Shown here: one piece after another, positions 1 to 64,000 of the stretch | How positions within the stretch are numbered: position 1 is the first letter of the stretch | How the letters are laid out: every line of letters starts with the position of its first letter | Source: Natrinema longum | GTDB taxonomy: Archaea > Halobacteriota > Halobacteria > Halobacteriales > Natrialbaceae | Direction: 5' to 3' | NCBI RefSeq assembly: GCF_017352095.1 | Contig: NZ_CP071463.1 | Span: forward strand, 3,472,001 to 3,536,000 | Length of the DNA stretch: 64,000 nucleotides | The notes under the pieces: model-generated | Seen by the model: only the letters and a program-made list of their open reading frames with translations | Database searches by the model: none | What the model was told of the DNA's origin: nothing | Made by a program: the position numbers and the translations under genes

Positions 1-2
1 TC

Positions 3-587
3 GTCGTCGCACTGGCCCGGGGCGGCTGGTTCGCCGGGCGGTGTCTCTGTGACTTCCTCGGGCTGAACGACCTGACGAGCCTGAAGATGGAACACTACGT
101 CGGCACCGCCGAGAAATCCGGCGAACCGACCGTCCGCTACCCGATGCCAGAGGGGAGCGTCGAAGACAAGGACGTGCTCATCATCGACGACATCGCCGAC
201 ACCGGCGGCTCGATCGAACGCGCCTACGAGTACGTCGACGACCGCGACGCCGGCGAGGTCCGCACCGCGACCCTGCAACTGCTTGGCACCAGCGAGTTCC
301 AACCCGACTACGTCGGCGAACGCCTCGAGGAGTGGACCTGGATCGTCTACCCGTGGAACTTCATCGAAGATCTGATCGATCTCATCTCGAGTGCGATGGA
401 CAAAACCGACCAGGAAACGTTCACGAACGAGGAGATCCGCCACTCCCTCACCGACCACCACGGTATCGAGCGTATCGAGATGGAGATCGCCCAGCCCGAC
501 CGGCTGTCGGAGGTTCTACGCGAGATGGACCGACGCGGGCTACTCGAGTCGGTCGGGACCGACGAGTGGGCGCTCGTCGACGAATAG
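3..587 (+). CDS. phosphoribosyltransferase, 5' end missing
   Basis: The reading frame is already open at the window edge, so the N-terminus is lost; 194 residues are visible. It starts in a strand-loop segment (VVALARGGWFAG) typical of type I phosphoribosyltransferases. The PRPP-binding signature DVLIIDDIADTGGS lies at about nt 172-213. About 80 residues after the core (from YPWNFIEDLIDL) look helical and may form a winged-helix-like tail. Haloarchaeal relatives are usually annotated as purine (hypoxanthine, xanthine or guanine) phosphoribosyltransferases acting in purine salvage. The base specificity cannot be read from this part. The PRPP motif makes the family secure. Confidence 0.85.
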   Translation, partial: VVALARGGWFAGRCLCDFLGLNDLTSLKMEHYVGTAEKSGEPTVRYPMPEGSVEDKDVLIIDDIADTGGSIERAYEYVDDRDAGEVRTATLQLLGTSEFQPDYVGERLEEWTWIVYPWNFIEDLIDLISSAMDKTDQETFTNEEIRHSLTDHHGIERIEMEIAQPDRLSEVLREMDRRGLLESVGTDEWALVDE

Positions 588-676
588 CAGCTACCGCTCG
601 GGATTTCTGCCACGATTTGGGTGCCCACGACGAATCGGTGCCACGATTTATGTTATCGTAACATACTGTTCAATAC

Positions 677-1012
677 ATGGGTAAAACCAAGATACGATAC
701 GAGGCGAACGTAACCGAGACCGTACTCCGAACTGCGCGGATTAAAAGCGTGACCGTCTCGAACGTCGACGTTTTGCACGCGCTCGCAACGCTTGATCCGT
801 GTAAGAATCATCAATCAGAAAACCGGTACGTAGAGTATGGGGACCACCGGTATGCGCTCAAAGAAATCGTGAGACGAACTGTCGCCCGCTCGGCCGACGA
901 ACCGGATTCGACGGACGCCGATGAGGATGGAGAGTTTCAATTCCATTCCGAGCACGGAGTAACACTGCTCGAGTCACTCGGCTTCGAGACGATCAATACC
1001 GATAGCGAATAA
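677..1012 (+). CDS. hypothetical protein, 111 aa
   Basis: I do not recognise this protein. It begins MGKTKIRYEANV, has a more basic first half than its neighbours, and an acidic linker (DSTDADEDGE) at about residues 77-86. There is no signal peptide, membrane segment or cysteine pair. The start is supported by a TATA-like TTTATG element near position 650, about 27 bases upstream, which fits a leaderless transcript. It stands alone, pointing toward the MATE gene on the other strand. Confidence 0.6.
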   Translation: MGKTKIRYEANVTETVLRTARIKSVTVSNVDVLHALATLDPCKNHQSENRYVEYGDHRYALKEIVRRTVARSADEPDSTDADEDGEFQFHSEHGVTLLESLGFETINTDSE

Positions 1013-1059
1013 GCGACGTGTACGTCCCGGCAGTTACAGTCGGGAGCAGACCGTACGTG

Positions 1060-2508
1060 TTACTCGGTAACTGACTCGGCATCAGTCGTTTCCGAGATCG
1101 CCTGTCCCGATCCGTCCCGTTCGTCTACCAGCGACTCCTTCCACGTCCCGCGCGTGAACCACGCGACGGCCGCGATCGCGCCGACGACGTCGCCGACCAC
1201 GACGCCGGTCCAGATCCCGGTCGGTCCCCAGTCGGCGACGAAGACCAGATAGGCGGTAACGGGGACGCGCACGATCCACAGTCCGAGCACCGCGAACACG
1301 AGTGCCGTCTTCGTGTTTCCGGCCCCGCGGAACGCCCCCTGAATGACCTGTAACACGCCCATGAACGCGAAGCCGACCGCGGCGTATCGGAGGTAGGTCA
1401 CCCCGTACTCGATCGTCGCCGCTTTCCCCGCCGCGTCGGCCGTGACGAACACCGAGACGAACGGCTCCGGGAACAGCGCGGCGAGGAGCCCGGCGACGAC
1501 CATGACGCCGGCAATCGTCCCTGCGGCGATCCGGACGGCCCTCGCCGCCCGGTCGGGCTTGCCCGCACCCAGGTTCTGGCCGACGATCGTGTCCGTCGCC
1601 TGTCCCATGCCCATCGCCGGCAGGAAGGCCAGCGAAATCAGCCGGTTCCCCAACCCGTAGGCCGCGACGACTGCCGGCGGGAAGGTCACGACCATCGCCG
1701 TCATCGCGACCAGCGCCAGCGCCGTCATCGACTGCTCGAGCGCCGTCGGGACGCCCAACCGGGTGATCTTCGCGACGTACTCGCGTCGCGGCCGGAGGTG
1801 GGCCGCCCGGATGTCCGGACCCACGTCGGTGTAGTACAGCAGGTAGAACGCGATCGCCGTCGCGATGCCCCGCGAGATGAGGGTCGCGACGGCGGCTCCC
1901 TGGACCTCGAGGCGGGGAACGGGACCGAGGCCGAAAATGAACAGCGGGTCGAGCGCGAGGTTGATGACGACGCTGACGAGCATAACGCTCATCGGCGCGC
2001 GCGTGCTGCCGTAGCCCCGCATGAGCGCGACGAAGACGAAGAAGCCAAACAGGAAGGGGAGTCCCAGGAAGAACACCCGCAGGTACTCGGCGGCGAGCGG
2101 GATGATCGCGGCCTGAGTCTCGGCGTCGGCGGGCAACGCCGCGAGCATCGGCTCGGTCGCGAAAAAGCCGAGCGCGCTCAGCCCGACGGCGACCAGCGAG
2201 ACGAACGACAGCGTCTGCCCGGCGATCAGGCCCGCATCCCCGCTCTTCGCACCGGTGTGTTGGGCGATCAGGATCGCGCCGGCCGTGGTGAAGCCACCGC
2301 CGATCGCGATCAGCAAGAAGAGGAGCGGAAAGGCGAGGCTCACCGCCCCCACTGCATCGGGCGAGAGCGCGCCCAGCCAGAAGGTGTCACCGACGTTGTA
2401 CGCCACCTGCAACAACTGGATGACCACCAGCGGCCACGCCAATCGGACCATCGGGCGGACGAGCGGCCCCTCGGTGAGCCCGCCGGGTGGCTCCTCGTCG
2501 ACAGCCAT
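1060..2508 (-). CDS. MATE family efflux transporter
   Basis: This 482-residue membrane protein has about twelve hydrophobic segments in two homologous halves, the fold and length of the MATE (multi antimicrobial extrusion) family. The first helix region (RLAWPLVVIQLLQVAYNVGDTFWLG) and the second-half counterpart with LGVPTALEQS are characteristic. These carriers export organic cations or drugs in exchange for Na+ or H+. The C-terminal 35 residues are hydrophilic and acidic. Its 5' end faces mtnP with about 125 bases between, so the two share a divergent promoter region. A second, dissimilar MATE gene lies at 49016-50485. Confidence 0.9.
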   Translation of the reverse strand: MAVDEEPPGGLTEGPLVRPMVRLAWPLVVIQLLQVAYNVGDTFWLGALSPDAVGAVSLAFPLLFLLIAIGGGFTTAGAILIAQHTGAKSGDAGLIAGQTLSFVSLVAVGLSALGFFATEPMLAALPADAETQAAIIPLAAEYLRVFFLGLPFLFGFFVFVALMRGYGSTRAPMSVMLVSVVINLALDPLFIFGLGPVPRLEVQGAAVATLISRGIATAIAFYLLYYTDVGPDIRAAHLRPRREYVAKITRLGVPTALEQSMTALALVAMTAMVVTFPPAVVAAYGLGNRLISLAFLPAMGMGQATDTIVGQNLGAGKPDRAARAVRIAAGTIAGVMVVAGLLAALFPEPFVSVFVTADAAGKAATIEYGVTYLRYAAVGFAFMGVLQVIQGAFRGAGNTKTALVFAVLGLWIVRVPVTAYLVFVADWGPTGIWTGVVVGDVVGAIAAVAWFTRGTWKESLVDERDGSGQAISETTDAESVTE

Positions 2509-2634
2509 AACCGACCAATGTTGCCGACCCTACTTGTGCACTCGTGAACGGTGATACCGCCTACCACGACGGTACGGACGCCCTCGAGGCCGGCAACCGG
2601 ACCGTTTAGGTGACTGGTCGACCCACGACCACGC

Positions 2635-3543
2635 ATGACGATCGGCGTTATCGGGGGCAGCGGCATCTACGACGCACTGCCACTCGAGAACACGCGGACG
2701 GAAGCGATTTCGACGCCGTACGGCGAGCCAAGCGACGTGGTTACCCTCGGCGAACTGGCCGGGCGGGACGTCGCGTTCCTCCCGCGTCACGGCGAGGATC
2801 ACCAGCATCCGCCGACCGACGCGTCCTATCGCGCGAACATCTACGCGCTCAAGTCGGTCGGGGTCGACCGGGTCATCGCAACGAACGCGGTCGGGAGCCT
2901 GCGAGAGGAGTTGCCACCCCGGACGCTGGTCGTTCCCGACCAGATCTTCGATCGGACCAAACACCGTTCGCCGACCTTCTTCGGCGACGGCATGGTCGTC
3001 CACATGGGCTTTGCCGAGCCGTACTGTCCGGCGATGGTCGATCACCTCGCCGAATCGGCCCGCAGCGTGCTCCGCTCGGAGACCCACACGAGCGGCCACC
3101 CCGAGAGCCACGACGCGACGGCCGACGAGACGAAAATCCAAGAGAGCGGCACCTACGTCTGCATCGAAGGCCCGCAGTTCTCCACGAAGGCCGAAAGCGA
3201 GTTCTATCGCGACCAGGGCTGGGACATCGTCGGGATGACCGCCATCCCCGAGGCCAAACTCGCCCGCGAGGCCGAGTTGAGCTACGCCACGGTGGCCGGC
3301 GTCACCGACTACGACGTCTGGAAAGATGACAGCGAAGTCTCCCTCGAGGAGGTCCTCGAGAACGCCGCGGCCAACGAGGACGCGATCAACACGGTCGTCG
3401 AACACGCCATCAGGACGATGCCCGACGACTTCGAGAGCGAGGCCTGGAGCGCCCTCGAAGGGACGATCAACACGCCACAGGAAGCGATCCCCGAAGAGAC
3501 CCTCGAGCGCGTCGATCTGCTGGCCGGCGAGTATCTGGAGTAA
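2635..3543 (+). CDS. mtnP: S-methyl-5'-thioadenosine phosphorylase
   Basis: This 302-residue enzyme belongs to the PNP/MTAP family. It cleaves methylthioadenosine with phosphate to adenine and 5-methylthioribose-1-phosphate, in methionine and polyamine-linked salvage. Visible signatures are IGVIGGSGIYD at the N-terminus, the phosphate-site FLPRHGEDH, ATNAVGSL, and IEGPQFSTKAES in the base-binding region. A hydrophilic insertion (about residues 148-165, HTSGHPESHDAT) before the last motif is a haloarchaeal-style addition. A TTTAGG element about 27 bases upstream fits leaderless transcription from this ATG. Specificity for MTA over inosine or guanosine is inferred from family resemblance. Confidence 0.88.
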   Translation: MTIGVIGGSGIYDALPLENTRTEAISTPYGEPSDVVTLGELAGRDVAFLPRHGEDHQHPPTDASYRANIYALKSVGVDRVIATNAVGSLREELPPRTLVVPDQIFDRTKHRSPTFFGDGMVVHMGFAEPYCPAMVDHLAESARSVLRSETHTSGHPESHDATADETKIQESGTYVCIEGPQFSTKAESEFYRDQGWDIVGMTAIPEAKLAREAELSYATVAGVTDYDVWKDDSEVSLEEVLENAAANEDAINTVVEHAIRTMPDDFESEAWSALEGTINTPQEAIPEETLERVDLLAGEYLE

Positions 3544-3564
3544 CGCGGGCGTCGAGTCCCACCG

Positions 3565-4086
3565 TCACGACCGCTCCGACTCGAGATCGGAGGACGGAGC
3601 GGAGTCCGGCGATTCCCGGGCGGTCGGGTCGCCGGCCGTCGTCGGGTCGCGTTCACCGTCTCTGCCCGATTCGAACGGATCGCGCGGATCGACCGCACAC
3701 GCCTCGCAGTAGACGTTCTCTCCCGCTTCCGGAACCGCAATCGTGGTTCCGAACAGTACGCGCCGTTCCTCGTAGCGGCGGTACTCGCCGCCCTCGGCCG
3801 GCCGCCCGCACTCGCCGCAGTCGACGGTCGCCGAGTCGACGTGGCCGGTTCGAACCTCCCGCATCGTGCCGAAAGTGTAAACGGGGTCGCTCGAGGCTTC
3901 GGCCGCCTGCCAGCAGACGACGAGCCCGACGAGAAAGAGCGCGATGCCGACGAAGGGAGCACCGAGCATCGCCGGCACGAACAGCAGCGATACGAGAATC
4001 CAGCCCCAGACGAACACGAACCCGGCGTAATCGGCCACGCGTCGGAGTCCGCTCCCGACGCTCCGTTGCCGGTCCGGTCGTGTCAT
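3565..4086 (-). CDS. zinc-ribbon membrane protein
   Basis: This is a 173-residue hypothetical protein. Two hydrophobic helices (YAGFVFVWGWILVSLLF and FVGIALFLVGLVVCW) are followed by a soluble part with two paired cysteines (CGEC and, about 40 residues later, CEAC), a likely zinc ribbon, and a disordered Ser/Asp-rich tail. I chose ATG 4086 over an in-frame ATG at 4113 because a TTATTT element centred near 4111 puts the transcript start at about 4086. It lies just after scpA on the same strand and converges on mtnP with 21 bases between the stops. Function unknown. Confidence 0.7.
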   Translation of the reverse strand: MTRPDRQRSVGSGLRRVADYAGFVFVWGWILVSLLFVPAMLGAPFVGIALFLVGLVVCWQAAEASSDPVYTFGTMREVRTGHVDSATVDCGECGRPAEGGEYRRYEERRVLFGTTIAVPEAGENVYCEACAVDPRDPFESGRDGERDPTTAGDPTARESPDSAPSSDLESERS

Positions 4087-4175
4087 TCGTGTAATCGATT
4101 TTCGAACGAACAAATAACCCTTTCGACGCGAGCACGCGACGGACCCGCGTCCCGTCGGACGTCGTCCGGACCGAG

Positions 4176-5414
4176 TCAGTCGGCGATCGCTTCGCCCGGG
4201 TCCGCCTCGACCGCGACCTGCTGTACCCAGAGATCGCCGAACAGTTCGTCCTGCTCGAGCGTGACACGGCCCCGGTGGGCCAAGAAGAGCAAGGCGAGGT
4301 AGGTCATCACGCGCGAGCCACCGACCTCGTCGATCTCGGCGTACAACACCTCGTCGCGTCCCTGTTCGTAGTGGGTCTCGAGTTCGCGTTCGACGTCGTC
4401 GATGACCGCCTCGATGTCCTCCTCGTGGGTCGTATGGGTGACGTCGTCGCTGGTCGGCTCGTCGTCGACCCGCAGATCGTCACCGGAGTGGTAGTTCAAC
4501 TCCTGGACGCCGCGATCGTACCCCGTCGGCGAGCCGCTCGTGTCGTAACTCCGGGACTCCTTCCACCAGCTGTCGCGTTCGGCGGTCCGGAGCTCGCGAA
4601 CGAGTTCGTCCAGGGTCTCGGGCTTCCCGCGGGCGTGTTTGCGCTCGAGGCGGCGCTCCATCTCTTCCTCGAGGTTCTCGACGGGGTCGAACCCCGGTGG
4701 GTGCTCCCTCCCGTCGTCGCCGTCCGGATCCGTCGGTCCGTCGTCGGCGAAGGGCGCTTCCCACGGTGGGAGTTCCTCTTGGTCGGGTTCCTCGACCGCG
4801 AACAGCTCGTCGCTTTTCATCCGCAGGAGGACGCTCGCGTAGAACAGCGCCCGGCCGGAGGTCCGCAGGTCGACCTCGTCGATCGCCTCGAGGAACGTGT
4901 CCGTCACGTCGACGATGTCGATGTCCCACGGGTCGATCTCGCCGTCTTTGGCGAGTTGGACGAGCAGTTCGACCGGTTCGACTTCCGGCTCCCCGTCGTC
5001 GTCCGCAGGGTCGCCCGTCTCGACGCCCGTGAACTCGAGGACCGACTCCCCCGCCTCGGGGTCACGGCCGTCAGCACCGCCCTCGTTCGGGTCGGAATCC
5101 GGGCTCGAGTCGCCCGGCCGCTCGCGATCCTCGTGTCCGGCGATGTGCAGCGGAATCTCGTCGCCGCCGTCGGTTCGGAGGGTTCGACCGGGGGCGTGTG
5201 ATTCAGCGCTTCGCGACTCGTTTCGCTCACGGGTCGCTTCGCTCCCCGCTTGCGTTCTCGAGGAGCCCTGCGTCGCCGTTGGCTCCTCAGGCTCATCGCC
5301 GTCTCGCGGGTCGCTTTGCTCCCCGTCGTCTCGCGGCTCTGCCGCTCGACTGTTCGCGGAACTCCGTTCCGCGCTACTCGACGTTTCGGAGCCGCTACGC
5401 GGCTCCCTAGTCAT
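4176..5414 (-). CDS. scpA: segregation and condensation protein A
   Basis: ScpA is the kleisin subunit that bridges SMC dimers in chromosome condensation. The conserved part starts at about residue 145 (EPVELLVQLAKDGEIDPWDIDI) and runs through the LLRMKSDELF helix to a C-terminal winged-helix region. The ATG at 5414 overlaps the smc stop codon (5407-5409), so the two are translationally coupled; an in-frame ATG 18 bases upstream would lie inside smc. The first 140 or so residues are disordered, rich in Ser, Glu, Arg and Asp, and encoded partly by short palindromes (5330-5406). Total length, 412, exceeds the usual roughly 250-300. No scpB is present in the window. Confidence 0.9.
   Translation of the reverse strand: MTREPRSGSETSSSAERSSANSRAAEPRDDGEQSDPRDGDEPEEPTATQGSSRTQAGSEATRERNESRSAESHAPGRTLRTDGGDEIPLHIAGHEDRERPGDSSPDSDPNEGGADGRDPEAGESVLEFTGVETGDPADDDGEPEVEPVELLVQLAKDGEIDPWDIDIVDVTDTFLEAIDEVDLRTSGRALFYASVLLRMKSDELFAVEEPDQEELPPWEAPFADDGPTDPDGDDGREHPPGFDPVENLEEEMERRLERKHARGKPETLDELVRELRTAERDSWWKESRSYDTSGSPTGYDRGVQELNYHSGDDLRVDDEPTSDDVTHTTHEEDIEAVIDDVERELETHYEQGRDEVLYAEIDEVGGSRVMTYLALLFLAHRGRVTLEQDELFGDLWVQQVAVEADPGEAIAD
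5333..5406. repeat. cluster of short palindromes inside scpA 5' end
   Basis: Three palindromes lie close together: GCGG..CCGC at 5333-5345, CGCGGAA/TTCCGCG at 5355-5373, and a perfect 8-bp stem GGAGCCGC/GCGGCTCC with a TAC triloop at 5388-5406. They sit in the segment coding for the disordered ScpA N-terminus. Similar short GC palindromes fill the intergenic stretch at about 24895-25090, so they look like a genome-wide haloarchaeal mini-palindrome type that here became coding sequence. Confidence 0.6.
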
Positions 5415-8400
5415 CAGCAGGCACCTCCCCACTACTCAGATCGATGCCGGTCACCGCACTCACGTTGTCCTGTTGCATCGTCACGCCGATCGCCCGCTCG
5501 GAGCGATCGAGCATGGCCGAGCGGTGGGAGACGACGACGAACTGAGCGTCGCCGGCGAGTTCCTCGACCATCTCGCCGACCCGCTCGGCGTTGACGGCGT
5601 CGAGGAAGGCGTCGATCTCGTCGAGCGCGTAGAAGGGAGCCGGGTTGTGCCGCTGGATGGCGAAGATGAAAGCCAGCGCGGTCAGCGACTTCTCGCCGCC
5701 GGACATCGCGTCCAGCCGCTGGATCGGCTTGTCGCCCGGCTGAGCCTTCATCGTCAGTCCGCCGTCGAACGGATCGGCCTCGTTCTCGAGGTGGAGCGTC
5801 CCCGTCCCTTCGGAGAGCTTCTCGAAGATTTCCGTGAAGTGGGACGCGATCGCATCGTAGGCGTCCATGAACGTCCGCTTCTTCTGGGTCTCGTATTGCT
5901 CGATCCGATCGCGGATGCCGTCGGCCTCCTCGACTAACGTCTCCCGTCCCTCCTCGAGTTCCTCGAGGTCGCTTCGGACCTCGTCGTACTCGTCGATCGC
6001 GAGCATGTTCACCGGCTCCATCGCCTCCATGTCGGCCCCCAGAAGGTCGATCATCTCGCGGACGGTCTCGTGGTCGGGCACGTCTTCGGGATCGTAGTCG
6101 CCGACTTCCGACTCCAGCGATTCGATCTCCCACTCGAGGCTGTTGGCGCGCTCGCTCGCGTCCTCGAGTTTGCTCTCGACGGTGTTGACCCGGTCTTGTT
6201 GCTGATCGCGTGCCGTCCTGGCGTCGGAGAGTTCCTCTTTGAGGTCGCTCCGTTCGTCTTTCAGCTCCGTCAACTCCGCTTCCAGTTCCTCGACGGCCTC
6301 GCGCTTTGCCGCCAGTTCCTCGCGCTTCGTCTCGATCTCCGCCTCGTACTCTTCGATCCGATCCTCGTGTTCGGCCGTGCGGTTCTGGGCCGCCTCGATG
6401 TCGTCGTGGAGGTCCTCGATGGCGTCCTCGGCGTACTCCTTCTCGAGGTTCAGTTCGTTGAGGTCGTTGTCGAGTTCCTGAATCCGCTCTTCGCGGTCGT
6501 CGATCTCGGCCTCGAGCGTCTCGATCCGATCGGTCAGTTCGGGGATCTTCGAGTCGGCGAGTTCGGTCTCGAGGTCCTCGATCTCAGCCTCGAGTTCCTC
6601 GACCGCTTCGGTCTTGGCGTCGATCTCCGCGGCAATCTCGTTCATCCGCTCGTCGACGGAGTCGCGTTCCTCGCGGAGCTCCTCGAGATCGGTCTCGAGG
6701 TCCTCGATCTCCGCCTCGAGGGCCTCGCGTTTCTCGGCTATCCCCTCGAGTTCGGACTCGATCGAGCGGACTTCGTCGGCCGCGTCGCTCTTGCGGTCGC
6801 GGGCGTCGTCGAGTCGCTCCTCGACGCTGCGGACTTCCTCGCGCAGCGATTCGCGTTCCTCCTGGAGCTCCGTGATCCGTTTGGCGACGCGCTCGAGTTG
6901 CCCCTCGCCGCCGCCGGTAAAGGAGTAGCGCGAACCGCCGCCGGAGCCGCCGGTCATCGCGCCGCTCTTCTCGACTAAGTCGCCGTCGAGGGTGACCATC
7001 CGGTAGTCGCCCATGTACGAGCGGGCGGTCTCGATGTCCTCGACGACCAGCGTGTCCCCGAGGACGTAGGAGAAAACGCCGGCGTACTCCCGATCGAAGT
7101 CGACGAGGTTGTACGCGAAGTCGACGATCCCCGGATCGCTGGGGGCCGATGGCAGCCGGCGCTGGCTCATGTCCGTCAGCGGCAGGAAGGTCGCTCGACC
7201 CGCGTTTCGGGACTTGAGATGCTCGATGCACTGCTGGCCGATAACGTCGTCGTCGACGACCACGTTCGCCAGCCGACCCCCCGCGGCGGTCTCACAGGCG
7301 ACCGCGTACTCGCCGGCGACGGTCCCCAGCTGTGCGACCGCGCCGTGAACGCCGTCGATTCCCGAGTTGAGGATCGTCGTCACCGCACGACCGAACGAGG
7401 AGTCGCCGCTCTCGCCGGCGTTGGCCTCGAGTTCGGCGTACTCCTGTTGTTTGGCCTGGATCTCGTCGTCGAGATCGTCGACGTCCGACTGGAGCCTGCG
7501 TTTCTGGGCTTTCAGGTCGTCGACGACCTCCGCGATGTTCTGGCGATTCCGTTCGGCCTTCTCGAGTTCCCGCTCGAGGTCGCTTCGCTGGCTCTCGATC
7601 TCCGGAATCGTTTCGCGTTTCTCTTCGATCGTCGCCTCTTTCTCGCTGATCGCGTTCGAGCGTCGGCGAGCGTCGTCGAGCAGGCGGTCTTGCTCGCGCT
7701 GGAGGTCGTTTTTCTCGGTCTTGGCCGCCTCGAGATCGTCCTTTCGCTCGGCGAGTTCGGCCTTGAGTTCGTCGAACTCGGTGTCGACGGCCTCGATTTC
7801 GGCCTCGAGGTCGTCGCGGTCGGCCTCGCGTTCCTGGATCTCGCTTTTTACCTGTGCCTTCTCGAGTTTGTGTTCGCGAATCTCGTCGTCGAGATCGTCG
7901 ATCGTCTCTTGCTTGCGATCGATCTCGACGAACGCCTCGCGTCGCTCGGACTCGGCGTCCTCGATCGCCTCCTCGCTGGCTTCGATCTTGTCCTCGAGCC
8001 GCGAGATGTCGCCTTTGACCTCCTCGATCTCGCTTTTGATCCGGAGCTGTTCGTCCTCGCCCTTGCGCTCGATCTCGGCGTTCAAGTCCTCCAGGTCCTC
8101 CTGGAGGCGGACGACCGCCCCTTCGCGTTCGTCGAGTTCCCGCTGGAGTTCCCGGAGTTCGGCCTCGAGATCGTCGACCTCGGCCTCGGCGGACTCGAGT
8201 TCCTCGCGTTTCTCCTCGAGTTCGCTGGCCTTCTTGTAGCCCTCGTATTCGTCTTTCTCGCGGCGGAGCCGGCGGTAGCGCATTGCCTCCCGGCGCTCGT
8301 CGGCGAGTTGCTCGAGGCGGTCGCGTTTCTCCTCGATGCGGAGTTCGGCCTCGTCGATCCGCTCTTGAACGGTCTCGAGTTCCTCGAAGGCGTCTTCCTT

Positions 8401-8979
8401 CTTGGCGTCGAACTCCGCGACCCCCGCGATCTCGTCGATGATCTCCCGGCGGGCGTGGGGCGTCATGTTGATGATCTCGGTCACGTCGCCCTGCATGACG
8501 ACGTTGTATCCTTCCGGCGTGATCCCCGCCTGTGCGAGCAGGTCCTGGATGTCCGAGAGGTTGACCGAGCGGTCGTTCAGGTAGTAGTAGGAGTAGTAGT
8601 TGTCCTCGGTCTCCTTGACCCGACGGCGGATGCGGATCTCGTCGACGTCGCCGACGTCCTCGCTGCCGGCGGCGTTGACGACCTGTGATCGCTCGAGGGT
8701 GCCCTCGGAGTTGTCGAGAACGACCTCGACGGTCGCCTCGCGGGGGCCACTGGAGGTGTCGCCGCCCTCGTGACCGGGGTTGTAGATGAGATCGGTCAGT
8801 TTCTCGGCCCGAATCCCGCGGGTCCGGGCCAGTCCGAGCGCGAAGAGGACGGCGTCGATGATGTTCGATTTGCCGGAGCCGTTCGGGCCCGTGACGACGG
8901 TGAAATCCTCGTAGAACGGTATCTTCGTCTTTCTACCGAAGCTCTTGAAATCGTCGAGAACGATCGACTTGATGTACAT
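5407..8979 (-). CDS. smc: chromosome segregation protein SMC
   Basis: This 1190-residue protein has full SMC architecture. It has an N-terminal ATPase half with Walker A GPNGSGKSN (about residues 32-40), a long coiled coil, a hinge at about 520-680 with Gly-rich stretches (GGSGGGSRYSFTGGG), and a second coiled coil. The C-terminal half carries the signature SGGEKSLTALAF and Walker B FYALDEIDAFLD near residues 1090-1130. SMC dimers with ScpA entrap and organise chromosomal DNA. It is transcribed after a small coiled-coil gene (88-base gap) and overlaps scpA by 8 bases. GAAAGGAGC directly before the ATG resembles a ribosome site but is almost too close to use. Confidence 0.97.
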   Translation of the reverse strand: MYIKSIVLDDFKSFGRKTKIPFYEDFTVVTGPNGSGKSNIIDAVLFALGLARTRGIRAEKLTDLIYNPGHEGGDTSSGPREATVEVVLDNSEGTLERSQVVNAAGSEDVGDVDEIRIRRRVKETEDNYYSYYYLNDRSVNLSDIQDLLAQAGITPEGYNVVMQGDVTEIINMTPHARREIIDEIAGVAEFDAKKEDAFEELETVQERIDEAELRIEEKRDRLEQLADERREAMRYRRLRREKDEYEGYKKASELEEKREELESAEAEVDDLEAELRELQRELDEREGAVVRLQEDLEDLNAEIERKGEDEQLRIKSEIEEVKGDISRLEDKIEASEEAIEDAESERREAFVEIDRKQETIDDLDDEIREHKLEKAQVKSEIQEREADRDDLEAEIEAVDTEFDELKAELAERKDDLEAAKTEKNDLQREQDRLLDDARRRSNAISEKEATIEEKRETIPEIESQRSDLERELEKAERNRQNIAEVVDDLKAQKRRLQSDVDDLDDEIQAKQQEYAELEANAGESGDSSFGRAVTTILNSGIDGVHGAVAQLGTVAGEYAVACETAAGGRLANVVVDDDVIGQQCIEHLKSRNAGRATFLPLTDMSQRRLPSAPSDPGIVDFAYNLVDFDREYAGVFSYVLGDTLVVEDIETARSYMGDYRMVTLDGDLVEKSGAMTGGSGGGSRYSFTGGGEGQLERVAKRITELQEERESLREEVRSVEERLDDARDRKSDAADEVRSIESELEGIAEKREALEAEIEDLETDLEELREERDSVDERMNEIAAEIDAKTEAVEELEAEIEDLETELADSKIPELTDRIETLEAEIDDREERIQELDNDLNELNLEKEYAEDAIEDLHDDIEAAQNRTAEHEDRIEEYEAEIETKREELAAKREAVEELEAELTELKDERSDLKEELSDARTARDQQQDRVNTVESKLEDASERANSLEWEIESLESEVGDYDPEDVPDHETVREMIDLLGADMEAMEPVNMLAIDEYDEVRSDLEELEEGRETLVEEADGIRDRIEQYETQKKRTFMDAYDAIASHFTEIFEKLSEGTGTLHLENEADPFDGGLTMKAQPGDKPIQRLDAMSGGEKSLTALAFIFAIQRHNPAPFYALDEIDAFLDAVNAERVGEMVEELAGDAQFVVVSHRSAMLDRSERAIGVTMQQDNVSAVTGIDLSSGEVPADD

Positions 8980-9066
8980 GCTCCTTTCGAACCCTCCGGA
9001 CCGCCAGTAGCCGTCGAAGCGAGCGCCGACCGCGGTCCACGGTCCCGCCCCTCGATTCCGCCGCAG

Positions 9067-9381
9067 TTATGCAACGATAATGTCGTCGCTACCTGAGTCT
9101 TCCGCTTCGTCACCGGCAGTCTCGTCGACGTCCTCGGCGTCGGCCGCCGCTTCGGCGACTTCGTCGGGTTCGGCTTCGGGCGTTTCGTCCTCCTCGACCG
9201 CGGTCGTCCTCGTCTCCTCGCTACGTCGCTCGGGGACACGCGTCGGCGTCTCCGCATCGAGCTCGGCCTCGAGGACGCGGATCCGCTCTTTCGCTTCGAT
9301 AAGTTCGTCCGTCAGCCCCTCTACCGTCGATTCGAGTTCCGCAACCGTCGATTCCAGTTGTTCGACACGGTTGTTCGACAT
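9067..9381 (-). CDS. small coiled-coil protein upstream of smc
   Basis: This 104-residue protein consists of an N-terminal heptad-rich coiled coil (VEQLESTVAELESTVEGL, about residues 5-45) and a highly acidic, low-complexity tail rich in Glu, Asp and Ala that ends in DDIIVA. ATG 9381 is preferred over an in-frame ATG 27 bases upstream because a TTTATG element near 9408 is about 27 bases before it. It lies 88 bases before smc on the same strand. Position suggests a chromosome-structure accessory role, but nothing in the sequence proves it. Confidence 0.7.
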   Translation of the reverse strand: MSNNRVEQLESTVAELESTVEGLTDELIEAKERIRVLEAELDAETPTRVPERRSEETRTTAVEEDETPEAEPDEVAEAAADAEDVDETAGDEAEDSGSDDIIVA

Positions 9382-9520
9382 ATCAACTAGGGACCGGTCC
9401 GGCCACATAAACGTACGTCAGACGACTATAATATATCATACAGTTCAGCGGCCGACGGCGGCGGCCAGCGACCGGTTCCCGGTCTGTGGGTGGCCCGCGC
9501 CGCCACACGGCGGGACCGAT

Positions 9521-10798
9521 TCAAAACGGTTCCTCGCTCCACCGGTGGTCGTCGTAGGTCCGGTCCTGTGCCGTGTCGAATCGATCCTCGAGCGTCTCCC
9601 GGAGCGACGCCTTTTCGGCGTTGCTGATCCGTGCGAGTTCGTCGGCTTTCCCGACGATCGTCGGCGGGCCGTGTGCGATGGCGACGTCCTGTAACAGTTG
9701 CAGCGTCAGCCGTTCTCGCGTTTCGGAGTCTTTGGTGAACGCGTAGGGTGCCTCGATCCGATAGAGGAGGTCGTCGCGGGGATCGTAGACGACGAAGAAG
9801 GTGACCTCGTAGGCCTCGTGCTCGAGGTGTCGGTCGACGCCGAGTGCGTCGCCCTCGGCCGACAGCGGCCCGTCGACGCCACCGCGTGAGCGGAACCAGT
9901 TCGTGTACGTCAGCCCCGCGGTGTCCCGCTCCCAGCGCTCGCCGTCGACGTCGTCGACGTACTCGCCGCGTTCGAGCAGGCGGGTGAACAGCGCCGAGTC
10001 GTCGCTCCAGGGGACGCTGATGTCGACGTCTCGCTTTGACTTCAGGCTCCGCGTGAGCACCCGCGTCGCGGGGTTTTTGACGAAGCCGACGAGCGGAACG
10101 TCCCGCTCGACGAAGTCTTCGACCAGCCGGACGTAGTTCTCCAGCACCGTCGTCGGCCGGGGATCCTCGAGCAGGAAGTCCGCGAGGTCGGGGTGCTGGT
10201 CGGCCCAGCGCAGCAGGCCGCGGGGATACAGCGGGCCGTCGAGGACGAGCAGATCCGAGACCGTTTCGGCGTGGTCGCGGGCGTGTTTGCTTTCCGCGAG
10301 GTAGAGTGCGAGGGCGTGGACGACGCCCTCGGCGAACCGCGGGAGCGGCGGGATCTTGACCGCTCGACTCCGGCTGTATCCCTCGTCGAACTTCCCCCAC
10401 GACTCGTCGACGGTCATCGTCTCGTCGTTGGAGTGGACCGTCATCACGGTCGTTCGCGACCGGTGGAGGTCGAGGTCGCTCGGCGTCGCGCTCATGGCCG
10501 CCTGCGCGATATCGATGACGAGCCCGTTTTTGAACGTCGTCGGGTTGATCGTCCCCGCGTCGAGACCGTGTTCGGTCGGGAACTCGCGGTCGCGGAGGGC
10601 AACCCCCTCGCAGTCGACGACCCGACGGGCCTGCTCGTCGACCGGCTCGAGGACCGTCCGCCCGTCGTAGCGCAGTGGGTCGAGAAACTCCGCCCAGACG
10701 GTTTCGGCGAACGCACGACGGTCGCGCTCGTCGGCCCCGTGATCGATCCGCCCTGCGAGTCGCGCGATGCCGTCGAAGTGGACCGGATCGAGCGTCAT
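9521..10798 (-). CDS. nurA: DNA double-strand break repair nuclease NurA
   Basis: This 425-residue protein resembles haloarchaeal NurA, a 5'-3' exonuclease that works with the HerA helicase to resect DNA ends. Supporting motifs are an early acidic strand (RRVVDCEGVALRDREF), the conserved LLVLDGPLYPRGLL near the middle, FVKNPATRVLTRS, and a late VAIAHGPPTIVGKADE stretch. ATG 10798 is preferred to the in-frame start 60 bases upstream, since a CTTTTTG element lies about 28 bases before it. HerA is not in the window. It precedes the coiled-coil, smc and scpA genes on the same strand, so the block looks devoted to chromosome maintenance. The nuclease metal residues were not individually verified. 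Confidence 0.8.
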   Translation of the reverse strand: MTLDPVHFDGIARLAGRIDHGADERDRRAFAETVWAEFLDPLRYDGRTVLEPVDEQARRVVDCEGVALRDREFPTEHGLDAGTINPTTFKNGLVIDIAQAAMSATPSDLDLHRSRTTVMTVHSNDETMTVDESWGKFDEGYSRSRAVKIPPLPRFAEGVVHALALYLAESKHARDHAETVSDLLVLDGPLYPRGLLRWADQHPDLADFLLEDPRPTTVLENYVRLVEDFVERDVPLVGFVKNPATRVLTRSLKSKRDVDISVPWSDDSALFTRLLERGEYVDDVDGERWERDTAGLTYTNWFRSRGGVDGPLSAEGDALGVDRHLEHEAYEVTFFVVYDPRDDLLYRIEAPYAFTKDSETRERLTLQLLQDVAIAHGPPTIVGKADELARISNAEKASLRETLEDRFDTAQDRTYDDHRWSEEPF

Positions 10799-10923
10799 GA
10801 CAGGTGGCTCCCACCCGACCGGCAAAAAGCCAGTGGTCGTGGCGGCGAAGACGTTCACTCGAGCCCGTGTAAATTACTATCAGAAAGCGTATGTATGGGC
10901 GGTTCGAGGGTCGGCATATCCCG

Positions 10924-11181
10924 ATGTCCGAGCGAGAGTCGGCGGCGGTCGAGTGCGGGGACAGTCCAGTCAATTGGCGACAGCACAGTTCCGGCGTCAC
11001 CCTCTACGAGGAAGGTAACGCCGACGCCTGGATCCGGGCTGAGTTCGAGGCCGGGGTCGACCCCGAACACCGGCTTTTTATGATCTGTGACGAGTGTGGC
11101 GCGGTGTTCGCCCAACGGGTGAAACCGGGGCGAGGGACGACTTGCGGCGACTGCGGCGCAACCTTCGAACATCAGAACTGA
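10924..11181 (+). CDS. small zinc-ribbon protein
   Basis: This 85-residue hypothetical protein ends in a two-knuckle zinc ribbon, CDECG and, 19 residues later, CGDCG. Single-domain proteins like this are very common in haloarchaea and usually have no known function; nucleic-acid or protein binding is possible. The ATG at 10924 (MSERESAAVE) is favoured because it gives a typical acidic haloarchaeal N-terminus, but an in-frame ATG at 10891 would add 11 residues. TAAATTACTAT at about 10870-10880 is the likely TATA region. It is divergent from nurA. Confidence 0.65.
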   Translation: MSERESAAVECGDSPVNWRQHSSGVTLYEEGNADAWIRAEFEAGVDPEHRLFMICDECGAVFAQRVKPGRGTTCGDCGATFEHQN

Positions 11182-11320
11182 TGACACGTTCGACTCAGTC
11201 CGTTTCAGTCGTTGCTTCGGTCTACTGATAGAATAGCTGGCGTTCTCCCCGCTTGCTCGAAGGTTTCATTCTCTAGTGGAACAACTATCAGATTGGCGAA
11301 TAAGCTAGGTTTGGCTGTAT

Positions 11321-11332
11321 CTTTATATAAAA
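11321..11332 (+). promoter_or_regulatory. palindromic TATA element
   Basis: CTTTATATAAAG is a perfect 12-base palindrome and a near-ideal archaeal TATA box. Transcription would start around 11352, shortly before the small frame at 11376. Because it is palindromic it could also work on the minus strand. Confidence 0.4.
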
Positions 11333-11375
11333 GTTGGATTAAGGACCATTAGTCGGAAGTCACTTTAGTCGACGT

Positions 11376-11483
11376 ATGGGATGTGTTTTTACCAGTATAC
11401 AGGTGGCTGATCGTGCCTCTACGAAAACGGACGACTCTCTAGAGGAGGTAGTTACCGCCAATCCAGACGACTTCACACAATAA
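11376..11483 (+). CDS. possible 35-aa small protein
   Basis: A short frame beginning MGCVFTSIQVADR and ending NPDDFTQ, with an acidic middle part typical of haloarchaea. A strong TATA element lies about 50 bases upstream, which would give a leader of roughly 25 bases without an evident ribosome site. No family is recognised. It could equally be a remnant of a longer gene, since the surrounding DNA is AT-rich and poor in coding signal. Confidence 0.3.
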   Translation: MGCVFTSIQVADRASTKTDDSLEEVVTANPDDFTQ

Positions 11484-11619
11484 TCTTCACCATTAGCCGT
11501 TGAATCTCCCTCATTCAGACCAGAATATATTAAAATTACAACTTCTTTGATCGGCTTTGCCCGTTTCGGGAAGCGGGCCGTCGTCGGATCGAACAATTTA
11601 TGATCGGCGGCATTCCGTA

Positions 11620-12813
11620 CTATGTTCGGTTACTGTCGTCTTTCACCTCGTCATCGATGTAGTTGTCAATGTGGTTGAGAATCTTGTTTCGTGGAGCCGT
11701 ATTATCATGGTTGGCCATCACGCAGAATGAGTATCGATCGTCACGGCACCGAACCGACGACCATGCACCCCGGCTTCGGCCATTGTGTCCCATCGCCGAG
11801 TCATAGGATACCCACCCAAGGGCGTAGGGATCCTTCCGTATCTCGAGTGCATCCTCGGCAGTCGACGTAGCGAGTATCTCGCTCCCGGTCTCATAGTGAC
11901 CGCCGTCCTTATAGAGATAGGCGATGTCATCGACGATCCGCAGCACCTCCGTTGGCGATCCAACCCATCCACCATGTGCATCCCGAAACTCAAGTCGAGC
12001 ATCATCTCCGTAGACGGGACGGTCACTGTGATAGAACACTTCGTTATTAATTCTGTCTGTTTTGCTGTCACCACCAATCTGCATACCAGTAGCGCCGACG
12101 GGCTCAAGGACAGTCTGTTGCACGTAGTCCGCGTACGATCGGTTGGTGACTTCTTCAATCAACTGTCCGAGGACAAGGTAACAGAAGTTCTGATATTCGT
12201 ATCTGCTTCCCGGGGTGTATTCGACCGTATGCTCATTTAATATCTCAGTAATAACCTCATCTTGGGTCATTCCCTTCGTTCCGTCGTATACGGGGTAGTC
12301 CGATCCGAACTCGAAACCTGATGTCATAGACAGGAGGTTTTCGACGGTGATGTTCTCAAACAGAGGTTGATAACTGTGAGTAGCCAGCGGATATTTACTG
12401 TTGAAGATAGGCGGACCATTCTCTGAGAAGGTGTCTCCGAACACCGGATCGCCCAGCGAGATTGATCCGTTTTCAACGAGTGTCAGGACCGCCGCGGAAG
12501 TAAGTGTCTTGGAGATGCTACCGATTCTGAATCGGTGTGAGGAATCAACCTCCGTTTCCGATCTTGGATCAGCGTATATTTTTCCGAGGTGTATTCTGTC
12601 CGCAGTCGATCGAGAACCGTACCAATCGGTATTGATCGTACAGGAGAGCCCAGGGATATTGTAGTCTCTCATTAAATTCCAGATGGCTTCGGTATGGGGA
12701 CTTGACGTGGCAGCGCTGGCCGTTCCGGTGAATAGACCGGCAGAAATTCCTGCGGCTCCCACTGATTTAATTACATTTCTCCTAGTGAGTTTTTTCATAC
12801 TCTCTTCTGGCAT
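11620..12813 (-). CDS. Tat-exported serine beta-lactamase-like hydrolase
   Basis: This 397-residue protein belongs to the class C beta-lactamase / penicillin-binding-protein-like family. The twin-arginine signal (KKLTRRNVIKSVGAAG followed by an Ala-rich h-region ending TASAA) predicts export by the Tat pathway. Active-site motifs are visible: SISK (Ser99, Lys102), YQN in RYEYQNFCY, and HNG near the C-terminus in place of the classical KTG. Relatives include esterases, D-aminopeptidases and peptidases; archaea have no murein, so beta-lactam targets are unlikely. A second ATG at 12798 would remove five residues and keep the Tat motif. Codon use is visibly less GC-biased than neighbouring genes, consistent with horizontal acquisition. 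Confidence 0.85.
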   Translation of the reverse strand: MPEESMKKLTRRNVIKSVGAAGISAGLFTGTASAATSSPHTEAIWNLMRDYNIPGLSCTINTDWYGSRSTADRIHLGKIYADPRSETEVDSSHRFRIGSISKTLTSAAVLTLVENGSISLGDPVFGDTFSENGPPIFNSKYPLATHSYQPLFENITVENLLSMTSGFEFGSDYPVYDGTKGMTQDEVITEILNEHTVEYTPGSRYEYQNFCYLVLGQLIEEVTNRSYADYVQQTVLEPVGATGMQIGGDSKTDRINNEVFYHSDRPVYGDDARLEFRDAHGGWVGSPTEVLRIVDDIAYLYKDGGHYETGSEILATSTAEDALEIRKDPYALGWVSYDSAMGHNGRSRGAWSSVRCRDDRYSFCVMANHDNTAPRNKILNHIDNYIDDEVKDDSNRT

Positions 12814-13011
12814 AGGAAATTGTATGACCTCTCATTACTTATTACTTTCTATTATAATTGCATTTGCTGATTAGTAATGATATTTATAATATATTTTTAT
12901 AAAATGGCGTATAAATAGCATCTTAATTGCGGTAGCTATTTAAGGATATGAATGGGTTTGCCGACGACAGACAACGACAGCTAATTAGGATACGCCGGTT
13001 TCCGATCCAGT

Positions 13012-14532
13012 ATGGAAGCTGCGCTGATCGTCCTCGACGGCTGGGGACTCGGTGACGGCGGCAGAGATGCGGTTCAGGCAGCCGATACGCCGGTGTTCGA
13101 CCGGCTCGCCGAATCGGGTGCGTACGGCCGCCTCGAGGTCGCGGGGCGGCGCGTCGGCCTCCCGGACGGCCAGATGGGAAACAGCGAGGTCGGCCACCTC
13201 AATATCGGTGCCGGCCGGGTCGTCTACCAGGAGTACACGCGGATCTCGGACTCGATCGCGGACGGCTCGTTCCGGGAGAACGACGCGATCAATACGGCGT
13301 TCGATCGAGCGCGGGCGAACGACGGCCGCGTTCACTTCCTCGGCCTCGTCAGCGACGGTGGAGTCCACTCGGATCAGGAACACCTGCACGCGCTGATCGA
13401 ACTGGCGGCGGACCGCGACGTCGAGGCCGTCACCCACGCGATCACCGATGGTCGTGATACCTCTCCGACCGGGGGCCGGGAGTACCTCGGCACGCTCGAG
13501 GACGTCGTCGCCGAGCACGGCACGGGCGACGTGGCGACGGTCTCGGGCCGGTACTACGCGATGGACCGCGACCAGAACTGGGAGCGGACGAACCGGGCCT
13601 ACGACGCCATCGTGAACCGCGAAGGCGAGTGGACCGCCGAGTCGGCGGTCGACGCCGTCGAGCAATCCTACGACCGCGGCGAGACCGACGAGTTCGTCGA
13701 GCCGACGGTGGTCGCGGAGCAGCCAGCGCTCGCGGACGGCGATGCGGTCGTCTGGTTCAACTTCCGCTCGGATCGCGCCCGCCAGCTCACCCGGATGCTC
13801 GCCGACATTCGGCCCGCGGACTGGGCGGACGACCTCGAGACCAGCCCGCCGGATGCGGAAGTCGTCATGATGACGCAGTACGACAAGACGTTCGACCTCC
13901 CCGTGGCCTACCCGCCGCACCAACCCGAACAGGTGTTAGGCGAGGTACTGGCCGACGCGGGCCGGACGCAACTGCGGATCGCCGAATCCGAGAAGTACGC
14001 CCACGTCACGTACTTCCTGAACGGCGGCCGCGAGGTCGAGTTCGACGGCGAGATCCGGACGATCGTCGAGAGCCCCGACGTCCCGACCTACGATCTGCAG
14101 CCGGAGATGAGTGCGCCCGAGGTGACCGACACCGCGATCGATACCATCGACTCCGACGACCCGGACGTGCTCGTGCTCAACTACGCGAATCCGGACATGG
14201 TCGGCCACACCGGCGACTACGAGGCCGCGATCGAGGCCGTCGAAGCCGTCGACGCCCAACTCGGTCGGCTCGTCGCGGCGCTCGAGGACGCCGGCGCACA
14301 CGTCCTCATCACTGCGGATCACGGCAACGCGGACGACATGGGAACGGCGGAAGACCCCCACACCGCGCACACGTACAACGAGGTCCCCCTGATCTACCAG
14401 GCAGCCGACGGAACCGCGGGAGGGCGAACGATTCGTGACGGCGGAACGCTCGCCGACATCGCGCCCACGATCCTCGAGGTGATCGATCTCGAGCAACCCC
14501 CCGAAATGACCGGCGAGTCGCTGCTCGAGTGA
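13012..14532 (+). CDS. gpmI: 2,3-bisphosphoglycerate-independent phosphoglycerate mutase
   Basis: This 506-residue enzyme is the usual length for the Mn2+-dependent iPGM, which interconverts 3- and 2-phosphoglycerate in the lower glycolytic and gluconeogenic pathway. The N-terminal metal site VLDGWGLG, the phosphoserine nucleophile in MGNSEVGHLNIG (Ser58), the TDGRDTSP loop, and the C-terminal metal ligands LITADHGNADDM and PHTAHT are all intact. A CTAATTAGG element about 27 bases before the ATG supports the start. It begins just outside the AT-rich insert that carries the beta-lactamase-like gene. Confidence 0.95.
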   Translation: MEAALIVLDGWGLGDGGRDAVQAADTPVFDRLAESGAYGRLEVAGRRVGLPDGQMGNSEVGHLNIGAGRVVYQEYTRISDSIADGSFRENDAINTAFDRARANDGRVHFLGLVSDGGVHSDQEHLHALIELAADRDVEAVTHAITDGRDTSPTGGREYLGTLEDVVAEHGTGDVATVSGRYYAMDRDQNWERTNRAYDAIVNREGEWTAESAVDAVEQSYDRGETDEFVEPTVVAEQPALADGDAVVWFNFRSDRARQLTRMLADIRPADWADDLETSPPDAEVVMMTQYDKTFDLPVAYPPHQPEQVLGEVLADAGRTQLRIAESEKYAHVTYFLNGGREVEFDGEIRTIVESPDVPTYDLQPEMSAPEVTDTAIDTIDSDDPDVLVLNYANPDMVGHTGDYEAAIEAVEAVDAQLGRLVAALEDAGAHVLITADHGNADDMGTAEDPHTAHTYNEVPLIYQAADGTAGGRTIRDGGTLADIAPTILEVIDLEQPPEMTGESLLE

Positions 14533-14635
14533 GCGCGGCGTCGGCCTGTCGGGCTCTGGCGACGGGACGACGCGCCAGCCTCGGGTCCCCAGCGGGCCAC
14601 AACACCGAAGTCGCTGTGCTCGTACCCTCCGTAGC

Positions 14636-16354
14636 ATGGGTGCAGTTCCGTGGCCGGCTGCTGGGTCGATCCTCTCCGGCGTCGGAACGCTGTTTTTGCT
14701 CCAGTATCTCCGCCAACACGGGGGGAAACCCGGCGCGGACTGGTTGTTGGTGGCACTGCTCGCACAGGCGCTGTGGTGTTTCTCGTATGGCATCGGGCTG
14801 TTGGTCTTCGATCCCACGTTGCGGTGGGGCCTCGAAGTCCTGACCTGGACCGGCATCGTCTGGACCGGGGTGCCGTTTTTGGCCTTCGGCCTCGAGTACA
14901 CCGGTCGCGGCTCGCTCGTTCGAACGCCCTGGTTCGGATCGCTGGTCCTCGTCCCGGTGATCACGACGGTACTGGTCGCGACGAATCCGCTCCACGAAAT
15001 CGTCTGGAGCGGGTTCCGAATCGATCCGGTCTACGGCGCGGCGACGGTGTCCTACGACCTCAACGCCTGGGCGTTCTTCGCGATCATGGTCGGGACGGTC
15101 TTTGCGGCGTCGGGAACGTTGCTCCTGTTCGATACGGTCATCAGCTACGGCCCGCTCTACCGAACGGAGGCGCTCGCGGTCGGACTCAGTACGCTCCCGC
15201 CGGGGGTCGGTCTGCTCGTGTGGCTCTTCGGACTGGGCCCGGTCGATCAGCTCAACCTCTCGGCCGTGCTGTTTCTCCCCCACGTCGTGCTCGACACCTA
15301 CGCGTTCGTCGGCGGAAACATGTTCACGTACAGCCCGTCGGTCCAGCGCACGGCCGATCGATCCGCCATCGAAGAGCTCGAGAACCCGTTTCTCGTCGTC
15401 GACACGGACGAGCGGATCGTCGACTGCAATCCCGCGGCCGAAACGGCATTCGATGTCGCGAAACCGGGCGTTCTGGGCGAACCGCTCGAGCGGGTGACCG
15501 GCCTGACCGTCGCTGACGCGGATGCGCGGATCATCACGGATACTGACGGCGGCGACCACCGGGAGCTCACCGTCTCGACGTCACAGCTCAGAAACGAGTC
15601 CGAACGGATCGTCGGTCACACGCTCGTCCTGCAGGATATCACCGACCAGCGGCGACGCGAACAGCGCCTCGAGATCCTCAATCGGGTCCTTCGTCACAAC
15701 CTCCGAAACGATCTGACCGCCGTCCGGGGCTACGTCGGGATCGCCGCCGACCGCGTCGACGACGACGAGCTCACGGCGATGCTCGAGGGAGTCCACGACG
15801 ACGTCGATGAAGTTCTCGCGATGGCCGAGAAGGCCCGCACCTTCGAGCGTGCGATCGAGACGACCCCGTCGGCAGCGACGGTGACCGCCCGTGATGTCTT
15901 CGAGTCCATCGCAATCGATCTCGAGGCCCAACAGGAGGGGCGCGTCGACGTCGCAGTGCCGGCGGCGCTGACCCTCCGGACGAACCGGGAGCTGTTCGCG
16001 GTCGCATTCGCGAACCTCGTCGAGAACGGACTCGTCCACAGCGACGCGGACGATCCACACGTGACGATCGACCTCGAGAGCGCGGCGGCCGATCGAACCG
16101 CCGTCTTCACCGTTCGCGATAACGGCCCCGGCATTCCGGCACACGAACTCGCCGTCCTCGAGCGGGGCGAGGAGACCGCCCTGGAACACGGCAGCGGACT
16201 GGGGCTGTGGATCGCCTGGTGGGCCGTGACGGCACTCGGTGGCGATCTTTCCTTCGAGACGGAGACGGATGGCACGACCGCGGTCGTTCGTCTTCCCGGC
16301 GTTCTCGAGTCTACGGAGGCGGATAGCGCGGTGACGCAGCCAGCGGGGGAATAG
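14636..16354 (+). CDS. membrane sensor histidine kinase (7TM-PAS-HisKA-HATPase)
   Basis: In this 572-residue kinase, about seven hydrophobic helices fill residues 1-230 (histidine-kinase 7TM sensor type). A PAS domain follows at about 245-340 (ENPFLVVDTDERIVDCNPAA), then the H-box RVLRHNLRNDLTAVRGY with phospho-acceptor His354. The ATPase domain has its N-box near LVENGLVHSD and glycine boxes DNGPGIPAHE and GSGLGLWIA. Haloarchaeal HNLRND kinases usually phosphorylate a response regulator encoded elsewhere, and none is adjacent here. The sensed signal is unknown. The start is the first methionine before the first helix. Confidence 0.9.
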   Translation: MGAVPWPAAGSILSGVGTLFLLQYLRQHGGKPGADWLLVALLAQALWCFSYGIGLLVFDPTLRWGLEVLTWTGIVWTGVPFLAFGLEYTGRGSLVRTPWFGSLVLVPVITTVLVATNPLHEIVWSGFRIDPVYGAATVSYDLNAWAFFAIMVGTVFAASGTLLLFDTVISYGPLYRTEALAVGLSTLPPGVGLLVWLFGLGPVDQLNLSAVLFLPHVVLDTYAFVGGNMFTYSPSVQRTADRSAIEELENPFLVVDTDERIVDCNPAAETAFDVAKPGVLGEPLERVTGLTVADADARIITDTDGGDHRELTVSTSQLRNESERIVGHTLVLQDITDQRRREQRLEILNRVLRHNLRNDLTAVRGYVGIAADRVDDDELTAMLEGVHDDVDEVLAMAEKARTFERAIETTPSAATVTARDVFESIAIDLEAQQEGRVDVAVPAALTLRTNRELFAVAFANLVENGLVHSDADDPHVTIDLESAAADRTAVFTVRDNGPGIPAHELAVLERGEETALEHGSGLGLWIAWWAVTALGGDLSFETETDGTTAVVRLPGVLESTEADSAVTQPAGE

Positions 16355-16473
16355 ACGTCACGGGGACCACCGGACGTCTCGGTACTGGAACGGCTGGTTC
16401 CCGAGTGATATATACGCCACATACGAACGTTCAATAAATCGGCGAGGATAGGGTCGTCCGGACCCGTTTCGAT

Positions 16474-16896
16474 ATGTCCCAGTCAACTCCCGCCCCCGAT
16501 ACGGACGAGTCAGTCGTCGACGCGTACGTGTTCGACGTTCGAATCGTCGAGATCGACGCGATCGACGGCGACGACTCGCGGTACCGATTCGAGGCACCGA
16601 ACCACACCGAGGTCACGTTCGACGACCTCGAGGATGCTCGCCGCTACGCGGACGTCTACTTCGACGTCAACGGCTTCGTCGAGGAGAACACCGGTGAACG
16701 CGGCGTCCCACCCGAAATCGTCCAGGCCGGCAAGGATACCCTCGCTGCGTACCTCACCACGTGCCCCTGGGCGGACGGCAACTGGGTCGCGTCGTTCTAC
16801 GGGACGACCCCTGCGGAGATCGACCGGTACTGTTCGTGGGTCCGTGACCGGGCCGACGAGATACGAACGCAGATCGAGGAACGCGACTTCGAGTAG
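16474..16896 (+). CDS. haloarchaeal conserved hypothetical protein
   Basis: This is a 140-residue acidic, soluble protein. A predicted beta-rich part (VVDAYVFDVRIVEID, YRFEAPNHTEVTF) is followed by helices (DLEDARRYADVYFDVNGFVEEN and EIDRYCSWVRDRADEIRTQIEE). I recognise no catalytic motif and do not assign a function. It starts about 120 bases after the histidine kinase on the same strand, with an AT-rich segment between that probably carries its own promoter. Confidence 0.7.
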   Translation: MSQSTPAPDTDESVVDAYVFDVRIVEIDAIDGDDSRYRFEAPNHTEVTFDDLEDARRYADVYFDVNGFVEENTGERGVPPEIVQAGKDTLAAYLTTCPWADGNWVASFYGTTPAEIDRYCSWVRDRADEIRTQIEERDFE

Positions 16897-17054
16897 CCCT
16901 GCCTCGAGTCGTCTCGAGCGCGGTTGACGCTCTGTTCTGTGGGTACTGCCTGGGGATGGCCGTCGCTTCGCCAGAAGCGACCGGCACACTCGATCGATCC
17001 GACGGAACTGCTCGATGTCCACTCGAGGAGATGTGGAGTGATCCCGATCGACGT

Positions 17055-17106
17055 GTCGGTACAGTCCCCGCTCAGTATGATCGTATAGCGGTCGGTACCG
17101 CTCATA
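17055..17106 (+). promoter_or_regulatory. imperfect direct repeat upstream of phosphatase gene
   Basis: GTCGGTAC occurs at 17055-17062 and 17091-17098, each followed by CGCTCA (directly in the second copy, after a six-base gap in the first). The copies start 36 bases apart and lie 65-120 bases before the TATA region of the phosphatase gene. This is the right place for an activator site, for instance one responding to phosphate limitation, but I cannot match it to a known motif. Confidence 0.3.
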
Positions 17107-17170
17107 GCGATCTATTACATTGCATGGCAATAGTAGCGTTCGACGGAGTTATTTCTTGCATATATCTATA

Positions 17171-17178
17171 TTATAAAA
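17171..17178 (+). promoter_or_regulatory. TATA box of phosphatase gene
   Basis: TTATAAAA in an AT-rich run, about 40 bases before ATG 17214, would place the transcript start near 17200 and give a short leader of roughly 14 bases. Confidence 0.5.
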
Positions 17179-17213
17179 TCTAACTATAGTACCGAGAGTC
17201 GTTTCTGTCGCAT

Positions 17214-19835
17214 ATGGTCGAATTTACCAGGCGGACGCTGATGGCAACATCAGCGGCGGCTGCGATCGGCGTTGGAGCGATCGGGACGGCAACCGCGGCT
17301 GACGCCGATACTCCAGGTGCACCGACGATACGCGGGGACCTCCAGCGGCTCGCGACGACGGCCCGCGGTGCCGAAGTGACTGGCCCGTTCGTCTTCGAGA
17401 ACGGCGAAGTACTGTTCAGCCTGCAGCATCCGAGCCGGGACAATCCGGAGCCGTACGATACGGCGGCCGTCGGGGTCCTCGCCGGCCACCAGTTCGAGTT
17501 CAACGGCAAGAACGACGAGTTCGACGCACTCGAGGCTCCCCGGTCTGCTGACGCACAGGGACGAGTCCAGGTCGCTGGCGGTGAGTACGACATCCTCGTC
17601 CAGGAAGGGGTGCCGATCGCCGGCGGCGACGGGAAGTGGGGCCACCCGGAGACGCCCGACGGCACGGATATCGCCGCGTTCGACGGCAGTCGGTACGGTG
17701 ACGTCGGCTACAACCCCGACATGAACTTCTTCGTCCCGACCGACGATGAGGGGCTCGAGGGGTATCTGTTTACGAACAACGAGACGAGTCCCGGAAGCAT
17801 CACGCGCACGCCGATCAGCCGCGACGAGGACGGCTGGGAGGCCGACCTCGAGAACGCGCTGAACCTCGAGAACCTCGCGGCCTTTCGTGAAATCGGCGGC
17901 ACCCGGATCAACTGTTATGGCGATCTGAGCCCCTGGGAGACGCCGATGTCCGCCGAGGAAGACTACGGCCACCCGCGCGTATCGGGGCCGGCGACGGTGA
18001 GCGACGTCGTCGACGCCGAAAGCGGCGTCGGCGTTCGTGGCGCGGCAGCGTTCTGGAACCGTCCAAACCCGACCGAGATCGGGAACTCGATCGAGGAACT
18101 GTTCGAGGAGAGTTGGTACCCACAGGGAACGTGGGCGCTGGCGGGCCTCGAGATGCAGGCCTACTATCTCGGGGCCGAGCCGGTCGATCAGGACGGCGAG
18201 ACGAACACGACCGATCCCATCGGCGACGGCTATCCGAACCGGTATCGATACGGGCACATCGTCGAGATTACCGAGCCGACGAGTGCGGAGCCGACCCCGG
18301 TCAAACACCACGCCATGGGTCGGGCCGCCTTCGAGTGCCCCGAGTTCATGCCCGACGAGCGGACCGTGTATCTCGCTTCCGATGGCGCGAACAAGGGTCT
18401 CTACAAGTTCGTCGCCGAGGAGCCGATTCCGAGCTACGACGACCGGATGGACGTCCGCGGGACGCTGTTTGCCGCCCGCGTGACTAACGAGGACGCTGCG
18501 AAGAACCGGCCACCCGCCGACGTCGACCTCGAGATCGAGTGGGTGGAACTGGGCACCGCGAGCAACGCCGAGGTCGAGTCCTGGATCGCCGACTACGACG
18601 ATCTCACGCAGGTCGATTACCTCGAGACCCACGCCGAGACCGACTGGGCCGAGGACCTCGAGACCGCACTGGCGGAAGCCGACGAGGAAGTCGCGATCAA
18701 CGGCAACCAGGATTACATCGCAGATGCGGACATCCTCGAGTGGGCCACACAGTACGCAGAGGAGGGTCCCAATGGGGTCGACGAGGATCTCCGTCGGGTC
18801 CCGTTCCTCGAGACGCGGGCCGCAGCGAAAGCGATCGGTGCCAGCGTCGAGTTCCGCAAGGCGGAGGGAATCGACTCGCTCGACGACGCCGAACCCGGCG
18901 ATTTCCTCTACGTCGGTATCTCGGAACTCAACGATGGCATGGCCGACGACGCGGGAGACGTTCGGATGGAACGCGTCGACGGCGGTGTCGTCTACCGGGC
19001 CGAACTGGAGTCCGGCTACGACGTCTCGACGCTCGAGCCGGTCGTCGTCGGCCCGGATGCGACCGATCGCGAGTCGGTCGTCGACGCCGCGCCGATCAAC
19101 GTCGACAACGTGATGGTCCTCGACGACGGCCGCGTCCTCCTCTGTGAGGACAAGGGAAGTTTCGGTCGCTCGTATCCCAACGACGCGCTGTGGGTCTACG
19201 AGCCGCCGACATCGCTTCACGTCGACTCCGTCGCGATCAGCCAGGCGACGAGCGGCGAAGCAGACCTGACGCTCTCGTCGGTCCCGAACGGGCTCGCCGG
19301 CGGTCGAGTCTCCGTCTCCCTCGAGCACACGGACGTCGCCGAAATCGTGGGCGCGAGCTATCACGACGCGCTCGAACTCACCGCCGGACCGACGATCAGC
19401 GACGACGGATCGACGGTCGAGTTCCGATTCGCAGACATCGACGACGAGATCGAACCCGGTACGACGGACGTCACGCTGGCGACCGTCGAACTCGAGGGCG
19501 TCGGCGGTGGAACGACAGACATCGCGGCCGACGTACGATCCCTGGACGACGACGAGGGGACTGCGATCGAAGCCCAGCCTCGGCCCGGCGTGGTCGTCAC
19601 TGGCCCGCCGCCGGTCGGCGGAGGCGGTACCGGTGGACGGGCTCCGACCGACCCCGATGGCGACGGGACGTTCGAGGACATCAACGGGAACGGTCGGCTG
19701 GACTACGACGACATCGTCCTCCTCTTCGAACACCTCGACGACGAGTCGATCACGCTCAACGTCGACGCCTACGACTTCAACGACAACGGCCGCATCGACT
19801 ACGACGACATCGACGAACTGTACGACGAACTGTGA
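17214..19835 (+). CDS. secreted PhoX-type alkaline phosphatase with cohesin-like and dockerin modules
   Basis: This is an 873-residue exported protein. An N-terminal Tat-type signal (FTRRTLMATSAAAAIGVGAIG, ending TATAAD) leads into a PhoX/DUF839 beta-propeller phosphatase region at about residues 40-655 (PETPDGTDIAAFDGSRYGDVG, VKHHAMGRAAFECPEF, LLCEDKGSFGRS). PhoX enzymes are Ca2+- and Fe-dependent phosphomonoesterases that release phosphate from organic compounds. A cohesin-like beta-sandwich follows at about 667-790 and a Pro/Gly linker at about 795-812. A dockerin module closes the protein, with calcium loops DINGNGRLDYDD (from residue 822) and DFNDNGRIDYDD (from residue 854). Dockerin modules are unusual on phosphatases. 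The stop overlaps the start of the next gene. Confidence 0.88.
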   Translation: MVEFTRRTLMATSAAAAIGVGAIGTATAADADTPGAPTIRGDLQRLATTARGAEVTGPFVFENGEVLFSLQHPSRDNPEPYDTAAVGVLAGHQFEFNGKNDEFDALEAPRSADAQGRVQVAGGEYDILVQEGVPIAGGDGKWGHPETPDGTDIAAFDGSRYGDVGYNPDMNFFVPTDDEGLEGYLFTNNETSPGSITRTPISRDEDGWEADLENALNLENLAAFREIGGTRINCYGDLSPWETPMSAEEDYGHPRVSGPATVSDVVDAESGVGVRGAAAFWNRPNPTEIGNSIEELFEESWYPQGTWALAGLEMQAYYLGAEPVDQDGETNTTDPIGDGYPNRYRYGHIVEITEPTSAEPTPVKHHAMGRAAFECPEFMPDERTVYLASDGANKGLYKFVAEEPIPSYDDRMDVRGTLFAARVTNEDAAKNRPPADVDLEIEWVELGTASNAEVESWIADYDDLTQVDYLETHAETDWAEDLETALAEADEEVAINGNQDYIADADILEWATQYAEEGPNGVDEDLRRVPFLETRAAAKAIGASVEFRKAEGIDSLDDAEPGDFLYVGISELNDGMADDAGDVRMERVDGGVVYRAELESGYDVSTLEPVVVGPDATDRESVVDAAPINVDNVMVLDDGRVLLCEDKGSFGRSYPNDALWVYEPPTSLHVDSVAISQATSGEADLTLSSVPNGLAGGRVSVSLEHTDVAEIVGASYHDALELTAGPTISDDGSTVEFRFADIDDEIEPGTTDVTLATVELEGVGGGTTDIAADVRSLDDDEGTAIEAQPRPGVVVTGPPPVGGGGTGGRAPTDPDGDGTFEDINGNGRLDYDDIVLLFEHLDDESITLNVDAYDFNDNGRIDYDDIDELYDEL

Positions 19836-20554
19836 GCGATAGATCGCCACGACATCGGGTCGGCGCGCTCGCCGTCGCCCTCGCGGTCGGGCTTGCGGTC
19901 GGGCTCCCGGTCGCGGTCACGGCCGCGAGCGGTGGGGCGGCTCTCGGCATCGGAGCAACCACGGAGACCGGAAGCAGTCTCGTCGTCGCCGACGCGACCG
20001 TCGAACCCGGAGCGACCGCGACCCATCGCATCGCGCTCACCGACGCCCCGGACGGCCTCGCGGGCTTCGAGATCACGCTCGAGCTATCGACCGACGCTGC
20101 GACGGTCTCGAACGCCAGCTATCCCGACACGTACGGGAAGACGACCGATCCCGTCGTAAGCGACGACGGACAGTCGGTAACCGTCGAGGCTGCCGACCTC
20201 ACCGACGAGGTGACTCCCGGTGCGACCGACGTCACGCTCGCGACGGTCGCAGTGACCGGAACCGACACCGGCTCGGCGACGCTCGAGATCACGGAGCTGC
20301 AAGTCGACGCGGACGGCGGGTCCCGCATCGACCCCGTGCTCGAGGCCGGAACGCTCACCGTCGACGACGGGACACCGGCGTCCCCAGAGAGTGGGAACGG
20401 CGACGCCGACGGCGGTACCGATTCCAGTGATGGGAGTGGCTCGGGTGGCTCGAACCGGGGTTCGGGTTCGGACTCGGTCTCCGGCTTCGAGGGCGGGACC
20501 GCGCTCGTCGCGATCGGCCTCCTCGCGGCAGCCCTGCTCGCGCGGTCCCGGTGA
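19832..20554 (+). CDS. membrane-anchored cohesin-like surface protein
   Basis: This 240-residue protein starts at a GTG that overlaps the phosphatase stop (GTGA), so the pair is translationally coupled. An N-terminal signal (VGALAVALAVGLAVGLPVAV) is followed by a cohesin-like module at about residues 40-165. It aligns with the one inside the phosphatase: DGLAGFEITLEL, SDDGQSVTVE and PGATDVTLATV match NGLAGGRVSVSL, SDDGSTVEFR and PGTTDVTLATV. A Ser/Gly/Asp linker then leads to a C-terminal hydrophobic helix and basic end (GGTALVAIGLLAAALLARSR) resembling a PGF-CTERM archaeosortase signal, though with SGFE rather than PGFG. It is probably anchored at the outer face of the membrane or in the S-layer and may bind the phosphatase dockerin. 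Confidence 0.8.
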   Translation: MSDRSPRHRVGALAVALAVGLAVGLPVAVTAASGGAALGIGATTETGSSLVVADATVEPGATATHRIALTDAPDGLAGFEITLELSTDAATVSNASYPDTYGKTTDPVVSDDGQSVTVEAADLTDEVTPGATDVTLATVAVTGTDTGSATLEITELQVDADGGSRIDPVLEAGTLTVDDGTPASPESGNGDADGGTDSSDGSGSGGSNRGSGSDSVSGFEGGTALVAIGLLAAALLARSR

Positions 20555-20706
20555 CCCGCTTGGCCAATTCTTTCGACGCCTCCCTCGACGCGGCGGTCCC
20601 GTGGTGAGTGCTGTGTTCGGTCCCGGTACAGGGGTCGCGATCACGCGACGGCGACCGAAACGCGACTCGGACGGTTCTGTCGATTGGTTTATTCGACGGT
20701 CCTGAG

Positions 20707-20714
20707 AAGGAGGT
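20707..20714 (+). promoter_or_regulatory. Shine-Dalgarno match before GTG start
   Basis: AAGGAGGT, four bases before GTG 20718, is close to a perfect anti-16S match, rare in this mostly leaderless genome, and decides the start of the exchanger gene. Confidence 0.5.
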
Positions 20715-20717
20715 CTC

Positions 20718-21728
20718 GTGCTCGAAATCGTCACGCTACTCCTCATGGCGGCCGTCGGGACGGCGGTCGTGTGGAAAGGGAGTTCCTGGCTCGAGGATTC
20801 GGCGAACAAGCTCGCGGTCGCGTACGGGCTGCCGGCGGTCGTTCAGGGTGCCGTCATCGCCGCGGTCGGCTCGAGTGCGCCGGAACTGGCGAGCGTGTTG
20901 CTCGCGACGCTGGTACACGGGGAGTTCGAACTCGGGGTCGGCTCGATCGTCGGCTCGGCGGTGTTCAACCTCCTCGTGATTCCGGGGCTCGCGGTCGTCG
21001 TCGCCGGTGGCGTGGTCGACACGACGCGCGAACTGGTCTACAAGGAGTCGCTGTTTTACATGCTCGCGGTCGCCGCCCTGCTGTTGACGTTCTCGCTGGC
21101 GGTCATCTACAACCCCGTCGACGAGGCCGGCGTCCGCATCGGGGGTTCCGTCTCGAGACCGCTCGCCCTGTTCCCGCTCGCCCTCTACGGCCTCTACCTG
21201 TTCACGCAGTACTTGGACGCCGCGGAGTCGGAGCAGCAGGCGGACGGGACGATTCCGCTCGCGCGCACGTGGTTCTGGTTCGTCGTCGGGCTGGCGTTCA
21301 TCGTCGTCGGCGTGGAAGCGCTCGTTCGGGCGGCGATCGGCCTCGGGGACGCATTCGGGACCCCCTCCTTTCTCTGGGGGATGACCGTCGTCGCCGCCGG
21401 CTCGAGTCTGCCGGACACGTTCGTCAGCCTGACGGCCGCGCGGGCCGACCGACCGACGGTCACGCTGGCGAACGTCCTGGGCAGCAACACGTTCGACCTG
21501 CTCGTGGCCGTGCCGGTCGGCGTCGTCGTCAAGGGGGCACTGACGGTCAACTTCGCCAACATCGTTCCGATGATGGGGTTTCTCGTCCTGGCGACGGTCG
21601 CGTTCTTCGCGATTTCCCGAACCGGGATGGCCCTCACCAGACGCGAGGGGTGGCTGCTCTTGGGACTGTACGGGGCGTTCGTCTGCTGGCTGCTCGTCGA
21701 GAGCCTCGGCGTCGTCAGCGTTCTCTGA
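20718..21728 (+). CDS. Na+/Ca2+ exchanger (CaCA family)
   Basis: This 336-residue membrane carrier has about ten helices and the two inverted alpha-repeats of the CaCA family: SSAPELASVLLATL with VGSIVGSAVFNLL, and GSSLPDTFVSLTAA with NVLGSNTFDLLV. It would exchange Ca2+ (or K+) for Na+ or H+ across the membrane. The start is GTG 20718. It has both a Shine-Dalgarno match (AAGGAGGT, 20707-20714) and a TTTATT element (about 20688) that would start the transcript almost at the GTG. It follows the cohesin-like gene by 163 bases on the same strand. The link to calcium-binding dockerins is suggestive only. Confidence 0.88.
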   Translation: MLEIVTLLLMAAVGTAVVWKGSSWLEDSANKLAVAYGLPAVVQGAVIAAVGSSAPELASVLLATLVHGEFELGVGSIVGSAVFNLLVIPGLAVVVAGGVVDTTRELVYKESLFYMLAVAALLLTFSLAVIYNPVDEAGVRIGGSVSRPLALFPLALYGLYLFTQYLDAAESEQQADGTIPLARTWFWFVVGLAFIVVGVEALVRAAIGLGDAFGTPSFLWGMTVVAAGSSLPDTFVSLTAARADRPTVTLANVLGSNTFDLLVAVPVGVVVKGALTVNFANIVPMMGFLVLATVAFFAISRTGMALTRREGWLLLGLYGAFVCWLLVESLGVVSVL

Positions 21729-21827
21729 CGCGGACGGCCGCATCGTCCCCCGGACTACCGCCCGGCACTTCCCAGCCCGAGCGGTACGTCTAGTGGTTTT
21801 ACTTGGACCGCCTGCGACGGGGCGAGT

Positions 21828-23120
21828 ATGAGCGACGACCCCGATTCCGATGGGCACCGATTCGCGACGAACAGCATTCACGCCGGCCAGGAACCCGACC
21901 CGACGACGGGTGCCCGCGCACCGCCGCTGTACCAGACCAGCTCCTACGAGTTCGACGACACGGACCACGCCGCCGCCCTGTTCGGCCTCGAGGAGACGGG
22001 GAACATCTACTCGCGGATCATGAACCCGACGAACGCGATGCTCGAGGAACGCATCGCGACGCTCGAGGGAGGCGTCGGTGCCCTCGCGACCGCATCGGGG
22101 ATGGCCGCCTTCGACCTCGCGACGTTCATCCTCGCGGACGTCGGCGACAACATCGTCTCCTCGTCGGCGCTGTATGGCGGGACCTACACCTATCTCACGC
22201 ATACCGTCTCCAAGCGGGGGATCGAGACGAAGTTCGTCGATACGCTGGACTACGAGGCCTACGCCGAGGCCATCGACGACGACACCGCATTCGTCCACCT
22301 CGAGACGATCGGCAATCCCGCGCTTGTGACGCCGGATATCGAACGCATCGCCGATATCGCCCACGACCACGACGTGCCGCTGTTCGTCGACAACACCTTC
22401 GCGACGCCGTATCTGTGCCGGCCCCTCGAGCACGGCGCGGATCTGGTCTGGAACTCGACGACGAAGTGGATCCACGGTGCGGGCTCGACGATCGGCGGGA
22501 TCCTCGTCGACGGCGGCTCGTTCCCGTGGGAAGACGGCGACTACCCCGAGATCACCGAGCCGAACCCGGCCTACCACGGCGTGAACTTCCGGGAAACGTT
22601 CGGCGACGCCGCCTTCTCGGTCGTCGCCCGTACCCGCGGCCTGCGGGATCTGGGCAACCAGCAGTCGCCCTTCGACGCCTGGGTCACGCTGCAGAAACTC
22701 GAGTCGCTGCCGCTGCGCATGGAGAAACACTGCGAGAACGCGATGGCCGTCGCGGAGTACCTCGAGGATCACTCGAAGGTTTCGTGGGTCAACTACCCCG
22801 GCCTCGAGAGTCACGAGACCCACGACAACGCCGAGGAGTACCTCGAAGGGGGGTACGGCGGCATGATCACGTTCGGACTCGAGGGCGGCTACGACGCCGC
22901 GGAGACGGTCTGTAACGAGGTCGATCTCACGAGCCTGCTCGCGAACGTCGGCGACGCGAAGACGCTGATCATCCACCCCGCGAGCACGACCCACCAGCAA
23001 CTCACCGAAGAGGAGAAGTTGGCCGGCGGCGTGACCGACGACCTCGTGCGCCTCTCGGTGGGCATCGAAGACGTCGACGACGTGATCGCGGACCTCGATC
23101 GAGCGATCGAGCAGGTGTAG
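21828..23120 (+). CDS. metY: O-acetylhomoserine sulfhydrylase
   Basis: This 430-residue PLP enzyme of the Cys/Met-metabolism family has a length typical of O-acetylhomoserine aminocarboxypropyltransferase, which makes homocysteine (or methionine) from O-acetylhomoserine and sulfide. Visible motifs are the N-terminal TNSIHAGQEPD and GARAPPLYQTSSYEF, YSRIMNPTNAMLEERIA, ATASGMAAF, and the PLP lysine in WNSTTKWIHGAGSTIGG (near residue 213). GGTYTYLTHT and NFRETFGDAAFS separate it from cystathionine gamma-synthases. GTTTTACTT about 29 bases before the ATG fits a leaderless message. The usual partner metX is not adjacent. Confidence 0.9.
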   Translation: MSDDPDSDGHRFATNSIHAGQEPDPTTGARAPPLYQTSSYEFDDTDHAAALFGLEETGNIYSRIMNPTNAMLEERIATLEGGVGALATASGMAAFDLATFILADVGDNIVSSSALYGGTYTYLTHTVSKRGIETKFVDTLDYEAYAEAIDDDTAFVHLETIGNPALVTPDIERIADIAHDHDVPLFVDNTFATPYLCRPLEHGADLVWNSTTKWIHGAGSTIGGILVDGGSFPWEDGDYPEITEPNPAYHGVNFRETFGDAAFSVVARTRGLRDLGNQQSPFDAWVTLQKLESLPLRMEKHCENAMAVAEYLEDHSKVSWVNYPGLESHETHDNAEEYLEGGYGGMITFGLEGGYDAAETVCNEVDLTSLLANVGDAKTLIIHPASTTHQQLTEEEKLAGGVTDDLVRLSVGIEDVDDVIADLDRAIEQV

Positions 23121-23213
23121 TACCCAGTGACCGCGCCCGCACCCGGTCACGGCGGTTTCAACGCGCGGTGATTAGCCCTCGTCGTTAAGTTCGCGCGGTT
23201 CGACTGCTCCCGT

Positions 23214-23603
23214 ATGCCGACCGGATTACTCACGCCAGAGGCAACGGAGCAGATCGTCGCGACCTGCCGAACGGCCATCGGCGACAGCCTTCGTTCGATC
23301 ACCTACTTCACGCGCGACGACTTCGAACAGGTCTACCTCCGGGACGACCTCGAGCGCGACGCCGACCTCTCGACGTTCATCGGTCACGAGTGGCGCGGGT
23401 TCAAAACGACCCAGACGGCGTACGAGGGGTCGGAACTCGGCGAGTACGACTACACGATTCGCGTCTTCGAGAACGGCTTCCTCGTCCGCGTCACCACCGA
23501 CAGCGAGGGCGTCTTCGTCACGACCGACGGGCTGACGGTCAAGGACTTCGAAGAAGTCGCGACGGCACTCGATTCGTTCCTCAGCAGCCGCGAGATTTCG
23601 TAA
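23214..23603 (+). CDS. haloarchaeal small protein, paralogue of 34301-34726
   Basis: This is a 129-residue acidic alpha/beta protein. Its order of segments, RTAIGDSLRSITYFTRDDFEQVYLR then TIRVFENGFLVRV and a final helix LTVKDFEEVATALDSFLSS, is matched by the product of 34301-34726 (RTSLGDTLRSVVYFT, TVRFHEDGFVVRV, DVNAFEDAATAVRRLL). I know this only as a conserved haloarchaeal family of unknown function. A GTTAAGTTC element about 27 bases upstream supports the start. Confidence 0.75.
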   Translation: MPTGLLTPEATEQIVATCRTAIGDSLRSITYFTRDDFEQVYLRDDLERDADLSTFIGHEWRGFKTTQTAYEGSELGEYDYTIRVFENGFLVRVTTDSEGVFVTTDGLTVKDFEEVATALDSFLSSREIS

Positions 23604-23775
23604 CCAGGTCGTCGCTCGAGCGGTCGTCGCCGTCAGTAGCGTCGTCCCCCTCTCGGTCGGTCCCCTCGGTGTCGGCGTCCTGCCCGCCGATCGGCAGGCC
23701 GGAGCCGTGGTCGCCGTCCGTTCCGAGGAGGCGAGCGAAGCGACGACGTTCCGCGGCGTGTCGATCTAGACTCAT
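23581..23775 (-). CDS. possible 64-aa hypothetical protein
   Basis: Starting at ATG 23775 the frame encodes MSLDRHAAERRRFARLLG, an amphipathic helix, then an acidic, Gly/Asp-rich tail. The last 23 bases overlap the convergent gene at 23214-23603. An ATTACTAC element about 27 bases upstream of the ATG would allow leaderless transcription. The helix-plus-acidic-tail layout resembles many short haloarchaeal proteins, but no family is recognised and the tail could be chance. Confidence 0.4.
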   Translation of the reverse strand: MSLDRHAAERRRFARLLGTDGDHGSGLPIGGQDADTEGTDREGDDATDGDDRSSDDLVTKSRGC

Positions 23776-24006
23776 GCCCCCGATAGAGGACGGTTTCCCT
23801 TGTAGTAATGGGGGCCGTTTTCGGTCGAAACGCGACACTTCCCGTCCGAAACGATCCCCGCGAAGGCGGGCGATTTCGTCCGGATTTCCGTCGTGTAACA
23901 GTTACGTACGACGCGACCGCCGTGCTATCGGAATCACCGACGACGCGATTGCCCTGCGATCGGAACAGCGTAACACCCTTTTCCGCCAGTCACGTGATGG
24001 GCTACA

Positions 24007-24537
24007 ATGACCGACTTTCCAGCTCCCGTCGCGCGCGAACTCGAGTCTCACGACGCGTTCGTCCGGAGCGACGCGGGCTACGACCTCACGACGACCGTCT
24101 TCGAGACGACGATCACGGCCGACGACGCCGAGGGGAAACGCGACGGCCGGTTTCGCGTCACGGTCGTCCTCCCGACGCTCGACGCCGCCGTGGCCGACGA
24201 AGTCGTCGCACCGCCCGTCGAGGACGGCTGGTTCGAGACCCTCGAACGCCGCCTCCGAGACGTCTTCACCGTCGCCCACACGAGCACGCACGACGAACCG
24301 GTCGTCGAACGCGACGGCGACGACGTCCAGGTCACTCTCGAGTACACCGCCTGGGACGCCGGCGAGGGCGTCGCCGACGCCAAGGCCCTGATCGAGTTCG
24401 TCGAGGGGACCTTCGCACAGGGGATCATCCCCGGCTACGAGTATCGCGGCGAGGCGGCGACGCTGCTCGAGAACGCCCAGAACCGAGGGCAGCAGGCCGC
24501 GGACGGTGATACAGGTACTGGCGGAATGCCGATGTGA
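24007..24537 (+). CDS. haloarchaeal conserved protein (DUF5813-like)
   Basis: This 176-residue soluble protein resembles a conserved haloarchaeal family that I believe is called DUF5813. It alternates beta-strands (YDLTTTVFETTITA, FRVTVVLPTLDA, QVTLEYTAWDA) and helices, with a Gln/Gly-rich flexible tail ending GGMPM. No catalytic motif is apparent. CCCTTTTCC about 26 bases upstream fits leaderless expression. The 400 bases upstream contain only the uncertain minus-strand small gene. Confidence 0.7.
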   Translation: MTDFPAPVARELESHDAFVRSDAGYDLTTTVFETTITADDAEGKRDGRFRVTVVLPTLDAAVADEVVAPPVEDGWFETLERRLRDVFTVAHTSTHDEPVVERDGDDVQVTLEYTAWDAGEGVADAKALIEFVEGTFAQGIIPGYEYRGEAATLLENAQNRGQQAADGDTGTGGMPM

Positions 24538-24573
24538 GAGTTCGATGACAGACACTCCTCGCCCGGCTCGGGG

Positions 24574-24747
24574 CTACCGGTCGACAGTGTAGACCTCCGC
24601 CCAGAGGTACCCGATTCCGATGAGAGCATAGAGGAGACCGAACACGGCAAACTGCCAGTCGCTACCCACGACAGACGAGCCTGCCTGAACGAGTCCCAGC
24701 AGGACCATCGCGACCCCGATGATCGCCCTGTGTCGTCTCCGTCCCAT
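24574..24747 (-). CDS. small two-helix membrane protein
   Basis: This 57-residue protein has a basic N-terminus (MGRRRHR) and two hydrophobic helices (AIIGVAMVLLGLVQAG and FAVFGLLYALIGIGYLWAEV) joined by a short turn, so it is probably an integral membrane microprotein. ATG 24747 is chosen because GAGTTATCC about 30 bases upstream is a fair TATA element; a longer in-frame extension to 24867 reads through a low-quality segment. It converges on the gene at 24007-24537. Confidence 0.6.
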   Translation of the reverse strand: MGRRRHRAIIGVAMVLLGLVQAGSSVVGSDWQFAVFGLLYALIGIGYLWAEVYTVDR

Positions 24748-25118
24748 AGCGGATCGATAGTGTTCTCGAGGGATAACTCCCCGCGGAGTCCTGTTGGACG
24801 ACTGCCAGTGATCCTGTCGGACGACTGCTGTGGCCGGGAGCGTGGCTCGAGCAGACGCGAGAGCCACGCGACTCGGGGGAGGGCAGGCCGTTACCCACTA
24901 CCGACCGCGAGCGAACCCGAAGGGTGAGCGAGCGGGCCGACGACTGACCCGGAACGAGAGCGCGGCGCTTTGGGCCGCGGTGAAGCGAGCGGCGTAGCCG
25001 CGAGCCGAGTGAAGGGGAAAGAGGAGTGCTTTTGATCGAAATTTCACCGAGGGACAGTTCGCTCGCGACGGGAATCCTGTCGCGAGCGCACCGGACCGCA
25101 GCGTAAAATTTCGGTTCT
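24748..25118. other. gene-free region with GC palindromes
   Basis: No convincing gene. From about 24895 on it is packed with short GC palindromes such as GCGGC/GCCGC with a GTA loop (24989-25001) and CGCGGC/GCCGCG, in the style of dispersed haloarchaeal intergenic repeats. It ends with the 10-bp hairpin listed separately. The style matches the palindromes embedded in scpA. Confidence 0.5.
25060..25088 (-). terminator. 10-bp hairpin downstream of Lrp-domain gene
   Basis: CGCTCGCGAC (25060-25069) and GTCGCGAGCG (25079-25088) form a perfect 10-bp inverted repeat with a nine-base loop, 30 bases after the stop of the minus-strand gene 25119-25349. There is no T-run, so termination or mRNA 3'-end protection is only inferred from position. 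Confidence 0.4.
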
Positions 25119-25349
25119 CTAGTCCATCGCGATGTACGTCTGCGTGTCCTCGATGCCCTCGATGGACTGGATGTGGGTGGCTGCGATTTCCTTGACCGCG
25201 GCCGGCGTCTCGACCTGGGCTTTCGCGATGAGGTCGACGTCGCCGGCGACGATGTGGGCCGATCGAACGCCGTCGATGGATTCGATGCTATCTCTGAGCC
25301 GATCCGCCTCGCCCGTGTTCGCCTTGATCATGACGAATGCTGTGACCAT
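25119..25349 (-). CDS. stand-alone Lrp/AsnC ligand-binding domain protein
   Basis: This 76-residue protein has only the Lrp/AsnC effector (RAM) fold: MVTAFVMIKANTGEADRL, a helix, RSAHIVAGDVDLIAKAQVETPAAVKEI, and IEGIEDTQTYIAMD. No DNA-binding helix-turn-helix is present, so it probably forms the ring-like oligomers of the family and binds a small ligand. Its ATG overlaps the trkA stop by one base, so the two are coupled. A paralogue with the same ending (TKTYIAMG) is encoded 0.9 kb upstream at 26263-26493, on the other side of trkA. Confidence 0.88.
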   Translation of the reverse strand: MVTAFVMIKANTGEADRLRDSIESIDGVRSAHIVAGDVDLIAKAQVETPAAVKEIAATHIQSIEGIEDTQTYIAMD

Positions 25350-26119
25350 TAGTTGACACCTCCAGTGTCGGAATCCGTCTCGGAGTCGGGATCCGTCTCG
25401 GTTTCTAGCAGTTCTGCGGCCGAACTCGAGCCCGAGCCCGCGTTGGCGGCCGCTCGACTCGCGGTTTCGCCGACCAGGAGCTGGCGGACCGAACTCAGGA
25501 CGTCGAAATCGGCGAGGACGACGAGTCGGTCGCCGTCCTCGAGCGAGAGGTCCTCGGTCGGGATCTCGAGGGGGGTTTCCCCCTTGCCGAACGCGAGGAC
25601 GGTCGCGTCGGCTGGCAGATGCAGTTCACTGATCGTGTAGCCGTTGACGGGAGCATCGGCGGTGATCGTGAGTTCGACGACCTGCAGGTATGGGGCGATG
25701 TCGGCGATGGCACGGATCGTCCCGCCGAGCAAGGCGTTTTTCGCACCGATCGCGCCGAGACGTTCGGGGTAGATGATCTCGTCGACCTGATCGGCGTACT
25801 TGCGGTAGATTCCCTCGCGGTAGGCCTCGTCGATCCGCATGACCGTCCGACAGCCGTAGTGGTTGCCGATCATGCAGGCGGTGAAGTTGACGTTGAGATT
25901 ACCCGAGAGCGCGCCGATGGCGTCGGCCGCTTCGATGCCGGCCTCCTCGAGAACGTTCTCTCGGGAGCCATCGCCCTCGACGACAGCGAAGTCCTGCTCA
26001 CGAGCCCGTTTGAGCGTTGGCTCGTCGCGTTCGACGATCGTCACCTCGTGGTCCTCGTCACGCAAGACGCGTGCTGTGCGCAGCCCGACCCGTCCGGCCC
26101 CGATAATCACGAACCGCAT
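25349..26119 (-). CDS. trkA: TrkA family potassium-channel regulatory protein
   Basis: This 256-residue protein has an RCK-N Rossmann domain (MRFVIIGAGRVGLRTARVL, then VEGDGSRENVLEEAGIEAAD and MRIDE) and a C-terminal RCK-C/TrkA-C domain (about residues 135-220, TISELHLPADATVLAF, LEDGDRLVVLADFD), plus a Ser/Asp-rich tail. Such proteins bind NAD(H) or nucleotides and gate Trk/Ktr potassium uptake, central to osmotic balance in a salt-in halophile. No membrane TrkH subunit is adjacent. The gene sits between two lone Lrp ligand-binding-domain genes, one overlapping its stop, so the three probably act together. Confidence 0.9.
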   Translation of the reverse strand: MRFVIIGAGRVGLRTARVLRDEDHEVTIVERDEPTLKRAREQDFAVVEGDGSRENVLEEAGIEAADAIGALSGNLNVNFTACMIGNHYGCRTVMRIDEAYREGIYRKYADQVDEIIYPERLGAIGAKNALLGGTIRAIADIAPYLQVVELTITADAPVNGYTISELHLPADATVLAFGKGETPLEIPTEDLSLEDGDRLVVLADFDVLSSVRQLLVGETASRAAANAGSGSSSAAELLETETDPDSETDSDTGGVN

Positions 26120-26262
26120 GGTGGGTCGTATGCTCGCCCCGATGAATAAGGTTGCCCCCGATTACCATGGTACATGGTCAGACGCTGCCCCTCGAGGAGT
26201 GGTTCCCACCGAAACCGACGCTGCCGACCGCGTCGACGGTCCTGCTGGCTCGACGTCACGGG

Positions 26263-26493
26263 CTATCCCATCGCGATGTACGTCTTCGTGTCGGTGATAC
26301 CGCTGAGACCCTGTAGCTTCGAGGAGACGGTCTGGAGCACGTCGTAGACCTCCGGCGCGTCGACCTCCGCGATGATGTCGTAGTTGCCCGCGACGATGTG
26401 CGCGTCGCTGACCGACTCGAGGGCGGCGATCTCCGCGAGCAGCCCCTCGGACTTTCCGGCGGCCGTCTTGACCATGATGAAGGCGTGGACCAT
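26263..26493 (-). CDS. stand-alone Lrp/AsnC ligand-binding domain protein (paralogue)
   Basis: This 76-residue RAM-fold protein has no DNA-binding domain: MVHAFIMVKTAAGKSEGLL, VSDAHIVAGNYDIIAEVDAPEVYDVLQTV, ITDTKTYIAMG. It aligns over its whole length with the 25119-25349 product. GGCTTTAG about 30 bases before ATG 26493 supports this start rather than an upstream extension to 26595. It is followed by trkA after a 143-base gap on the same strand. Confidence 0.88.
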   Translation of the reverse strand: MVHAFIMVKTAAGKSEGLLAEIAALESVSDAHIVAGNYDIIAEVDAPEVYDVLQTVSSKLQGLSGITDTKTYIAMG

Positions 26494-26839
26494 CGGCGGT
26501 GTGGTACACTCTGTCACGACTAAAGCCTTTCTACGCTCCCTCGTGGTATCGTGTTCGACTTTCGTCGGTGCGAAACGTATCACCAAGGGAGTCATATAGA
26601 AGTAGCTGTGATAAGAGCCGTGAGAGGACTTCTATGACATCCTCGTCACTAGTAACTCGCTTGAAGCCGTCCGACCTGTCACGAATACCTGGGTCGATCG
26701 CGTCGATACCAGCCGACTCCCTCGGAAAAAGGTCGCCGCACTGCATCGCCTCGAAGACATCGCAGTAGGGGATGGTCACCGACCGACTTGCCGTCGTTCG
26801 ACAGTCCGAACGCCGATTCGAACCGTCGAACTCGCGCTC
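26494..26839. other. intergenic region between tmk and the Lrp-domain gene
   Basis: It holds the promoter of the downstream Lrp-domain gene. An 82-codon minus-strand frame (26531-26779, beginning MTIPYCDVFEAM) is open but has no recognisable family, and its ATG lacks a clear TATA element, so I do not call it. I see no RNA or repeat. Confidence 0.4.
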
Positions 26840-27442
26840 TCACCGTCCGTCCGGGACTGCTGTCGCCAGTGTGTCGGTCACGGCCTCGAGTACGTCCGGC
26901 GGTGACTGCGTCGCGTCGACGCGGACGAACCGATCAGGATCACGATCGATCAGCCGTTCGTAGTTGTCCTGGACCGACGCGAGGTAGTCGGCTCGCTCGA
27001 ACTTGTTCGTCGTCCCCGCGCGGGTCGCAGCGGTCTCGGGCTCGAGGTCGAGGTAGATCGTCAGGTCGGGCTGGATCGAGAACGGCCGGTGGACGTCGAC
27101 GACGTACTCGAGGGGGTCCGCGAGGTCGTGCCCGTCAGCCGCGGCGAGCGTCGCACCCTGGTAGGCAAACCGGGAGTCGGAGTAGCGATCGGAGATCACG
27201 AGGTCGTCGCGCTCGAGGGCCGGTTCGATCACCCGCGAGAGGTGATCGGCGTGGTCGGCGGTGTAGAGGAAGAGTTCCGCCAACGGGTCCGCGTCGTCGT
27301 CCTCGATCGAGCGATAGACGGCGTCGCCGTACCACGAATTCGTCGGTTCCCGCGTGAACGTGGCATCGGGATAGCGCTCGCGTAAGGCCTCCCAGATCGT
27401 CGTCTTGCCGCTGCCGTCCAGTCCCTCGAGCGTGACGAGCAT
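26840..27442 (-). CDS. tmk: thymidylate kinase
   Basis: This 200-residue enzyme phosphorylates dTMP to dTDP for DNA synthesis. Motifs are a P-loop at [11 protein letters not shown] (residues 5-15), the [12 protein letters not shown] substrate segment, and [12 protein letters not shown] near the lid. The N-terminus [10 protein letters not shown] is exactly where the family begins, which fixes the start. It is divergent from the reductase gene at 27538, with about 95 bases carrying both promoters. Confidence 0.94.
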
Positions 27443-27537
27443 GGTCGTCCCTCGTCGTGACGGCTACTACAATGTGTCGAGAGAGCCTTACAACGTAGCC
27501 GCCCATCTATTTATCGCTGCGAGATCACGTTCCGAAT

Positions 27538-28467
27538 ATGAACGTCCTCGTCGCTGGCGGAACCGGTTTCATCGGTACGAATCTGTGTGCGGAACTGGTC
27601 GAGCGCGGCCACCAGGTGACGGCACTGTCCCGCTCTCCCGCCGACGGGAGGCTGCCCGACGGCGTCGAGTCGGCCATCGGGGACGTCAGCGCCTACGATT
27701 CGATCGCCGGAATCGTCGGGGACCACGACGCCGTCGTGAACCTCGTCTCGCTCTCGCCGCTCTATCGGCCACCCAGCGGGACGAGCCACGAAGAAGTCCA
27801 CCTCGGCGGGACCGAGAACCTCGTCCGCGCCGCCGAGGACGGTGACGTCTCCCGGTTCCTCCAGCTGAGCGCGCTCGGAGCCGATCCGAACGGGACCACC
27901 GCCTACGTTCGCGCCAAGGGCACGGCGGAGGCGGTCGTCAGGGACTCGTCCCTGGAGTGGACGATCGTCCGTCCGTCGGTCGTCTTCGGCGACGGCGGCG
28001 AGTTCGTCGAGTTCACGAAGACGTTGACGACGCCGTACCTGACTGGATTGCCTGGGGGCGGCAAGACGCGTTTTCAACCGATCTGGGTCGGCGACCTCGT
28101 CCCGATGCTCGCGGAGGCCCTCGAGGACGAAACGCACGTTGGCGAAACGTACGAGATCGGTGGGCCACAGGTCACCACGCTCGCGGACGTCACGGAATTG
28201 GTCTACGCGGCCGAGGGGAAAGATGTCACGATCGTTTCGATTCCGATGGGAGTGACGAAACTCGGCCTCTCGACGGTCGGCTCGCTGCCGTTCGTCCCCT
28301 TTGGCCCCGACCAGGCTCGTTCCCTCGAGTTCGACAACACCGTCGCCGACAACGACGTGACGGCGTTTGGCCGCGATCAGGACGAACTGACGACGCTCGG
28401 TTCGTATCTCGGCCGTGGGGGACGCGGGTCCAGCGAGACAGCGGCAGAGACGGCCGGAGATCGGTGA
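27538..28467 (+). CDS. NAD(P)-binding reductase, complex I NDUFA9-like
   Basis: This 309-residue extended/atypical short-chain dehydrogenase has the nucleotide-binding motif VAGGTGFIGTNL at residues 5-16. It also shows LQLSALGADPNGTTAYVRAKGTAE, the NDUFA9 subgroup pattern in which SxLGA and YxxxK-like residues are modified, and WTIVRPSVVFGDG. Haloarchaeal homologues are annotated as complex I NDUFA9-family or NAD-dependent epimerases; the substrate is unknown. A Ser/Gly/Ala-rich tail ends the protein. TTTATC upstream at about 27509 supports the start. Confidence 0.85.
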   Translation: MNVLVAGGTGFIGTNLCAELVERGHQVTALSRSPADGRLPDGVESAIGDVSAYDSIAGIVGDHDAVVNLVSLSPLYRPPSGTSHEEVHLGGTENLVRAAEDGDVSRFLQLSALGADPNGTTAYVRAKGTAEAVVRDSSLEWTIVRPSVVFGDGGEFVEFTKTLTTPYLTGLPGGGKTRFQPIWVGDLVPMLAEALEDETHVGETYEIGGPQVTTLADVTELVYAAEGKDVTIVSIPMGVTKLGLSTVGSLPFVPFGPDQARSLEFDNTVADNDVTAFGRDQDELTTLGSYLGRGGRGSSETAAETAGDR

Positions 28468-28544
28468 GACAAGCTCGTATCTGGTCCCGACTGATTAAAC
28501 ATAATAAGCGTGCCAGGGAAATTATATTGTCGGGTGTTTTTGAA

Positions 28545-28572
28545 AGGGGGAATATCCACTCAAAATCCCCCT
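28545..28572. promoter_or_regulatory. inverted repeat between reductase and cetZ genes
   Basis: AGGGGGA (28545-28551) and TCCCCCT (28566-28572) form a perfect 7-bp inverted repeat with a 14-base spacer in an otherwise AT-rich gap. It lies about 60 bases upstream of the cetZ TATA box and 80 bases after the reductase stop. It could be an operator for cetZ or a hairpin ending the upstream transcript. Confidence 0.3.
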
Positions 28573-28630
28573 CAGTTGCGCTATCAGGCGTGATATTCAA
28601 TTATTCGAGAAATTCAGATTAGCACAAGAC

Positions 28631-28636
28631 TTATAT
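28631..28636 (+). promoter_or_regulatory. TATA box of cetZ
   Basis: TTATAT at 28631-28636 predicts a transcript start near 28658 and a leader of about 24 bases before ATG 28682. The leader contains CGGAG at 28662-28666, a weak ribosome-site match. Confidence 0.45.
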
Positions 28637-28681
28637 CCTGTATTGTTCTGTTTCCAAGCCAACGGAGCCCCCAGATAAACA

Positions 28682-29863
28682 ATGAAGCTGGCGATGATCG
28701 GATTCGGACAGGCCGGTGGCAAAATCGTCGATCGGTTCCTCGATTACGACGATCGGACGAACAGCGGGATCGTCCGGGCAGCGATCGCTGTCAACTCCGC
28801 GAAAGCGGATCTCATCGGTCTCGACAACATTCCAGAGGAGAATCGGGTACTCATCGGCCAGGCCCGCGTCAAGGGCCATGGTGTCGGTGCTGACAACGAA
28901 CTCGGGGCGGAAATCGCCGAGGAGGACATCGACGAGGTACAGAACGCCATCGACCAGATCCCGACCCACGAGGTCGACGCGTTCCTGATCGTCGCCGGCA
29001 TGGGCGGTGGCACCGGGTCCGGTGGCTCGCCGGTCCTCGCGAAACATCTGAAACGGATCTATACGATCCCCGTCTACGGACTCGGCGTCCTGCCGGGGAC
29101 GGACGAAGGCGGAATCTACACGCTCAACGCGGCGCGATCCTTCCAGACGTTCGTCCGCGAGGTCGACAACCTGCTCGTCTTCGACAACGACTCCTGGCGA
29201 CAGACCGGCGAGTCCGTCGAGGGCGGCTACGACCAGATCAACGAGGAGATCGTCCGCCGCTTTGGCATTCTCTTCGGCGCTGGTGAGGTCGGTGACGGTC
29301 AGGAGGTCGCCGAAAGCGTCGTCGACTCCTCCGAGATCATCAATACGCTTTCCGGCGGTGGTGTCTCCACTGTCGGCTACGCATCGGAGGAAGTCGAGTT
29401 GGAGTCCGGCGGCGGGCTACTCTCCCGGTTTACCGGCGAAGGCGGCGGCTCCGACGACGACCTCGACGCCGCGAACACGACCAACCGCATCACGAGCCTC
29501 GTCCGCAAAGCCGCGCTCGGTCGGCTGACGCTTCCCTGCGAGATCGAAGGCACCGAACGCGCCTTGCTCGTCCTCTCCGGTCCCTCGGAGTATCTCAACC
29601 GGAAAGGGATCGAACGCGGCCGGAAGTGGCTCGAGGAGGAAACGGGCAGCATGGAAGTTCGCGGTGGCGACTTCCCGCGCCAGGAGCCCGAGGTGGCTGC
29701 AGCGATCTTGCTGTCGGGCGTGACGAACGTGCCACGAATCAAGCGCCTCCAGCAGGTCGCTATCGAAGCCCAGGACAACATCGACGACATCCAGCGGGAG
29801 AGCGAGGAGAACCTCGAGGAACTCGTCGAGGACGACGAAGACGAACTCGAGCCGCTGTTCTAA
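28682..29863 (+). CDS. cetZ: CetZ tubulin-like cytoskeletal GTPase
   Basis: This 393-residue protein of the FtsZ/tubulin superfamily falls in the CetZ branch. Its N-terminus MKLAMIGFGQAGGKIVDRFL, the tubulin signature GMGGGTGSGG (about residues 103-112), the RVKGHGVGADNELG loop and the Asp/Glu-rich tail closely resemble CetZ1 of Haloferax volcanii as I remember it. CetZ1 controls motile rod-cell development and shape rather than division. The GTP-binding residues are intact. It stands alone with its own promoter. Another cell-shape locus (rdfA-sph) lies at 43.4-46 kb. Confidence 0.93.
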   Translation: MKLAMIGFGQAGGKIVDRFLDYDDRTNSGIVRAAIAVNSAKADLIGLDNIPEENRVLIGQARVKGHGVGADNELGAEIAEEDIDEVQNAIDQIPTHEVDAFLIVAGMGGGTGSGGSPVLAKHLKRIYTIPVYGLGVLPGTDEGGIYTLNAARSFQTFVREVDNLLVFDNDSWRQTGESVEGGYDQINEEIVRRFGILFGAGEVGDGQEVAESVVDSSEIINTLSGGGVSTVGYASEEVELESGGGLLSRFTGEGGGSDDDLDAANTTNRITSLVRKAALGRLTLPCEIEGTERALLVLSGPSEYLNRKGIERGRKWLEEETGSMEVRGGDFPRQEPEVAAAILLSGVTNVPRIKRLQQVAIEAQDNIDDIQRESEENLEELVEDDEDELEPLF

Positions 29864-30043
29864 CCTCCCGTTCGCTCGAATTCGACGCGATAGTAGCCGT
29901 CGAGACTCCGTTCTAACAGGTGGAGCCGAACTGCCAGTAGCGCGGTCGCAGACGACCGGTTCGCGAGCGGGTGGTCACCGACGGTCGACGGTACCACTCC
30001 GACGTACTTTTGAGCGCGCCCGGACTACCGCAACCAGATTCAG

Positions 30044-30736
30044 ATGCGCGTCGTGGTCCCGTTCGCTGCCGAGACGCCGAAGACCCGTCTCGAGTCGGTA
30101 CTCACGTCGGCCGAGCGCTCCGCCGTCGCCCGCGCCATGCTCGCGGACGTTCTCTGTGCGGTCGTCGGGGCGGGCCACGAGCCGATGGTGGTCTCGACTG
30201 CCCCCCTCGACCTCGAGACCCTCGAGCTTCCGGGCGAGGTTCTCGCGTCGGCATCGGTCACGCTGGACGAGCGGTCGCTGACGGACGCGGTCAACGCGCG
30301 ACTGCCGGGTGGCGAGGGGGAGACCGCGACCGATGGCATCGACCCCGTCGCCGTCGTCATGGCCGATCTCGCGCTGGCGACCCCTGACGCGCTCGAGGCG
30401 TTGCTGGCGACGTCGGCCGACGTCGCGATCGCGCCGGGACGGGGCGGCGGGACGAACGCGCTCGTCGTCCGCCACCCCGGTTTTGCCGTCGATTACCACG
30501 GGACCTCCTATCTGGACCACCGCGAGATCGCTCGGGAGGTCGGTGCGACGCTCGAGACCGTCGACTCGTTCCGACTGGCGACCGACATCGACGAACCGGC
30601 GGATCTGGTCGAAGTGCTCGTCCACGGTCGCGAGGGTGCTCGTGCTCCGACCTGTCTCCGGGAGTTCGGGTTCGAAATCGACGATAGAGATGGACGGGTC
30701 GACGTCGGTCGCGACGGGGACCACGGAGCGGAGTGA
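30044..30736 (+). CDS. cofC: 2-phospho-L-lactate guanylyltransferase
   Basis: This 230-residue nucleotidyltransferase-fold enzyme of coenzyme F420 synthesis activates 2-phospholactate (or phosphoenolpyruvate) with GTP. Its N-terminus MRVVVPFAAETPKTRLESVL and the VAVVMADLALATPDALEALL segment, which contains the conserved acidic metal ligand, match CofC. GRGGGTNALVVRHPGFAVDY is the other diagnostic block. cofG follows after 69 bases on the same strand, so the pair is one F420 unit. GTACTTTTG at about 30005-30013 is the likely TATA region. Confidence 0.92.
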   Translation: MRVVVPFAAETPKTRLESVLTSAERSAVARAMLADVLCAVVGAGHEPMVVSTAPLDLETLELPGEVLASASVTLDERSLTDAVNARLPGGEGETATDGIDPVAVVMADLALATPDALEALLATSADVAIAPGRGGGTNALVVRHPGFAVDYHGTSYLDHREIAREVGATLETVDSFRLATDIDEPADLVEVLVHGREGARAPTCLREFGFEIDDRDGRVDVGRDGDHGAE

Positions 30737-30805
30737 CCCGATAGCGACCGGTCGGACCGCCGTGAAGTGAAGCCCTTATGTGCCGAGCGACGGCATTCAG
30801 AGGTA

Positions 30806-31972
30806 ATGTTTCCCGGGGCGAGCGAGTACGGTGTCGACATCGCCGTCGACGATGGAGCCGTCGACGAGCTCTTGCAGGTCAGCCCGAACGACGTCGAGTC
30901 GCCGTCGGCGTTGACGTTCTCACGGAACGTCTTCGTTCCGCTCACCACGGCCTGTCGGTACACCTGTACCTACTGTACGTACTTCGACCCGCCGGGAGAT
31001 GCCTCCCTCCTCTCGCTCGAGGAGGTCCGCGAGATCTGCCGGCGCGGGGCCGACGCGGGCTGTACGGAGGCGTTGTTCACCTTCGGCGACGATCCGGACG
31101 ACCGCTACACCGAGATCCACGACCAGCTCGCGGCGTGGGGCTACGACTCGATTCACAGCTACCTGCGCGCGGCCTGCGAGGTCGCGCTCGAGGAGGGGCT
31201 GCTCCCCCATGCGAACCCGGGCGACCAGACCCGCGAGCAGATGGCGACCGTCGCGGATGTCAACGCCAGCATGGGCGTGATGCTCGAGACGACCGCCGAA
31301 GTCGGGGCCCACGCCGGGCCGCGGCGCAAGGTGCCAGGACAGCGACTGCGGACCCTGAAAAACGCGGGCGAACTCGACGTGGCCTTTACCACGGGGATCC
31401 TCGTCGGCATCGGCGAGGACTGGCGCGATCGCGCGGAAAGCCTGCTGGCGATCCGCGAACTCCACGAGCGCTACGACCACATCCAGGAGGTGATCGTCCA
31501 GCCGGTCGTCGACAACGAGCGCTGGTCGGAGGGCTCGCCCGATCTCGCGACGATGCGGCAGGTGACCGCGATGGCCCGGGTGGCTCTCCCCGAAGAGGTG
31601 TCGGTGCAGGTCCCGCCGAACCTCGCCCCCGCGACGGAGTTGATCGACTGCGGCGTCGACGATCTGGGCGGCGTCTCGCCGGTCACCGACGACCACATCA
31701 ACCCCGAGTACGAGTGGCCCGCGCTGCGCGAACTCGAGGAGATCGCCGCCTCCGCGGAGTTACCGCTCGGAGAGCGGCTCCCCGTCTACGAACGGTTCCT
31801 GTCGCCCGACCTGCGAACGGACGGGTTCGACGGGAGGGTCGCCGACGGTGCGGACGGCGGCGATCGCGAGTGGATCTCGGCGACGATCCGGGACGCGCTC
31901 TCGGCGGACGACCCGGCGGGCGAGCGCTATCGGTCGGTACTTGGGCGCGAGACGGCGACCGGGTCGCGGTGA
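30806..31972 (+). CDS. cofG: FO synthase subunit CofG (radical SAM)
   Basis: This 388-residue protein has the radical-SAM cluster motif CRYTCTYC (Cys50, Cys54, Cys57). With CofH and tyrosine it makes 7,8-didemethyl-8-hydroxy-5-deazariboflavin (FO), the chromophore of F420. Other CofG blocks are ALFTFGDDPDDR, GVMLETTAEVG and GDDHINPEYEW-like SPVTDDHINPEYEWP. I chose ATG 30806 over an in-frame GTG at 30767 because CTTATG centred at 30776 predicts a transcript start close to 30806. It follows cofC. The cofH partner is about 3 kb away on the opposite strand. Confidence 0.93.
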   Translation: MFPGASEYGVDIAVDDGAVDELLQVSPNDVESPSALTFSRNVFVPLTTACRYTCTYCTYFDPPGDASLLSLEEVREICRRGADAGCTEALFTFGDDPDDRYTEIHDQLAAWGYDSIHSYLRAACEVALEEGLLPHANPGDQTREQMATVADVNASMGVMLETTAEVGAHAGPRRKVPGQRLRTLKNAGELDVAFTTGILVGIGEDWRDRAESLLAIRELHERYDHIQEVIVQPVVDNERWSEGSPDLATMRQVTAMARVALPEEVSVQVPPNLAPATELIDCGVDDLGGVSPVTDDHINPEYEWPALRELEEIAASAELPLGERLPVYERFLSPDLRTDGFDGRVADGADGGDREWISATIRDALSADDPAGERYRSVLGRETATGSR

Positions 31973-32140
31973 CGTCGTCCGACGATTCCTCCCGGTCCTC
32001 GGGACGGGCTTCATCGCGTTGGGCGGCGCGTTCGCACGCAAAGCGCTGATCGCCGACGCGGTCGCTGGGGTGTCACTCCTGCAGAACTCCGATTTCGACG
32101 AGGGCGCTCCCGTGACCGCCGAAAATCGTGCTCCCGACGG

Positions 32141-32596
32141 TTATTGGAAGAAGTCCTCGTGGACGGAGAGGCCCTCGCTCTCGAGGATCGGTCCCGTCAC
32201 AGTCGTCGACCCGCCGGCTCGATCGACCACTTCCTCACAGGGGATCTCGATCACGCCGTCCTCGCGCAGTTTCGCGAGCGACTCGACGGGCACACTGTAG
32301 ACGACGCGGCCGAGTCCCGCGTAGCCGATCGCGCTCGCACACATCGGACACGGCTCGGTGCTGGTGTACATCGTACACGACTCGCGTTCGGCCGGCTCGA
32401 GTTCGCTCGCGGCCCATCGGGCCAGTTTGAACTCCGGATGCGCGGCGATGTCGTCGTCGGTCAGCGTGGTGTTTTCCGCGGTCCGGACGACCGCGTCGTC
32501 GACGACGAGTAGGGAGCCGAACGGCGTGTTGCCGTGGTCGACCGCCGATTCCGCGAGGTCGATCGCCTGCCGCACGTAGGACTCGTCGGTGGCCAT
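32141..32596 (-). CDS. nucleoside/base deaminase (CDA fold)
   Basis: This 151-residue zinc deaminase has the catalytic HPEF (His-x-Glu) in IAAHPEFKLARWA and the zinc ligands PCPMCA. That arrangement is typical of guanine deaminases and related nucleoside deaminases, and of TadA-like proteins. N-terminal YVRQAIDLAESAVDHGNTPFGSLLV is the family start. Replacement of HAE by HPE is common in the guanine deaminase subgroup. The actual substrate (guanine, cytosine or other) cannot be assigned. It sits between cofG and an SDR gene, about 45 bases downstream of the latter on the same strand. Confidence 0.85.
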   Translation of the reverse strand: MATDESYVRQAIDLAESAVDHGNTPFGSLLVVDDAVVRTAENTTLTDDDIAAHPEFKLARWAASELEPAERESCTMYTSTEPCPMCASAIGYAGLGRVVYSVPVESLAKLREDGVIEIPCEEVVDRAGGSTTVTGPILESEGLSVHEDFFQ

Positions 32597-32641
32597 AGCG
32601 GCCGTTCGGTCGCCGGTCCCGAAACGCTTCCCCTCGAGGAA

Positions 32642-33400
32642 CTACGTACAGGAGAAGCCGCCGTCGACGACGAGCGCCTGACCGGTGATCCAGTCGGCTT
32701 CGTCGCTGGCTAGGAACAGCATCGCGTTGGCGATGTCTGCGGGCTCTCCGAGTCGTTTGAGCGGGTAGTGACGCGCCATCTCCTCTTTGGTCGCTTCCCA
32801 CTCTTCGGTGGTCTGTCCCTTCCGGGGCATCGGCGTGTCGGTCACCCCCGGACAGACCGCGTTCGCCCGGACGCCGGCGGGGCCGACTTCCGCGGCGACC
32901 GTTCGCGTGAAATTGACGACCGCACCTTTCGACAGCGAGTAGGCTCCGAGTTCCGGCGCGCCGATGACGCCGGCCAGCGACGCGGTGTTGACGATCGCAC
33001 CCGACCCTTGCTCCTTGAAGTGGGGGATCACCGCGTGACAGCCGTTCCAGACGCCCTTGACGTTCACGTCGATGACGCGGTCGCGTTCGCCCTCGTCGAT
33101 CTCCTCGATCCGCATCCGATCGTGGCTGACACCCGCGTTATTGACCATGACGTCGAGGCCGAACGCCGAGACCGCCTCGTCGACGGCCGCGTGGACCGCA
33201 TCGGAATCCCGGACGTCTAACTCGAGTGCCGTTCCGTCCTGGCCCGCGTCCTCGACGCGATCGATCGTCTCCTCGGCACCCTCGAGATCGATGTCGGCCG
33301 CGACGATCGTCGCCCCCTCCCGGGCGAACCGTTCGGCTGCTTCCCGGCCGAGGCCGGAGCCCGCTCCCGTGATAAATGCTGTCTTGCCTTCGAGTCGCAT
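32642..33400 (-). CDS. SDR family oxidoreductase
   Basis: This 252-residue classical short-chain dehydrogenase has the cofactor motif TGAGSGLG (about residues 11-18), NNAG in MVNNAGVSHDR, catalytic Ser in NTASLAG, and YSLSK as the YxxxK pair. An Asp after the second strand (VVAADIDLEGA) indicates NAD(H) preference. It resembles 3-oxoacyl-ACP or 3-hydroxybutyrate-type reductases, but the substrate is not determined. ATG 33400 is 25 bases after a clear TATATA, which fixes a leaderless start and rules out the GTG six bases upstream. Confidence 0.9.
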   Translation of the reverse strand: MRLEGKTAFITGAGSGLGREAAERFAREGATIVAADIDLEGAEETIDRVEDAGQDGTALELDVRDSDAVHAAVDEAVSAFGLDVMVNNAGVSHDRMRIEEIDEGERDRVIDVNVKGVWNGCHAVIPHFKEQGSGAIVNTASLAGVIGAPELGAYSLSKGAVVNFTRTVAAEVGPAGVRANAVCPGVTDTPMPRKGQTTEEWEATKEEMARHYPLKRLGEPADIANAMLFLASDEADWITGQALVVDGGFSCT

Positions 33401-33421
33401 ACCCACACGTTATCAAGGTAC

Positions 33422-33427
33422 TATATA
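33422..33427 (-). promoter_or_regulatory. TATA box of SDR gene
   Basis: TATATA on the minus strand is centred about 25 bases before ATG 33400, a standard leaderless promoter. Confidence 0.6.
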
Positions 33428-33505
33428 ACGATTGTCACACCGAATCGAGAGAGACGACCCGACGGGTCGGACAGCGTTATCTCCCTCCGCCGACGGCCGT
33501 TCTGT

Positions 33506-34147
33506 ATGCACGTCGATCTCACCTGGCCGATCGAGACGGGAATGCAGACCTACCCCGGCGATCCCGCGGTCGCCGTCCGCCCCCACACAACCCACGAGGA
33601 CGACGGCGCTCGCGTCGCTGCCCTCGAGTGTGGCAGCCACACCGGCACCCACGTCGACGCGCCGGCACACACCGAAGCAGACGGCCAAACGCTCGAGTCG
33701 TACCCGCTCGAGCGCTTCGTTTTCGACGCGGTTCGGATCGATTGCCGCGATCTCGGGGCCCGCGAGCCGATTCCGGCAGACCGTATTCCGGGCGTCGACG
33801 CCGATCTCGTGGCCTGCTGGACGGGCTGGGACGCCCACTGGGGGACCGATCGGTACCTCGATCACCCCTATCTTTCGCCGGCCGCGGCCAAAACGTGCGT
33901 CGAACGGGGCTACGACGTGGCCGTGGACGCGCTCAACCCCGATCCTACGCCGACGGACGACGCCACTGAGGACGAACCCGAGGGGTTCCAGGTCCACCAC
34001 GCGCTGCTCGGGAACGATCTGCTGATCCTCGAGAACCTGACGAACCTCGAGTCGGTCGGGGATCGGTTCGAACTCCGTGCCTACCCGATGGCCCTCGCGA
34101 GCGACGGCGCGCCGGTGCGGGCCGTCGGCGTCGAGCGTATGGAATAG
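33506..34147 (+). CDS. cyclase family protein (kynurenine formamidase-like)
   Basis: This 213-residue metal-dependent hydrolase has the family's defining motif HTGTHVDAPAH (about residues 45-55). Its N-terminal strands HVDLTWPIETGMQTYPGDPA match the start of kynurenine formamidase and isatin hydrolase relatives. Mn2+ or Zn2+ is expected at the His/Asp cluster. The substrate is unknown, since haloarchaea generally lack a full kynurenine pathway. It is divergent from the SDR gene, with about 105 bases between. Confidence 0.87.
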   Translation: MHVDLTWPIETGMQTYPGDPAVAVRPHTTHEDDGARVAALECGSHTGTHVDAPAHTEADGQTLESYPLERFVFDAVRIDCRDLGAREPIPADRIPGVDADLVACWTGWDAHWGTDRYLDHPYLSPAAAKTCVERGYDVAVDALNPDPTPTDDATEDEPEGFQVHHALLGNDLLILENLTNLESVGDRFELRAYPMALASDGAPVRAVGVERME

Positions 34148-34300
34148 TAGTGCCACCCTGCCGCGCCGTTCGCGGCGACGGTGCGGTGACGATGCGGCGA
34201 CGGATCGACCGCCGATGTCGAGATAGACCCCGGAAAGCGTTCGGTTCGACGCTGAACCGCCGCTCGTTGTTCGTGTAGCAGTGCCGGTCGAAATCCGCGG

Positions 34301-34726
34301 CTACGCGTCGCTGAGCAGCCGTCGAACGGCGGTGGCCGCGTCTTCGAAGGCGTTGACATCCATGCTGTCGATCGTCAGGAGGACCCCGGCGTCGCCCTGT
34401 AGCACCCTGACGACGAATCCGTCCTCGTGGAATCGGACCGTGAACTCGTAGGGCCCGATCTCCGACCCAGTCCCCTGGTTCGTGATCGTCGTTCGGACCG
34501 AACTCTCCGCGAACCCGACCCGCTCGAGTTCGACGAGTTGCGTCTTCGCCGGCCGAGCGTCCGCCGTCGTATCGTAGAGACCCTGGCGGAGATACAGGAC
34601 CTCGAGCGCCGACGGCGTGAAATACACGACGCTCCTGAGGGTGTCGCCGAGGCTGGTGCGGGCGGCGCTGACGATACCGGTCGCCAGCTCGTCGTCGATT
34701 TCAGTTCTGCGTGCTTCGGGACTCAT
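34301..34726 (-). CDS. haloarchaeal small protein, paralogue of 23214-23603
   Basis: This 141-residue protein shares segment order and key words with the 23214-23603 product (RTSLGDTLRSVVYFT, TVRFHEDGFVVRV, DVNAFEDAATAVRRLL). ATG 34726 (MSPEARRTEID) is favoured over further upstream in-frame starts, which read through low-quality, basic sequence. Function unknown. It lies downstream of cofH on the same strand with a 203-base gap. Confidence 0.72.
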   Translation of the reverse strand: MSPEARRTEIDDELATGIVSAARTSLGDTLRSVVYFTPSALEVLYLRQGLYDTTADARPAKTQLVELERVGFAESSVRTTITNQGTGSEIGPYEFTVRFHEDGFVVRVLQGDAGVLLTIDSMDVNAFEDAATAVRRLLSDA

Positions 34727-34929
34727 CGAACAGGATAGGCGCGGTGTGATATCAAGCATGTCGGTCGTCACAGCCGCGATGCGACGTTGCCCGTCGACCG
34801 TCTCGAGAACGGACCGGTCACACGAGCGGACGACGATCAGGGCGGCGAGCGGGGGCGGTCGACGACGCCGTTCGAACTCGACGCGAACGGTCCTCGAACC
34901 CCAGCGAACCACACGCCCGTTCGTCCCGC

Positions 34930-36309
34930 TCAGTCGTCGGCGGGAACGGTCCGCGCATCCCGCTCCGCTCGAGTGAGCAACGGCGTGCCGTCGGCTTTCG
35001 GTCCGAGCCGGGGCCCGAAGGGTGGCTCGTCGGGGTCGATGACCCGGCGTTTCTCGTAGTCGGTCGAACGCTCGACGGGAACGCGGCCGATCGAAGCGAT
35101 CATCTCGACGTAATCCTCGAACGACCGGAACTCGCCGTAGCCCCCGCCCGCGCGCTTGGTGATCTCCTCCGAGAGGATCGTCCCCATGTAGTCGTCGGCC
35201 CCACACGAGAGCATCTTCAGCCCCTGCTGGTCGCCGTACTTGACCCACGAGGACTGGATGTGGTCGACGTTATCGAGAAAGAGCCGGGAGACCGCGATCA
35301 GCAGTTCGTCCTCGTCGATGCTCGGGCCCCCCGAGACCACGTCGTGTTCGAACAGCGGCGTGTTCTGGTGGATAAAGGAAAGCGGAACGAACTCGGTGAT
35401 ATTGCCGGTTCGGTCCTGTAAGTCCCGAACTCGTTTCAGGTGCATCGCGCGGTGGGCCTCGTTCTCGACGTGGCCGTACATGATCGTCGCCGTCATCCCG
35501 AGCCCGACGTTGGCAGCGGCCTCCATCGCCTCGAGCCAGCCGTCGGTGCTGATCTTGCCGGGACAGATCACCTCGCGGACTTCCTCGACGAGGATCTCGG
35601 CTGCGGTTCCGGGGACGGTATCGAGTCCGGCGTCTTTCAGCCGCCGGTAAACTTCCTCGTAGGACCAGTCGGTACCGCGCCGTGCGTGGTAGGCCTCTTC
35701 GGGCGTCATCGAGTGGACGTGGACGCCGTCGACGCTCATCGCTGCAATCTGCTCCGTGTAGGTGCCAGGGCTCGTCTCGTAGACCGCGGGTGGCTTGTAG
35801 TTGACTTCCTTCGGATTCGGGTGCTCCTCGAGGATCTCCCGGTGTTCCTCGTCGAGCGCGAACGCGGGGTGGAGACCGGAAACCGAGGTTACCTCGTAGA
35901 TGCCCCGGTCGACCGCGTCGGCGACGATTTCCCGAGACTCCGCGGGCGTCTTCGTGAAGCCGGCCGTCTCGATCTCGGTCTCGCTTTCGAAGGTGTGAGC
36001 GGCGTCTTTGAAGTTACAGAAGAGACAGCCCACGTTACAGGCCGTCGTGACGTTGTTGTTCAGGTTCGCGATGAAGGTGACTTCCTCGCCGACCTGCTCG
36101 GCGCGACGGCGGTCGGCCGCCTCGAGGACGCGTTCCTTGCGCCGGCGGTCGATCCCCTCGCTGTCCGTCCCCGTGGTGAGTAACTCGATCGCGTCGTCGA
36201 CCGTGAGTCGGTCGCCGTCGCGTGCCTTTGCCAGTGCGTTCTCGAAGGACTGGTCGGTCTCGGGAACGTGATCGAACGTGAGGTCGGCCTCGGTCACCGG
36301 TCGCTCCAT
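34930..36309 (-). CDS. cofH: FO synthase subunit CofH (radical SAM)
   Basis: This 459-residue radical-SAM protein has its [4Fe-4S] cysteines in CNVGCLFC (Cys91, Cys95, Cys98) preceded by ANLNNNVTTA. CofH adds the tyrosine-derived radical to 5-amino-6-ribitylaminouracil, and CofG completes FO. SVSGLHPAF, GVHVHSMTPEE, GTAAEIL and FVPLSFIHQNTPL are typical blocks. ATG 36309 (MERPVTEADL) is preferred to the frame's upstream methionine because GCTTTTC lies about 27 bases before it. cofC and cofG are about 3 kb away and on the other strand. Confidence 0.94.
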   Translation of the reverse strand: MERPVTEADLTFDHVPETDQSFENALAKARDGDRLTVDDAIELLTTGTDSEGIDRRRKERVLEAADRRRAEQVGEEVTFIANLNNNVTTACNVGCLFCNFKDAAHTFESETEIETAGFTKTPAESREIVADAVDRGIYEVTSVSGLHPAFALDEEHREILEEHPNPKEVNYKPPAVYETSPGTYTEQIAAMSVDGVHVHSMTPEEAYHARRGTDWSYEEVYRRLKDAGLDTVPGTAAEILVEEVREVICPGKISTDGWLEAMEAAANVGLGMTATIMYGHVENEAHRAMHLKRVRDLQDRTGNITEFVPLSFIHQNTPLFEHDVVSGGPSIDEDELLIAVSRLFLDNVDHIQSSWVKYGDQQGLKMLSCGADDYMGTILSEEITKRAGGGYGEFRSFEDYVEMIASIGRVPVERSTDYEKRRVIDPDEPPFGPRLGPKADGTPLLTRAERDARTVPADD

Positions 36310-36495
36310 CGACGTAACGATACCAGTACAGCGAGAAAAGCATGATGGATTCGTGGACCCGGAACGACGCCGGGATGGGCGGATCCGATGAAAACGCCCC
36401 ATCAGGTCTGCGTTCACGTTGCGAGTCCGGTTTCGAGTCCCGATCCGTCGAACGCAGGTCTCGGAACTATCGGTGTGGGCCGCGAACGGCGATCC

Positions 36496-36783
36496 ATGAG
36501 TTCACGGACGCCGGAGGAATGCGTAGCGATCGCTCTCAAGGAGGAGGCCGACGAATCGAAGCGCACGGCTGCGATTCGCGAACTGAAGACGGCAAACGAG
36601 TGCGACGAACTCGGGGCGCTCGTCCGCGAGGAGGGGATCGACGAGCGGTATCGCCGGCAGGCCCTCGAAGCGTTAGCGACGCCACAGTGCGATTCGACGC
36701 TGCGCGGACTCGTCGAGGAGGGGTCACTCGAGGAGGCGTTCCAGCGGGACGCCAAAGCGCTGCTCGCGGCCGTCGACGACTGA
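36496..36783 (+). CDS. small helical hypothetical protein
   Basis: This 95-residue protein is predicted to be almost entirely helical and acidic (TPEECVAIALKEEADESKRTAAI, CDELGALVREEGIDERYRRQALEAL, LRGLVEEGSLEEAFQRDAKALL). The repeated helix pairs look like a short HEAT-type array, but this is not certain. ATG 36496 begins MSSRTPEEC; the frame is open further upstream but composition there is non-coding. purC follows after about 136 bases on the same strand. Confidence 0.6.
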   Translation: MSSRTPEECVAIALKEEADESKRTAAIRELKTANECDELGALVREEGIDERYRRQALEALATPQCDSTLRGLVEEGSLEEAFQRDAKALLAAVDD

Positions 36784-36919
36784 GCATGGGGAAAGGACCC
36801 GAGTCGAGGGGGATCCCATCGATCGCGGGCCGTCCGCCCGATACTGAAACCTTCTTAGGGTCCGGCCACGGCAACTGGGATATGAACTGCGGTGGCGGAC
36901 ACGTCCTGGGGTGTCTCGT

Positions 36920-37939
36920 ATGACGAGCGTCAAAGAGTTCCGCATCGAGGAAGCGGCGACCGACGAGGAGTTCGGTCGCGGATCGTTCGTCTTCACCGAC
37001 GACTACTCGGTGTTCGACTGGGGAAAGATGCCCGACCAGATCCCACAGAAGGGGGCGAGCCTCTGTACGATGGGTGCGTTCAACTTCGAACTGCTCGAGG
37101 GTGAGGGCGTCCCGACCCACTACCGCGGTGTTGTCGAGAACGGCGACGTCGTTCCACTCGCGGAGGCCTCCCACCCACCTTGGGAGATGGCCATCGACCT
37201 CACGCAAGTGCCCGACCTCCCCCACGAGGGTCGCGAGTACGATTACGACCACTACCACGACGCGGCCGGCGAGAACTACCTGATCCCCCTCGAGATCGTC
37301 TTCCGCAACCGAGTGCCCGTCGGCTCGAGCCTGCGGAGTCGGACCGATCCCGCCGACCACGGGCTCGACTTCGACGAGTGGCCCGACGAGGCCGTCGACC
37401 TCGCGGAGCCGATCGTCGAGTTCACCACGAAGTACGAGGAGAGCGACCGCCAACTCGAGCGCACCGAGGCCGACGACATCGCCGGGAACGCGGCGATCGA
37501 GGACCTCGTGTCGCTCGCCCGCGAGGTCAACCGGATCGTCACCGAGCAGGCCGATAGCGCCGGACTGGTCCACGAGGACGGGAAGATCGAGTGTTGCTAT
37601 TACCACGGCGAGATCCGCGTCGCGGACGTGGTCGGGACGTTCGACGAAAACCGCTTCAGCTACGAGGGCACCCAGCTCTCGAAGGAGGTGCTCCGCCAGT
37701 ACCACAAGCGCACCCAGCCCGAGTGGGTCCAGGCCGTCGAGGCCGCCAAGGCCCAGGCGAAGCGAGAGGGCGTCGCCGACTGGAAATCCCGCTGCGAGGA
37801 AGCGCCCGAACCGCTCGAGGAGTCGGTCCTCGAGACCGCAAGCGACCTCTACTGTGCCGGTGCCAACGCCTACACCGGCCGTGAGTTCTTCGACGCACCG
37901 CCGCTCTCGAGTGCGATCGGTGCGGTCCGGCGGCTGTAG
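36920..37939 (+). CDS. purC: phosphoribosylaminoimidazole-succinocarboxamide synthase
   Basis: This 339-residue SAICAR synthetase joins CAIR and aspartate with ATP in purine synthesis. Haloarchaeal PurC is longer than the roughly 240-residue bacterial enzyme, as here. Recognisable blocks are [59 protein letters not shown] and [20 protein letters not shown] 36920 gives [12 protein letters not shown]; a GTG nine bases upstream is possible but less likely. Other purine genes are not adjacent. Confidence 0.93.
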
Positions 37940-38074
37940 CCGGCCAGGGGTCGACCGACCGGAGGCCGACCGCCGGTTCCGCGTGGAATTCGGTCGAGGT
38001 GTGCGATCAATCCACAACCCTACCCGGGGAAGTAACCCTCATATGGAGGGAGTAGAAAGGTACAAACGATACCA

Positions 38075-38284
38075 ATGAGCCTCGCTGTCGCCAGTGGAGT
38101 CGCGCCGAGTATCGTGCTGTTCACTGTCACGACGGGGATCGCGGCCGTCGCAAGCGTCATGCTGACGTTGTTCGTGCTCGTGATCGTCGCCTTCGCCGTC
38201 GCCCCGCTGGTCTCGTCGACGTGGATCGGCCAACAGGACGTGTCGTCGACGACCGGGCCCCGCACCGAGCCGAGCGACGACTGA
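38075..38284 (+). CDS. small membrane protein
   Basis: This 69-residue protein has hydrophobic segments filling residues 3-45 (SIVLFTVTTGIAAVASVMLTLF and VLVIVAFAVAPLVSS) and a polar Ser/Thr/Asp tail, so it is probably an integral membrane protein with one or two helices. The start has AGGTACAAACGATACC just upstream, without a convincing TATA spacing. No family recognised. It is convergent with nothing nearby; the next 440 bases are gene-poor. Confidence 0.5.
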   Translation: MSLAVASGVAPSIVLFTVTTGIAAVASVMLTLFVLVIVAFAVAPLVSSTWIGQQDVSSTTGPRTEPSDD

Positions 38285-38724
38285 ACGCGGCTTTTCGCCG
38301 CCCGCCGTTTCCCGCGAGGACGGGGACCGTTTCTCCGACGGATCGACCCGTAGCGTGGGACTACGAACGGATTACACAGTGCCTGTGGCCGGTTTGGAAC
38401 TGCTACCGACGACCAAACGGCCGCATAACAATGGGTGAGTGTCACCGTGTACGATCTGCGGGGCGAAGACCCCCGCCGGGTACGCGTTCGGCCCAACTGA
38501 TGCGTTGACCAGCCGATTGCGTGCGTTCATGCCCGGATCGCTCGGACGTGGACTCGTTTCCGCTTCGAGTACGCTCATGTCTCTCACGCCACGGGCGGTT
38601 CCCGCCCGCCCGTCTTTATGCGCTCGAGTCCTATCAGCCGACTGCTTGCTTGACAACGGACGACTGCGCCTCGCATCGAACTCACGTGGCCGATCGTCCG
38701 GTTATCGACGCCCCGAATCGACGT
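38285..38724. other. gene-poor region before the alcohol dehydrogenase gene
   Basis: Several frames are open on both strands, one with a CTIC cysteine pair (38439-38738, plus), but it runs into the alcohol dehydrogenase gene in antisense and its later part has a shadow-frame composition. I do not call a gene. TCTTTATG at about 38612 is a possible plus-strand TATA element without a matching start. Confidence 0.35.
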
Positions 38725-39786
38725 TCAGAACTCCGTGATGACGGGGATGCCGACCGTCTCGTAGTCGTCCATCGAGGCCAGCGTCTCCGGGGCGTCCTCG
38801 AGCGACAGGGTCTCGCCGATGATCTTGCCGGGCTCGAGGGTCCCCTGCGCGATCAGGTTGAACAGTTCCTCGTAGCGGACGAGGGGCATGCCAAAGGAGC
38901 CATGGAAGTCGATCTCCTGCATCGTCATGACGTCGACGGGCAGTTCGATCTGGCCCTCTTCCTCGCCGGTCGTGAGCCCGACCTGGACGTGGCTGCCACG
39001 GGTGCCCAGACTGTCGACCGAGTTCTGGCAGGTCTCGGCGATACCCAGCGCGTCGATCGAGACGTCCGCACCGCCGTCGGTGATCGCCTTGACTTCCTGG
39101 GGCGCGCTGTCGACGTCGGCTCCGTTGATCGTCTCGACGGCACCGAGTTCCTCGGCGCGCTCGAGTTTGCTGTCGAGGACGTCGATCGCGATCGGGTGTG
39201 CACCCAGCGCTTGCGCGATGTGGATCGCCGAGAGTCCGACGCCGCCACAGCCGTGGACGGCGACCCAGTCGCCGGGCCGCAGATCGGCGCGGTCGGCGAG
39301 CGCGTGGTAGGCCGTCATGAACCGACAGCCCAGTCCGGCCATCTCGGCGAAGTCGACTTCGTCGGGGAGTTTGACGCAGTTGAAATCGGCTTCCCGAACG
39401 GGGAACGCCTCCGCGAAGGCACCCGGTGCGAACTCCGTCAGGCCCAGCGGAACGACCGTCTCGCAGTTGTTCGCCCGCCCTTCACGACAGTGTGTGCAGG
39501 TTCCGTCCCCGAGGTGGAACGGGACCGCGACGCGGTCTCCCTCCTCGAGCGTCTCGACGTCCTCGCCGACCGCCGAAACGATACCCGCGGGCTCGTGACC
39601 GAGGATCTGGCCCTCCGGAACGCCGGCACCGATCCAGCTCCAGTCGCCCTGCCAGGCGTGCCAGTCGCTCCGACAGACCCCACAGGCCTCGGTCTCGACG
39701 ATGACCTGGTCCGCTGTCGGCTCCGGGTAGTCGACGTCTTTGACCGCGAGCGGTTCTCCATGTTCCTCGAGTACGGCTGCTCGCAT
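38725..39786 (-). CDS. zinc-dependent alcohol dehydrogenase
   Basis: This 353-residue medium-chain dehydrogenase shows catalytic-zinc ligands in CGVCRSDWHAW and GHEPAG. The structural-zinc lobe CTHCREGRANNC has fewer cysteines than the classical four-Cys pattern. The NAD(P) Rossmann motif is VHGCGGVGLSAIHIA. The substrate is unspecified. CTTTTATAC about 27 bases before ATG 39786 is a strong TATA element and fits leaderless transcription. It is not in an obvious operon, with 0.9 kb of gene-free DNA upstream. Confidence 0.92.
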   Translation of the reverse strand: MRAAVLEEHGEPLAVKDVDYPEPTADQVIVETEACGVCRSDWHAWQGDWSWIGAGVPEGQILGHEPAGIVSAVGEDVETLEEGDRVAVPFHLGDGTCTHCREGRANNCETVVPLGLTEFAPGAFAEAFPVREADFNCVKLPDEVDFAEMAGLGCRFMTAYHALADRADLRPGDWVAVHGCGGVGLSAIHIAQALGAHPIAIDVLDSKLERAEELGAVETINGADVDSAPQEVKAITDGGADVSIDALGIAETCQNSVDSLGTRGSHVQVGLTTGEEEGQIELPVDVMTMQEIDFHGSFGMPLVRYEELFNLIAQGTLEPGKIIGETLSLEDAPETLASMDDYETVGIPVITEF

Positions 39787-39994
39787 GGTTCGACGGTAGA
39801 GTCAGCGAGTATAAAAGTGTAGGCGGTACACACACGGCGGGTCATAAACTTCACGTAAGTTCTTTCACGTTTCCAACAACGAACCGGTCGGTACAGCCGC
39901 TGATCTGTCCACAAAAACGGATTCGCTGTACGGACGGGAAAACGTGACAGGAATGTATTCGGTAGCGTGAGTACGAGATTTACTGGACCGTAAC

Positions 39995-40011
39995 GTGACG
40001 GAGACCGTCAC
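39995..40011. promoter_or_regulatory. 7-bp palindrome upstream of the alcohol dehydrogenase gene
   Basis: GTGACGG and CCGTCAC flank a three-base AGA centre. A perfect, compact palindrome in otherwise non-repetitive sequence, about 210 bases from the alcohol dehydrogenase start, could be a dimeric regulator site. The bound protein is unknown. Confidence 0.3.
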
Positions 40012-40647
40012 GACGGAGGTAATGAGTGGGCTCTGCGTTCTGTAAATCGGAGGCCGTTCTCGAGAAGTACTCTATCTAAATTACTGCTAATAAAAAAGTC
40101 ATATATGCATTCTGAACTGTGTGAGGATGATGGGATAGCACAGCGAACCCGTTCTCTCAGAGCTGCCAGTAACGGGCACGTGAGAGCCAGTGCAGTCGTT
40201 TCGGGCGACGAGTGAGTCGTCCCTCCCCAGTCGCGAGAACGCGCTCGCTCTTCTCCGATCTGCTCGTCCGAGTATCGTGGAATGTGCCGATAGTTAGCGA
40301 CTGTATCGGCCTCGAACGATCGATCACTGGAGAGACACTCGCCCAGTGGGCTATAATTATAATTATTCTATATTTGTGTGCACATATGCGCTATTTTATA
40401 TGTATTCGGAGCCCCGCTTCCACGCTGTCCGAATCCGATCAGGAGTACCCGCGAACGCCCGATCGTTTACACCCATAGGTTCGTAATCCCGGGTCGAGAA
40501 CTCGCCGTCTTCGCCGGGCGGATTCGACCGGGCTCGCGGTACCCCTCTCTCGGTCGTGTCCGGTGAGTTGGCTGTCGCCTCTCGAAGCGCCCGACCGGGC
40601 ACCGCCCTTCGGCAGGCGGGAACAAGCGTTCGTAGCGACGAACAGCA

Positions 40648-40673
40648 GGCGGCCTCTCCGAGGCGGGGCCGCC
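40648..40673 (-). terminator. GC hairpin downstream of maeB
   Basis: GGCGG...CCGCC with an inner CCTC/GAGG stem forms a hairpin beginning about 25 bases after the maeB stop on the minus strand. There is no T-tract, so termination is inferred from position only. Confidence 0.35.
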
Positions 40674-40698
40674 AAGAACAGACGGTCGCCGGCCCTGC

Positions 40699-42954
40699 TC
40701 AGGAACGGTCGCCCTGAGCGTCCACCGTCGCGACGGCCGCGAGGTTGACGATATCTTTGACCTCGTCGCCACGCTGGAGGACGTGGACCGGTTCGTCCAT
40801 CCCGACCAACATCGGCCCGATCGCGTCGGCCCCGCCCAGTCGTTGCAACAGCTTGTACCCGATGTTTCCGGCCTCGAGGTTGGGGAAGACCAACACGTTC
40901 GCCGGTTTCTCGAGGTCGCTGAACTCGTAGGTCCCGGTCAGCATCTCCTCGAGGACGGCGGTGTCGGCCTGCATCTCGCCGTCGACCGGGAAGTCGACCG
41001 CGGGGTCTTCGCGGAGGCGTCGGGCCGCTTCGCGGGGTTTTCGGGTTCCCTCGTTGTCGACGCTGCCGAAGTCCGAGTACGAGAGCAAGGCGGCACGGGG
41101 CTCGACGTCGAACCGGCGTGCGAGATCGGCAGTGTGACGGGTGACCTCCTCGAGGACGTCCTCGTCGGGGGCCTGGTTGACCGTCGCGTCGGCAACGAAG
41201 AGGACGCGGTTTTTGAAGGTGAGCATGTAGACCCCGGCCGCGTACTCGGCGTCGTCGGCCGTTCCGATCACCTGCAGAGGCGGTCGCAGCGCCGACGGGT
41301 AGTGATTCGTCAACCCGGTGAGCATCGCGTCGGCGTCGCCCCGGTCGACCATGACGCTGCCGAAGTAGTTGGTGTCGTCGCGGATCCTCGCCGTCGCTTC
41401 GCGGCGGGTGATCCCGCTGCGCTGGCGGCGGTCGTAGAGGTGCTCGGCGTAGGCCTCGTAATCGCCGCTCTCGGGGTCGACGACGTCCGGTTCGAACTCG
41501 AGTCCGAGGTTCGCGATCGTCCCCCGGATCTCGGCCTCGTCCCCGATCAACACCGGCTCCGCGATCCCCCGTTCGATCATCTGGGCCGCCGCCCGGACGA
41601 TCGTCTCGTCGGTCCCCTCCGCCAGCGCGATCCGCTTCGGGTCGGATTTGGCTTTGTTGAGCACGACTCGCATCATCTCGCGGGACTTCCCGAGACGGGC
41701 CTCGAGCCGTTCGACGTACGCGTCGAGGTCGCGCTCGAGGCGGGCCGCACCCGACTCGACCGCCGCACGTGCGACTGCAGGGGTGACTTCGAAGAGAACC
41801 CGGGCGTCGAGCGGTTTCGGAATGATGTAGTCGGGGCCGAACTGCAGCGGCTGGTCGCCGTAGGCTTTGACCACCGAATCGGGGACGTCCTGTTTGGCGA
41901 GATCGGCCAGCGCGTGGGCCGCTGCGACTTTCATCTCCTCGTTGATCTCCGTCGCGCGGACGTCGAGTGCACCCCGGAAGATGAAGGGAAAGCCGAGGAC
42001 GTTGTTGACCTGATTGGGGTAGTCCGAGCGACCGGTCGCCATGATGACGGTATCGTCGCGAGCGCGCTTGGCGTCCTCGTAGGCGATCTCCGGGTCGGGG
42101 TTCGCCATCGCGAAGATGATCGGATCGTCGGCCATCGATCGGACCATCTCCGGCGAGACGATGCCGCCGGCCGAGAGGCCGACGAACGCGTCGGCACCGA
42201 CCATGGCGTCCGCGAGGTCTCCCTCGGGGCGGTCTCGAGCGAACTCCCGGTTGTACTCGTTCAAGTCGCCGGATTCGGCCCGCGCCGTCGTCAGTACGCC
42301 GTCGATATCACACATGGTGATGTTCTCCCGGCGGACGCCCAGCGAGACGTAAAACGTGGCCGTCGCGACCGCCGCCGCGCCCGCACCGGCGAACGTCACT
42401 TCGAGATCCTCGAGGTCTTTGCCGGAGATTTCGACGGCGTTGAGCAGGGCGGCACCGCTGATGATCGCGGTGCCGTGTTGATCGTCGTGAAACACCGGGA
42501 TCGACAGCCGATCACGGAGTCGCTCTTCGATCTCGAAACAGTGTGGGGCCGCGATGTCCTCCAGGTTGATCCCGCCGAACGTCGGCTCCATCGCAGCGAC
42601 GGATTCGACGAACGCGTCCGGGTCGTCGAGATCGAGTTCGATGTCGAAGACGTCGATATCGGCAAAGCGCTTGAACAGGACGCCCTTCCCTTCCATGACC
42701 GGCTTCGAGGCCTGCGCGCCGATGTCACCGAGGCCGAGCACAGCCGAGCCGTTCGAGACGACGCCGACGAGGTTCCCTTTCGTCGTATACTGGTAGGCAT
42801 CGCCCGCGTCAGCGGCGATCTCACGGCACGGCGCAGCGACGCCCGGCGAGTAGGCGAGACTGAGATCACGCTGCGTGTTCGTCGGCTTCGTCGTCGCGAT
42901 TTCGATCTTTCCCGGCGGTTCACTCCGATGATACTCGAGCGCGTCTTCGTCCAT
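40699..42954 (-). CDS. maeB: NADP-dependent malic enzyme, MaeB type
   Basis: This 751-residue two-domain protein decarboxylates malate to pyruvate. The malic-enzyme half covers about residues 1-430 ([47 protein letters not shown], and the NADP-binding [10 protein letters not shown]). The C-terminal half resembles phosphate acetyltransferase ([32 protein letters not shown]) and in MaeB is regulatory, often acetyl-CoA sensing, rather than catalytic. ATG 42954 ([10 protein letters not shown]) gives the normal family length; the open frame upstream is not part of the family. CTTTTGTC about 29 bases before it supports the start. Confidence 0.93.
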
Positions 42955-43402
42955 TGTCGTGCCCGTGTGTCTCCGGCGGACCGACAAAAGTGTACGGTTG
43001 GACTCGGGTACTGCGACGTGTTCGAACACATGGCGGATTCGAACCCGTGACGGTCCTTGCGTGGCGCGAAACGGAGCCATCGTCGACGCACTGTCAGGAT
43101 CGGCGGTCGAAGACGGAGTCGCCGCCGCTCCGGACACGGAGACGACCGGCCATTAAATGTAGACTTGGATATAGTTTGTCGTGGAGAGATCCATATATCC
43201 CGATTTCAAGCGCCCTGTCCCTTCCAAACCGGAGGTATGCCGAGGGAGCTATTATGATGACGTGATTATAAAATTGAGAGGGAAGACGTAGTATGTCGTT
43301 GACCGATCGGTATCGTATGCTTCCCGATGGCGTCGACCGGGCGGACTCGCAGTGCCACCATCCACCGCAACCTTTGTACCGTCAGCATCAGTGCCATCCG
43401 AC
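42955..43402. other. gene-free region with a tRNA-arm-like sequence
   Basis: No supported gene. At 43033-43051 lies a tRNA T-arm-like 19-mer (antisense of GGGTTCGAATCC), nearly identical to one at 52408-52426. 43150-43270 is AT-rich, and the last 30 bases carry the rdfA promoter (CCTTTGTA near 43376). I see no complete tRNA here. Confidence 0.4.
43033..43051. repeat. tRNA T-arm-like 19-mer, left copy
   Basis: GCGGATTCGAACCCGTGAC resembles the antisense of a tRNA T-arm and differs from 52408-52426 at only two adjacent bases. Both copies have the same orientation. No complete tRNA can be folded around it. It may be a degenerate attachment site. Confidence 0.35.
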
Positions 43403-44029
43403 ATGGCAGACAACGCGAGTGGTGGGCGACGAACGAAGGTCGAGCGAGTGATGGCCGAGTACGACCTCGAGGAGTGGGGGGCTCGGCTGGAGGCCGAGTG
43501 GATCGGGGACGGGACGGAGCGAACGAGTCTCCGGGACCTCGCGACGGCGTTCAACCAGGCAGTGCTCCGCGCGGCGGTTCACGACGCAGGCTCGTCCACG
43601 CTCGATACCGACATCGAATCCCTCTATCGGACGCTGACCGACGACGACGCGTCGCGATCCGACGCGGTTCGGAAACGACGCGACCTCGAGCGCTCCGGGG
43701 TCGACGTCGACGACGTCACGTCGGACTTCGTTACCCACCAGACCGTGTATACGTATCTCACGAACGTTCGCGACGCCTCCCTTCCCGAGGAAGACGGCGA
43801 AGACCGCATCGAACGGAAAAAAGAGACCGTCCAGCGCCTCGCCGGCCGAACGCAGGTTATTACCGAATCCACGCTCGAGGAGCTGAGCAATGCCGACGAG
43901 ATCACGGACCGAAATTACGAGGTCTTCGTCGACGTCAGAACCATCTGTGGAAACTGCGGGGCCGACTATCCGATCGCCGATCTCCTCGATCAGGGCGGCT
44001 GTGACTGTGAGACCGACGACGGGGCGTAA
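43403..44029 (+). CDS. rdfA: rod-determining factor RdfA
   Basis: This 208-residue haloarchaeal protein matches the RdfA family, known from Haloferax volcanii as required for rod-shaped cells. Characteristic parts are the N-terminal basic segment RTKVERVMAEYDLEEWGARLEAEW, SLRDLATAFNQAVL, and a C-terminal cysteine cluster CGNCGADYPI followed by GGCDC, probably a zinc site. ATG 43403 (MADNASGG) has CCTTTGTA about 27 bases upstream, consistent with a leaderless message, so an upstream in-frame start at 43352 is rejected. An SMC-like sph gene follows after 64 bases, the pairing usual for this family. Confidence 0.88.
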   Translation: MADNASGGRRTKVERVMAEYDLEEWGARLEAEWIGDGTERTSLRDLATAFNQAVLRAAVHDAGSSTLDTDIESLYRTLTDDDASRSDAVRKRRDLERSGVDVDDVTSDFVTHQTVYTYLTNVRDASLPEEDGEDRIERKKETVQRLAGRTQVITESTLEELSNADEITDRNYEVFVDVRTICGNCGADYPIADLLDQGGCDCETDDGA

Positions 44030-44064
44030 CGTCGGAGTCGGAAAACCGCCGTAACCAAATAGCA

Positions 44065-44070
44065 TTTATA
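44065..44070 (+). promoter_or_regulatory. TATA box of sph gene
   Basis: TTTATA is centred 26-27 bases before GTG 44094. It indicates a leaderless transcript for sph separate from any rdfA read-through, and confirms the GTG start. Confidence 0.6.
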
Positions 44071-44093
44071 GCCAGCGGCGAGAACTATTCGTC

Positions 44094-46037
44094 GTGTCAT
44101 CTCCAGAGTCAGTCACCTCGCCGATTACCGTCCAAGCGGAGAACATCGGCGGTATCGATACAACCGAGGTACTGCTACAGCCCGGTGTAAACGTTCTGAC
44201 TGGCCGGAACGCGACGAACCGAACGTCGTTCCTCCAGACGATTATGGCGGCCCTGGGCAGCCGACGGTCGTCGCTGAAAGGCGACGCGGACGCCGGTCAC
44301 GTCGAACTGACGTTCGACGACGAGCAGTACACGCGATACCTCGAGCGGCGAAACGGCGACATCGTCTTCGACGGCGATCCCTATCTCGACGACCCGGAGC
44401 TCGCGGATCTCTTCGCGTTCCTGCTCGAGTCCAACGAGGCACGGCGGGCGGTACGACGCGGCGACGACCTCCGTGAACTCATCATGCGGCCGATCGATAC
44501 GGACGAGATCGAGGCGGAGATCGAAGCGCTCGAGGCGGAAAAACGCGAGTTAGACGACCGCCTCGAGGAACTCTCGCGGCTCGATACCGAACTTCCCGAT
44601 CTCGAGGAAGAGCGCGTCACGCTGGAAGAGGAGATAGAAGCGACGAACGAGCGAATCGACGAACTCGAGAACGAACTCGACGACTTCGATCTCGACGTGG
44701 ACGCGAGTCGCGCCCGAAAAGCGGAGATAGAGTCCGCCTTCGCCGACCTCCAGGACGCCCGGACGGAACTCGAATCCATCGAGTACGACCTCGAGACCGA
44801 ACGGGAGAGCTACGCCGAACTCGAGCGAGAGCGCGACGAACTCGAGGCCGAACTCGAGGCGTTCGACGATCCACAGGAGTCGCCGGACCGACTCGAGGGA
44901 CGGGTCCAGGAGCTCCGATCGCGGAAACGATCGCTCGATACGACCGTCAGCGAACTCCAGAGCGTGATCCGGTTCAACGAGGAACGCCTCGCCGACGGCG
45001 GGCTCGATCTCGAGGCGTCCGCCGAGTCGAGCGACGACGACGATATTACCGAGCAGCTCCTCACGGAGTCGACCGACGTCGTCTGCTGGACGTGTGGCTC
45101 GCAGGTCGAGCGCGACCGAATCGAATCGACGCTGGATCGGTTGCGGTCGCTTCGACAGGAAAAGCTCGACGAGCGCAGCGACCTGCAAGAACGGATCGAC
45201 GAACTCTCCGACCGCCGAAAGGAACTCCGCCAGCAAGCACAGAACCGGGGGCAGATCGAAACGCGACTCGCGGCGATCGATGACGAACTCGAGCGACGGG
45301 CAACGCGGATCGACGAGCTCGAGGCCGAACTCGACGACCAACAGGAACGCGTCGACGAACTCGAATCGGACGCCGAGACGTTCGAGAACGCGGAGTACGG
45401 CGACGTCATCGAGACGCACCGCGAACTGAACCGACTCGAACTCGAGCGCGAGGATCTCGAGGACGAACGCGACGAGGTCCAGGCTCGAATCGACGAGATC
45501 GACGGCCGAATCGAGGAACGGAGCGAGCTCGAGGATCGGCGCGGGACCGTCGAAGACGAGTTAACCGATCTCAGGACACGCGTCGATCGGATCGAGGAAA
45601 CGGCCGTCGACGCGTTCAACGAGCACATGGACTCGATCCTGTCGATCCTCGAGTATCGGAACATCGACCGTATCTGGATCGAACGGCGCGAGAAAACGGT
45701 TCGTGAGGGGCGTCGAAAGGTCACGCGGACGGCGTTCGACCTGCACATCGTCCGGACGACCGAGGAGGGACGGACCTACGAGGATACCGTCGATCACCTT
45801 TCGGAGAGCGAACGCGAAGTGACGGGGCTCGTCTTCGCGCTTGCGGGCTATCTGGTCCACGACGTTCACGAAGTCGTGCCGTTCATGCTGCTCGATTCGC
45901 TCGAAGCGATCGATTCGAACCGGATCGCCGATCTCGTCGATTACTTCGAGGAGTACGTCGACTGTCTCGTCGTCGCGCTCCTCCGTGAGGACGCCGAAGC
46001 ACTTTCGGACGCGTACACGTACGTTCAGGAGATTTGA
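44094..46037 (+). CDS. sph: archaea-specific SMC-related protein (Sph)
   Basis: This 647-residue SMC/Rad50-like ATPase is little more than half the size of true SMC. It has a Walker-A-like loop GRNATNRTSFLQT near residue 37 and two long coiled coils. A Rad50-style zinc-hook CWTC (Cys331, Cys334) sits between them. A C-terminal ATPase part (HLSESEREVTGLVFALAGYL) is followed by the Walker B-like FMLLDSLEAID. The P-loop lacks the usual second glycine and lysine (NRTS for GKS), as in other Sph proteins, so ATP binding may be altered. Start is GTG 44094, fixed by a TATA box 27 bases upstream. It follows rdfA directly. Confidence 0.88.
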   Translation: MSSPESVTSPITVQAENIGGIDTTEVLLQPGVNVLTGRNATNRTSFLQTIMAALGSRRSSLKGDADAGHVELTFDDEQYTRYLERRNGDIVFDGDPYLDDPELADLFAFLLESNEARRAVRRGDDLRELIMRPIDTDEIEAEIEALEAEKRELDDRLEELSRLDTELPDLEEERVTLEEEIEATNERIDELENELDDFDLDVDASRARKAEIESAFADLQDARTELESIEYDLETERESYAELERERDELEAELEAFDDPQESPDRLEGRVQELRSRKRSLDTTVSELQSVIRFNEERLADGGLDLEASAESSDDDDITEQLLTESTDVVCWTCGSQVERDRIESTLDRLRSLRQEKLDERSDLQERIDELSDRRKELRQQAQNRGQIETRLAAIDDELERRATRIDELEAELDDQQERVDELESDAETFENAEYGDVIETHRELNRLELEREDLEDERDEVQARIDEIDGRIEERSELEDRRGTVEDELTDLRTRVDRIEETAVDAFNEHMDSILSILEYRNIDRIWIERREKTVREGRRKVTRTAFDLHIVRTTEEGRTYEDTVDHLSESEREVTGLVFALAGYLVHDVHEVVPFMLLDSLEAIDSNRIADLVDYFEEYVDCLVVALLREDAEALSDAYTYVQEI

Positions 46038-46411
46038 GTCCCGTTTCGACCGTGTCGGAACCGGACACTCTGTCTCGAAACAGTATACTCTGCTCTCTGA
46101 GGTGACATTGATATCCACGGTTCATCCGACGAAATGACACTTCCTCATACGTTATCCTCAACTAATATTCAGCCGCTATCCCCAGCTATTCAACCTATAT
46201 GGCGTATTTATGATACCAAATTGACCAATAGGTGTACACTACCGTCCTACAGTCGTGGGAACAATCTCCCGCACGACGCTTGAACATCACAGATGCTAAG
46301 ATGTGCTCTCAATCGAAGTTAGACCGGTCAGTATAGGTTGTCCACTTTCTTGACCGATCCTAAAGTGGAGATGTAGATCGAGCACAACTATGGGCCACTG
46401 CCCCTCACAGA
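46038..46411. other. AT-rich intergenic region between sph and ABC transporter
   Basis: Composition falls sharply here and stays lower through the ABC transporter genes, marking the edge of an acquired segment. No gene or RNA is supported. Confidence 0.4.
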
Positions 46412-47185
46412 TCAATAGTGCCCAAGAACACCCCGTTTGCGCGCTTTGGCTGTCCCAATCCGGAAGACCAATAATCCAATCGCTAGGTAGACAATCGACT
46501 GCCCGACCAGCAGCCCAAGGTCGAATACCGGAAGTTCCCACATGCGGACCCCATCCGTCGTCACTCGTTGCAATAAGTGACTCCCCAGCGACACTGGAAG
46601 GAGCTTCAACAGTACAAACTCTTGGACTGGCAGGGCAATCAGGCCTGCAAACGAAAGTTGGATCAGCGGAAACGCCTTCTCAATCTGCTTGTAGACAAGC
46701 GCCGCCCCACCGAAGACGAACCCGAGGCCGACCACTGGGAGCAGCGTCAACACACCGAGCACAACGAGTGATAGGGGTGCAATAGAAAGCCACGTCCCTG
46801 TCGTCGCCATCATCAACACCAGAAGGACGATGCCGGTAGCGAACGTTCCCAAGAGATTGACCACGGTCTTCACCGCAACAACCTCTGTGAAGCCGAACGG
46901 CGACATCGACAACTGTTCCAGAGTTCCCCACTGCGCCTCATCAGTCAGGTCGTGGGTGAGATCGGCATATGCCGACACCGCCATCGTGAAGAGGAAATAC
47001 CCGACAACGAGTGGTCCCACTGACCGGGAAATCAAATCCGCTGCCACAAACTGCCCGCCGAAGAAGATGAGCGCGAAAAACAGATACAGCGTCACGAATC
47101 CCACCACTGTATTCACGGGATAGCGACGCGAGAGCGTTACTGATTTACTCGCAATCACTCGAAACAAGATGAGATGCCGATTCAT
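46412..47185 (-). CDS. ABC-2 type transporter permease
   Basis: This 257-residue membrane protein has about six helices. It starts MNRHLILFRVIASKSVTLSRRYPVNTV and contains the LTDEAQWGTLEQLSMSPFG segment between helices two and three that typifies ABC-2 permeases of the drug or polysaccharide export class. Its ATG overlaps the TGA of the upstream ATPase gene by four bases (ATGA), so permease and ATPase are one transporter. Codon use is noticeably less GC-rich than the flanking housekeeping genes. Substrate unknown. Confidence 0.85.
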   Translation of the reverse strand: MNRHLILFRVIASKSVTLSRRYPVNTVVGFVTLYLFFALIFFGGQFVAADLISRSVGPLVVGYFLFTMAVSAYADLTHDLTDEAQWGTLEQLSMSPFGFTEVVAVKTVVNLLGTFATGIVLLVLMMATTGTWLSIAPLSLVVLGVLTLLPVVGLGFVFGGAALVYKQIEKAFPLIQLSFAGLIALPVQEFVLLKLLPVSLGSHLLQRVTTDGVRMWELPVFDLGLLVGQSIVYLAIGLLVFRIGTAKARKRGVLGHY

Positions 47186-48189
47186 GACTCCGCCTCCTCC
47201 GGTGATACTGACTCAGCAGTCGTCAGCTCAACGAAGACGTCTTCCAGATCAGGCTCGATTTCAGTGACCGACCTGATAGTCGCCTCTGCCGTCTGAAGTA
47301 TATCGACACACTCGTAGAACTCCTCGCTGCCTGCAAGCGCGATTTCGAACTCCACGGAGTCAGTGTCGGTCCGCCAGTCAAGTAGCTGGAAGCGGGTGTC
47401 GAGTTGCTCTCGTAAGTGTGCTGGCGGGTTCTCGGTCAGTTGGACGCGGTATGATCGGGACTGGAAGACATCGAGTAAGCTGTCGACGGAATCATCAGCG
47501 ACGATGTCGCCGTCACTGAGAACGATCACGCGGTCGCAGACGGCTTCGATGATATCCATGTCGTGACTCGTAATCACGATCGTTTTGTCCTCCTCATGGG
47601 CAAGGCGTTGTAACTCGGTTTGGAGATCGCGGGACGTTTCCACGTCGAGGCCAAGCATCGGTTCGTCAAGGAAGAGGACAGGAGTCTCGCGGGCGAGTGT
47701 ACAGCCGAGCGCGACTTTCTGCTTCATGCCACGCGAGAGATTCTTGGCGGGTTCGTCTGCCTTTCCGGTGAGTCCGAGCGTGTCGATGATCGCCTCGTGT
47801 CTGTCGACACGTGTTCGGGGATCGATGCCATGGAGGCCAGCGAAAAACGCGAGATTTTCACGAACGCTCAGACGCCAATAGACGTTGCGTGCGCCTTCGA
47901 GGACAGCACTCACGTAGTTGTATGCGCGTGAACGGGCCTCATGCACAGGGACGCCGTGAATAGAAACATCGCCACGTGTGGGAGTGATGAGTCCGAGAAC
48001 AGTTTTGACGATTGTCGTTTTGCCAGCGCCGTTTGGGCCGAGGAGTCCGACAATTTCCCCGGACTGAATACCAAAGGAAACGTCATCAACGGCTGTGACA
48101 CGGCCTGTTTCTCCTGTATAGCGTTTTGTGAGGCCCGAGACCGAAACGACGGGGTCATGTTCTGGAGGATCAGTTGTGCGGGGAGACAT
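47182..48189 (-). CDS. ABC transporter ATP-binding protein
   Basis: This 335-residue ATPase has Walker A GPNGAGKTT, the ABC signature LSRGMKQKVALG, Walker B VLFLDEPMLGLD, and an H-loop in VITSHDMD. A C-terminal domain of about 100 residues follows the core, as in DrrA- or NatA-like exporters. It pairs with the overlapping permease gene. The start lies 50 bases from the left end of a decayed transposase copy. The AT-richer codon use suggests horizontal transfer of both genes. Confidence 0.92.
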   Translation of the reverse strand: MSPRTTDPPEHDPVVSVSGLTKRYTGETGRVTAVDDVSFGIQSGEIVGLLGPNGAGKTTIVKTVLGLITPTRGDVSIHGVPVHEARSRAYNYVSAVLEGARNVYWRLSVRENLAFFAGLHGIDPRTRVDRHEAIIDTLGLTGKADEPAKNLSRGMKQKVALGCTLARETPVLFLDEPMLGLDVETSRDLQTELQRLAHEEDKTIVITSHDMDIIEAVCDRVIVLSDGDIVADDSVDSLLDVFQSRSYRVQLTENPPAHLREQLDTRFQLLDWRTDTDSVEFEIALAGSEEFYECVDILQTAEATIRSVTEIEPDLEDVFVELTTAESVSPEEAES

Positions 48190-48250
48190 CGTTTGTGTCC
48201 ACCTATTCGGTGATCGATATTAAGCGTACACAACATAGAACAAGTTCACG

Positions 48251-48667
48251 TTTCGGGACATCACGGGCGACCGTCACCGCGGCACCAACCCCTTCGCTCA
48301 CGCACGAGCATACTATGCCCGGTGTCTCCACCCCGAAATCGAGGAGTACGACGGGCCATGGTTCGTCTACGTCACCAGCCACGACGTCCCGGACAACCGC
48401 GAGAGCGTCCGTACGAAACTCCGTGAGTACGCGGCTCGCTGGAACGTGGAGACGGACTACCGGGTTGAAGCAGAACTTCATTCCGTTTACGAACACCGAC
48501 CAGTACGCCGTTCGCGTGTTGTTTTGGTTCTAGGCGGTCGCGCTCTACGACGCGTGGGTATTGGCGGATACGCTTATCAAACTGGACCGGGGAGGAATCC
48601 GAATGACGACTACTCAGTGCGGTTGAAGCCGTTCCGGCGGGAGATTGCCAAGGTGGATTACGGGTAG
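48251..48667 (+). pseudogene. decayed DDE transposase, 3' part
   Basis: Read from 48251, the frame gives FRDITGDRHRGTNPFAHARAYY and then DGPWFVYVTSHDVPDNRES and RWNVETDYR, typical of a haloarchaeal IS4-type transposase. At about 48463 the match jumps to another frame (KQNFIPFTNTDQYAVRVL), which carries an in-frame TAG at 48531-48533 and continues AVALYDAWVLADTLIKLD. At about 48610 it shifts again to VRLKPFRREIAKVDYG, ending at 48667. The 5' part of the gene is missing. With two frameshifts and one nonsense codon, the element is dead. It lies next to the AT-rich ABC transporter. Confidence 0.8.
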
Positions 48668-49015
48668 CACCGCCTGATTTTCTCGGGTTCTCCTGATTCG
48701 TGAGCGACAGCACCGTCGTTCGCCTTCGCTTTTATCAGGACTACCCAACCCCTCGCCAGTTTGTGTCTTATCACTAGAATATCTTCAATAATAGTATACA
48801 TAAAGTAATATTTTCAGATCGAGCCGAAACTGGCGTGTAATATCGAGCTCCCTCAGAGAGCAGATACTGCCGATCTGGTACGTCCTTATTTCTATCTATT
48901 TTCAATCATTATACGGAACGATCCCAACACGACGGGCGACTCGCGTTTCCGGCCCCGTTCGATCTCGGTATACTGGCTCTCTCGAGGTCGGGCAACACCG
49001 TGTCACACGGTGGGT
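48668..49015. other. AT-rich gene-free region after transposase remnant
   Basis: Strongly AT-rich around 48780-48840 and 48890-48915. No gene found. I could not identify terminal inverted repeats that would match the decayed transposase. The right end holds a hairpin close to the MATE stop. Confidence 0.4.
48996..49012 (-). terminator. hairpin just after the MATE stop codon
   Basis: CACCGTG (48996-49002) and CACGGTG (49006-49012) form a perfect 7-bp stem with a TCA loop only three bases after the minus-strand stop at 49016. Position suggests a 3'-end structure; no T-run follows. Confidence 0.4.
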
Positions 49016-50485
49016 TCAATCACCGTGTGCCGACTCCGGGCGATACTCCCGACTGATGACCTTCCAGCGGCCGGCAGCGAACCGGTGGTAGGTGACGACC
49101 GCCGGAACGAGCGTCTCGAGGACCAGCGCCGCATAGAGCGCGCCGATCCCCAGCGGGGTGACCGTTCCGAGGAACGGGACTGGGACCGAGATCGCGCCGA
49201 GAGCGGCCACGGGGAGGGCGAACACGTAGAGTCCGAGCACCTGGCCGTAGAACGGCCAGTGCGTGTCACCGCTCGCGCGGAGAGGACCGGTCGCACCGCC
49301 GCTGATGCCCCGGAAGACGACGCTTACGCAAGCGACGGCGATGAACGTCGTCACGAGCGGCAGGATCGACGGATCGGTCACGAAGAGTCGGCCGATCTGC
49401 CCGGCGAAGACGAGGACGACGGTCGCGCTGAAGAGGTAGACGGCAGTGCCAAACCAGAGGACTTCGCGGCCGTAGGTGCCGGCATCTCCTTCGTCGCCGG
49501 TCCCCAGTTCCTGTCCGACCAGACTACTGGACGCGAGCGAAAACCCCCAACCGGGCGTGTCCATCAGGTCACGGACGCGTCGGGCAACGACGTAGGCGGC
49601 CACCACGTTCGGCCCAAACAACGCGACGATGGCGAGCATGGGGAACTGTGCGGCTCGGCGGGCGACGTTCGTAAACACGAGCGGCGTCCCGATACCGACC
49701 ACGTTCCGGACGTCGTCGACCGTCGTGTACGGGCGGGAAACGGCCACAGTGACCGGGAACTCGCCCACGAGCGGAAGCCGGCCGAGGGTAAATCCGGTGA
49801 CGAACGCCGCCAGGACGAGGGCGTTCGCCAGTACCGTGCCGATCGCCGCCCCGACGACGCCGACCTCGAGGACGAACAACAGGACGGCGTTGATGGCGAC
49901 GTTGACGGCCGCGCCCCCCGCTCGGAGGACCATCGGCGTCCACGCGTCGTCGGCACCGACGAGCGTTCGGCTGCCGATCAGGTTCAACGCGGCGATCGGC
50001 ACGCCGATAGCGACGACCCGAAGGTAGTCCGCGCCGTAGGCCAGCGACGTCGCATCGTCCCCGACGAGCGAGATGAGCCGTTCGGGAACGGTCCAGTAGA
50101 GGGCGGCGAGGGGAACGGTGATCGCGACGACGACCAGCGCGCTCGTCGTCACCGCCATCGACAACTCCTCGGTAGCTCGAGCGCTGTAGCGCTGGGAGAC
50201 GAGGCTGATCGTCGCGCCCGCGATCCCACCACCGAGCGCGAACGCCATCGCCCAGAAGGGCGTCGCGAAGCCGACGCCAGCGATCGCTGCCGGACCGAGG
50301 GCGATGCCGACCATCGCCACGTCCGCGGCGGATTTGGACATACGCGCGATGCCCGTGACGATCCGCGGCCAGGCGAGATCGGTGGTCCGCTCGGCCCGTC
50401 GCCCGTCGACGATCCCGACCCGCGCGAGCAGGAGGCCGATCGACAGCAGGAGCCAGCGGAACGGATTCGGTACTCGAGAAGCCAC
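49016..50485 (-). CDS. MATE family efflux transporter
   Basis: This 489-residue membrane protein has about twelve helices and the MATE two-fold repeat (WPRIVTGIARMSKSAADVAMVGIALGPAAIAG, later GIGTPLVFTNVARRAAQFPMLAIVALFG). It starts at GTG 50485, supported by GTTTTAG about 28 bases upstream. Sequence similarity to the MATE protein at 1060-2508 is low, so the two probably have different substrates. A compact hairpin lies directly after the stop. Confidence 0.88.
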   Translation of the reverse strand: MASRVPNPFRWLLLSIGLLLARVGIVDGRRAERTTDLAWPRIVTGIARMSKSAADVAMVGIALGPAAIAGVGFATPFWAMAFALGGGIAGATISLVSQRYSARATEELSMAVTTSALVVVAITVPLAALYWTVPERLISLVGDDATSLAYGADYLRVVAIGVPIAALNLIGSRTLVGADDAWTPMVLRAGGAAVNVAINAVLLFVLEVGVVGAAIGTVLANALVLAAFVTGFTLGRLPLVGEFPVTVAVSRPYTTVDDVRNVVGIGTPLVFTNVARRAAQFPMLAIVALFGPNVVAAYVVARRVRDLMDTPGWGFSLASSSLVGQELGTGDEGDAGTYGREVLWFGTAVYLFSATVVLVFAGQIGRLFVTDPSILPLVTTFIAVACVSVVFRGISGGATGPLRASGDTHWPFYGQVLGLYVFALPVAALGAISVPVPFLGTVTPLGIGALYAALVLETLVPAVVTYHRFAAGRWKVISREYRPESAHGD

Positions 50486-50578
50486 GCTCGAGCGTTCAGG
50501 ACTCAGCGCTAAAACGCTTTATACCTCAGCGGTACGTCATGATCGATAACGCGATACGGCGACCGAGAGGGGCCACTG

Positions 50579-51139
50579 GTGATTATCGACTCGAGTCCGT
50601 CCGAAGCGGGAGACCTCGTCGACGAACTCGATCGGGGGTTGGACTTCGAATCGGCCGCGAAAATCGACCACGAGACGGGTCCCGACATCGACCCGGATAC
50701 GATCGGTGGGGAGCCAATCGAATCCGAAGGCCACCGCGAACCCGTCGACCGTCGAATCGTCACCGAGGACGGCTCGGAAATCGATCGTCGACCCGCCGAG
50801 ACTCCCGGAGAATACGACCGAACGGCCGTCGAGAACCGTGAGACGGTCCCCGAAGACGGGGCGGCCCACGGCTCCTCGACAACAGCTGGGACCGACGATC
50901 GGAGCCGAGCACCCACTCCGCTGTCGGTCACGTTCGCCGTCCAGCGAGCGACCCTGGAGCCGGCAAAACGGACGGCCGAGCTTCACGGTCGCCTCGCAGG
51001 AGCCTCCATCGCCAGTGGGATCGCGCTACAGCGACAGCAGTTGAACCTCGCCGGGACGGTCGCCAGCGTACCCGTCGGAATCGCCGCCGCGACGATGGGA
51101 GCAGGAGACGGTCGCTCCGGTGTCGGACCCAAGCCATAG
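50579..51139 (+). CDS. hypothetical protein, possibly truncated
   Basis: This 186-residue frame starts at GTG 50579. The first 115 residues are acidic and disordered (DLVDELDRGLDFES, EYDRTAVENRETVPEDG). Residues 118-170 are helical and hydrophobic (LSVTFAVQRATLEPAKRTAEL, GIALQRQQLNLAGTVASVPVGI). The sequence after the stop continues as a helix-hairpin-helix module in a different frame, so the original product may have been longer and the TAG at 51137-51139 premature. Function unknown. Confidence 0.6.
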   Translation: MIIDSSPSEAGDLVDELDRGLDFESAAKIDHETGPDIDPDTIGGEPIESEGHREPVDRRIVTEDGSEIDRRPAETPGEYDRTAVENRETVPEDGAAHGSSTTAGTDDRSRAPTPLSVTFAVQRATLEPAKRTAELHGRLAGASIASGIALQRQQLNLAGTVASVPVGIAAATMGAGDGRSGVGPKP

Positions 51140-51351
51140 CAGGCAGACGGGAGCACCCCGGCGAGCGAGTCGACGGGCTCGACGCGAGGGGCCGCAAGCG
51201 GCTCGTCGATGCGGGCATTTCCTCGCTCGCAGACCTCGCGCGGGCCGACAGGGATACCGTCGCCGAGGCAGCCGAGGTCACCGAGAAACGCGGCGAACTG
51301 GATCGAGCAGGCCCAACGCCTGCGGGTCTCGAGACGGCACAGCTTGTCGTA
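51121..51351 (+). pseudogene. broken helix-hairpin-helix module
   Basis: A frame different from the upstream gene reads ERVDGLDARGRKRLVDAGIS and then SLADLARADRDTVAEAAEV followed by TEKR, a good match to the DNA-binding helix-hairpin-helix fold (consensus G.G.k.ae.L.eaGi.sv.dLa.a). At about 51288 the match moves to a further frame, AANWIEQAQRLRV, ending at a stop at 51351. No start codon precedes it in frame. It is most simply the frameshifted C-terminal domain of the 50579-51139 gene. Confidence 0.5.
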
Positions 51352-51548
51352 GCCACTGAACGTCCTGCACAGTCGACCGCATGACGGCGTTGCGGTCGGT
51401 GTGTCGATCGTTTCGGAGACTCCTATCGTCCGTTGCGTGTCGACGACGAGTGTGATCGAGAATCGACAGTGCTGGGACGGCTGTCGACCCGTATAGATTT
51501 ATTGTACTCGAGGCCCTCTCTTCCGGGAGAGCGAACGGCTAGCTATCT

Positions 51549-51965
51549 ATGACCAGTGACGATCGCTACACACTGTTCGGCGTCTATCTCTCGGCGGATG
51601 TCTTCGATGCGCTGGCGGAGTACCTGTACGCGGAGGCCGGCGTCGTCGACTACGGGAACTACTTCGATCCGTCCGACTCCGGCGTTCCCGTGGGCGATCC
51701 CGGTGCTGATGCGACCGACGACCTCCTCGCGGACGTGGTCGCGTCCTTCGCCGACCTGTACGACGAGGCGGATTTCGACGCCGCGCGGCGAGTCGACGCC
51801 GACGCGTTCGTCCTCGCCCACCTCGCCGCCGAGCCACGGACGGTGACGCGTGCCCGCGAGCGCTTCCAGGCGGCCGCCACGATTCAGGAGACGGACAGTC
51901 GCACCGTACACACTGCCGTCCTGTCCGCATCCCTTTCGACGAGGGACGGACTCGAGGACGATTGA
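51549..51965 (+). CDS. haloarchaeal hypothetical protein
   Basis: This 138-residue, highly acidic soluble protein is mostly helical (LSADVFDALAEYLYAEAGVVDY, TDDLLADVVASFADLYDEADF, AEPRTVTRARERFQAAATIQ). No conserved motif is recognised. GATTTATTG at about 51497 is a TATA candidate giving a leader of about 25 bases. It stands alone between the broken helix-hairpin-helix gene and the zinc-finger microprotein gene. Confidence 0.6.
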   Translation: MTSDDRYTLFGVYLSADVFDALAEYLYAEAGVVDYGNYFDPSDSGVPVGDPGADATDDLLADVVASFADLYDEADFDAARRVDADAFVLAHLAAEPRTVTRARERFQAAATIQETDSRTVHTAVLSASLSTRDGLEDD

Positions 51966-52137
51966 GACGGCCCCTGTCAGAGTTTCCCGGCACACCCGCG
52001 GCGGATCGCGGCTGGGCCAGCGCTGACTGACAGGAGTCCGTGCGAAGGTTCGGTCGCCGTCCGATCGACACCCATCCCGTCCTCATCGGGCCAGCCGAGG
52101 AACGCTCGCCCGTCGTTCGGTCGAACTGCTGGAGACC

Positions 52138-52278
52138 TTAGGCCTCCTGCAGGTCGACGATACTCACCCAGTGATCGACGTATTCGGCTTCGTGGTCGCT
52201 GGCGAACCTGTTCGCTTCGGCCCAGTCAGGACACTCACGGTCGAGTTCGCAGCTGTCACAGCGGAGTCGATAAACCAT
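52138..52278 (-). CDS. 46-aa zinc-finger microprotein
   Basis: This short gene encodes MVYRLRCDSCELDRECPDW and, after a helix, SDHEAEYVDHWVSIVDLQEA. Cys7, Cys10 and Cys16 with His29 or His36 are plausible zinc ligands, and the layout (CxxC, helical middle, HExxxxDHWV) is that of small haloarchaeal zinc-finger proteins. A TTTAATAT element centred 27 bases before the ATG is a textbook leaderless promoter. Such microproteins are often regulators or adaptors. The exact role is unknown. Confidence 0.7.
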   Translation of the reverse strand: MVYRLRCDSCELDRECPDWAEANRFASDHEAEYVDHWVSIVDLQEA

Positions 52279-52300
52279 GTGTGGCCGTACCATACGGGCC

Positions 52301-52308
52301 ATATTAAA
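52301..52308 (-). promoter_or_regulatory. TATA box of zinc-finger microprotein gene
   Basis: TTTAATAT on the minus strand, centred 27 bases before ATG 52278. Confidence 0.6.
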
Positions 52309-52407
52309 CGTTCGTCGGCTGACCCCACCTGCCTCCTGACAGGAACGAACTCTCCTATAAGAGAACGTGTCTCGCTATTTATCGGCACGCATCGCTCCGA
52401 CGGTAAA

Positions 52408-52426
52408 GCGGATTCGAACGGGTGAC
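52408..52426. repeat. tRNA T-arm-like 19-mer, right copy
   Basis: GCGGATTCGAACGGGTGAC matches 17 of 19 bases of 43033-43051 in the same orientation. With the following bases (ACTTCC) it also resembles the antisense of the variable-loop and T-arm part of the tRNA-Val gene at 55656-55730. It may be a scar of integration at a tRNA gene. Confidence 0.35.
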
Positions 52427-52500
52427 TTCCACGGACGTTGCGGCTGACAGTGGCTGTGATCGGTGATCATATCCAACACCTACGGAACGAACAATGGGGA

Positions 52501-54267
52501 CTACAGTGGTTGTTGGTCGAGAATGTGTGCCTTGATTTGCTGTTCTCTGTGCTCGACGAACTCCTCGAAGGTCATTTCCGTCGCACCGTCTGGAATGTGA
52601 TGTGTCGTCCTATACGATTCAGTCCGCGATCGCAGCCACTCCTGAAAGTCGTCGTCGGATTTCATCCGGTTCGTTTTATCGACCAACAACTGTAAGTTCC
52701 CGACGCGGTCTGCGTCCGCGTCATCGGGCAAAACGGACTTGGGAATGATGTGATCGATCTCGTAGTCTTTCCCCCGCGCTGGCTCATCGGGATAGTGAGA
52801 TAGCTGTAGCAAAAACTGAACGCCTCGTTTTCCATACCGAAGTTCCTCGAACAGCGTTTCTATCTTTTCATCCGTGAACCGAAGGGAACTCCCGTAGCTC
52901 GATTCCACCTCCTCACTGATCTCATCGATGGGGAACGTCGTCCCCTCACTATCTCGGATCACGTCCCGGACGCGCTCTGCGATCTGGTTTGACGACTGTC
53001 TCGTGAAGCCGTTCAGTCGGGCCGCACAAATATAGTAGAGGATCGACTCGCGTCGTTCGCGTCCGTCGACCGAAGTCGGGTCGAGCGACGGATTCCCGTT
53101 TTGATAGAGATAGTACGCGACGGGTGTGTACAGTGCCGGGCTCAGGATGTGAGCAACCGTCGGATAATAACTCTCGAACAACCTGGCGAGCTGGTTCATC
53201 GTCGTTTCGAAGGTGTCCGTCAACCAGATCTCTTTGAGTTCGCGGAGCAACTCGAGGGTATAATTGTCGAATCGGTACTGAATTTCGTTTTCGTTACTGG
53301 CCAACAAGACCTTTTGAACGTGTTTCGTATTGAACGGGGAGTTTCCCCCGTCGATCGACCCGTTCAGTTCGTCGACCATCGAGTGAACCTCGTCGCGAGC
53401 GTTGATCGCAGGTGGCTCCTGTTGCCAACAACTCGTCATAAGCGACAACAAGATTTCCGATCTGTTCGGTGTCACGCCCCCCTGATTTATCCGGACGAAG
53501 ACGTCTCGGACTCGAGTGATGTCGTCCTCGTCTTCCGTAAAGAAGTGGAGTTTCTCGTCTTTGTGGACCGCACGATGGAGATCCTCGAAGTTTCGCTGGG
53601 CGTTCAGGACGAGGGAATCCGGATTCTTTCCGTCCGGAGCATCGGAGACCAACTCGCGAATGCGACGCTCTATCTCCTGACGCTCGGAATAAAACTCGTC
53701 GCTATCGGAAATCGAGAGGATCCTGTTTACGGGATACCAGTATGCGTTCCGTGTCACCGACCGTTCAGCACGAAAAGAGAAATCGTACTTGTTACCGAGT
53801 TCGGAGTCGACAGTCGTTGGGTCGGAGAGCAGATTGAGATACAGTCGTTTTTGGACCCACGAACTGGCCGTATCACGCCGGTGGCCATGCTTTCGTTCGA
53901 AATACGATCCTTTGAGACCGATGTTCAACGCGGTGAGCCGCTGTTGCCCGTCGAGGACTAACTTGACTGGTGACGGAAGCGGATCGTCGGATTCGTATGG
54001 CGGATTTCTATGTGTCGGTGTCGTCAGCGATGGTGGAAAGCTCGGTTCGTTAATATAGTGTGTGACGAACTGATACTTCGGCTGCGACTCGGCGGCGTCC
54101 GCGGAGAGATTCCACTGAAGCAACGCACCGATCGGGTAGTCCCGAAGTAACGAATCGAACAGATCCACGATGTCGTCCGTCTCCCAGACGAATTCCCGCT
54201 GAATAGCGGGGAGAAGATACGAATAATTAACGTTTTGGACGACTTCCGAGATCCGCTTCGTTTCCAT
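52501..54267 (-). CDS. DUF262/DUF1524 (GmrSD-like) nuclease protein
   Basis: This 588-residue single-chain protein has an N-terminal DUF262 domain (about residues 1-260). It includes SYLLPAIQREFVWE, the NTP-binding-type motif LVLDGQQRLTAL, and VRDVFVRINQGG. A helical middle region precedes a C-terminal DUF1524 HNH-like nuclease with YEIDHIIPKSVLP and GNLQLLVDKTNRMKSD. This architecture is shared with GmrSD type IV restriction enzymes and related anti-phage proteins that attack modified or foreign DNA. ATG 54267 is supported by TTATACAAA about 29 bases upstream. Codon use is less GC-rich than housekeeping genes. No methyltransferase or partner gene is adjacent. Confidence 0.88.
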   Translation of the reverse strand: METKRISEVVQNVNYSYLLPAIQREFVWETDDIVDLFDSLLRDYPIGALLQWNLSADAAESQPKYQFVTHYINEPSFPPSLTTPTHRNPPYESDDPLPSPVKLVLDGQQRLTALNIGLKGSYFERKHGHRRDTASSWVQKRLYLNLLSDPTTVDSELGNKYDFSFRAERSVTRNAYWYPVNRILSISDSDEFYSERQEIERRIRELVSDAPDGKNPDSLVLNAQRNFEDLHRAVHKDEKLHFFTEDEDDITRVRDVFVRINQGGVTPNRSEILLSLMTSCWQQEPPAINARDEVHSMVDELNGSIDGGNSPFNTKHVQKVLLASNENEIQYRFDNYTLELLRELKEIWLTDTFETTMNQLARLFESYYPTVAHILSPALYTPVAYYLYQNGNPSLDPTSVDGRERRESILYYICAARLNGFTRQSSNQIAERVRDVIRDSEGTTFPIDEISEEVESSYGSSLRFTDEKIETLFEELRYGKRGVQFLLQLSHYPDEPARGKDYEIDHIIPKSVLPDDADADRVGNLQLLVDKTNRMKSDDDFQEWLRSRTESYRTTHHIPDGATEMTFEEFVEHREQQIKAHILDQQPL

Positions 54268-55406
54268 ACTGAGACCAGTTCTCGATCGTTTGTATAACTT
54301 TATCTTCAGTTGGCAGGTTTCGAATCCGTCTACCGCTGTTACTGTTGCGTACCTGACCGATTTCGATGAGGAGGGCGTTTGGCCCGGGAGGTTGGCTGCG
54401 CACTGTGAAGAGAACGAGAGCAAGTGTTACACGTACGAACACTCGGAACTCGAGTTCGTTTGATTCGTTTCGGAAGTCGGTAAACGAGGGGGCCACTCGA
54501 GGTCCGGTCAGGGATGTGTTATTTGTCTACAGTCGAGATGGAGATCCGCTTGGTACTATCTAGTTGGGGCAGAGCAGTAAGCGAGACCGTTGAGTTACTT
54601 TCGACTGCTGTTCGCATACCTGCTCAGCAAGTGCTATGAGGGTGATTTAGGAGAACTTTGGGGGCGAGCGGAGCGGTGTTTAGGGACGGTGGAAAACGAG
54701 GCGGTACGATTGTGTGTCCATGCCAACGATCCACCGCCGTAGCGGGTGTGGAGACTGAATCGATTCGAGGGTTGTACAGCGACGCCGCGACCGCTAACGA
54801 AACTGAATAGTCAGCTACACCGACCTAGACTCTCTTTCGAATACTGTCTCTATTGTTTATATATAAAATCCTCCAGCGGCTCGGGCGACCGTTTAGAAGT
54901 GGTTCACAGAACTGCTCTACAGTCGGGCGATGAACGATTGGCGGATCACGTTTCGGGCGACGAAACCCGCGATCTGATTTACTGATGAAACTAGTGTACG
55001 AACATCCTAATTGGTCATGGCATAAGCGAATCAGCCCTATACAACGCTCGAACGAGCTTTAACAACGGATCTCGATCAGTCGTCTCTCACTGAACGCAGT
55101 GGGAACTACGACGGTAACGACGCTGTGTCTCTCGTTGATGGTTCACAGCCCGTACACGCTGGATGTTATCGCTGTACTTCGATTGCAGAGACGAACAGCC
55201 TGGAGACGGAACACCGCTGAACATATCTTTATAGAAATAATATGATGAACATACCATTACCCAAATATTTTTGCTAACACCGCACCGGAAACAGCCGATG
55301 AGTGGGTCAGGGCGGTTAACTTCGCAGGGAATCGCCGTATTTGAACAGTATCCGAGACGTATCGTGCGTACATTTACCACCGTACACGTCCAACAATACG
55401 GCGGAT
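54268..55406. other. 1.1-kb decayed region beside tRNA-Val
   Basis: No intact gene is supported. The sequence is AT-richer and holds short open frames without good starts, such as a protein-like tail RDVLFVYSRDGDPLGTI ending at 54563 and the broken frame at 54985-55220. GTTGGGGCAGA at 54563-54573 repeats 11 bases of the tRNA-Val acceptor/T-arm region (antisense). It looks like eroded mobile or accessory DNA at a tRNA insertion site. Confidence 0.45.
54985..55220 (+). pseudogene. possible frameshifted small gene
   Basis: ATG 54985 opens MKLVYEHPNWSWHKRI and then stops, but from 55026 a second frame stays open for 64 codons with haloarchaeal-like acidic composition (TLERALTTDLDQSSLTERSG, ending TNSLETEHR) and contains CYRC. 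A single-base shift near 55035 would join them into about 78 residues. No family is recognised, so this is tentative. Confidence 0.25.
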
Positions 55407-55595
55407 ATGTCGTCCAGGTATCCGGACCAATCGTCCCTGGTCACTGCATTCGGCCTCATCGTTGCCATGGTCGCAGTTGTGGGCACGCAGGTCTTTGGCT
55501 GGGAGTGGGGAGCAAGTCAACTCGCTCCGACGATCATCGGCGTCGTCGTTGCTGGAATCGCAGTCGTGGTTATTGCGAGGCGACTAATAAGGTAA
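55407..55595 (+). CDS. small two-helix membrane protein
   Basis: This 62-residue protein has two hydrophobic helices (SLVTAFGLIVAMVAVVGTQVFGW and LAPTIIGVVVAGIAVVVIARR) and a basic C-terminus that should stay inside. ATG 55407 (MSSRYPDQSS) is the natural start before the first helix. Upstream in-frame ATG 55341 adds a cysteine-containing, low-quality stretch. No family recognised. It lies between the decayed region and the tRNA gene. Confidence 0.5.
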   Translation: MSSRYPDQSSLVTAFGLIVAMVAVVGTQVFGWEWGASQLAPTIIGVVVAGIAVVVIARRLIR

Positions 55596-55655
55596 ACCGG
55601 CAGTGCCATTCCGTTCCCTGGTAGTTTACTACGTTACGAGGAACAAAGCGACGAG

Positions 55656-55730
55656 TGGGTTGGGGCAGATTTGAACTGCCGACTTCCTCCGTGTGAAGGA
55701 GGTATCATAACCGGACTAGATCACCAACCC
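55656..55730 (-). tRNA. tRNA-Val (CAC)
   Basis: This 75-base cloverleaf on the minus strand has a seven-pair acceptor stem GGGTTGG/CCAACCC with discriminator A, a D-arm TGATCTAGTCCGGTTATGATA, and anticodon stem CCTCC/GGAGG with loop TTCACAC and anticodon CAC. The T-arm is GGCAG-TTCAAAT-CTGCC. There is no intron and no encoded CCA. Its 3' end faces the decayed region and the DUF262 gene, the side where integrative elements insert. Confidence 0.95.
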
Positions 55731-55770
55731 GCACGAGGTGCTTCCCGTGCGGTCAACTTAAGGCTTCCTT

Positions 55771-56043
55771 TCACCGATCGTCGTCCGATTCGCTCGAGCG
55801 ACCCGCACCCACCCGCTCACGCAGCGACCCGACCGTCCGGCGGGTCCGCGTCGTCGCTCGCGTCTCGAGTGCGGTCACGGCCGCCAGGACGCCGTCGACG
55901 CGGCTGGGGGCGGGTTCCGGCTCTCGGCCGAGAAGGGTTCGAACGCGAGCCACGGGAGCGGCGAGGGATTCGGACACGCCGAGGCGGGCGTGGTCGGCGG
56001 CGCGGGTGAGGTAGTATCGGCTGTCGTCGAAGTGTTTGTTCAT
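55771..56043 (-). CDS. haloarchaeal small helical protein
   Basis: This 90-residue protein begins MNKHFDDSRYYLTRAADHARLGV, a helix, then has two further helices (APVARVRTLLGREPEP and GVLAAVTALETRATTRTRRTVGSLRERV) and an acidic tail. It resembles a widespread haloarchaeal family of unknown function. AACTATATT about 34 bases upstream suggests a short leader. It is divergent from the adenine-deaminase-like gene. Confidence 0.65.
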   Translation of the reverse strand: MNKHFDDSRYYLTRAADHARLGVSESLAAPVARVRTLLGREPEPAPSRVDGVLAAVTALETRATTRTRRTVGSLRERVGAGRSSESDDDR

Positions 56044-56203
56044 GTGAGTCTCTCCCGTAGAGAGGTCGGCTGCGAATATAGTTCTTTCGCAGACAACAGA
56101 ATAGGGCTTTCCAGACGCGATCCAGCGCGGCGGACGAGTGTCGCCGGCGGATCATCCGCCACACGAGCGATTAACGTGGGAGGGCACACGAGATCGAGTG
56201 AAG

Positions 56204-57973
56204 ATGAACGAGTTACAGCCGATCGCCCTCGAGAGCGAGGGCGCGACCGCGGATCTGGTCGTCGAGGGTGGACGGGTCTACTGCTCGAACCGCCGAGAGT
56301 TCCTCGAGCGCGACGTCGCGGTCGTCGGTGACCGGATCGCTGCGTTGCCCGAGGACGCGGGTTCGGTCACGGGGCCCGACACGACGGTCGTCTCGGCGGC
56401 CGATCGCGTCGTCTTGCCGGGACTGATCGACGCCCACACGCACGCGGACATCCAGCTGATTTTCGATCGCGCGGTCCCGGAACTGCTCGCGACCGGGACG
56501 ACCGCGATCGTCACCGAGAGCTCCGGGCTGGGGCTGCTGTTCGGAAGCCGTGGGGTCGAGACGTTCCTCGAGCGGACCGCCGACTGTCCGATTTCGACCT
56601 ACGTGACGCTGCCGCCGCAGGCCTTCGTCGATACGTTCGAGCCGGCGACCGGCTCCCCCGCCGAACTCGAGGCGCTCTCGAGCCTGCTCGAGCGCGAGCG
56701 GGTCGTCGGCGTCGGCGAGATCGACTGGATCCACGTCGTCGGGCAGGATGCGCCGATCGAGCGCCTCTACGAGCGCGCCCGCGAGAAAAACGCCGCGATC
56801 GTCGGACACGGTGCGGGCTGTCGCGGTGACTCGCTGCGGGCGTTCGCGACCGTCGTGGACAACGACCACGAGGCGATTTCGGCCGCCGGAATCCGTGAAC
56901 GCGCCGAGAACGGGATCCACGTGGTCGGGCGCTGTGGCTCGATCCGCGACGACCTCGCGGCACTTATCGAGGCGTATCCGGCGCTCGATCCGGGGAGCGT
57001 CTCCCTCTCGACCGACGGCGTCTGGCCGGGCGATCTGCTCGAGGGCGTTGGCATGGCCGAACTCGTCCGCCGGCTGATCGATGCCGGGGTGGAGCCGGCC
57101 GACGCGATCGACGCCGCGACCCGGAACACGGCGGAGCAGTTCGGACTCGCGAACCGGGGCATCGTCGCACCGGGGGCCGTCGCCGATCTCGTCGTCGTCG
57201 ACGACCTCGAGACGATGGCCGTCGAAACGGTCTGTGCGGAAGGCGAGGTCGTCGTCGCCGACGGCGATCCGCTCGTCGAGGCCAGAACCGATCCGTACCC
57301 GGAGTACGTCTACGACACCGTTTCGGTCGCGCTCGAACGCGAGCGGTTCACCGCACCGCTCGAGGCGGCCCCGGACGGGACGGTTCGTGCGATGACGGCC
57401 GATAGTGGCCTCGTGACGACCGAAACGACCGTCGATGCCGGTATCGTCGATGCCGGCGACGGCAGGGAGCCGCGGCTCGGTCCCGACCCGCACAACGACG
57501 TCCTCACCGCGACGCTGCTCGACCGGGATCCGGCGACCGATGACCGCGGCTTTACCGGCTTTCTCACCGGCTACGGTCTCGAATCGGGGGCGATCGCGAC
57601 GACCGGAACCTGGGAGAGCCCCGGGCTGGTGACCGTCGCCGCCGACACCGACGATGCCGTCGTCGCTGCCGACCGGGTCGCGTCGATGGGCGGTGGGTTT
57701 GCGGTCGCTCGTGACGGCGAGGTGGTGGCGGATCTCGCGATGCCGATCGCCGCGACCGCCGCCGAACTGGCCCCGGAGACGTTCGCGACAGAGTTCGACC
57801 TGCTCGAGGACGCCCTTCGCGAGGGCGGCGTCGACATCGACCGTCCGCTGTTGACCGTCCAGACGCTGACGTTCCCCGGCGTCCCGGCGGTGAAGCTCAC
57901 GCCGTCGGGCTACGCGAACGTCCGTGGCCGGTCGGTCGTCGGCCTCGAGCCCGATCCGGCCCGTCCCGACTGA
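56204..57973 (+). CDS. adenine deaminase-like amidohydrolase
   Basis: This 589-residue amidohydrolase is the length of AdeC-type adenine deaminase (adenine to hypoxanthine plus ammonia). Features are ADLVVEGGRVYCSNRREF, the first metal site DAHTHAD, IVGHGAG, SLSTDGVWPGDLLEG near the end of the barrel, ATRNTAEQFGLANRGIVAPGAVADLVVV, and a C-terminal lobe with GFLTGYGLESGAIATTGTW. In typical AdeC the barrel motif is TDD; here it is TDG, so specificity could differ. ATG 56204 (MNELQPIALE) has CGATTAACG about 32 bases upstream. It is not in an evident operon. Confidence 0.85.
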   Translation: MNELQPIALESEGATADLVVEGGRVYCSNRREFLERDVAVVGDRIAALPEDAGSVTGPDTTVVSAADRVVLPGLIDAHTHADIQLIFDRAVPELLATGTTAIVTESSGLGLLFGSRGVETFLERTADCPISTYVTLPPQAFVDTFEPATGSPAELEALSSLLERERVVGVGEIDWIHVVGQDAPIERLYERAREKNAAIVGHGAGCRGDSLRAFATVVDNDHEAISAAGIRERAENGIHVVGRCGSIRDDLAALIEAYPALDPGSVSLSTDGVWPGDLLEGVGMAELVRRLIDAGVEPADAIDAATRNTAEQFGLANRGIVAPGAVADLVVVDDLETMAVETVCAEGEVVVADGDPLVEARTDPYPEYVYDTVSVALERERFTAPLEAAPDGTVRAMTADSGLVTTETTVDAGIVDAGDGREPRLGPDPHNDVLTATLLDRDPATDDRGFTGFLTGYGLESGAIATTGTWESPGLVTVAADTDDAVVAADRVASMGGGFAVARDGEVVADLAMPIAATAAELAPETFATEFDLLEDALREGGVDIDRPLLTVQTLTFPGVPAVKLTPSGYANVRGRSVVGLEPDPARPD

Positions 57974-58113
57974 CTGGCCCGAACTGCAACAACTATTACA
58001 GAAATTTCACCAGCCAACGATGTGCGTACACGCGGTGAACGGGCCGGAGAAACTCTTAACAATGGTAATGCGGTGTCGGTGGAATTAAGAGACTCCCGAC
58101 CGACGACACGACC

Positions 58114-60066
58114 ATGTCACTCGAAAGCATTGACCGTGTTGCGGTGCTGGGCGCGGGGAACATGGGGCACGGAATTACGGAAGTCACGGCAATGGCCGGC
58201 TACGACGTCACGATGCGGGACATCAAAGACGAGTTCGTCGAGGACGGCTACGAGTCGATCAAGTGGAGCCTCGAGAAACTCGAGGAGAAGGAGATGATCG
58301 ACGAGTCGGCCGAGGAGGTCCTCTCGCGGATCGACACGACGACGGATCTCGAAGAGGCCGTCGCCGACGCCGACCTCGTCATCGAGGCCGCACCCGAAGA
58401 GCTCGACCTGAAACACGAGATCTTCACGGACCTCGAGGAGTACACCAGCGGCGACACGCTGCTGGCGACGAATACCTCGAGCCTGCCGATCTCGGACATC
58501 GCGGAGGCCGTCGACACGCCCGAGCGCGTGCTCGGTCTGCACTTCTTCAACCCGCCGGTGAAGATGGACCTCGTCGAAGTCATCTACGGCGAGGACACCA
58601 GCGACGAGGCCGCCGAGGCCGGCTACGAGTGGGTCGAGTCGATCGGCAAGACGCCGATCTACGTCCGCAAGGACGTTCGTGGCTTCGTCGTCAACACCAT
58701 CGTCGGACCCTTCGGCGGCGAACCCGCCTTTATGGTCTCGAACGACGAGGCGACGATCCGCGAGGCCGACGCGACGATGGCCCACGAGCGGGGCTACCCG
58801 ATGGGGCCGTTCGAACTCGGCGACCTCACTGGTATCGACGTCGGCTACCACGTCCGCAAGGAGGGCGACAGCCCGATCCCGCCGATCACCGAGGAGAAAG
58901 TCGAGGCCGGTGACCTCGGCCAGAAGACCGGCAAGGGCTTCTACGACTACGAGGACGGCGACGGTGCCGACTACGAACCCGAGGACGCGGGCGACTTCGA
59001 CTGGCTCCGCGTCGAGGCCCGTATGATCAACCGCGCGGCCTTCCTCGTCGGCGAGGGCGTCGCGACCCCCGAAGAAGTCGACACCGGCGTCCAGCTCGGG
59101 CTGGGCTTCCCCGAGGGCATCTGCCGACGCGGCGACAAGATCGGCCTCGAGACGGTCCTCGAGAAACTCGAGACGCTCTACGAGGAGACGGGCGCGGACC
59201 GGTTCGAGCCCCATCCCTACCTCGAGGAACTCGTCGAGGAGGGCAAGACCGGAGAGGAGGCCGGCGCTGGCTTCTACGACTACGGCGACGACGAACTCGG
59301 TCCCTACCACGACCTGAACTACGAGCTCGAGGACGGCGTCTTGCAGGTCGAACTCGACCGACCGTCCCGGATGAACGCGCTGTCGGAGGATCTGCTCTCC
59401 GAGATCGACGACCTGTTCTCCTCGGTCGATACCGACGAGGTACGGGTCGCGACGATCGAGGGATCGGGCGACCGGGCGTTCAGCGCCGGTGCGGACATCT
59501 CCGGATTCGCGGATACGGCTCCGACCGATATGATGGACGTCACGCCCGGCTTCGAGACGGTCAACGAGTTCCCCCGGCCCGTCCTCGCGAAGATCGACGG
59601 CTTCTGTCTCGGCGGCGGCTTGGAGCTCGCGTTAGCCTGTGACCTGCGGATCGCGACCGAGCGCTCGTCGTTCGGTGCGCCCGAGATCGGCCTCGGACTG
59701 ATCCCCGGCGGCGGCGGCACGCAGCGGCTCACCCGGATCCTCGGGGAGACCCGCGCGAAGGAACTCGTCTTCCGTGGCAACCACATCGACGCCGACCGCG
59801 CGGAGGACTGGGGTCTTATCAACCGCTCCGTCGAGCGAGAGGACTTCGACGACACCGTCGGCGAGTTCCTCGACGACCTCCGTTCGGGCCCGCCGATCGG
59901 TCTCAAGGTCGCCAAGAAGGTCATGAACGAGGGGCAAGACGCCAGCCTCGACGCCGCACTGGTCATGGAGAGCCAGGGCTTTGGCCTCCTCTCGAGCACC
60001 GACGACGTGCTGGAAGGGACCGCCGCGTTCGCCGAGGACCGCGAGCCCGAGTTCGAGGGCAAGTAA
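58114..60066 (+). CDS. 3-hydroxyacyl-CoA dehydrogenase / enoyl-CoA hydratase fusion
   Basis: This 650-residue bifunctional beta-oxidation enzyme has the dehydrogenase first, the reverse of bacterial FadB. The NAD domain (VAVLGAGNMGHG, residues 7-18) and catalytic-His block LHFFNPPVKMDL lead to two C-terminal dehydrogenase helices regions (DVRGFVVNTI, FLVGEGVATPEEVDTG). The crotonase domain starts at about residue 405 (LQVELDRPSRMNALS) with SAGADISGF, oxyanion-hole GGGLELALACDLRIA, and PEIGLGLIPGGGGTQRL. Both crotonase catalytic glutamates are present. GGAATTAAG about 28 bases upstream supports the start. The thioesterase gene follows one base after the stop. Confidence 0.93.
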   Translation: MSLESIDRVAVLGAGNMGHGITEVTAMAGYDVTMRDIKDEFVEDGYESIKWSLEKLEEKEMIDESAEEVLSRIDTTTDLEEAVADADLVIEAAPEELDLKHEIFTDLEEYTSGDTLLATNTSSLPISDIAEAVDTPERVLGLHFFNPPVKMDLVEVIYGEDTSDEAAEAGYEWVESIGKTPIYVRKDVRGFVVNTIVGPFGGEPAFMVSNDEATIREADATMAHERGYPMGPFELGDLTGIDVGYHVRKEGDSPIPPITEEKVEAGDLGQKTGKGFYDYEDGDGADYEPEDAGDFDWLRVEARMINRAAFLVGEGVATPEEVDTGVQLGLGFPEGICRRGDKIGLETVLEKLETLYEETGADRFEPHPYLEELVEEGKTGEEAGAGFYDYGDDELGPYHDLNYELEDGVLQVELDRPSRMNALSEDLLSEIDDLFSSVDTDEVRVATIEGSGDRAFSAGADISGFADTAPTDMMDVTPGFETVNEFPRPVLAKIDGFCLGGGLELALACDLRIATERSSFGAPEIGLGLIPGGGGTQRLTRILGETRAKELVFRGNHIDADRAEDWGLINRSVEREDFDDTVGEFLDDLRSGPPIGLKVAKKVMNEGQDASLDAALVMESQGFGLLSSTDDVLEGTAAFAEDREPEFEGK

Positions 60067-60067
60067 G

Positions 60068-60523
60068 ATGACCGACGGACCGGCGGACGCATCGGGCTGG
60101 CCGGAGTGGGAGTCGTTCGTCCAGCGTCACGGCTACCTGTCGTGGCTCGACCTCGAGGTCGAACACCTCGAGGACGGACGAGCAGTCCTGGTGATCGAAC
60201 AGGACGAGGACTTCGAGAACCCGGTCGGCAACGACGGACACGATCCGGTCCACGGTGGCATCGTCGCGACGCTGATCGATACCTCGAGCGCGTTCGCTCT
60301 GCGGACGACGTTCGAGAATCCCGCCGATGCGTTCCTGACGACGACCGACCTCAACGTCTCCTATCTGCGACCGGCGACTGGCGACCTGCGAGCCGAAGCC
60401 GAGGTGCTCCGGGCCGGCGGTTCGACCGGCGTCACCGACGTCACCGTCAGCGGCGCGGACGGCGAGGCCGCCGTCGGTCGCACTACCTACCGCTTGTTCC
60501 GCGATGGGATCGGGGAGGAGTGA
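60068..60523 (+). CDS. PaaI-family hotdog thioesterase
   Basis: This 151-residue hotdog-fold protein has the family core GHDPVHGGIVATLIDTSSAFAL, where HGG and the Asp of LID lie at the acyl-CoA site. DLNVSYLRPATG and VTDVTVSGADGEAAV form the later strands. The likely reaction is hydrolysis of acyl- or aryl-CoA thioesters. It begins one base after the hydroxyacyl-CoA dehydrogenase/hydratase stop, so the two are co-transcribed and the thioesterase probably removes stalled CoA intermediates. Confidence 0.85.
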   Translation: MTDGPADASGWPEWESFVQRHGYLSWLDLEVEHLEDGRAVLVIEQDEDFENPVGNDGHDPVHGGIVATLIDTSSAFALRTTFENPADAFLTTTDLNVSYLRPATGDLRAEAEVLRAGGSTGVTDVTVSGADGEAAVGRTTYRLFRDGIGEE

Positions 60524-60556
60524 CCGCTCGGGTCCGACTCGAGGATCACGAGTCGG

Positions 60557-61078
60557 TCACTCCTCCTGATCGTCGCCGAGCTCTTCGAAGATCCGTGGGT
60601 CGGTCTGGAACTTGAGGACGTTGTGGACCGCCGAATTTCGAATGTTCGCGATGACCGTTCCGTAATCCCGATAACAGTCGTGGATCCACTTGGAGATCTC
60701 TTCGCGGTCCCGAAACATCATCACCGTTTTCCACTGGTACTCCCCGTCCGAGAGGAAGAAAAACAGGGTGTGTTTGTCCGCCTTGACGTACTCCATGGCG
60801 TCGCGCCAGTTGTCGGCGAAGTGTTCGGGGTTGAACTTGAATTCGAACAGCGCGAAGATGTAGTACTCCTCGTTCGGGATGATCGCCTCGCGGAAGACGC
60901 CCTCGTCGCGCATCCGCCGGATCGACTCGCTGACGGTGACGTGGGAGACGTCGATGTCGTATTCGGACTCGAGTACTTGCGTCAGTTCGCGCGAGGACAA
61001 CTGCGGATCGTTCGAGAGTTCGCTGAGGATCGCGATATCGCGATCTTTGAATTCCCAGTTCGGTGATTCGTCGCTCAT
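60557..61078 (-). CDS. winged-helix transcriptional regulator
   Basis: This 173-residue regulator has an N-terminal Lrp/ArsR-like winged helix at about residues 10-75 (RDIAILSELSNDPQLSSRELTQ, HVTVSESIRRMRDEGVFREA). A C-terminal sensory domain follows (YYIFALFEFKFNPEHFADNW, TLFFFLSDGEYQWKTVMMFRDREE). ATAAAACC about 28 bases before ATG 61078 supports the start. It converges on the thioesterase gene and lies just after an alpha/beta hydrolase gene on the same strand. The targets are unknown, but the beta-oxidation genes next to it are obvious candidates. Confidence 0.85.
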   Translation of the reverse strand: MSDESPNWEFKDRDIAILSELSNDPQLSSRELTQVLESEYDIDVSHVTVSESIRRMRDEGVFREAIIPNEEYYIFALFEFKFNPEHFADNWRDAMEYVKADKHTLFFFLSDGEYQWKTVMMFRDREEISKWIHDCYRDYGTVIANIRNSAVHNVLKFQTDPRIFEELGDDQEE

Positions 61079-61108
61079 ACTAGCTGTAATTCCATCGTAT
61101 ACATGGTT

Positions 61109-61963
61109 TTATGTGTTCGATTCGGTCAAAAACTCGCCGAGGCGGTCGGCGTACGCGTCCGATTGGTCCTCGGGAACCCAGTGGTAGGCCTCCGACAGCG
61201 GCGCGAGTTCGGCCGCCGGAATGTCTGTGGCCAGTTGCTCGGCGTAGTCGTAGGGTTGCATCACGTCGTCTTCGCCCCACAACAGCAGCGTCTCTGCGGT
61301 GATCGCGCCGTAGTCGATCTCCATCGTGTGGTTCGTGTTCGTCGAGACTGCATTGCGAACGAGTGACACGTGGCCCTCGTCGGTGAGCCACGGTGCTTTC
61401 ATTCCCGCGATGAATTCGGGATCGGCCTCACCGTACGCCCCCTCGACGAACGCCGCGTCGAGTCGCCCTTCGAGTTCCTCACGCCCTATCTCGGCGGTCG
61501 ACGGCAGTCCCAGGTTCGAGACGAACTCGACCGGCCAGGAGTCGTAACAGACCGCGTTCGAGAGGACGAGCTGATCGACCATCTCGGGATTGTGTGCGGC
61601 AAATCGCAGGGCGACGCCGCCACCGATGTCGTGGGCGACCAGTGCGATCCGATCGACATCGAGATCCGCGAGCAGGGCCTCGAGCATCGCCTCTTGGGCG
61701 CGAATCGAGCGATCGAAGCCGTCGTGCATCGCGGAGTTGCCGTAGCCGACCAGATCCGGTGCGATCGTGCGTCGATCGTCGGCGATCGCGGGGACGATAT
61801 CGCGCCAGAGGAACGACCACGTCGGGATGCCGTGGACGAAGACCACCGGCGGCCCGTCGCTCTCGTCGGGGCCGTCCTCGTAGTAGGCCACCTCGAGGTC
61901 GTGGCCGTCGACCGCGACCGTCGTCGACGATTGTCGCTCGCTCCACGTCTCGTGATCGACCAT
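61109..61963 (-). CDS. alpha/beta hydrolase (haloalkane dehalogenase/epoxide hydrolase type)
   Basis: This 284-residue alpha/beta hydrolase has oxyanion motif VHGIPTWSFLWRD and the nucleophile elbow ALVAHDIGGGVAL with Asp as nucleophile. Asp is found in haloalkane dehalogenases and epoxide hydrolases, not in Ser esterases. The acid is probably in LLWGEDDVMQP, and the catalytic His is in EAYHWVPEDQ. The substrate is unknown. It sits 30 bases upstream of the regulator gene on the same strand, and the two may be co-transcribed. Confidence 0.88.
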   Translation of the reverse strand: MVDHETWSERQSSTTVAVDGHDLEVAYYEDGPDESDGPPVVFVHGIPTWSFLWRDIVPAIADDRRTIAPDLVGYGNSAMHDGFDRSIRAQEAMLEALLADLDVDRIALVAHDIGGGVALRFAAHNPEMVDQLVLSNAVCYDSWPVEFVSNLGLPSTAEIGREELEGRLDAAFVEGAYGEADPEFIAGMKAPWLTDEGHVSLVRNAVSTNTNHTMEIDYGAITAETLLLWGEDDVMQPYDYAEQLATDIPAAELAPLSEAYHWVPEDQSDAYADRLGEFLTESNT

Positions 61964-62206
61964 TTAGACCCCTCCGTTCACGGAGCGCTCCGTCGGCGGA
62001 CGACCCGGACCGTCGTGCGGCCGCTGCCGATCGTCTCGGCTGGTTCGTGCCGGTAGTTCACACATAATCATTGGTGACACACCCTCATTCAGTTTCCAAG
62101 ATAAAGTCAGTTTGGGCGAGGACTACCGATGTTAACTATTTATACTGTAGAATGGCGCGATGGCTCCGTCCCCCGACAGATTGCCGAGAGCGGGGCTCGA
62201 CGGCCG

Positions 62207-64000
62207 CTATTCGTCGTCCGAACCCGCCGTCAGGCCCGCGAGCGACTCCTCGCCGATCTCCTCGAGCACGCGCTCGTGGAACGACTGGAGGGCGGCGCTC
62301 TCGTCTTCGGCGAGGACGACGTCGCTGGCCGAGAGCGTCGCGAGGCCGAAGGCCCGCGGCGTCGGCGAATCGAGGAGTCTCCGGGAGACGGTCAGTTCGT
62401 CGCTGGCGAGCGCGCGGACGAGAGCCTCGATCTCGTCGACGTTGAGTTTGTCCTCGAGGATCTCGCGGTAGGTCTCCTCGATCACGGCGAACTCCGCGAG
62501 GTCCTCGGCGAAGCCAAGCAGCATCTCACTGGAAACTTGCTGTTCGCTCGCGGACTTCTCGTAGCCCTTGTAGCGTTTGAGGATCATCAGCGAGCGGGTC
62601 GCGTTGATCCGGAAGTACCGCTGGAGCAGATCCGTCCCCGAGAGGGAGGCTCGGAGGTTATCGCGGACCTGCTCGGCCTCGAGGTCGGCGACGATCCCCT
62701 CGATGTCGACCTTTCGGTTCAGCGGCATCGAGAGGACGAAACCGTTGTCCGCGACGGCGACGCGGACGTTTGCCGTCGCCTCCTGAGCACAGCGATAGGC
62801 GAGCAGCCGCGACAGGCCGTCGTTGACCTTGCGGCCGTACGTCGAGTGAATGTAGTAGTGACGTTCGTACTCCTCGCGATCCCGGACGACTTCGATCGCG
62901 AGCCGGTCGGTCGTGCTCACGCTTTCGACGCCGGCGTACTGACACTGGTGATCGAACAGGCGGGCGATGGCCCGCACGCTGTCGTCGTCCAGCGGAAACT
63001 CCCGGAGCCACGTGCGGACTCGCGGCGGCCCGCCGTCGTCGTAGCGCGCGAGGAGTTCGCCCTGGAAGGCGAGGATCTCGCGGCCCAGATCGTACGAGAG
63101 CGGCAGCCGCTCGGAGTACCACGAGGGGACGGTCGGACGCGCGCTCGTGCGATCGACGTAGACTTTCGACCCGCGCCGGTAGCGGTACTCGAAGTGATCG
63201 CCACCGAGGACGAAGACGTCGCCCTTCTCCAAGGTGTCGAGGTACTCCTCGTCCAACTGGCCCACCCAGTCGTCGCTCGCACGCGTGTAGACGTCGCAGG
63301 TGAAGGAATCCGGGATCGTCCCGATGTTGGTCATGTAGATGACCCGTGCGAGCCGACCGCGCTTGCCGATCAGCGGTTCGCCGACCGGAAACGCCTCGTG
63401 GTGGTGCTGGCCGTCGGGCGGGTCGTTCGCGTCGCGCCAAACCTTCGCGTAGACGTTCTTCTCCTCGAGGCCGGCGTAGTCGGCGGTGAGATATCGCATG
63501 AGCGATTCGTACTCGTCCTCGCTGTAGTTGCGGTAGGGGTAGGCCCGCCGGAGGATCGCCTTCAGATCGGCCTCGGGCCGGATTTCCGCGATCGCCATCC
63601 CGTAGACGTGCTGGGCGGCCACGTCCTGGGCGTTCCGGGGGATCGACACGGAATCGACGAACCCCTCCGTGGCCTTTTTCAGCATGACCGCACACTCGAG
63701 GAGTTCGTCCCGGTCGAGCGCGATCACCCGTCCCGTGACGGTCTGCCCGACGCGGTGGCCCGCGCGGCCGATCCGCTGGAGCAAGGCTGCGACGGACTTG
63801 GGCGAGCCGACCTGTACGACGAGGTCGACGTGGGGCATGTCGATCCCCAACTCGAGGCTGGTCGAGGTGGTGACCACGTCGAGAGCGCCGTCCTTTAGCC
63901 GCCCCTCGATGTCCTGTCTGACCTCCTTCGAGAGGCTCCCGTGGTGACAGCCCGAGTTGTCCTCGTCGTAGGCGTCGAAGCGTTCCCGGAGGTTGTGGAG
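62207..64000 (-). CDS. Lhr-type ATP-dependent helicase, N-terminus outside window
   Basis: The frame is open to the window's right edge, so the helicase motifs I-III are lost and only about 597 C-terminal residues are visible. Motif IV-VI region: HHGSLSKEVRQDIE, STSLELGIDMPHVDLVVQVG, and QRIGRAGHR, with the Arg fingers of superfamily 2. The remainder matches the winged-helix and long Lhr C-terminal extension (LGGDHFEYRYRRGSKVYVD, YGRKVNDGLSRLLAYR, LLQRYFRINATRSLMILKRY). Lhr proteins unwind DNA or RNA:DNA in repair. The gene ends 244 bases from the hydrolase gene. Confidence 0.92.
   Translation of the reverse strand, partial: LHNLRERFDAYDEDNSGCHHGSLSKEVRQDIEGRLKDGALDVVTTSTSLELGIDMPHVDLVVQVGSPKSVAALLQRIGRAGHRVGQTVTGRVIALDRDELLECAVMLKKATEGFVDSVSIPRNAQDVAAQHVYGMAIAEIRPEADLKAILRRAYPYRNYSEDEYESLMRYLTADYAGLEEKNVYAKVWRDANDPPDGQHHHEAFPVGEPLIGKRGRLARVIYMTNIGTIPDSFTCDVYTRASDDWVGQLDEEYLDTLEKGDVFVLGGDHFEYRYRRGSKVYVDRTSARPTVPSWYSERLPLSYDLGREILAFQGELLARYDDGGPPRVRTWLREFPLDDDSVRAIARLFDHQCQYAGVESVSTTDRLAIEVVRDREEYERHYYIHSTYGRKVNDGLSRLLAYRCAQEATANVRVAVADNGFVLSMPLNRKVDIEGIVADLEAEQVRDNLRASLSGTDLLQRYFRINATRSLMILKRYKGYEKSASEQQVSSEMLLGFAEDLAEFAVIEETYREILEDKLNVDEIEALVRALASDELTVSRRLLDSPTPRAFGLATLSASDVVLAEDESAALQSFHERVLEEIGEESLAGLTAGSDDE

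Follow-up and report, generated by a model that had tools for sequence, protein, structure and literature searches.

The nearest biochemical precedent for the locus described here, and a direct archaeal one, is the pair ORF2375/ORF2376 of Archaeoglobus fulgidus, in which the dockerin of ORF2375 binds the cohesin of ORF2376 strongly and specifically (as cited in the available part of PMC9705933). Archaeal cohesins and dockerins are also described from ANME archaea, where scaffoldin-like proteins carry up to five cohesins and a dockerin according to the accessible sections of PMC9012536 (Chadwick 2022). The role of non-cellulosomal archaeal cohesins and dockerins has been called unknown (PMC5244752). 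Papers on haloarchaeal glycosidases (including PMC10963439 and PMC13260240) mention dockerins and, in the sections available, not cohesins; the two papers named read the dockerin as substrate-binding. No description of haloarchaeal cohesins was found in the open-access literature, subscription papers being outside the scope of the search.

The window analysed in this study is a stretch of 64,000 nucleotides from Natrinema longum (contig NZ_CP071463.1, positions 3,472,001 to 3,536,000). It contains the gene of a PhoX-type phosphatase with a C-terminal dockerin, followed by a gene, here called ORF2, for a cohesin protein with a putative membrane anchor. We propose, with a probability of about 0.72, that PhoX and ORF2 constitute a two-gene cohesin-dockerin surface-display unit.

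Organisation of the phosphatase gene

The phosphatase gene (17214–19835, plus strand, as are all features of the pair) encodes 873 amino acids and matches the PhoX profile PF05787 with an E-value of 1.1e-23 and 84.6 bits, which is above the cut-off of 24. Its product starts with a twin-arginine (Tat) signal peptide, TRRTLMATSAAAAIGVGAIGTATA (17214–17297), as read from the sequence. The PhoX catalytic domain comprises residues 216–649 (17859–19160) and is also similar to the PhoX structure 3zwu in the PDB (E-value 4e-6).

Two modules follow the catalytic domain. The first, at residues of about 661–797 (19194–19604), is a cohesin according to its AlphaFold2 model and the Foldseek and VIA matches of the latter, and is referred to as the cis cohesin. 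An earlier note on this DNA had listed residues 667–790 for checking only; they correspond to this second cohesin, which was absent from the model put forward there. The other module is the dockerin at residues 812–873 (19647–19832), identified by alignment and by the Dockerin_1 matches of its family members. It contains two F-hand calcium loops, DINGNGRLDYDD (residues 822–833, 19677–19712) and DFNDNGRIDYDD (residues 854–865, 19773–19808). In the genome of the window, PhoX occurs once, Dockerin_1 matches once and cohesins of this family number two, all of them within the PhoX/ORF2 pair.

ORF2 and its probable membrane anchor

ORF2 (19832–20554) encodes 240 amino acids, as supported by its translation and orthologues. 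It overlaps the phosphatase gene by the four bases GTGA (19832–19835), which combine the start codon of ORF2 with the stop codon of the phosphatase. Overlap or short spacing of the two genes is preserved in 24 relatives. The ORF2 product features an N-terminal Sec-type signal peptide (19832–19927), the trans cohesin module (19958–20371), an acidic Ser/Gly/Asp linker (20375–20479) and a C-terminal anchor composed of SGF, a hydrophobic stretch and ARSR (20480–20551); signal peptide and linker were read from the sequence. The anchor is PGF-CTERM-like, with S replacing P. The overlap had been pointed out in the earlier note, along with a signal peptide, a cohesin-like module, a Ser/Gly linker and a hydrophobic C-terminal segment, and all of these are present.

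PGF is found in 17 of 25 ORF2 tails, and the tail of one orthologue (L019) matches TIGR04126 above the cut-off. The ORF2 of the window gave no match to TIGR04126 and reads SGF, not PGF, and hence falls outside the PGF-CTERM substrates of archaeosortase A. Archaeosortase A (ArtA) is encoded in the genome of the window. Lipid anchoring by ArtA is doubtful for this protein because of the SGF motif in place of PGF; membrane anchoring is probably achieved via the hydrophobic C-terminal segment.

Identity of the cohesin modules

The cis and trans modules share 36% identity (E-value 4e-16), indicating that they are homologous. The AlphaFold2 model of the cis module has a pLDDT of about 90 and was aligned by VIA to 6kgd_A with a Z-score of 16.0 and an rmsd of 2.0 over 132 positions. 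For the trans module, modelled from the close orthologue L003 (pLDDT about 96), a Z-score of 15.8 and an rmsd of 2.3 over 130 positions were obtained. Cohesins lead the Foldseek and VIA match lists of both the cis module and the L003 model. For either module, the archaeal cohesin 2xdh ranks among the top structural matches (Z-score 15.5), with about 11–16% identity in the alignments. Each VIA table lists one entry that is not named as a cohesin, 9ifr, with a Z-score of about 11.

Neither of the two modules of the window matches the Pfam Cohesin profile (PF00963), and a sequence search with ORF2 against the PDB and Pfam yielded no usable match. A homologous module in the haloarchaeal locus L088, which belongs to the same family by profile (4e-30), matches Pfam Cohesin over its full length with 31.4 bits, above the cut-off of 24.1. 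The assignment of the ORF2 module relies on the predicted fold and on L088 as bridge homologue. Both modules, cis and trans, are cohesins by predicted fold. The cohesin identity suspected earlier for the beta modules is borne out by these folds, with Z-scores of about 16. At the level of Pfam profiles it is backed by the L088 homologue and not by the modules of the window itself.

Dockerin and calcium loops

The layout of a type I dockerin, recognised earlier from two calcium loops 32 residues apart, is confirmed, and the loop starts have this spacing in 29 of 29 aligned dockerins. Dockerin_1 (PF00404) matches all 29 aligned dockerin-bearing PhoX C-termini (best E-value 2.1e-7); the tail of the window itself scores 18.3 bits, which is below the cut-off of 22.9.

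Such weak Pfam scores of the dockerin and of both cohesins would suit a purely structural role, in which the dockerin is a calcium-binding tail, the cohesin modules are spacers and the genes have remained together through ancestry. We regard this explanation as highly improbable. Both calcium loops are conserved across the ORF2-bearing loci, ORF2 is missing wherever the dockerin is absent among the PhoX loci listed, and the modules recur with unrelated cargo.

The dockerin was modelled with modest confidence, with a pLDDT of about 69 in a read-through fusion with ORF2 and of about 55 in the cis construct. Docking was sought in the fusion, for which in-frame relatives were used and the stop codon was written as Gly; this is an artificial chain that cannot show binding, and its pTM of 0.53 is low because of the disordered linker. 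A PDB search with profile A1 was discarded; it mostly returned EF-hand proteins, matched through the dockerin. In a PhoX clade that kept the dockerin and has no ORF2 (L017, L018, L020 and L032), the first calcium repeat has altered residues.

Co-occurrence of dockerin and ORF2

One set consisted of 37 loci, 36 of them with PhoX. A dockerin and a cis module are found together in 28 of the 36, and ORF2 lies directly downstream in 24 of these 28, where it starts between 3 bases before and about 110 bases after the PhoX stop codon. The eight PhoX loci without dockerin, namely L023, L024, L026, L027, L028, L030, L033 and L036, all lack ORF2 (0/8). A wider survey covered 391 genomes of the class and gave 150 PhoX loci among the matches listed. 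Dockerin and ORF2 were observed in 51 of these, the dockerin only in 9, neither in 90 and ORF2 only in 0; shared ancestry is uncorrected in these counts, and the value of 90 is an upper bound, since dockerin matches were counted only to about 1e-24 and diverged dockerins can be missed. Across genomes, ORF2 depends on the presence of the dockerin.

The operon coupling assumed in the earlier note is supported, with ORF2 downstream in 51 of 60 dockerin-bearing PhoX loci listed. A phosphatase often found without ORF2 would have argued against the proposed pair; among the loci listed, the phosphatases without ORF2 mostly have no dockerin either. In five of the nine dockerin-only loci, the gene is the leading copy in a tandem of two PhoX genes. 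According to the PhoX tree, the dockerin state switched on four independent occasions, and ORF2 moved likewise in almost all pairings (3.8 of 4 on average). The independent-pairs sign test yielded a p-value of 0.125 with n = 4 pairs, which are too few for significance.

The phosphatase also has a potential partner within its own chain. The cis cohesin is present in 28 of 28 dockerin-bearing PhoX loci, and partial Mantel tests gave the same co-variation of the dockerin with the cis (0.54) as with the trans cohesin (0.54). The PhoX-cohesin-dockerin arrangement is kept without ORF2 in four sampled genomes, and in G254, G276 and G215, where a dockerin-bearing PhoX occurs without ORF2, there is one genomic cohesin match, presumably the cis module. 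These observations would fit a dockerin that mainly binds the phosphatase-type cohesin, either within the molecule or head-to-tail between molecules, so that dimers or chains arise which ORF2 caps or tethers. We consider this rather unlikely. Elsewhere, dockerin proteins without a cis cohesin adjoin cohesin proteins, locus L024 retains the cis cohesin without dockerin and without ORF2, and the dockerin model in the cis construct is poor. Mantel tests were rejected as a way to tell cis from trans pairing, as the equal values give no separation. Binding of the dockerin to the ORF2 cohesin remains our preferred reading. As originally proposed, this pairing stands in so far as both modules exist; it is not simply one-to-one, because the phosphatase has a cohesin of its own.

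Several features of the surroundings were recorded as well. At L007 (about 3050–9519), two tandem PhoX-cohesin-dockerin genes have one common ORF2, and similar tandem pairs were found in G117, G180, G196, G295 and G356. In the window, an ORF of 140 residues (16474–16896) without Pfam match over the cut-off is located upstream of PhoX; a homologue is present in the flanks of 36 of 36 PhoX loci, either upstream or downstream. ORF2 is followed on the same strand by a Na+/Ca2+ exchanger gene (20718–21728, plus strand). A functional tie of the exchanger to the PhoX/ORF2 pair was considered and dropped; it is found in the flank of 7 of 24 units.

Cohesins and dockerins on other cargo

The pair had been thought to be phosphatase-specific, a view that has to be abandoned. 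Related dockerins occur on 5'-nucleotidases, PhoD, a nuclease-like protein, members of GH5, GH9, GH10 and GH43, and others. A cohesin together with a dockerin is also found on 5'-nucleotidase, PhoD and choice-of-anchor I proteins, and at L073–L077 large proteins with both modules (Pfam SNase, ABC_transp_aux) are followed by a cohesin anchor. At L080, L092, L087 and L091, dockerin proteins lacking a cis cohesin adjoin cohesin proteins; the reverse gene order also occurs. The recurrence of the arrangement with unrelated cargo suggests that the trans cohesin may serve the dockerins as a common partner. Phosphate-releasing cargo recurs at L082, L086 and L106, where both modules are attached to 5'-nucleotidase and PhoD phosphatase proteins.

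Archaea had further been credited with lone modules. Some haloarchaea go beyond this: their scaffoldin-like proteins carry between 3 and 8 cohesins, and some with 5–8 lie amid dockerin-bearing glycosidases. At L093 (4605–13000), a scaffoldin that has a dockerin besides its five cohesins lies between a cohesin anchor and two dockerin-bearing GH5 proteins, all encoded in a row on one strand. At L138, a GH5 protein of 1768 residues with 8 cohesin matches is followed by a cohesin protein of 258 residues with a PGF tail; none of these 8 cohesins (0/8) reached Pfam Cohesin at an E-value of 0.001. The genome of the window, with two cohesin modules and one dockerin match, lacks the multi-cohesin scaffoldin and several dockerin enzymes by which a cellulosome is recognised.

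L138 (2718–18422) and L139 form a cellulosome-like cluster with many dockerin-bearing GH5, GH10 and PL14 proteins. Many of the protein lengths (637, 610, 258, 759, 741, 577, 815, 592, 835 and 490) match the mannan-degradation cluster of Natronoglomus mannanivorans in the available part of PMC10963439. Since predicted lengths equal published ones, the genome of L138/L139 (G344) probably belongs to Natronoglomus mannanivorans or a close relative. In the same part of that paper, a protein of 1,755 residues is termed GH5/CBM6 and the one of 258 residues S-layer glycoprotein. L095 and L096 feature a protein with three cohesins and a dockerin; the dockerin proteins in its vicinity contain domains of the types ThuA, glucose/sorbosone dehydrogenase and 3-keto-disaccharide hydrolase. 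Another genome of the species of the window (G202) has 9 dockerin matches, compared to 1 in the genome of the window, and a cluster (L102) in which GH5 and rhamnogalacturonan lyase proteins carry dockerins.

On another explanation, the dockerin and cohesin modules bind substrate or cell-surface material and not each other. This is how type I dockerins of haloarchaea are interpreted, without experiments in the accessible parts, in PMC10963439 and PMC13260240. We give this explanation very little weight, as cohesins and dockerins are families known to bind one another, and adjacent cohesin anchors and multi-cohesin proteins exist. Chances are about even that a cohesin-dockerin assembly system extends across the haloarchaeal lineage, mostly missed by profile libraries and ranging from one-enzyme anchors to cellulosome-like clusters. 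Within such a system, the cis cohesin could let PhoX phosphatases chain head-to-tail on the anchor.

Proposed mechanism

In the proposed display unit, the Tat pathway would export the phosphatase with its C-terminal cohesin and dockerin, whereas ORF2 would be exported by the Sec pathway and retained in the membrane by its C-terminal segment. The flexible acidic linker would extend the single ORF2 cohesin outward, where the phosphatase dockerin, with two calcium ions bound, would dock. ORF2 thereby probably holds the phosphatase at the cell surface like a clip; the retention of the enzyme would follow from the binding of the dockerin to the ORF2 cohesin, and released phosphate could then be taken up by the cell. 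The main uncertainty of this mechanism is the cis cohesin, since it accompanies the PhoX dockerin in every case and its co-variation with that dockerin equals that of the trans cohesin. The cis cohesin may compete for the dockerin.

If the proposal is true, it provides a concrete function for non-cellulosomal archaeal cohesins and dockerins, namely non-covalent display of an enzyme at the surface. A cohesin family that is barely detected by Pfam would also alter the substrate-binding reading of haloarchaeal dockerins. With only two proteins involved, the PhoX/ORF2 pair lends itself to a simple test of binding, and it might yield protein clips that tolerate salt.

Comparison with known systems

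The catalytic family is shared with the PhoX alkaline phosphatase 3zwu; of the two, only the enzyme of the window is described with an added C-terminal cohesin and dockerin. The C-terminus of ORF2 resembles that of the Haloferax archaeosortase A substrates with PGF-CTERM (PMC7157517) in its hydrophobic segment and basic end. PGF itself is common to those substrates and most ORF2 orthologues, while the window has SGF.

With the type I pairs of bacterial cellulosomes (CipA, OlpA; 1ohz, 3ul4), the unit has in common the cohesin fold, the two F-hand calcium loops and an anchored cohesin. It differs from them in consisting of one enzyme and one anchor, without multi-cohesin scaffoldin or glycosidase, and in an enzyme that bears its own cohesin. 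As in PhoX/ORF2, the dockerin and cohesin of Archaeoglobus fulgidus are located in consecutively numbered ORFs; this pair (cohesin structure 2xdh) is not haloarchaeal, and the available part of the source mentions no phosphatase domain. In ANME archaea, substrate-binding proteins of transporters are reported as common cargo, and the accessible sections of PMC9012536 describe no phosphatase unit. Taken together, archaeal cohesin-dockerin pairs and the scaffoldin-like proteins of ANME archaea are already known, and the PhoX/ORF2 unit is a variation on them.

Follow-up and report, generated by a model that had tools for sequence, protein, structure and literature searches.

The dockerin-like C-terminus of a PhoX-family alkaline phosphatase from Natrinema longum probably docks on the single cohesin of an anchored protein encoded by the adjacent gene, so that the two proteins form a minimal device for surface display. 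Both genes are located in the window, which is the 64,000-nucleotide stretch of DNA that was analysed (contig NZ_CP071463.1, positions 3,472,001 to 3,536,000). The tether reading is based on the homology of the modules, the predicted cohesin fold, the dockerin-like loops, the anchor-like tail, the overlap of the genes, and the conservation of the pair in other haloarchaea. PhoX would be exported through its TAT-like signal, and its C-terminal dockerin would bind the partner's single cohesin, probably with calcium. The partner would be exported independently of PhoX, and the hydrophobic tail at its C-terminus would keep it in the membrane, while the overlap of the genes would hold the production of the two proteins in step. 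The phosphatase would be retained at the cell surface though it is not itself a membrane protein. PhoX also contains its own cohesin of a different line, which probably sits close to the dockerin or supports it, or else brings in a further dockerin. If this is correct, it provides haloarchaea with a simple way to keep secreted enzymes at the cell.

Organization of the phosphatase and partner genes

The features of the locus, in positions of the window, are:
17214..19835, + strand: PhoX-family alkaline phosphatase gene, 873 residues (open reading frame; PF05787)
19173..19625, + strand: PhoX own cohesin-like module (40% identical to the neighbour's module; clade of PhoX modules, support 100/100)
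19629..19832, + strand: dockerin-like C-terminus of PhoX (alignment; PF00404, 12.4 bits)
19677..19712, + strand: EF-hand-like loop 1 of the dockerin, DINGNGRLDYDD (alignment; conserved N at position 5 and Y at position 10)
19773..19808, + strand: EF-hand-like loop 2 of the dockerin, DFNDNGRIDYDD (alignment; 32 residues after loop 1)
19832..19835, + strand: GTGA overlap of the partner GTG start and the PhoX TGA stop (sequence)
19832..20554, + strand: anchored partner protein, 240 residues (open reading frame)
19940..20386, + strand: cohesin module of the partner (AlphaFold2 model; Foldseek; VIA-align)
20480..20551, + strand: C-terminal SGF, hydrophobic segment and ARSR tail (anchor-like; resembles PGF-CTERM)

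The phosphatase is composed of a TAT-like N-terminus (motif TRRTLMATS, read by eye), a PhoX region of residues 216–649, the cohesin, a glycine-rich linker, and the dockerin. It belongs to the PhoX family, as its match to PF05787 scores 84.6 bits against a cut-off of 24 (E = 1.1e-23), and no membrane anchor was seen in it. The partner has a signal-like N-terminus (by eye), one cohesin, a Ser/Gly/Asp linker, and the hydrophobic tail. Its GTG is the sole start codon listed near the PhoX stop in the window, and because it overlaps the TGA, translational coupling of the two genes is suggested. In 16 of 75 pairs, a GTG stands at this −4 offset; the starts lie further downstream in the others. A hydrophobic stretch follows the module in all 75 partners examined (73 from PhoX and two from SNase-type pairs), and 35 of them have PGF within the last 45 residues. 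The window partner reads SGF and is not matched by the PGF-CTERM models; therefore, we refer to its end as an anchor-like tail and not to a PGF-CTERM protein. The same models match some relatives, one of which passes the cut-off (L051, 39.4 versus 24.5) and another of which falls below it (L033, 19.0).

Two old lines of homologous modules

The cohesin-like module that the sequence-only reading described in both the phosphatase and its neighbour is homologous in the two proteins. The three block pairs on which it was based, NGLAGGRVSVSL / DGLAGFEITLEL, TISDDGSTVEF / VVSDDGQSVTV and PGTTDVTLATV / PGATDVTLATV, are all present in shared order and fall within a single continuous alignment with 41 of 102 residues identical and one gap (E = 4e-19 for this one comparison). 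The Smith-Waterman score of 200 compares with 48 ± 8 and a maximum of 89 in 2000 shuffles (z = 18), which is beyond generic similarity of Thr/Val-rich β-sandwiches. Among the 258 stop-to-stop frames of at least 120 residues in the window, no other protein rose above background; the next-best score was 59 with the module of the neighbour and 60 with that of PhoX. The modules extend slightly beyond the 19212–20360 originally delimited, to 19173–19625 in PhoX and 19940–20386 in the neighbour. A local duplication had also been considered. It was rejected because, in the tree, the modules of PhoX and those of the neighbour fall into two old lines with separate inheritance (100/100 for the clade of PhoX modules and 98/91, with a bootstrap that is not fully settled).

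Predicted cohesin fold of the modules

The AlphaFold2 model of the partner module (pLDDT 92.3, pTM 0.84) has a cohesin fold. The best 50 rows of a Foldseek search of the PDB are all cohesin or scaffoldin entries, 49 of them by title and one, 3kcp, which we take to be such an entry. Among the best 50 rows of VIA-align, 47 are cohesins or scaffoldins by title, 3kcp and 2o4e are presumably so, and one is the adhesin domain CLIPPER with a Z score of 10.9. The VIA-align Z scores are 15.7 to 1g1k, 15.2 to 2xdh, and 14.8 to 1ohz. The top Foldseek match, 2xdh, is also archaeal: it is a non-cellulosomal cohesin of Archaeoglobus fulgidus, and the PhoX locus likewise has no link to cellulose. However, the identity between the two is 15%, and the window differs in combining a phosphatase-borne dockerin with an anchored cohesin in the overlapping next gene. 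From the 40% identity to the modelled module of the partner, we infer that the PhoX module is cohesin-like.

The Pfam Cohesin model (PF00963) matches neither window module at E ≤ 1. Among 60 relatives of the modules, it matches three, the best at 8e-4, and Big_12 matches seven, all weakly. One module of an 812-residue chain from another genome (G066) matches both the profile of the window-module family (5e-13) and PF00963 at its cut-off. The best match of the module profile among PDB sequences is a Ruminococcus cohesin with an E-value of 0.069, which is too weak alone, and the plasmid records searched yielded no match.

Dockerin of the phosphatase

The presence of cohesin-like and dockerin-like modules in one phosphatase chain, proposed from the sequence, is borne out by the dockerin alignment. 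The C-terminus has the layout of a type I dockerin, with two 12-residue EF-hand-like loops, D17–D28 and D49–D60, about 32 residues apart, which are followed by helices 25–38 and 57–67 in a low-confidence AlphaFold2 model. The window copy scores 12.4 bits with Pfam Dockerin_1 (PF00404), below the cut-off of 22.9. Relatives that exceed the cut-off are a 235-residue frame (L072, 28.1), a 706-residue frame (L132, 23.0), and those at L146 (31.4), L158 (30.0), and L149 (26.5); the remaining scanned relatives fall below 22.9 bits.

Dockerins of ANME archaea are commonly part of ABC-transporter binding proteins rather than cellulases or phosphatases, and ANME proteins may combine several cohesins, up to five, with a dockerin, according to the portion of that study concerned with them (PMC9012536). 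By contrast, the window dockerin is part of a phosphatase, and the lineages differ.

Conservation of the pair in haloarchaea

Thirty-six named PhoX loci were gathered with peptide patterns taken from the PhoX of the window, including one in the dockerin, and they are therefore not an unbiased sample. Twenty-four of them have the module, the dockerin, and an adjacent partner, four have the module and dockerin without a partner, one has the module only, and seven have none of these. The adjacent partner is thus present at 24 of 28 dockerin-bearing loci versus none of eight dockerin-less ones. The seven resemble typical PhoX (PF05787), which shares its catalytic region with the window protein and, to our knowledge, lacks cohesin and dockerin. 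Out of 391 genomes of Halobacteria, 149 contain the module and the dockerin, 8 the module only, 21 the dockerin only, and 213 neither, a co-occurrence that takes no account of kinship and is inflated by PhoX, in which the two domains occur together. A one-cohesin gene beside a dockerin gene recurs with proteins of the SNase/DUF4350 (L078), 5′-nucleotidase (L149), and PKD (L158) types, and with proteins that have a weak BNR-like match (L140, L146). Two genomes (G185 and G193) contain seven and five dockerin matches, and neither cohesin model matches there. The window genome contains two PF00963 matches, and these proteins could serve as the receptor instead of the partner.

In dockerins of partner-bearing PhoX, loop 1 has N at position 5 in 73 of 73, R at position 7 in 72 of 73, and Y at position 10 in 73 of 73 sequences. 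At six partner-less loci, position 5 is D in five and N in one, position 7 is E in four, D in one, and R in one, and position 10 is never Y; in a seventh (L114), all three positions are D. A single branch of a quick tree (SH-aLRT 87) separates the partner-less loci from the others, so the change in loop 1 counts as one event and not many. Although it is one evolutionary event, the tracking of partner presence by loop-1 residues favours docking in trans.

Possible roles of the phosphatase's own cohesin

Residues Y57, E79, and D119 are kept in all 73 partner cohesins. At one compared site, E is present in 73 of 73 partner cohesins versus R, Q or K in 71 of 73 PhoX own cohesins, and because each line conserves a different residue, the two cohesins are suggested to play different roles. 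The own cohesin may pack against or stabilise the dockerin of the same chain, with the anchored partner alone bound in trans, a reading to which we assign somewhat less than an even chance. X modules accompany some bacterial dockerins in a similar way; however, the own cohesin is homologous to cohesins and not to a known X module. This companion role is consistent with the residues that set it apart from the partner cohesin at the sites compared, with the fixed order of cohesin, short linker, and dockerin in PhoX loci, and with the lack of its conserved residues in PhoX that have no dockerin. L056 and L119 are two module-bearing PhoX loci that lack a dockerin. In them, the G of the GLxG motif, present in 80 of 80 sequences with a dockerin, is changed to A and E, R87 is changed to S and G, and G146 at the start of the linker, also kept in 80 of 80, is altered in both; therefore, the own cohesin may make contacts as well.

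The same substitutions of the GLxG motif and R87 would fit the attachment of PhoX head to tail, in which the dockerin of one molecule binds the cohesin of the next and the anchored partner forms the membrane end of the resulting chains of phosphatases. We consider such chains rather doubtful. They are in agreement with the own cohesin being present in 28 of 28 dockerin-bearing named loci and with other haloarchaeal chains that combine cohesins with a dockerin, such as one with three cohesins (L135). Moreover, Halegenticoccus, Halalkalicoccus, and Halomarina, which lack the partner, retain the own cohesin and the dockerin, and no other module of the window family or PF00963 match at E ≤ 1e-3 was found in their whole genomes. 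However, a dockerin suited to a cohesin with E at the compared site is less likely to suit one with R, Q or K. Furthermore, the argument from co-absence involves two loci, because in 17 further genomes searched for PhoX with the module and without the dockerin, just the already known case from G356 was a PhoX.

Correlation of distance matrices was set aside as a means of separating cis from trans pairing, since the values for the dockerin with the own cohesin (r = 0.87) and with the partner (r = 0.81) are not decisive. The partial correlation with the own cohesin (0.57) exceeds that with the partner (0.24), as linkage in the same chain would also produce. This difference would count against the tether, as would the partner-less genomes that keep the dockerin and an AlphaFold2 single chain of dockerin and partner cohesin in which docking is not confident (pTM 0.44, pLDDT 57).

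Relatives in cellulosome-like clusters

Returning to the tether of PhoX to its partner, we lean slightly towards it being the small, one-to-one form of a widespread and largely unrecognised haloarchaeal cohesin–dockerin system, which would attach phosphatases, nucleotidases, and other exported proteins, perhaps linking PhoX head to tail, and which would also have a large, cellulosome-like form. Haloarchaeal dockerins take part, or likely do so, in substrate binding, according to two papers that do not speak of cohesins in this connection (PMC10963439; PMC13260240); if the reading is correct, cohesins of this system would be the missing receptor for them. Haloarchaeal cohesins or a haloarchaeal cellulosome are not named in titles or abstract openings among the matches listed for open-licence papers, as distinct from subscription papers and preprints. 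Cohesin, dockerin, and haloarchaea occur together in PMC10301127 alone among the open-licence papers searched, where haloarchaea appear just in a reference title; PMC8542988 concerns bacteria. The main text of a 2023 comparison of 155 haloarchaeal strains mentions neither cohesin nor dockerin (PMC10267330).

In other haloarchaeal genomes, relatives of the modules occur as arrays of 8 and 10 in GH5 cellulases; the array comes after the GH5 domain of its chain, and a one-cohesin protein is encoded next to it. It is very unlikely that the modules are generic adhesin-like β-sandwiches beside a calcium-stabilised EF-hand tail and that the pair does not bind. In favour of this reading are the misses by Pfam Cohesin, the more numerous matches of Big_12, the similarity to CLIPPER, and the AlphaFold2 chain without confident docking. 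Against it are fold searches that return nearly only cohesins, module arrays that adjoin many dockerin-bearing hydrolases, and cohesin and dockerin residue sets that vary together between the PhoX and cellulase systems.

The layout of these clusters, read from genes alone, is cellulosome-like. Bacterial cellulosomes are resembled in the number of cohesins per chain and in the adjoining one-cohesin protein; bacterial scaffoldins have SLH-type anchoring. Unlike in bacteria, the haloarchaeal arrays follow GH5 in-chain, and Pfam misses most of their cohesins. If the reading is correct, archaea have cellulosome-like machines working in saturated salt, and the pairs could provide salt-tolerant binding partners for protein engineering. 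A multi-cohesin protein together with dockerin-bearing hydrolases is present not in the window but in genome G007, which encodes an 8-cohesin chain and dockerin-bearing GH5, GH10, and PL14 genes. Genomes KZCA124 and HArcel1 contain multi-cohesin chains and many dockerin frames, few of which were scanned for other domains; the latter genome, taken as Halococcoides cellulosivorans HArcel1, has 71 dockerin and 16 cohesin matches.

A divergent cohesin in PhoX and its neighbour

The PhoX-family alkaline phosphatase of the window and the neighbouring protein, here called the partner, are encoded by genes that overlap, with the sequence GTGA common to the stop of the former and the start of the latter. 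Each protein contains one cohesin-like module, the limits of which are slightly wider than first noted.

17214-19835, + strand: PhoX phosphatase gene (873 residues; PF05787 PhoX at 84.6 bits)
19173-19625: cohesin-like module of PhoX (own cohesin)
19832 (GTG start) to 20554: partner gene
19940-20386: cohesin-like module of the partner

The two modules are 40% identical over 102 residues in a pairwise alignment (E 4e-19). The pair scores 200, against 48 ± 8 in a shuffle control (2000 shuffles, maximum 89), and no other frame among the 258 window frames of 120 residues or more scores above 60 against the modules. The repeat of the module in the phosphatase and its neighbour, correctly spotted in the sequence-only reading, is therefore real.

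The Pfam Cohesin model matches neither window protein, and a profile of 60 relatives of the module matches a Ruminococcus cohesin by sequence at no better than E 0.069. The fold predicted for the partner module by AlphaFold2 from the 60-relative alignment is clear (pLDDT 92.3, pTM 0.84). Among the listed matches of a Foldseek search of the PDB, all 50 rows are cohesin or scaffoldin entries, the first being a non-cellulosomal cohesin of A. fulgidus (E 1.3e-9). The best 50 rows of VIA-align, with Z up to 15.7, include 47 cohesins or scaffoldins by title and one CLIPPER adhesin domain. We take 3kcp, counted among the matches of both programs, and 2o4e, from the VIA-align list, to be cohesin or scaffoldin entries. 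PF00963 is matched by three of the 60 relatives (best 8e-4), and one module in an 812-residue chain of G066, a genome of the window's genus, matches both the module-family profile (5e-13) and PF00963 at cut-off; these matches are sequence bridges to known cohesins. The module family is a divergent cohesin subfamily, which goes beyond the cohesin-like character originally claimed and borne out by the structural matches.

Two EF-hand-like loops of 12 residues each, spaced 32 residues apart, lie in the last 68 residues of PhoX. This dockerin-like tail scores below the Dockerin_1 cut-off, and some relatives from the same profile score above it. Read by eye, the partner begins with a signal-like sequence; a single cohesin follows, and then a C-terminal hydrophobic segment with basic residues at its end. 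Among 75 unique pairs, 73 with PhoX and two of the SNase type, a hydrophobic stretch follows the module in every partner, PGF occurs near the C-terminal end in 35, and GTG is positioned at -4 from the upstream stop in 16. The tail of the partner is a predicted membrane anchor; because the PGF-CTERM model matches a relative (L051) above cut-off but not the window copy, the claim is one of anchoring and not of archaeosortase sorting.

Conservation of the pair

Of 157 modules, 96 were kept for an unrooted tree once near-copies had been dropped. In it, PhoX modules form a single group (33 rows, 100/100), and the modules of PhoX partners form a separate one (31 rows, 98/91). Modules from arrays, chains with many modules behind a GH5 domain, fall outside both. 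Each of the two groups covers several haloarchaeal families; therefore, the pair is old and co-inherited, and a local duplication of the module, for which a tree had been proposed as a check, is ruled out.

The 36 named PhoX loci were drawn by peptide patterns taken from the PhoX of the window, including one that lies within the dockerin itself, and exclude a second PhoX at each of L039 and L063. Module, dockerin, and adjacent partner occur together in 24 loci, module and dockerin only in four, the module only in one, and none of the three in seven; there is no case of an adjacent partner without a dockerin. Locus L077 (G067) has two tandem PhoX genes, followed by a partner whose module is divided between two reading frames. 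The PhoX reading frame is in two pieces in each of L018 and L066.

A 140-residue protein adjoining PhoX (16474-16896, + strand) has no NCBIfam match at E ≤ 0.1. Its homologues occur in 35 of the 36 loci (26 upstream, nine downstream), both with and without a dockerin, and it is a candidate PhoX helper.

Proposed docking, in trans or head to tail

The PhoX dockerin could dock on the anchored partner in trans or on the own cohesin of another PhoX. Tethering in trans ranks first. Positions 5, 7, and 10 of loop 1 are N in 73/73, R in 72/73, and Y in 73/73 dockerins of partner-bearing PhoX. At six loci without an adjacent partner, position 5 is D in five and N in one, position 7 is E in four, D in one, and R in one, and position 10 is never Y. 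Residues that track partner presence would count for docking in trans. A single branch (SH-aLRT 87) sets the partner-less loci (seven rows) apart, so the loop-1 change is a single event, and partner-less L130 still has the N and R. A model of a single chain holding the dockerin and the partner cohesin gave no confident docking.

Head-to-tail docking would draw on the own cohesin, in which 22 columns are conserved in at least 93% of 80 dockerin-bearing PhoX proteins. Two of these, the GLxG G and the linker-start G, are altered in both module-bearing PhoX loci that lack the dockerin, and R87 is also gone in both; such losses (n = 2) would count for a contact between the dockerin and the own cohesin. 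Distance-matrix correlations place the dockerin closer to the own cohesin than to the partner, a result that shared inheritance would also give. In three partner-less genomes with a PhoX cohesin and dockerin, neither the module-family nor the PF00963 model finds another cohesin. Among the matches listed, there is one module in each of partner-less G270 and G330, and at least four in partner-less G303. Self-association of PhoX is a fair guess for partner-less genomes without another cohesin. Polymerisation of PhoX into head-to-tail chains is possible, and a putative surface tether through the partner cohesin is likely.

Elsewhere in the window's genome, PF00963 matches lie at G000:C1:14411-14761 (-) (L001) and G000:C1:3061946-3062095 (+) (L002), one in a 336-residue frame with a hydrophobic C-terminus and one, partial, in a 2141-residue frame. 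These cohesins could also bind the one dockerin of this genome among the matches listed.

Spread among Halobacteria

At E ≤ 1e-5, the module is found in 157 and the dockerin in 170 of 391 Halobacteria genomes: both in 149, module only in eight, dockerin only in 21, and neither in 213. The Fisher p value for their co-occurrence (5e-73) takes no account of kinship, and PhoX, which carries both domains, inflates the association; per-genome match counts in this survey are lower bounds. A 5'-nucleotidase-type protein with module and dockerin stands beside a PGF-tailed module protein in L149, and the same cassette occurs with a PKD protein (L158), proteins with weak BNR-like matches (L140, L146), and an SNase/DUF4350 protein (L078). 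The PhoX pair appears to be one instance of a tether in general use among haloarchaea. A module-bearing protein directly after a dockerin protein is a recurring pair in one genus, g49 (L140, L146, L147, L148, L150). In L069 (Haladaptatus), dockerins are carried by a glucose/sorbosone dehydrogenase-malectin protein and a multicopper oxidase. Genomes G185 and G193 have no cohesin by either model, against seven and five dockerin matches, and the receptors may belong to a still more distant cohesin line.

Cellulase arrays

Arrays with a GH5 cellulase domain comprise eight modules in a 1801-residue chain of G007 and ten in a 2104-residue chain of G008. At 281-327 kb of G007, the array and a 278-residue one-cohesin protein lie amid 17 dockerin-bearing frames on a single strand, two before and 15 after the array, three of the 17 being cut by the borders of the stretch. 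Fourteen of them were scanned, giving eight GH5, two GH10, one PL14, one fn3 with sub-threshold CBM5/12, one fn3, and one without a match; a fifteenth, with cohesin and dockerin, has a weak dockerin match only. In G008, nine dockerin frames follow the array. Chains of G066 and G060, both of the window's genus, combine two to three modules with fn3, PKD, and sub-threshold CBM5/12, and adjoin a GH5-dockerin gene. Ten searched genomes picked for many dockerins have 7 to 71 dockerin and 0 to 19 module matches; G126, with 71 and 16, includes chains with two or three cohesins and a dockerin.

A glycosidase cluster described in PMC10963439 has a 1,755-residue GH5/CBM6 protein followed by a 258-residue 'S-layer glycoprotein'; by description, these would resemble the array and anchor found here. 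The same text gives the dockerin a part in substrate binding, a view that PMC13260240 takes over, and the word cohesin is absent from both main texts. According to PMC9012536, which cites Peer 2009 on the point, large scaffoldins with many cohesins were absent from archaea with these domains; for ANME, it gives a maximum of five cohesins. In the open-licence literature, the main texts of a 2024 census (PMC11557425) and a 2025 review (PMC12484212) contain no word starting with 'halo'.

The array cohesins and cellulase dockerins have a residue set unlike that of PhoX at the same sites, which would fit the separate binding specificities that the two systems would need.
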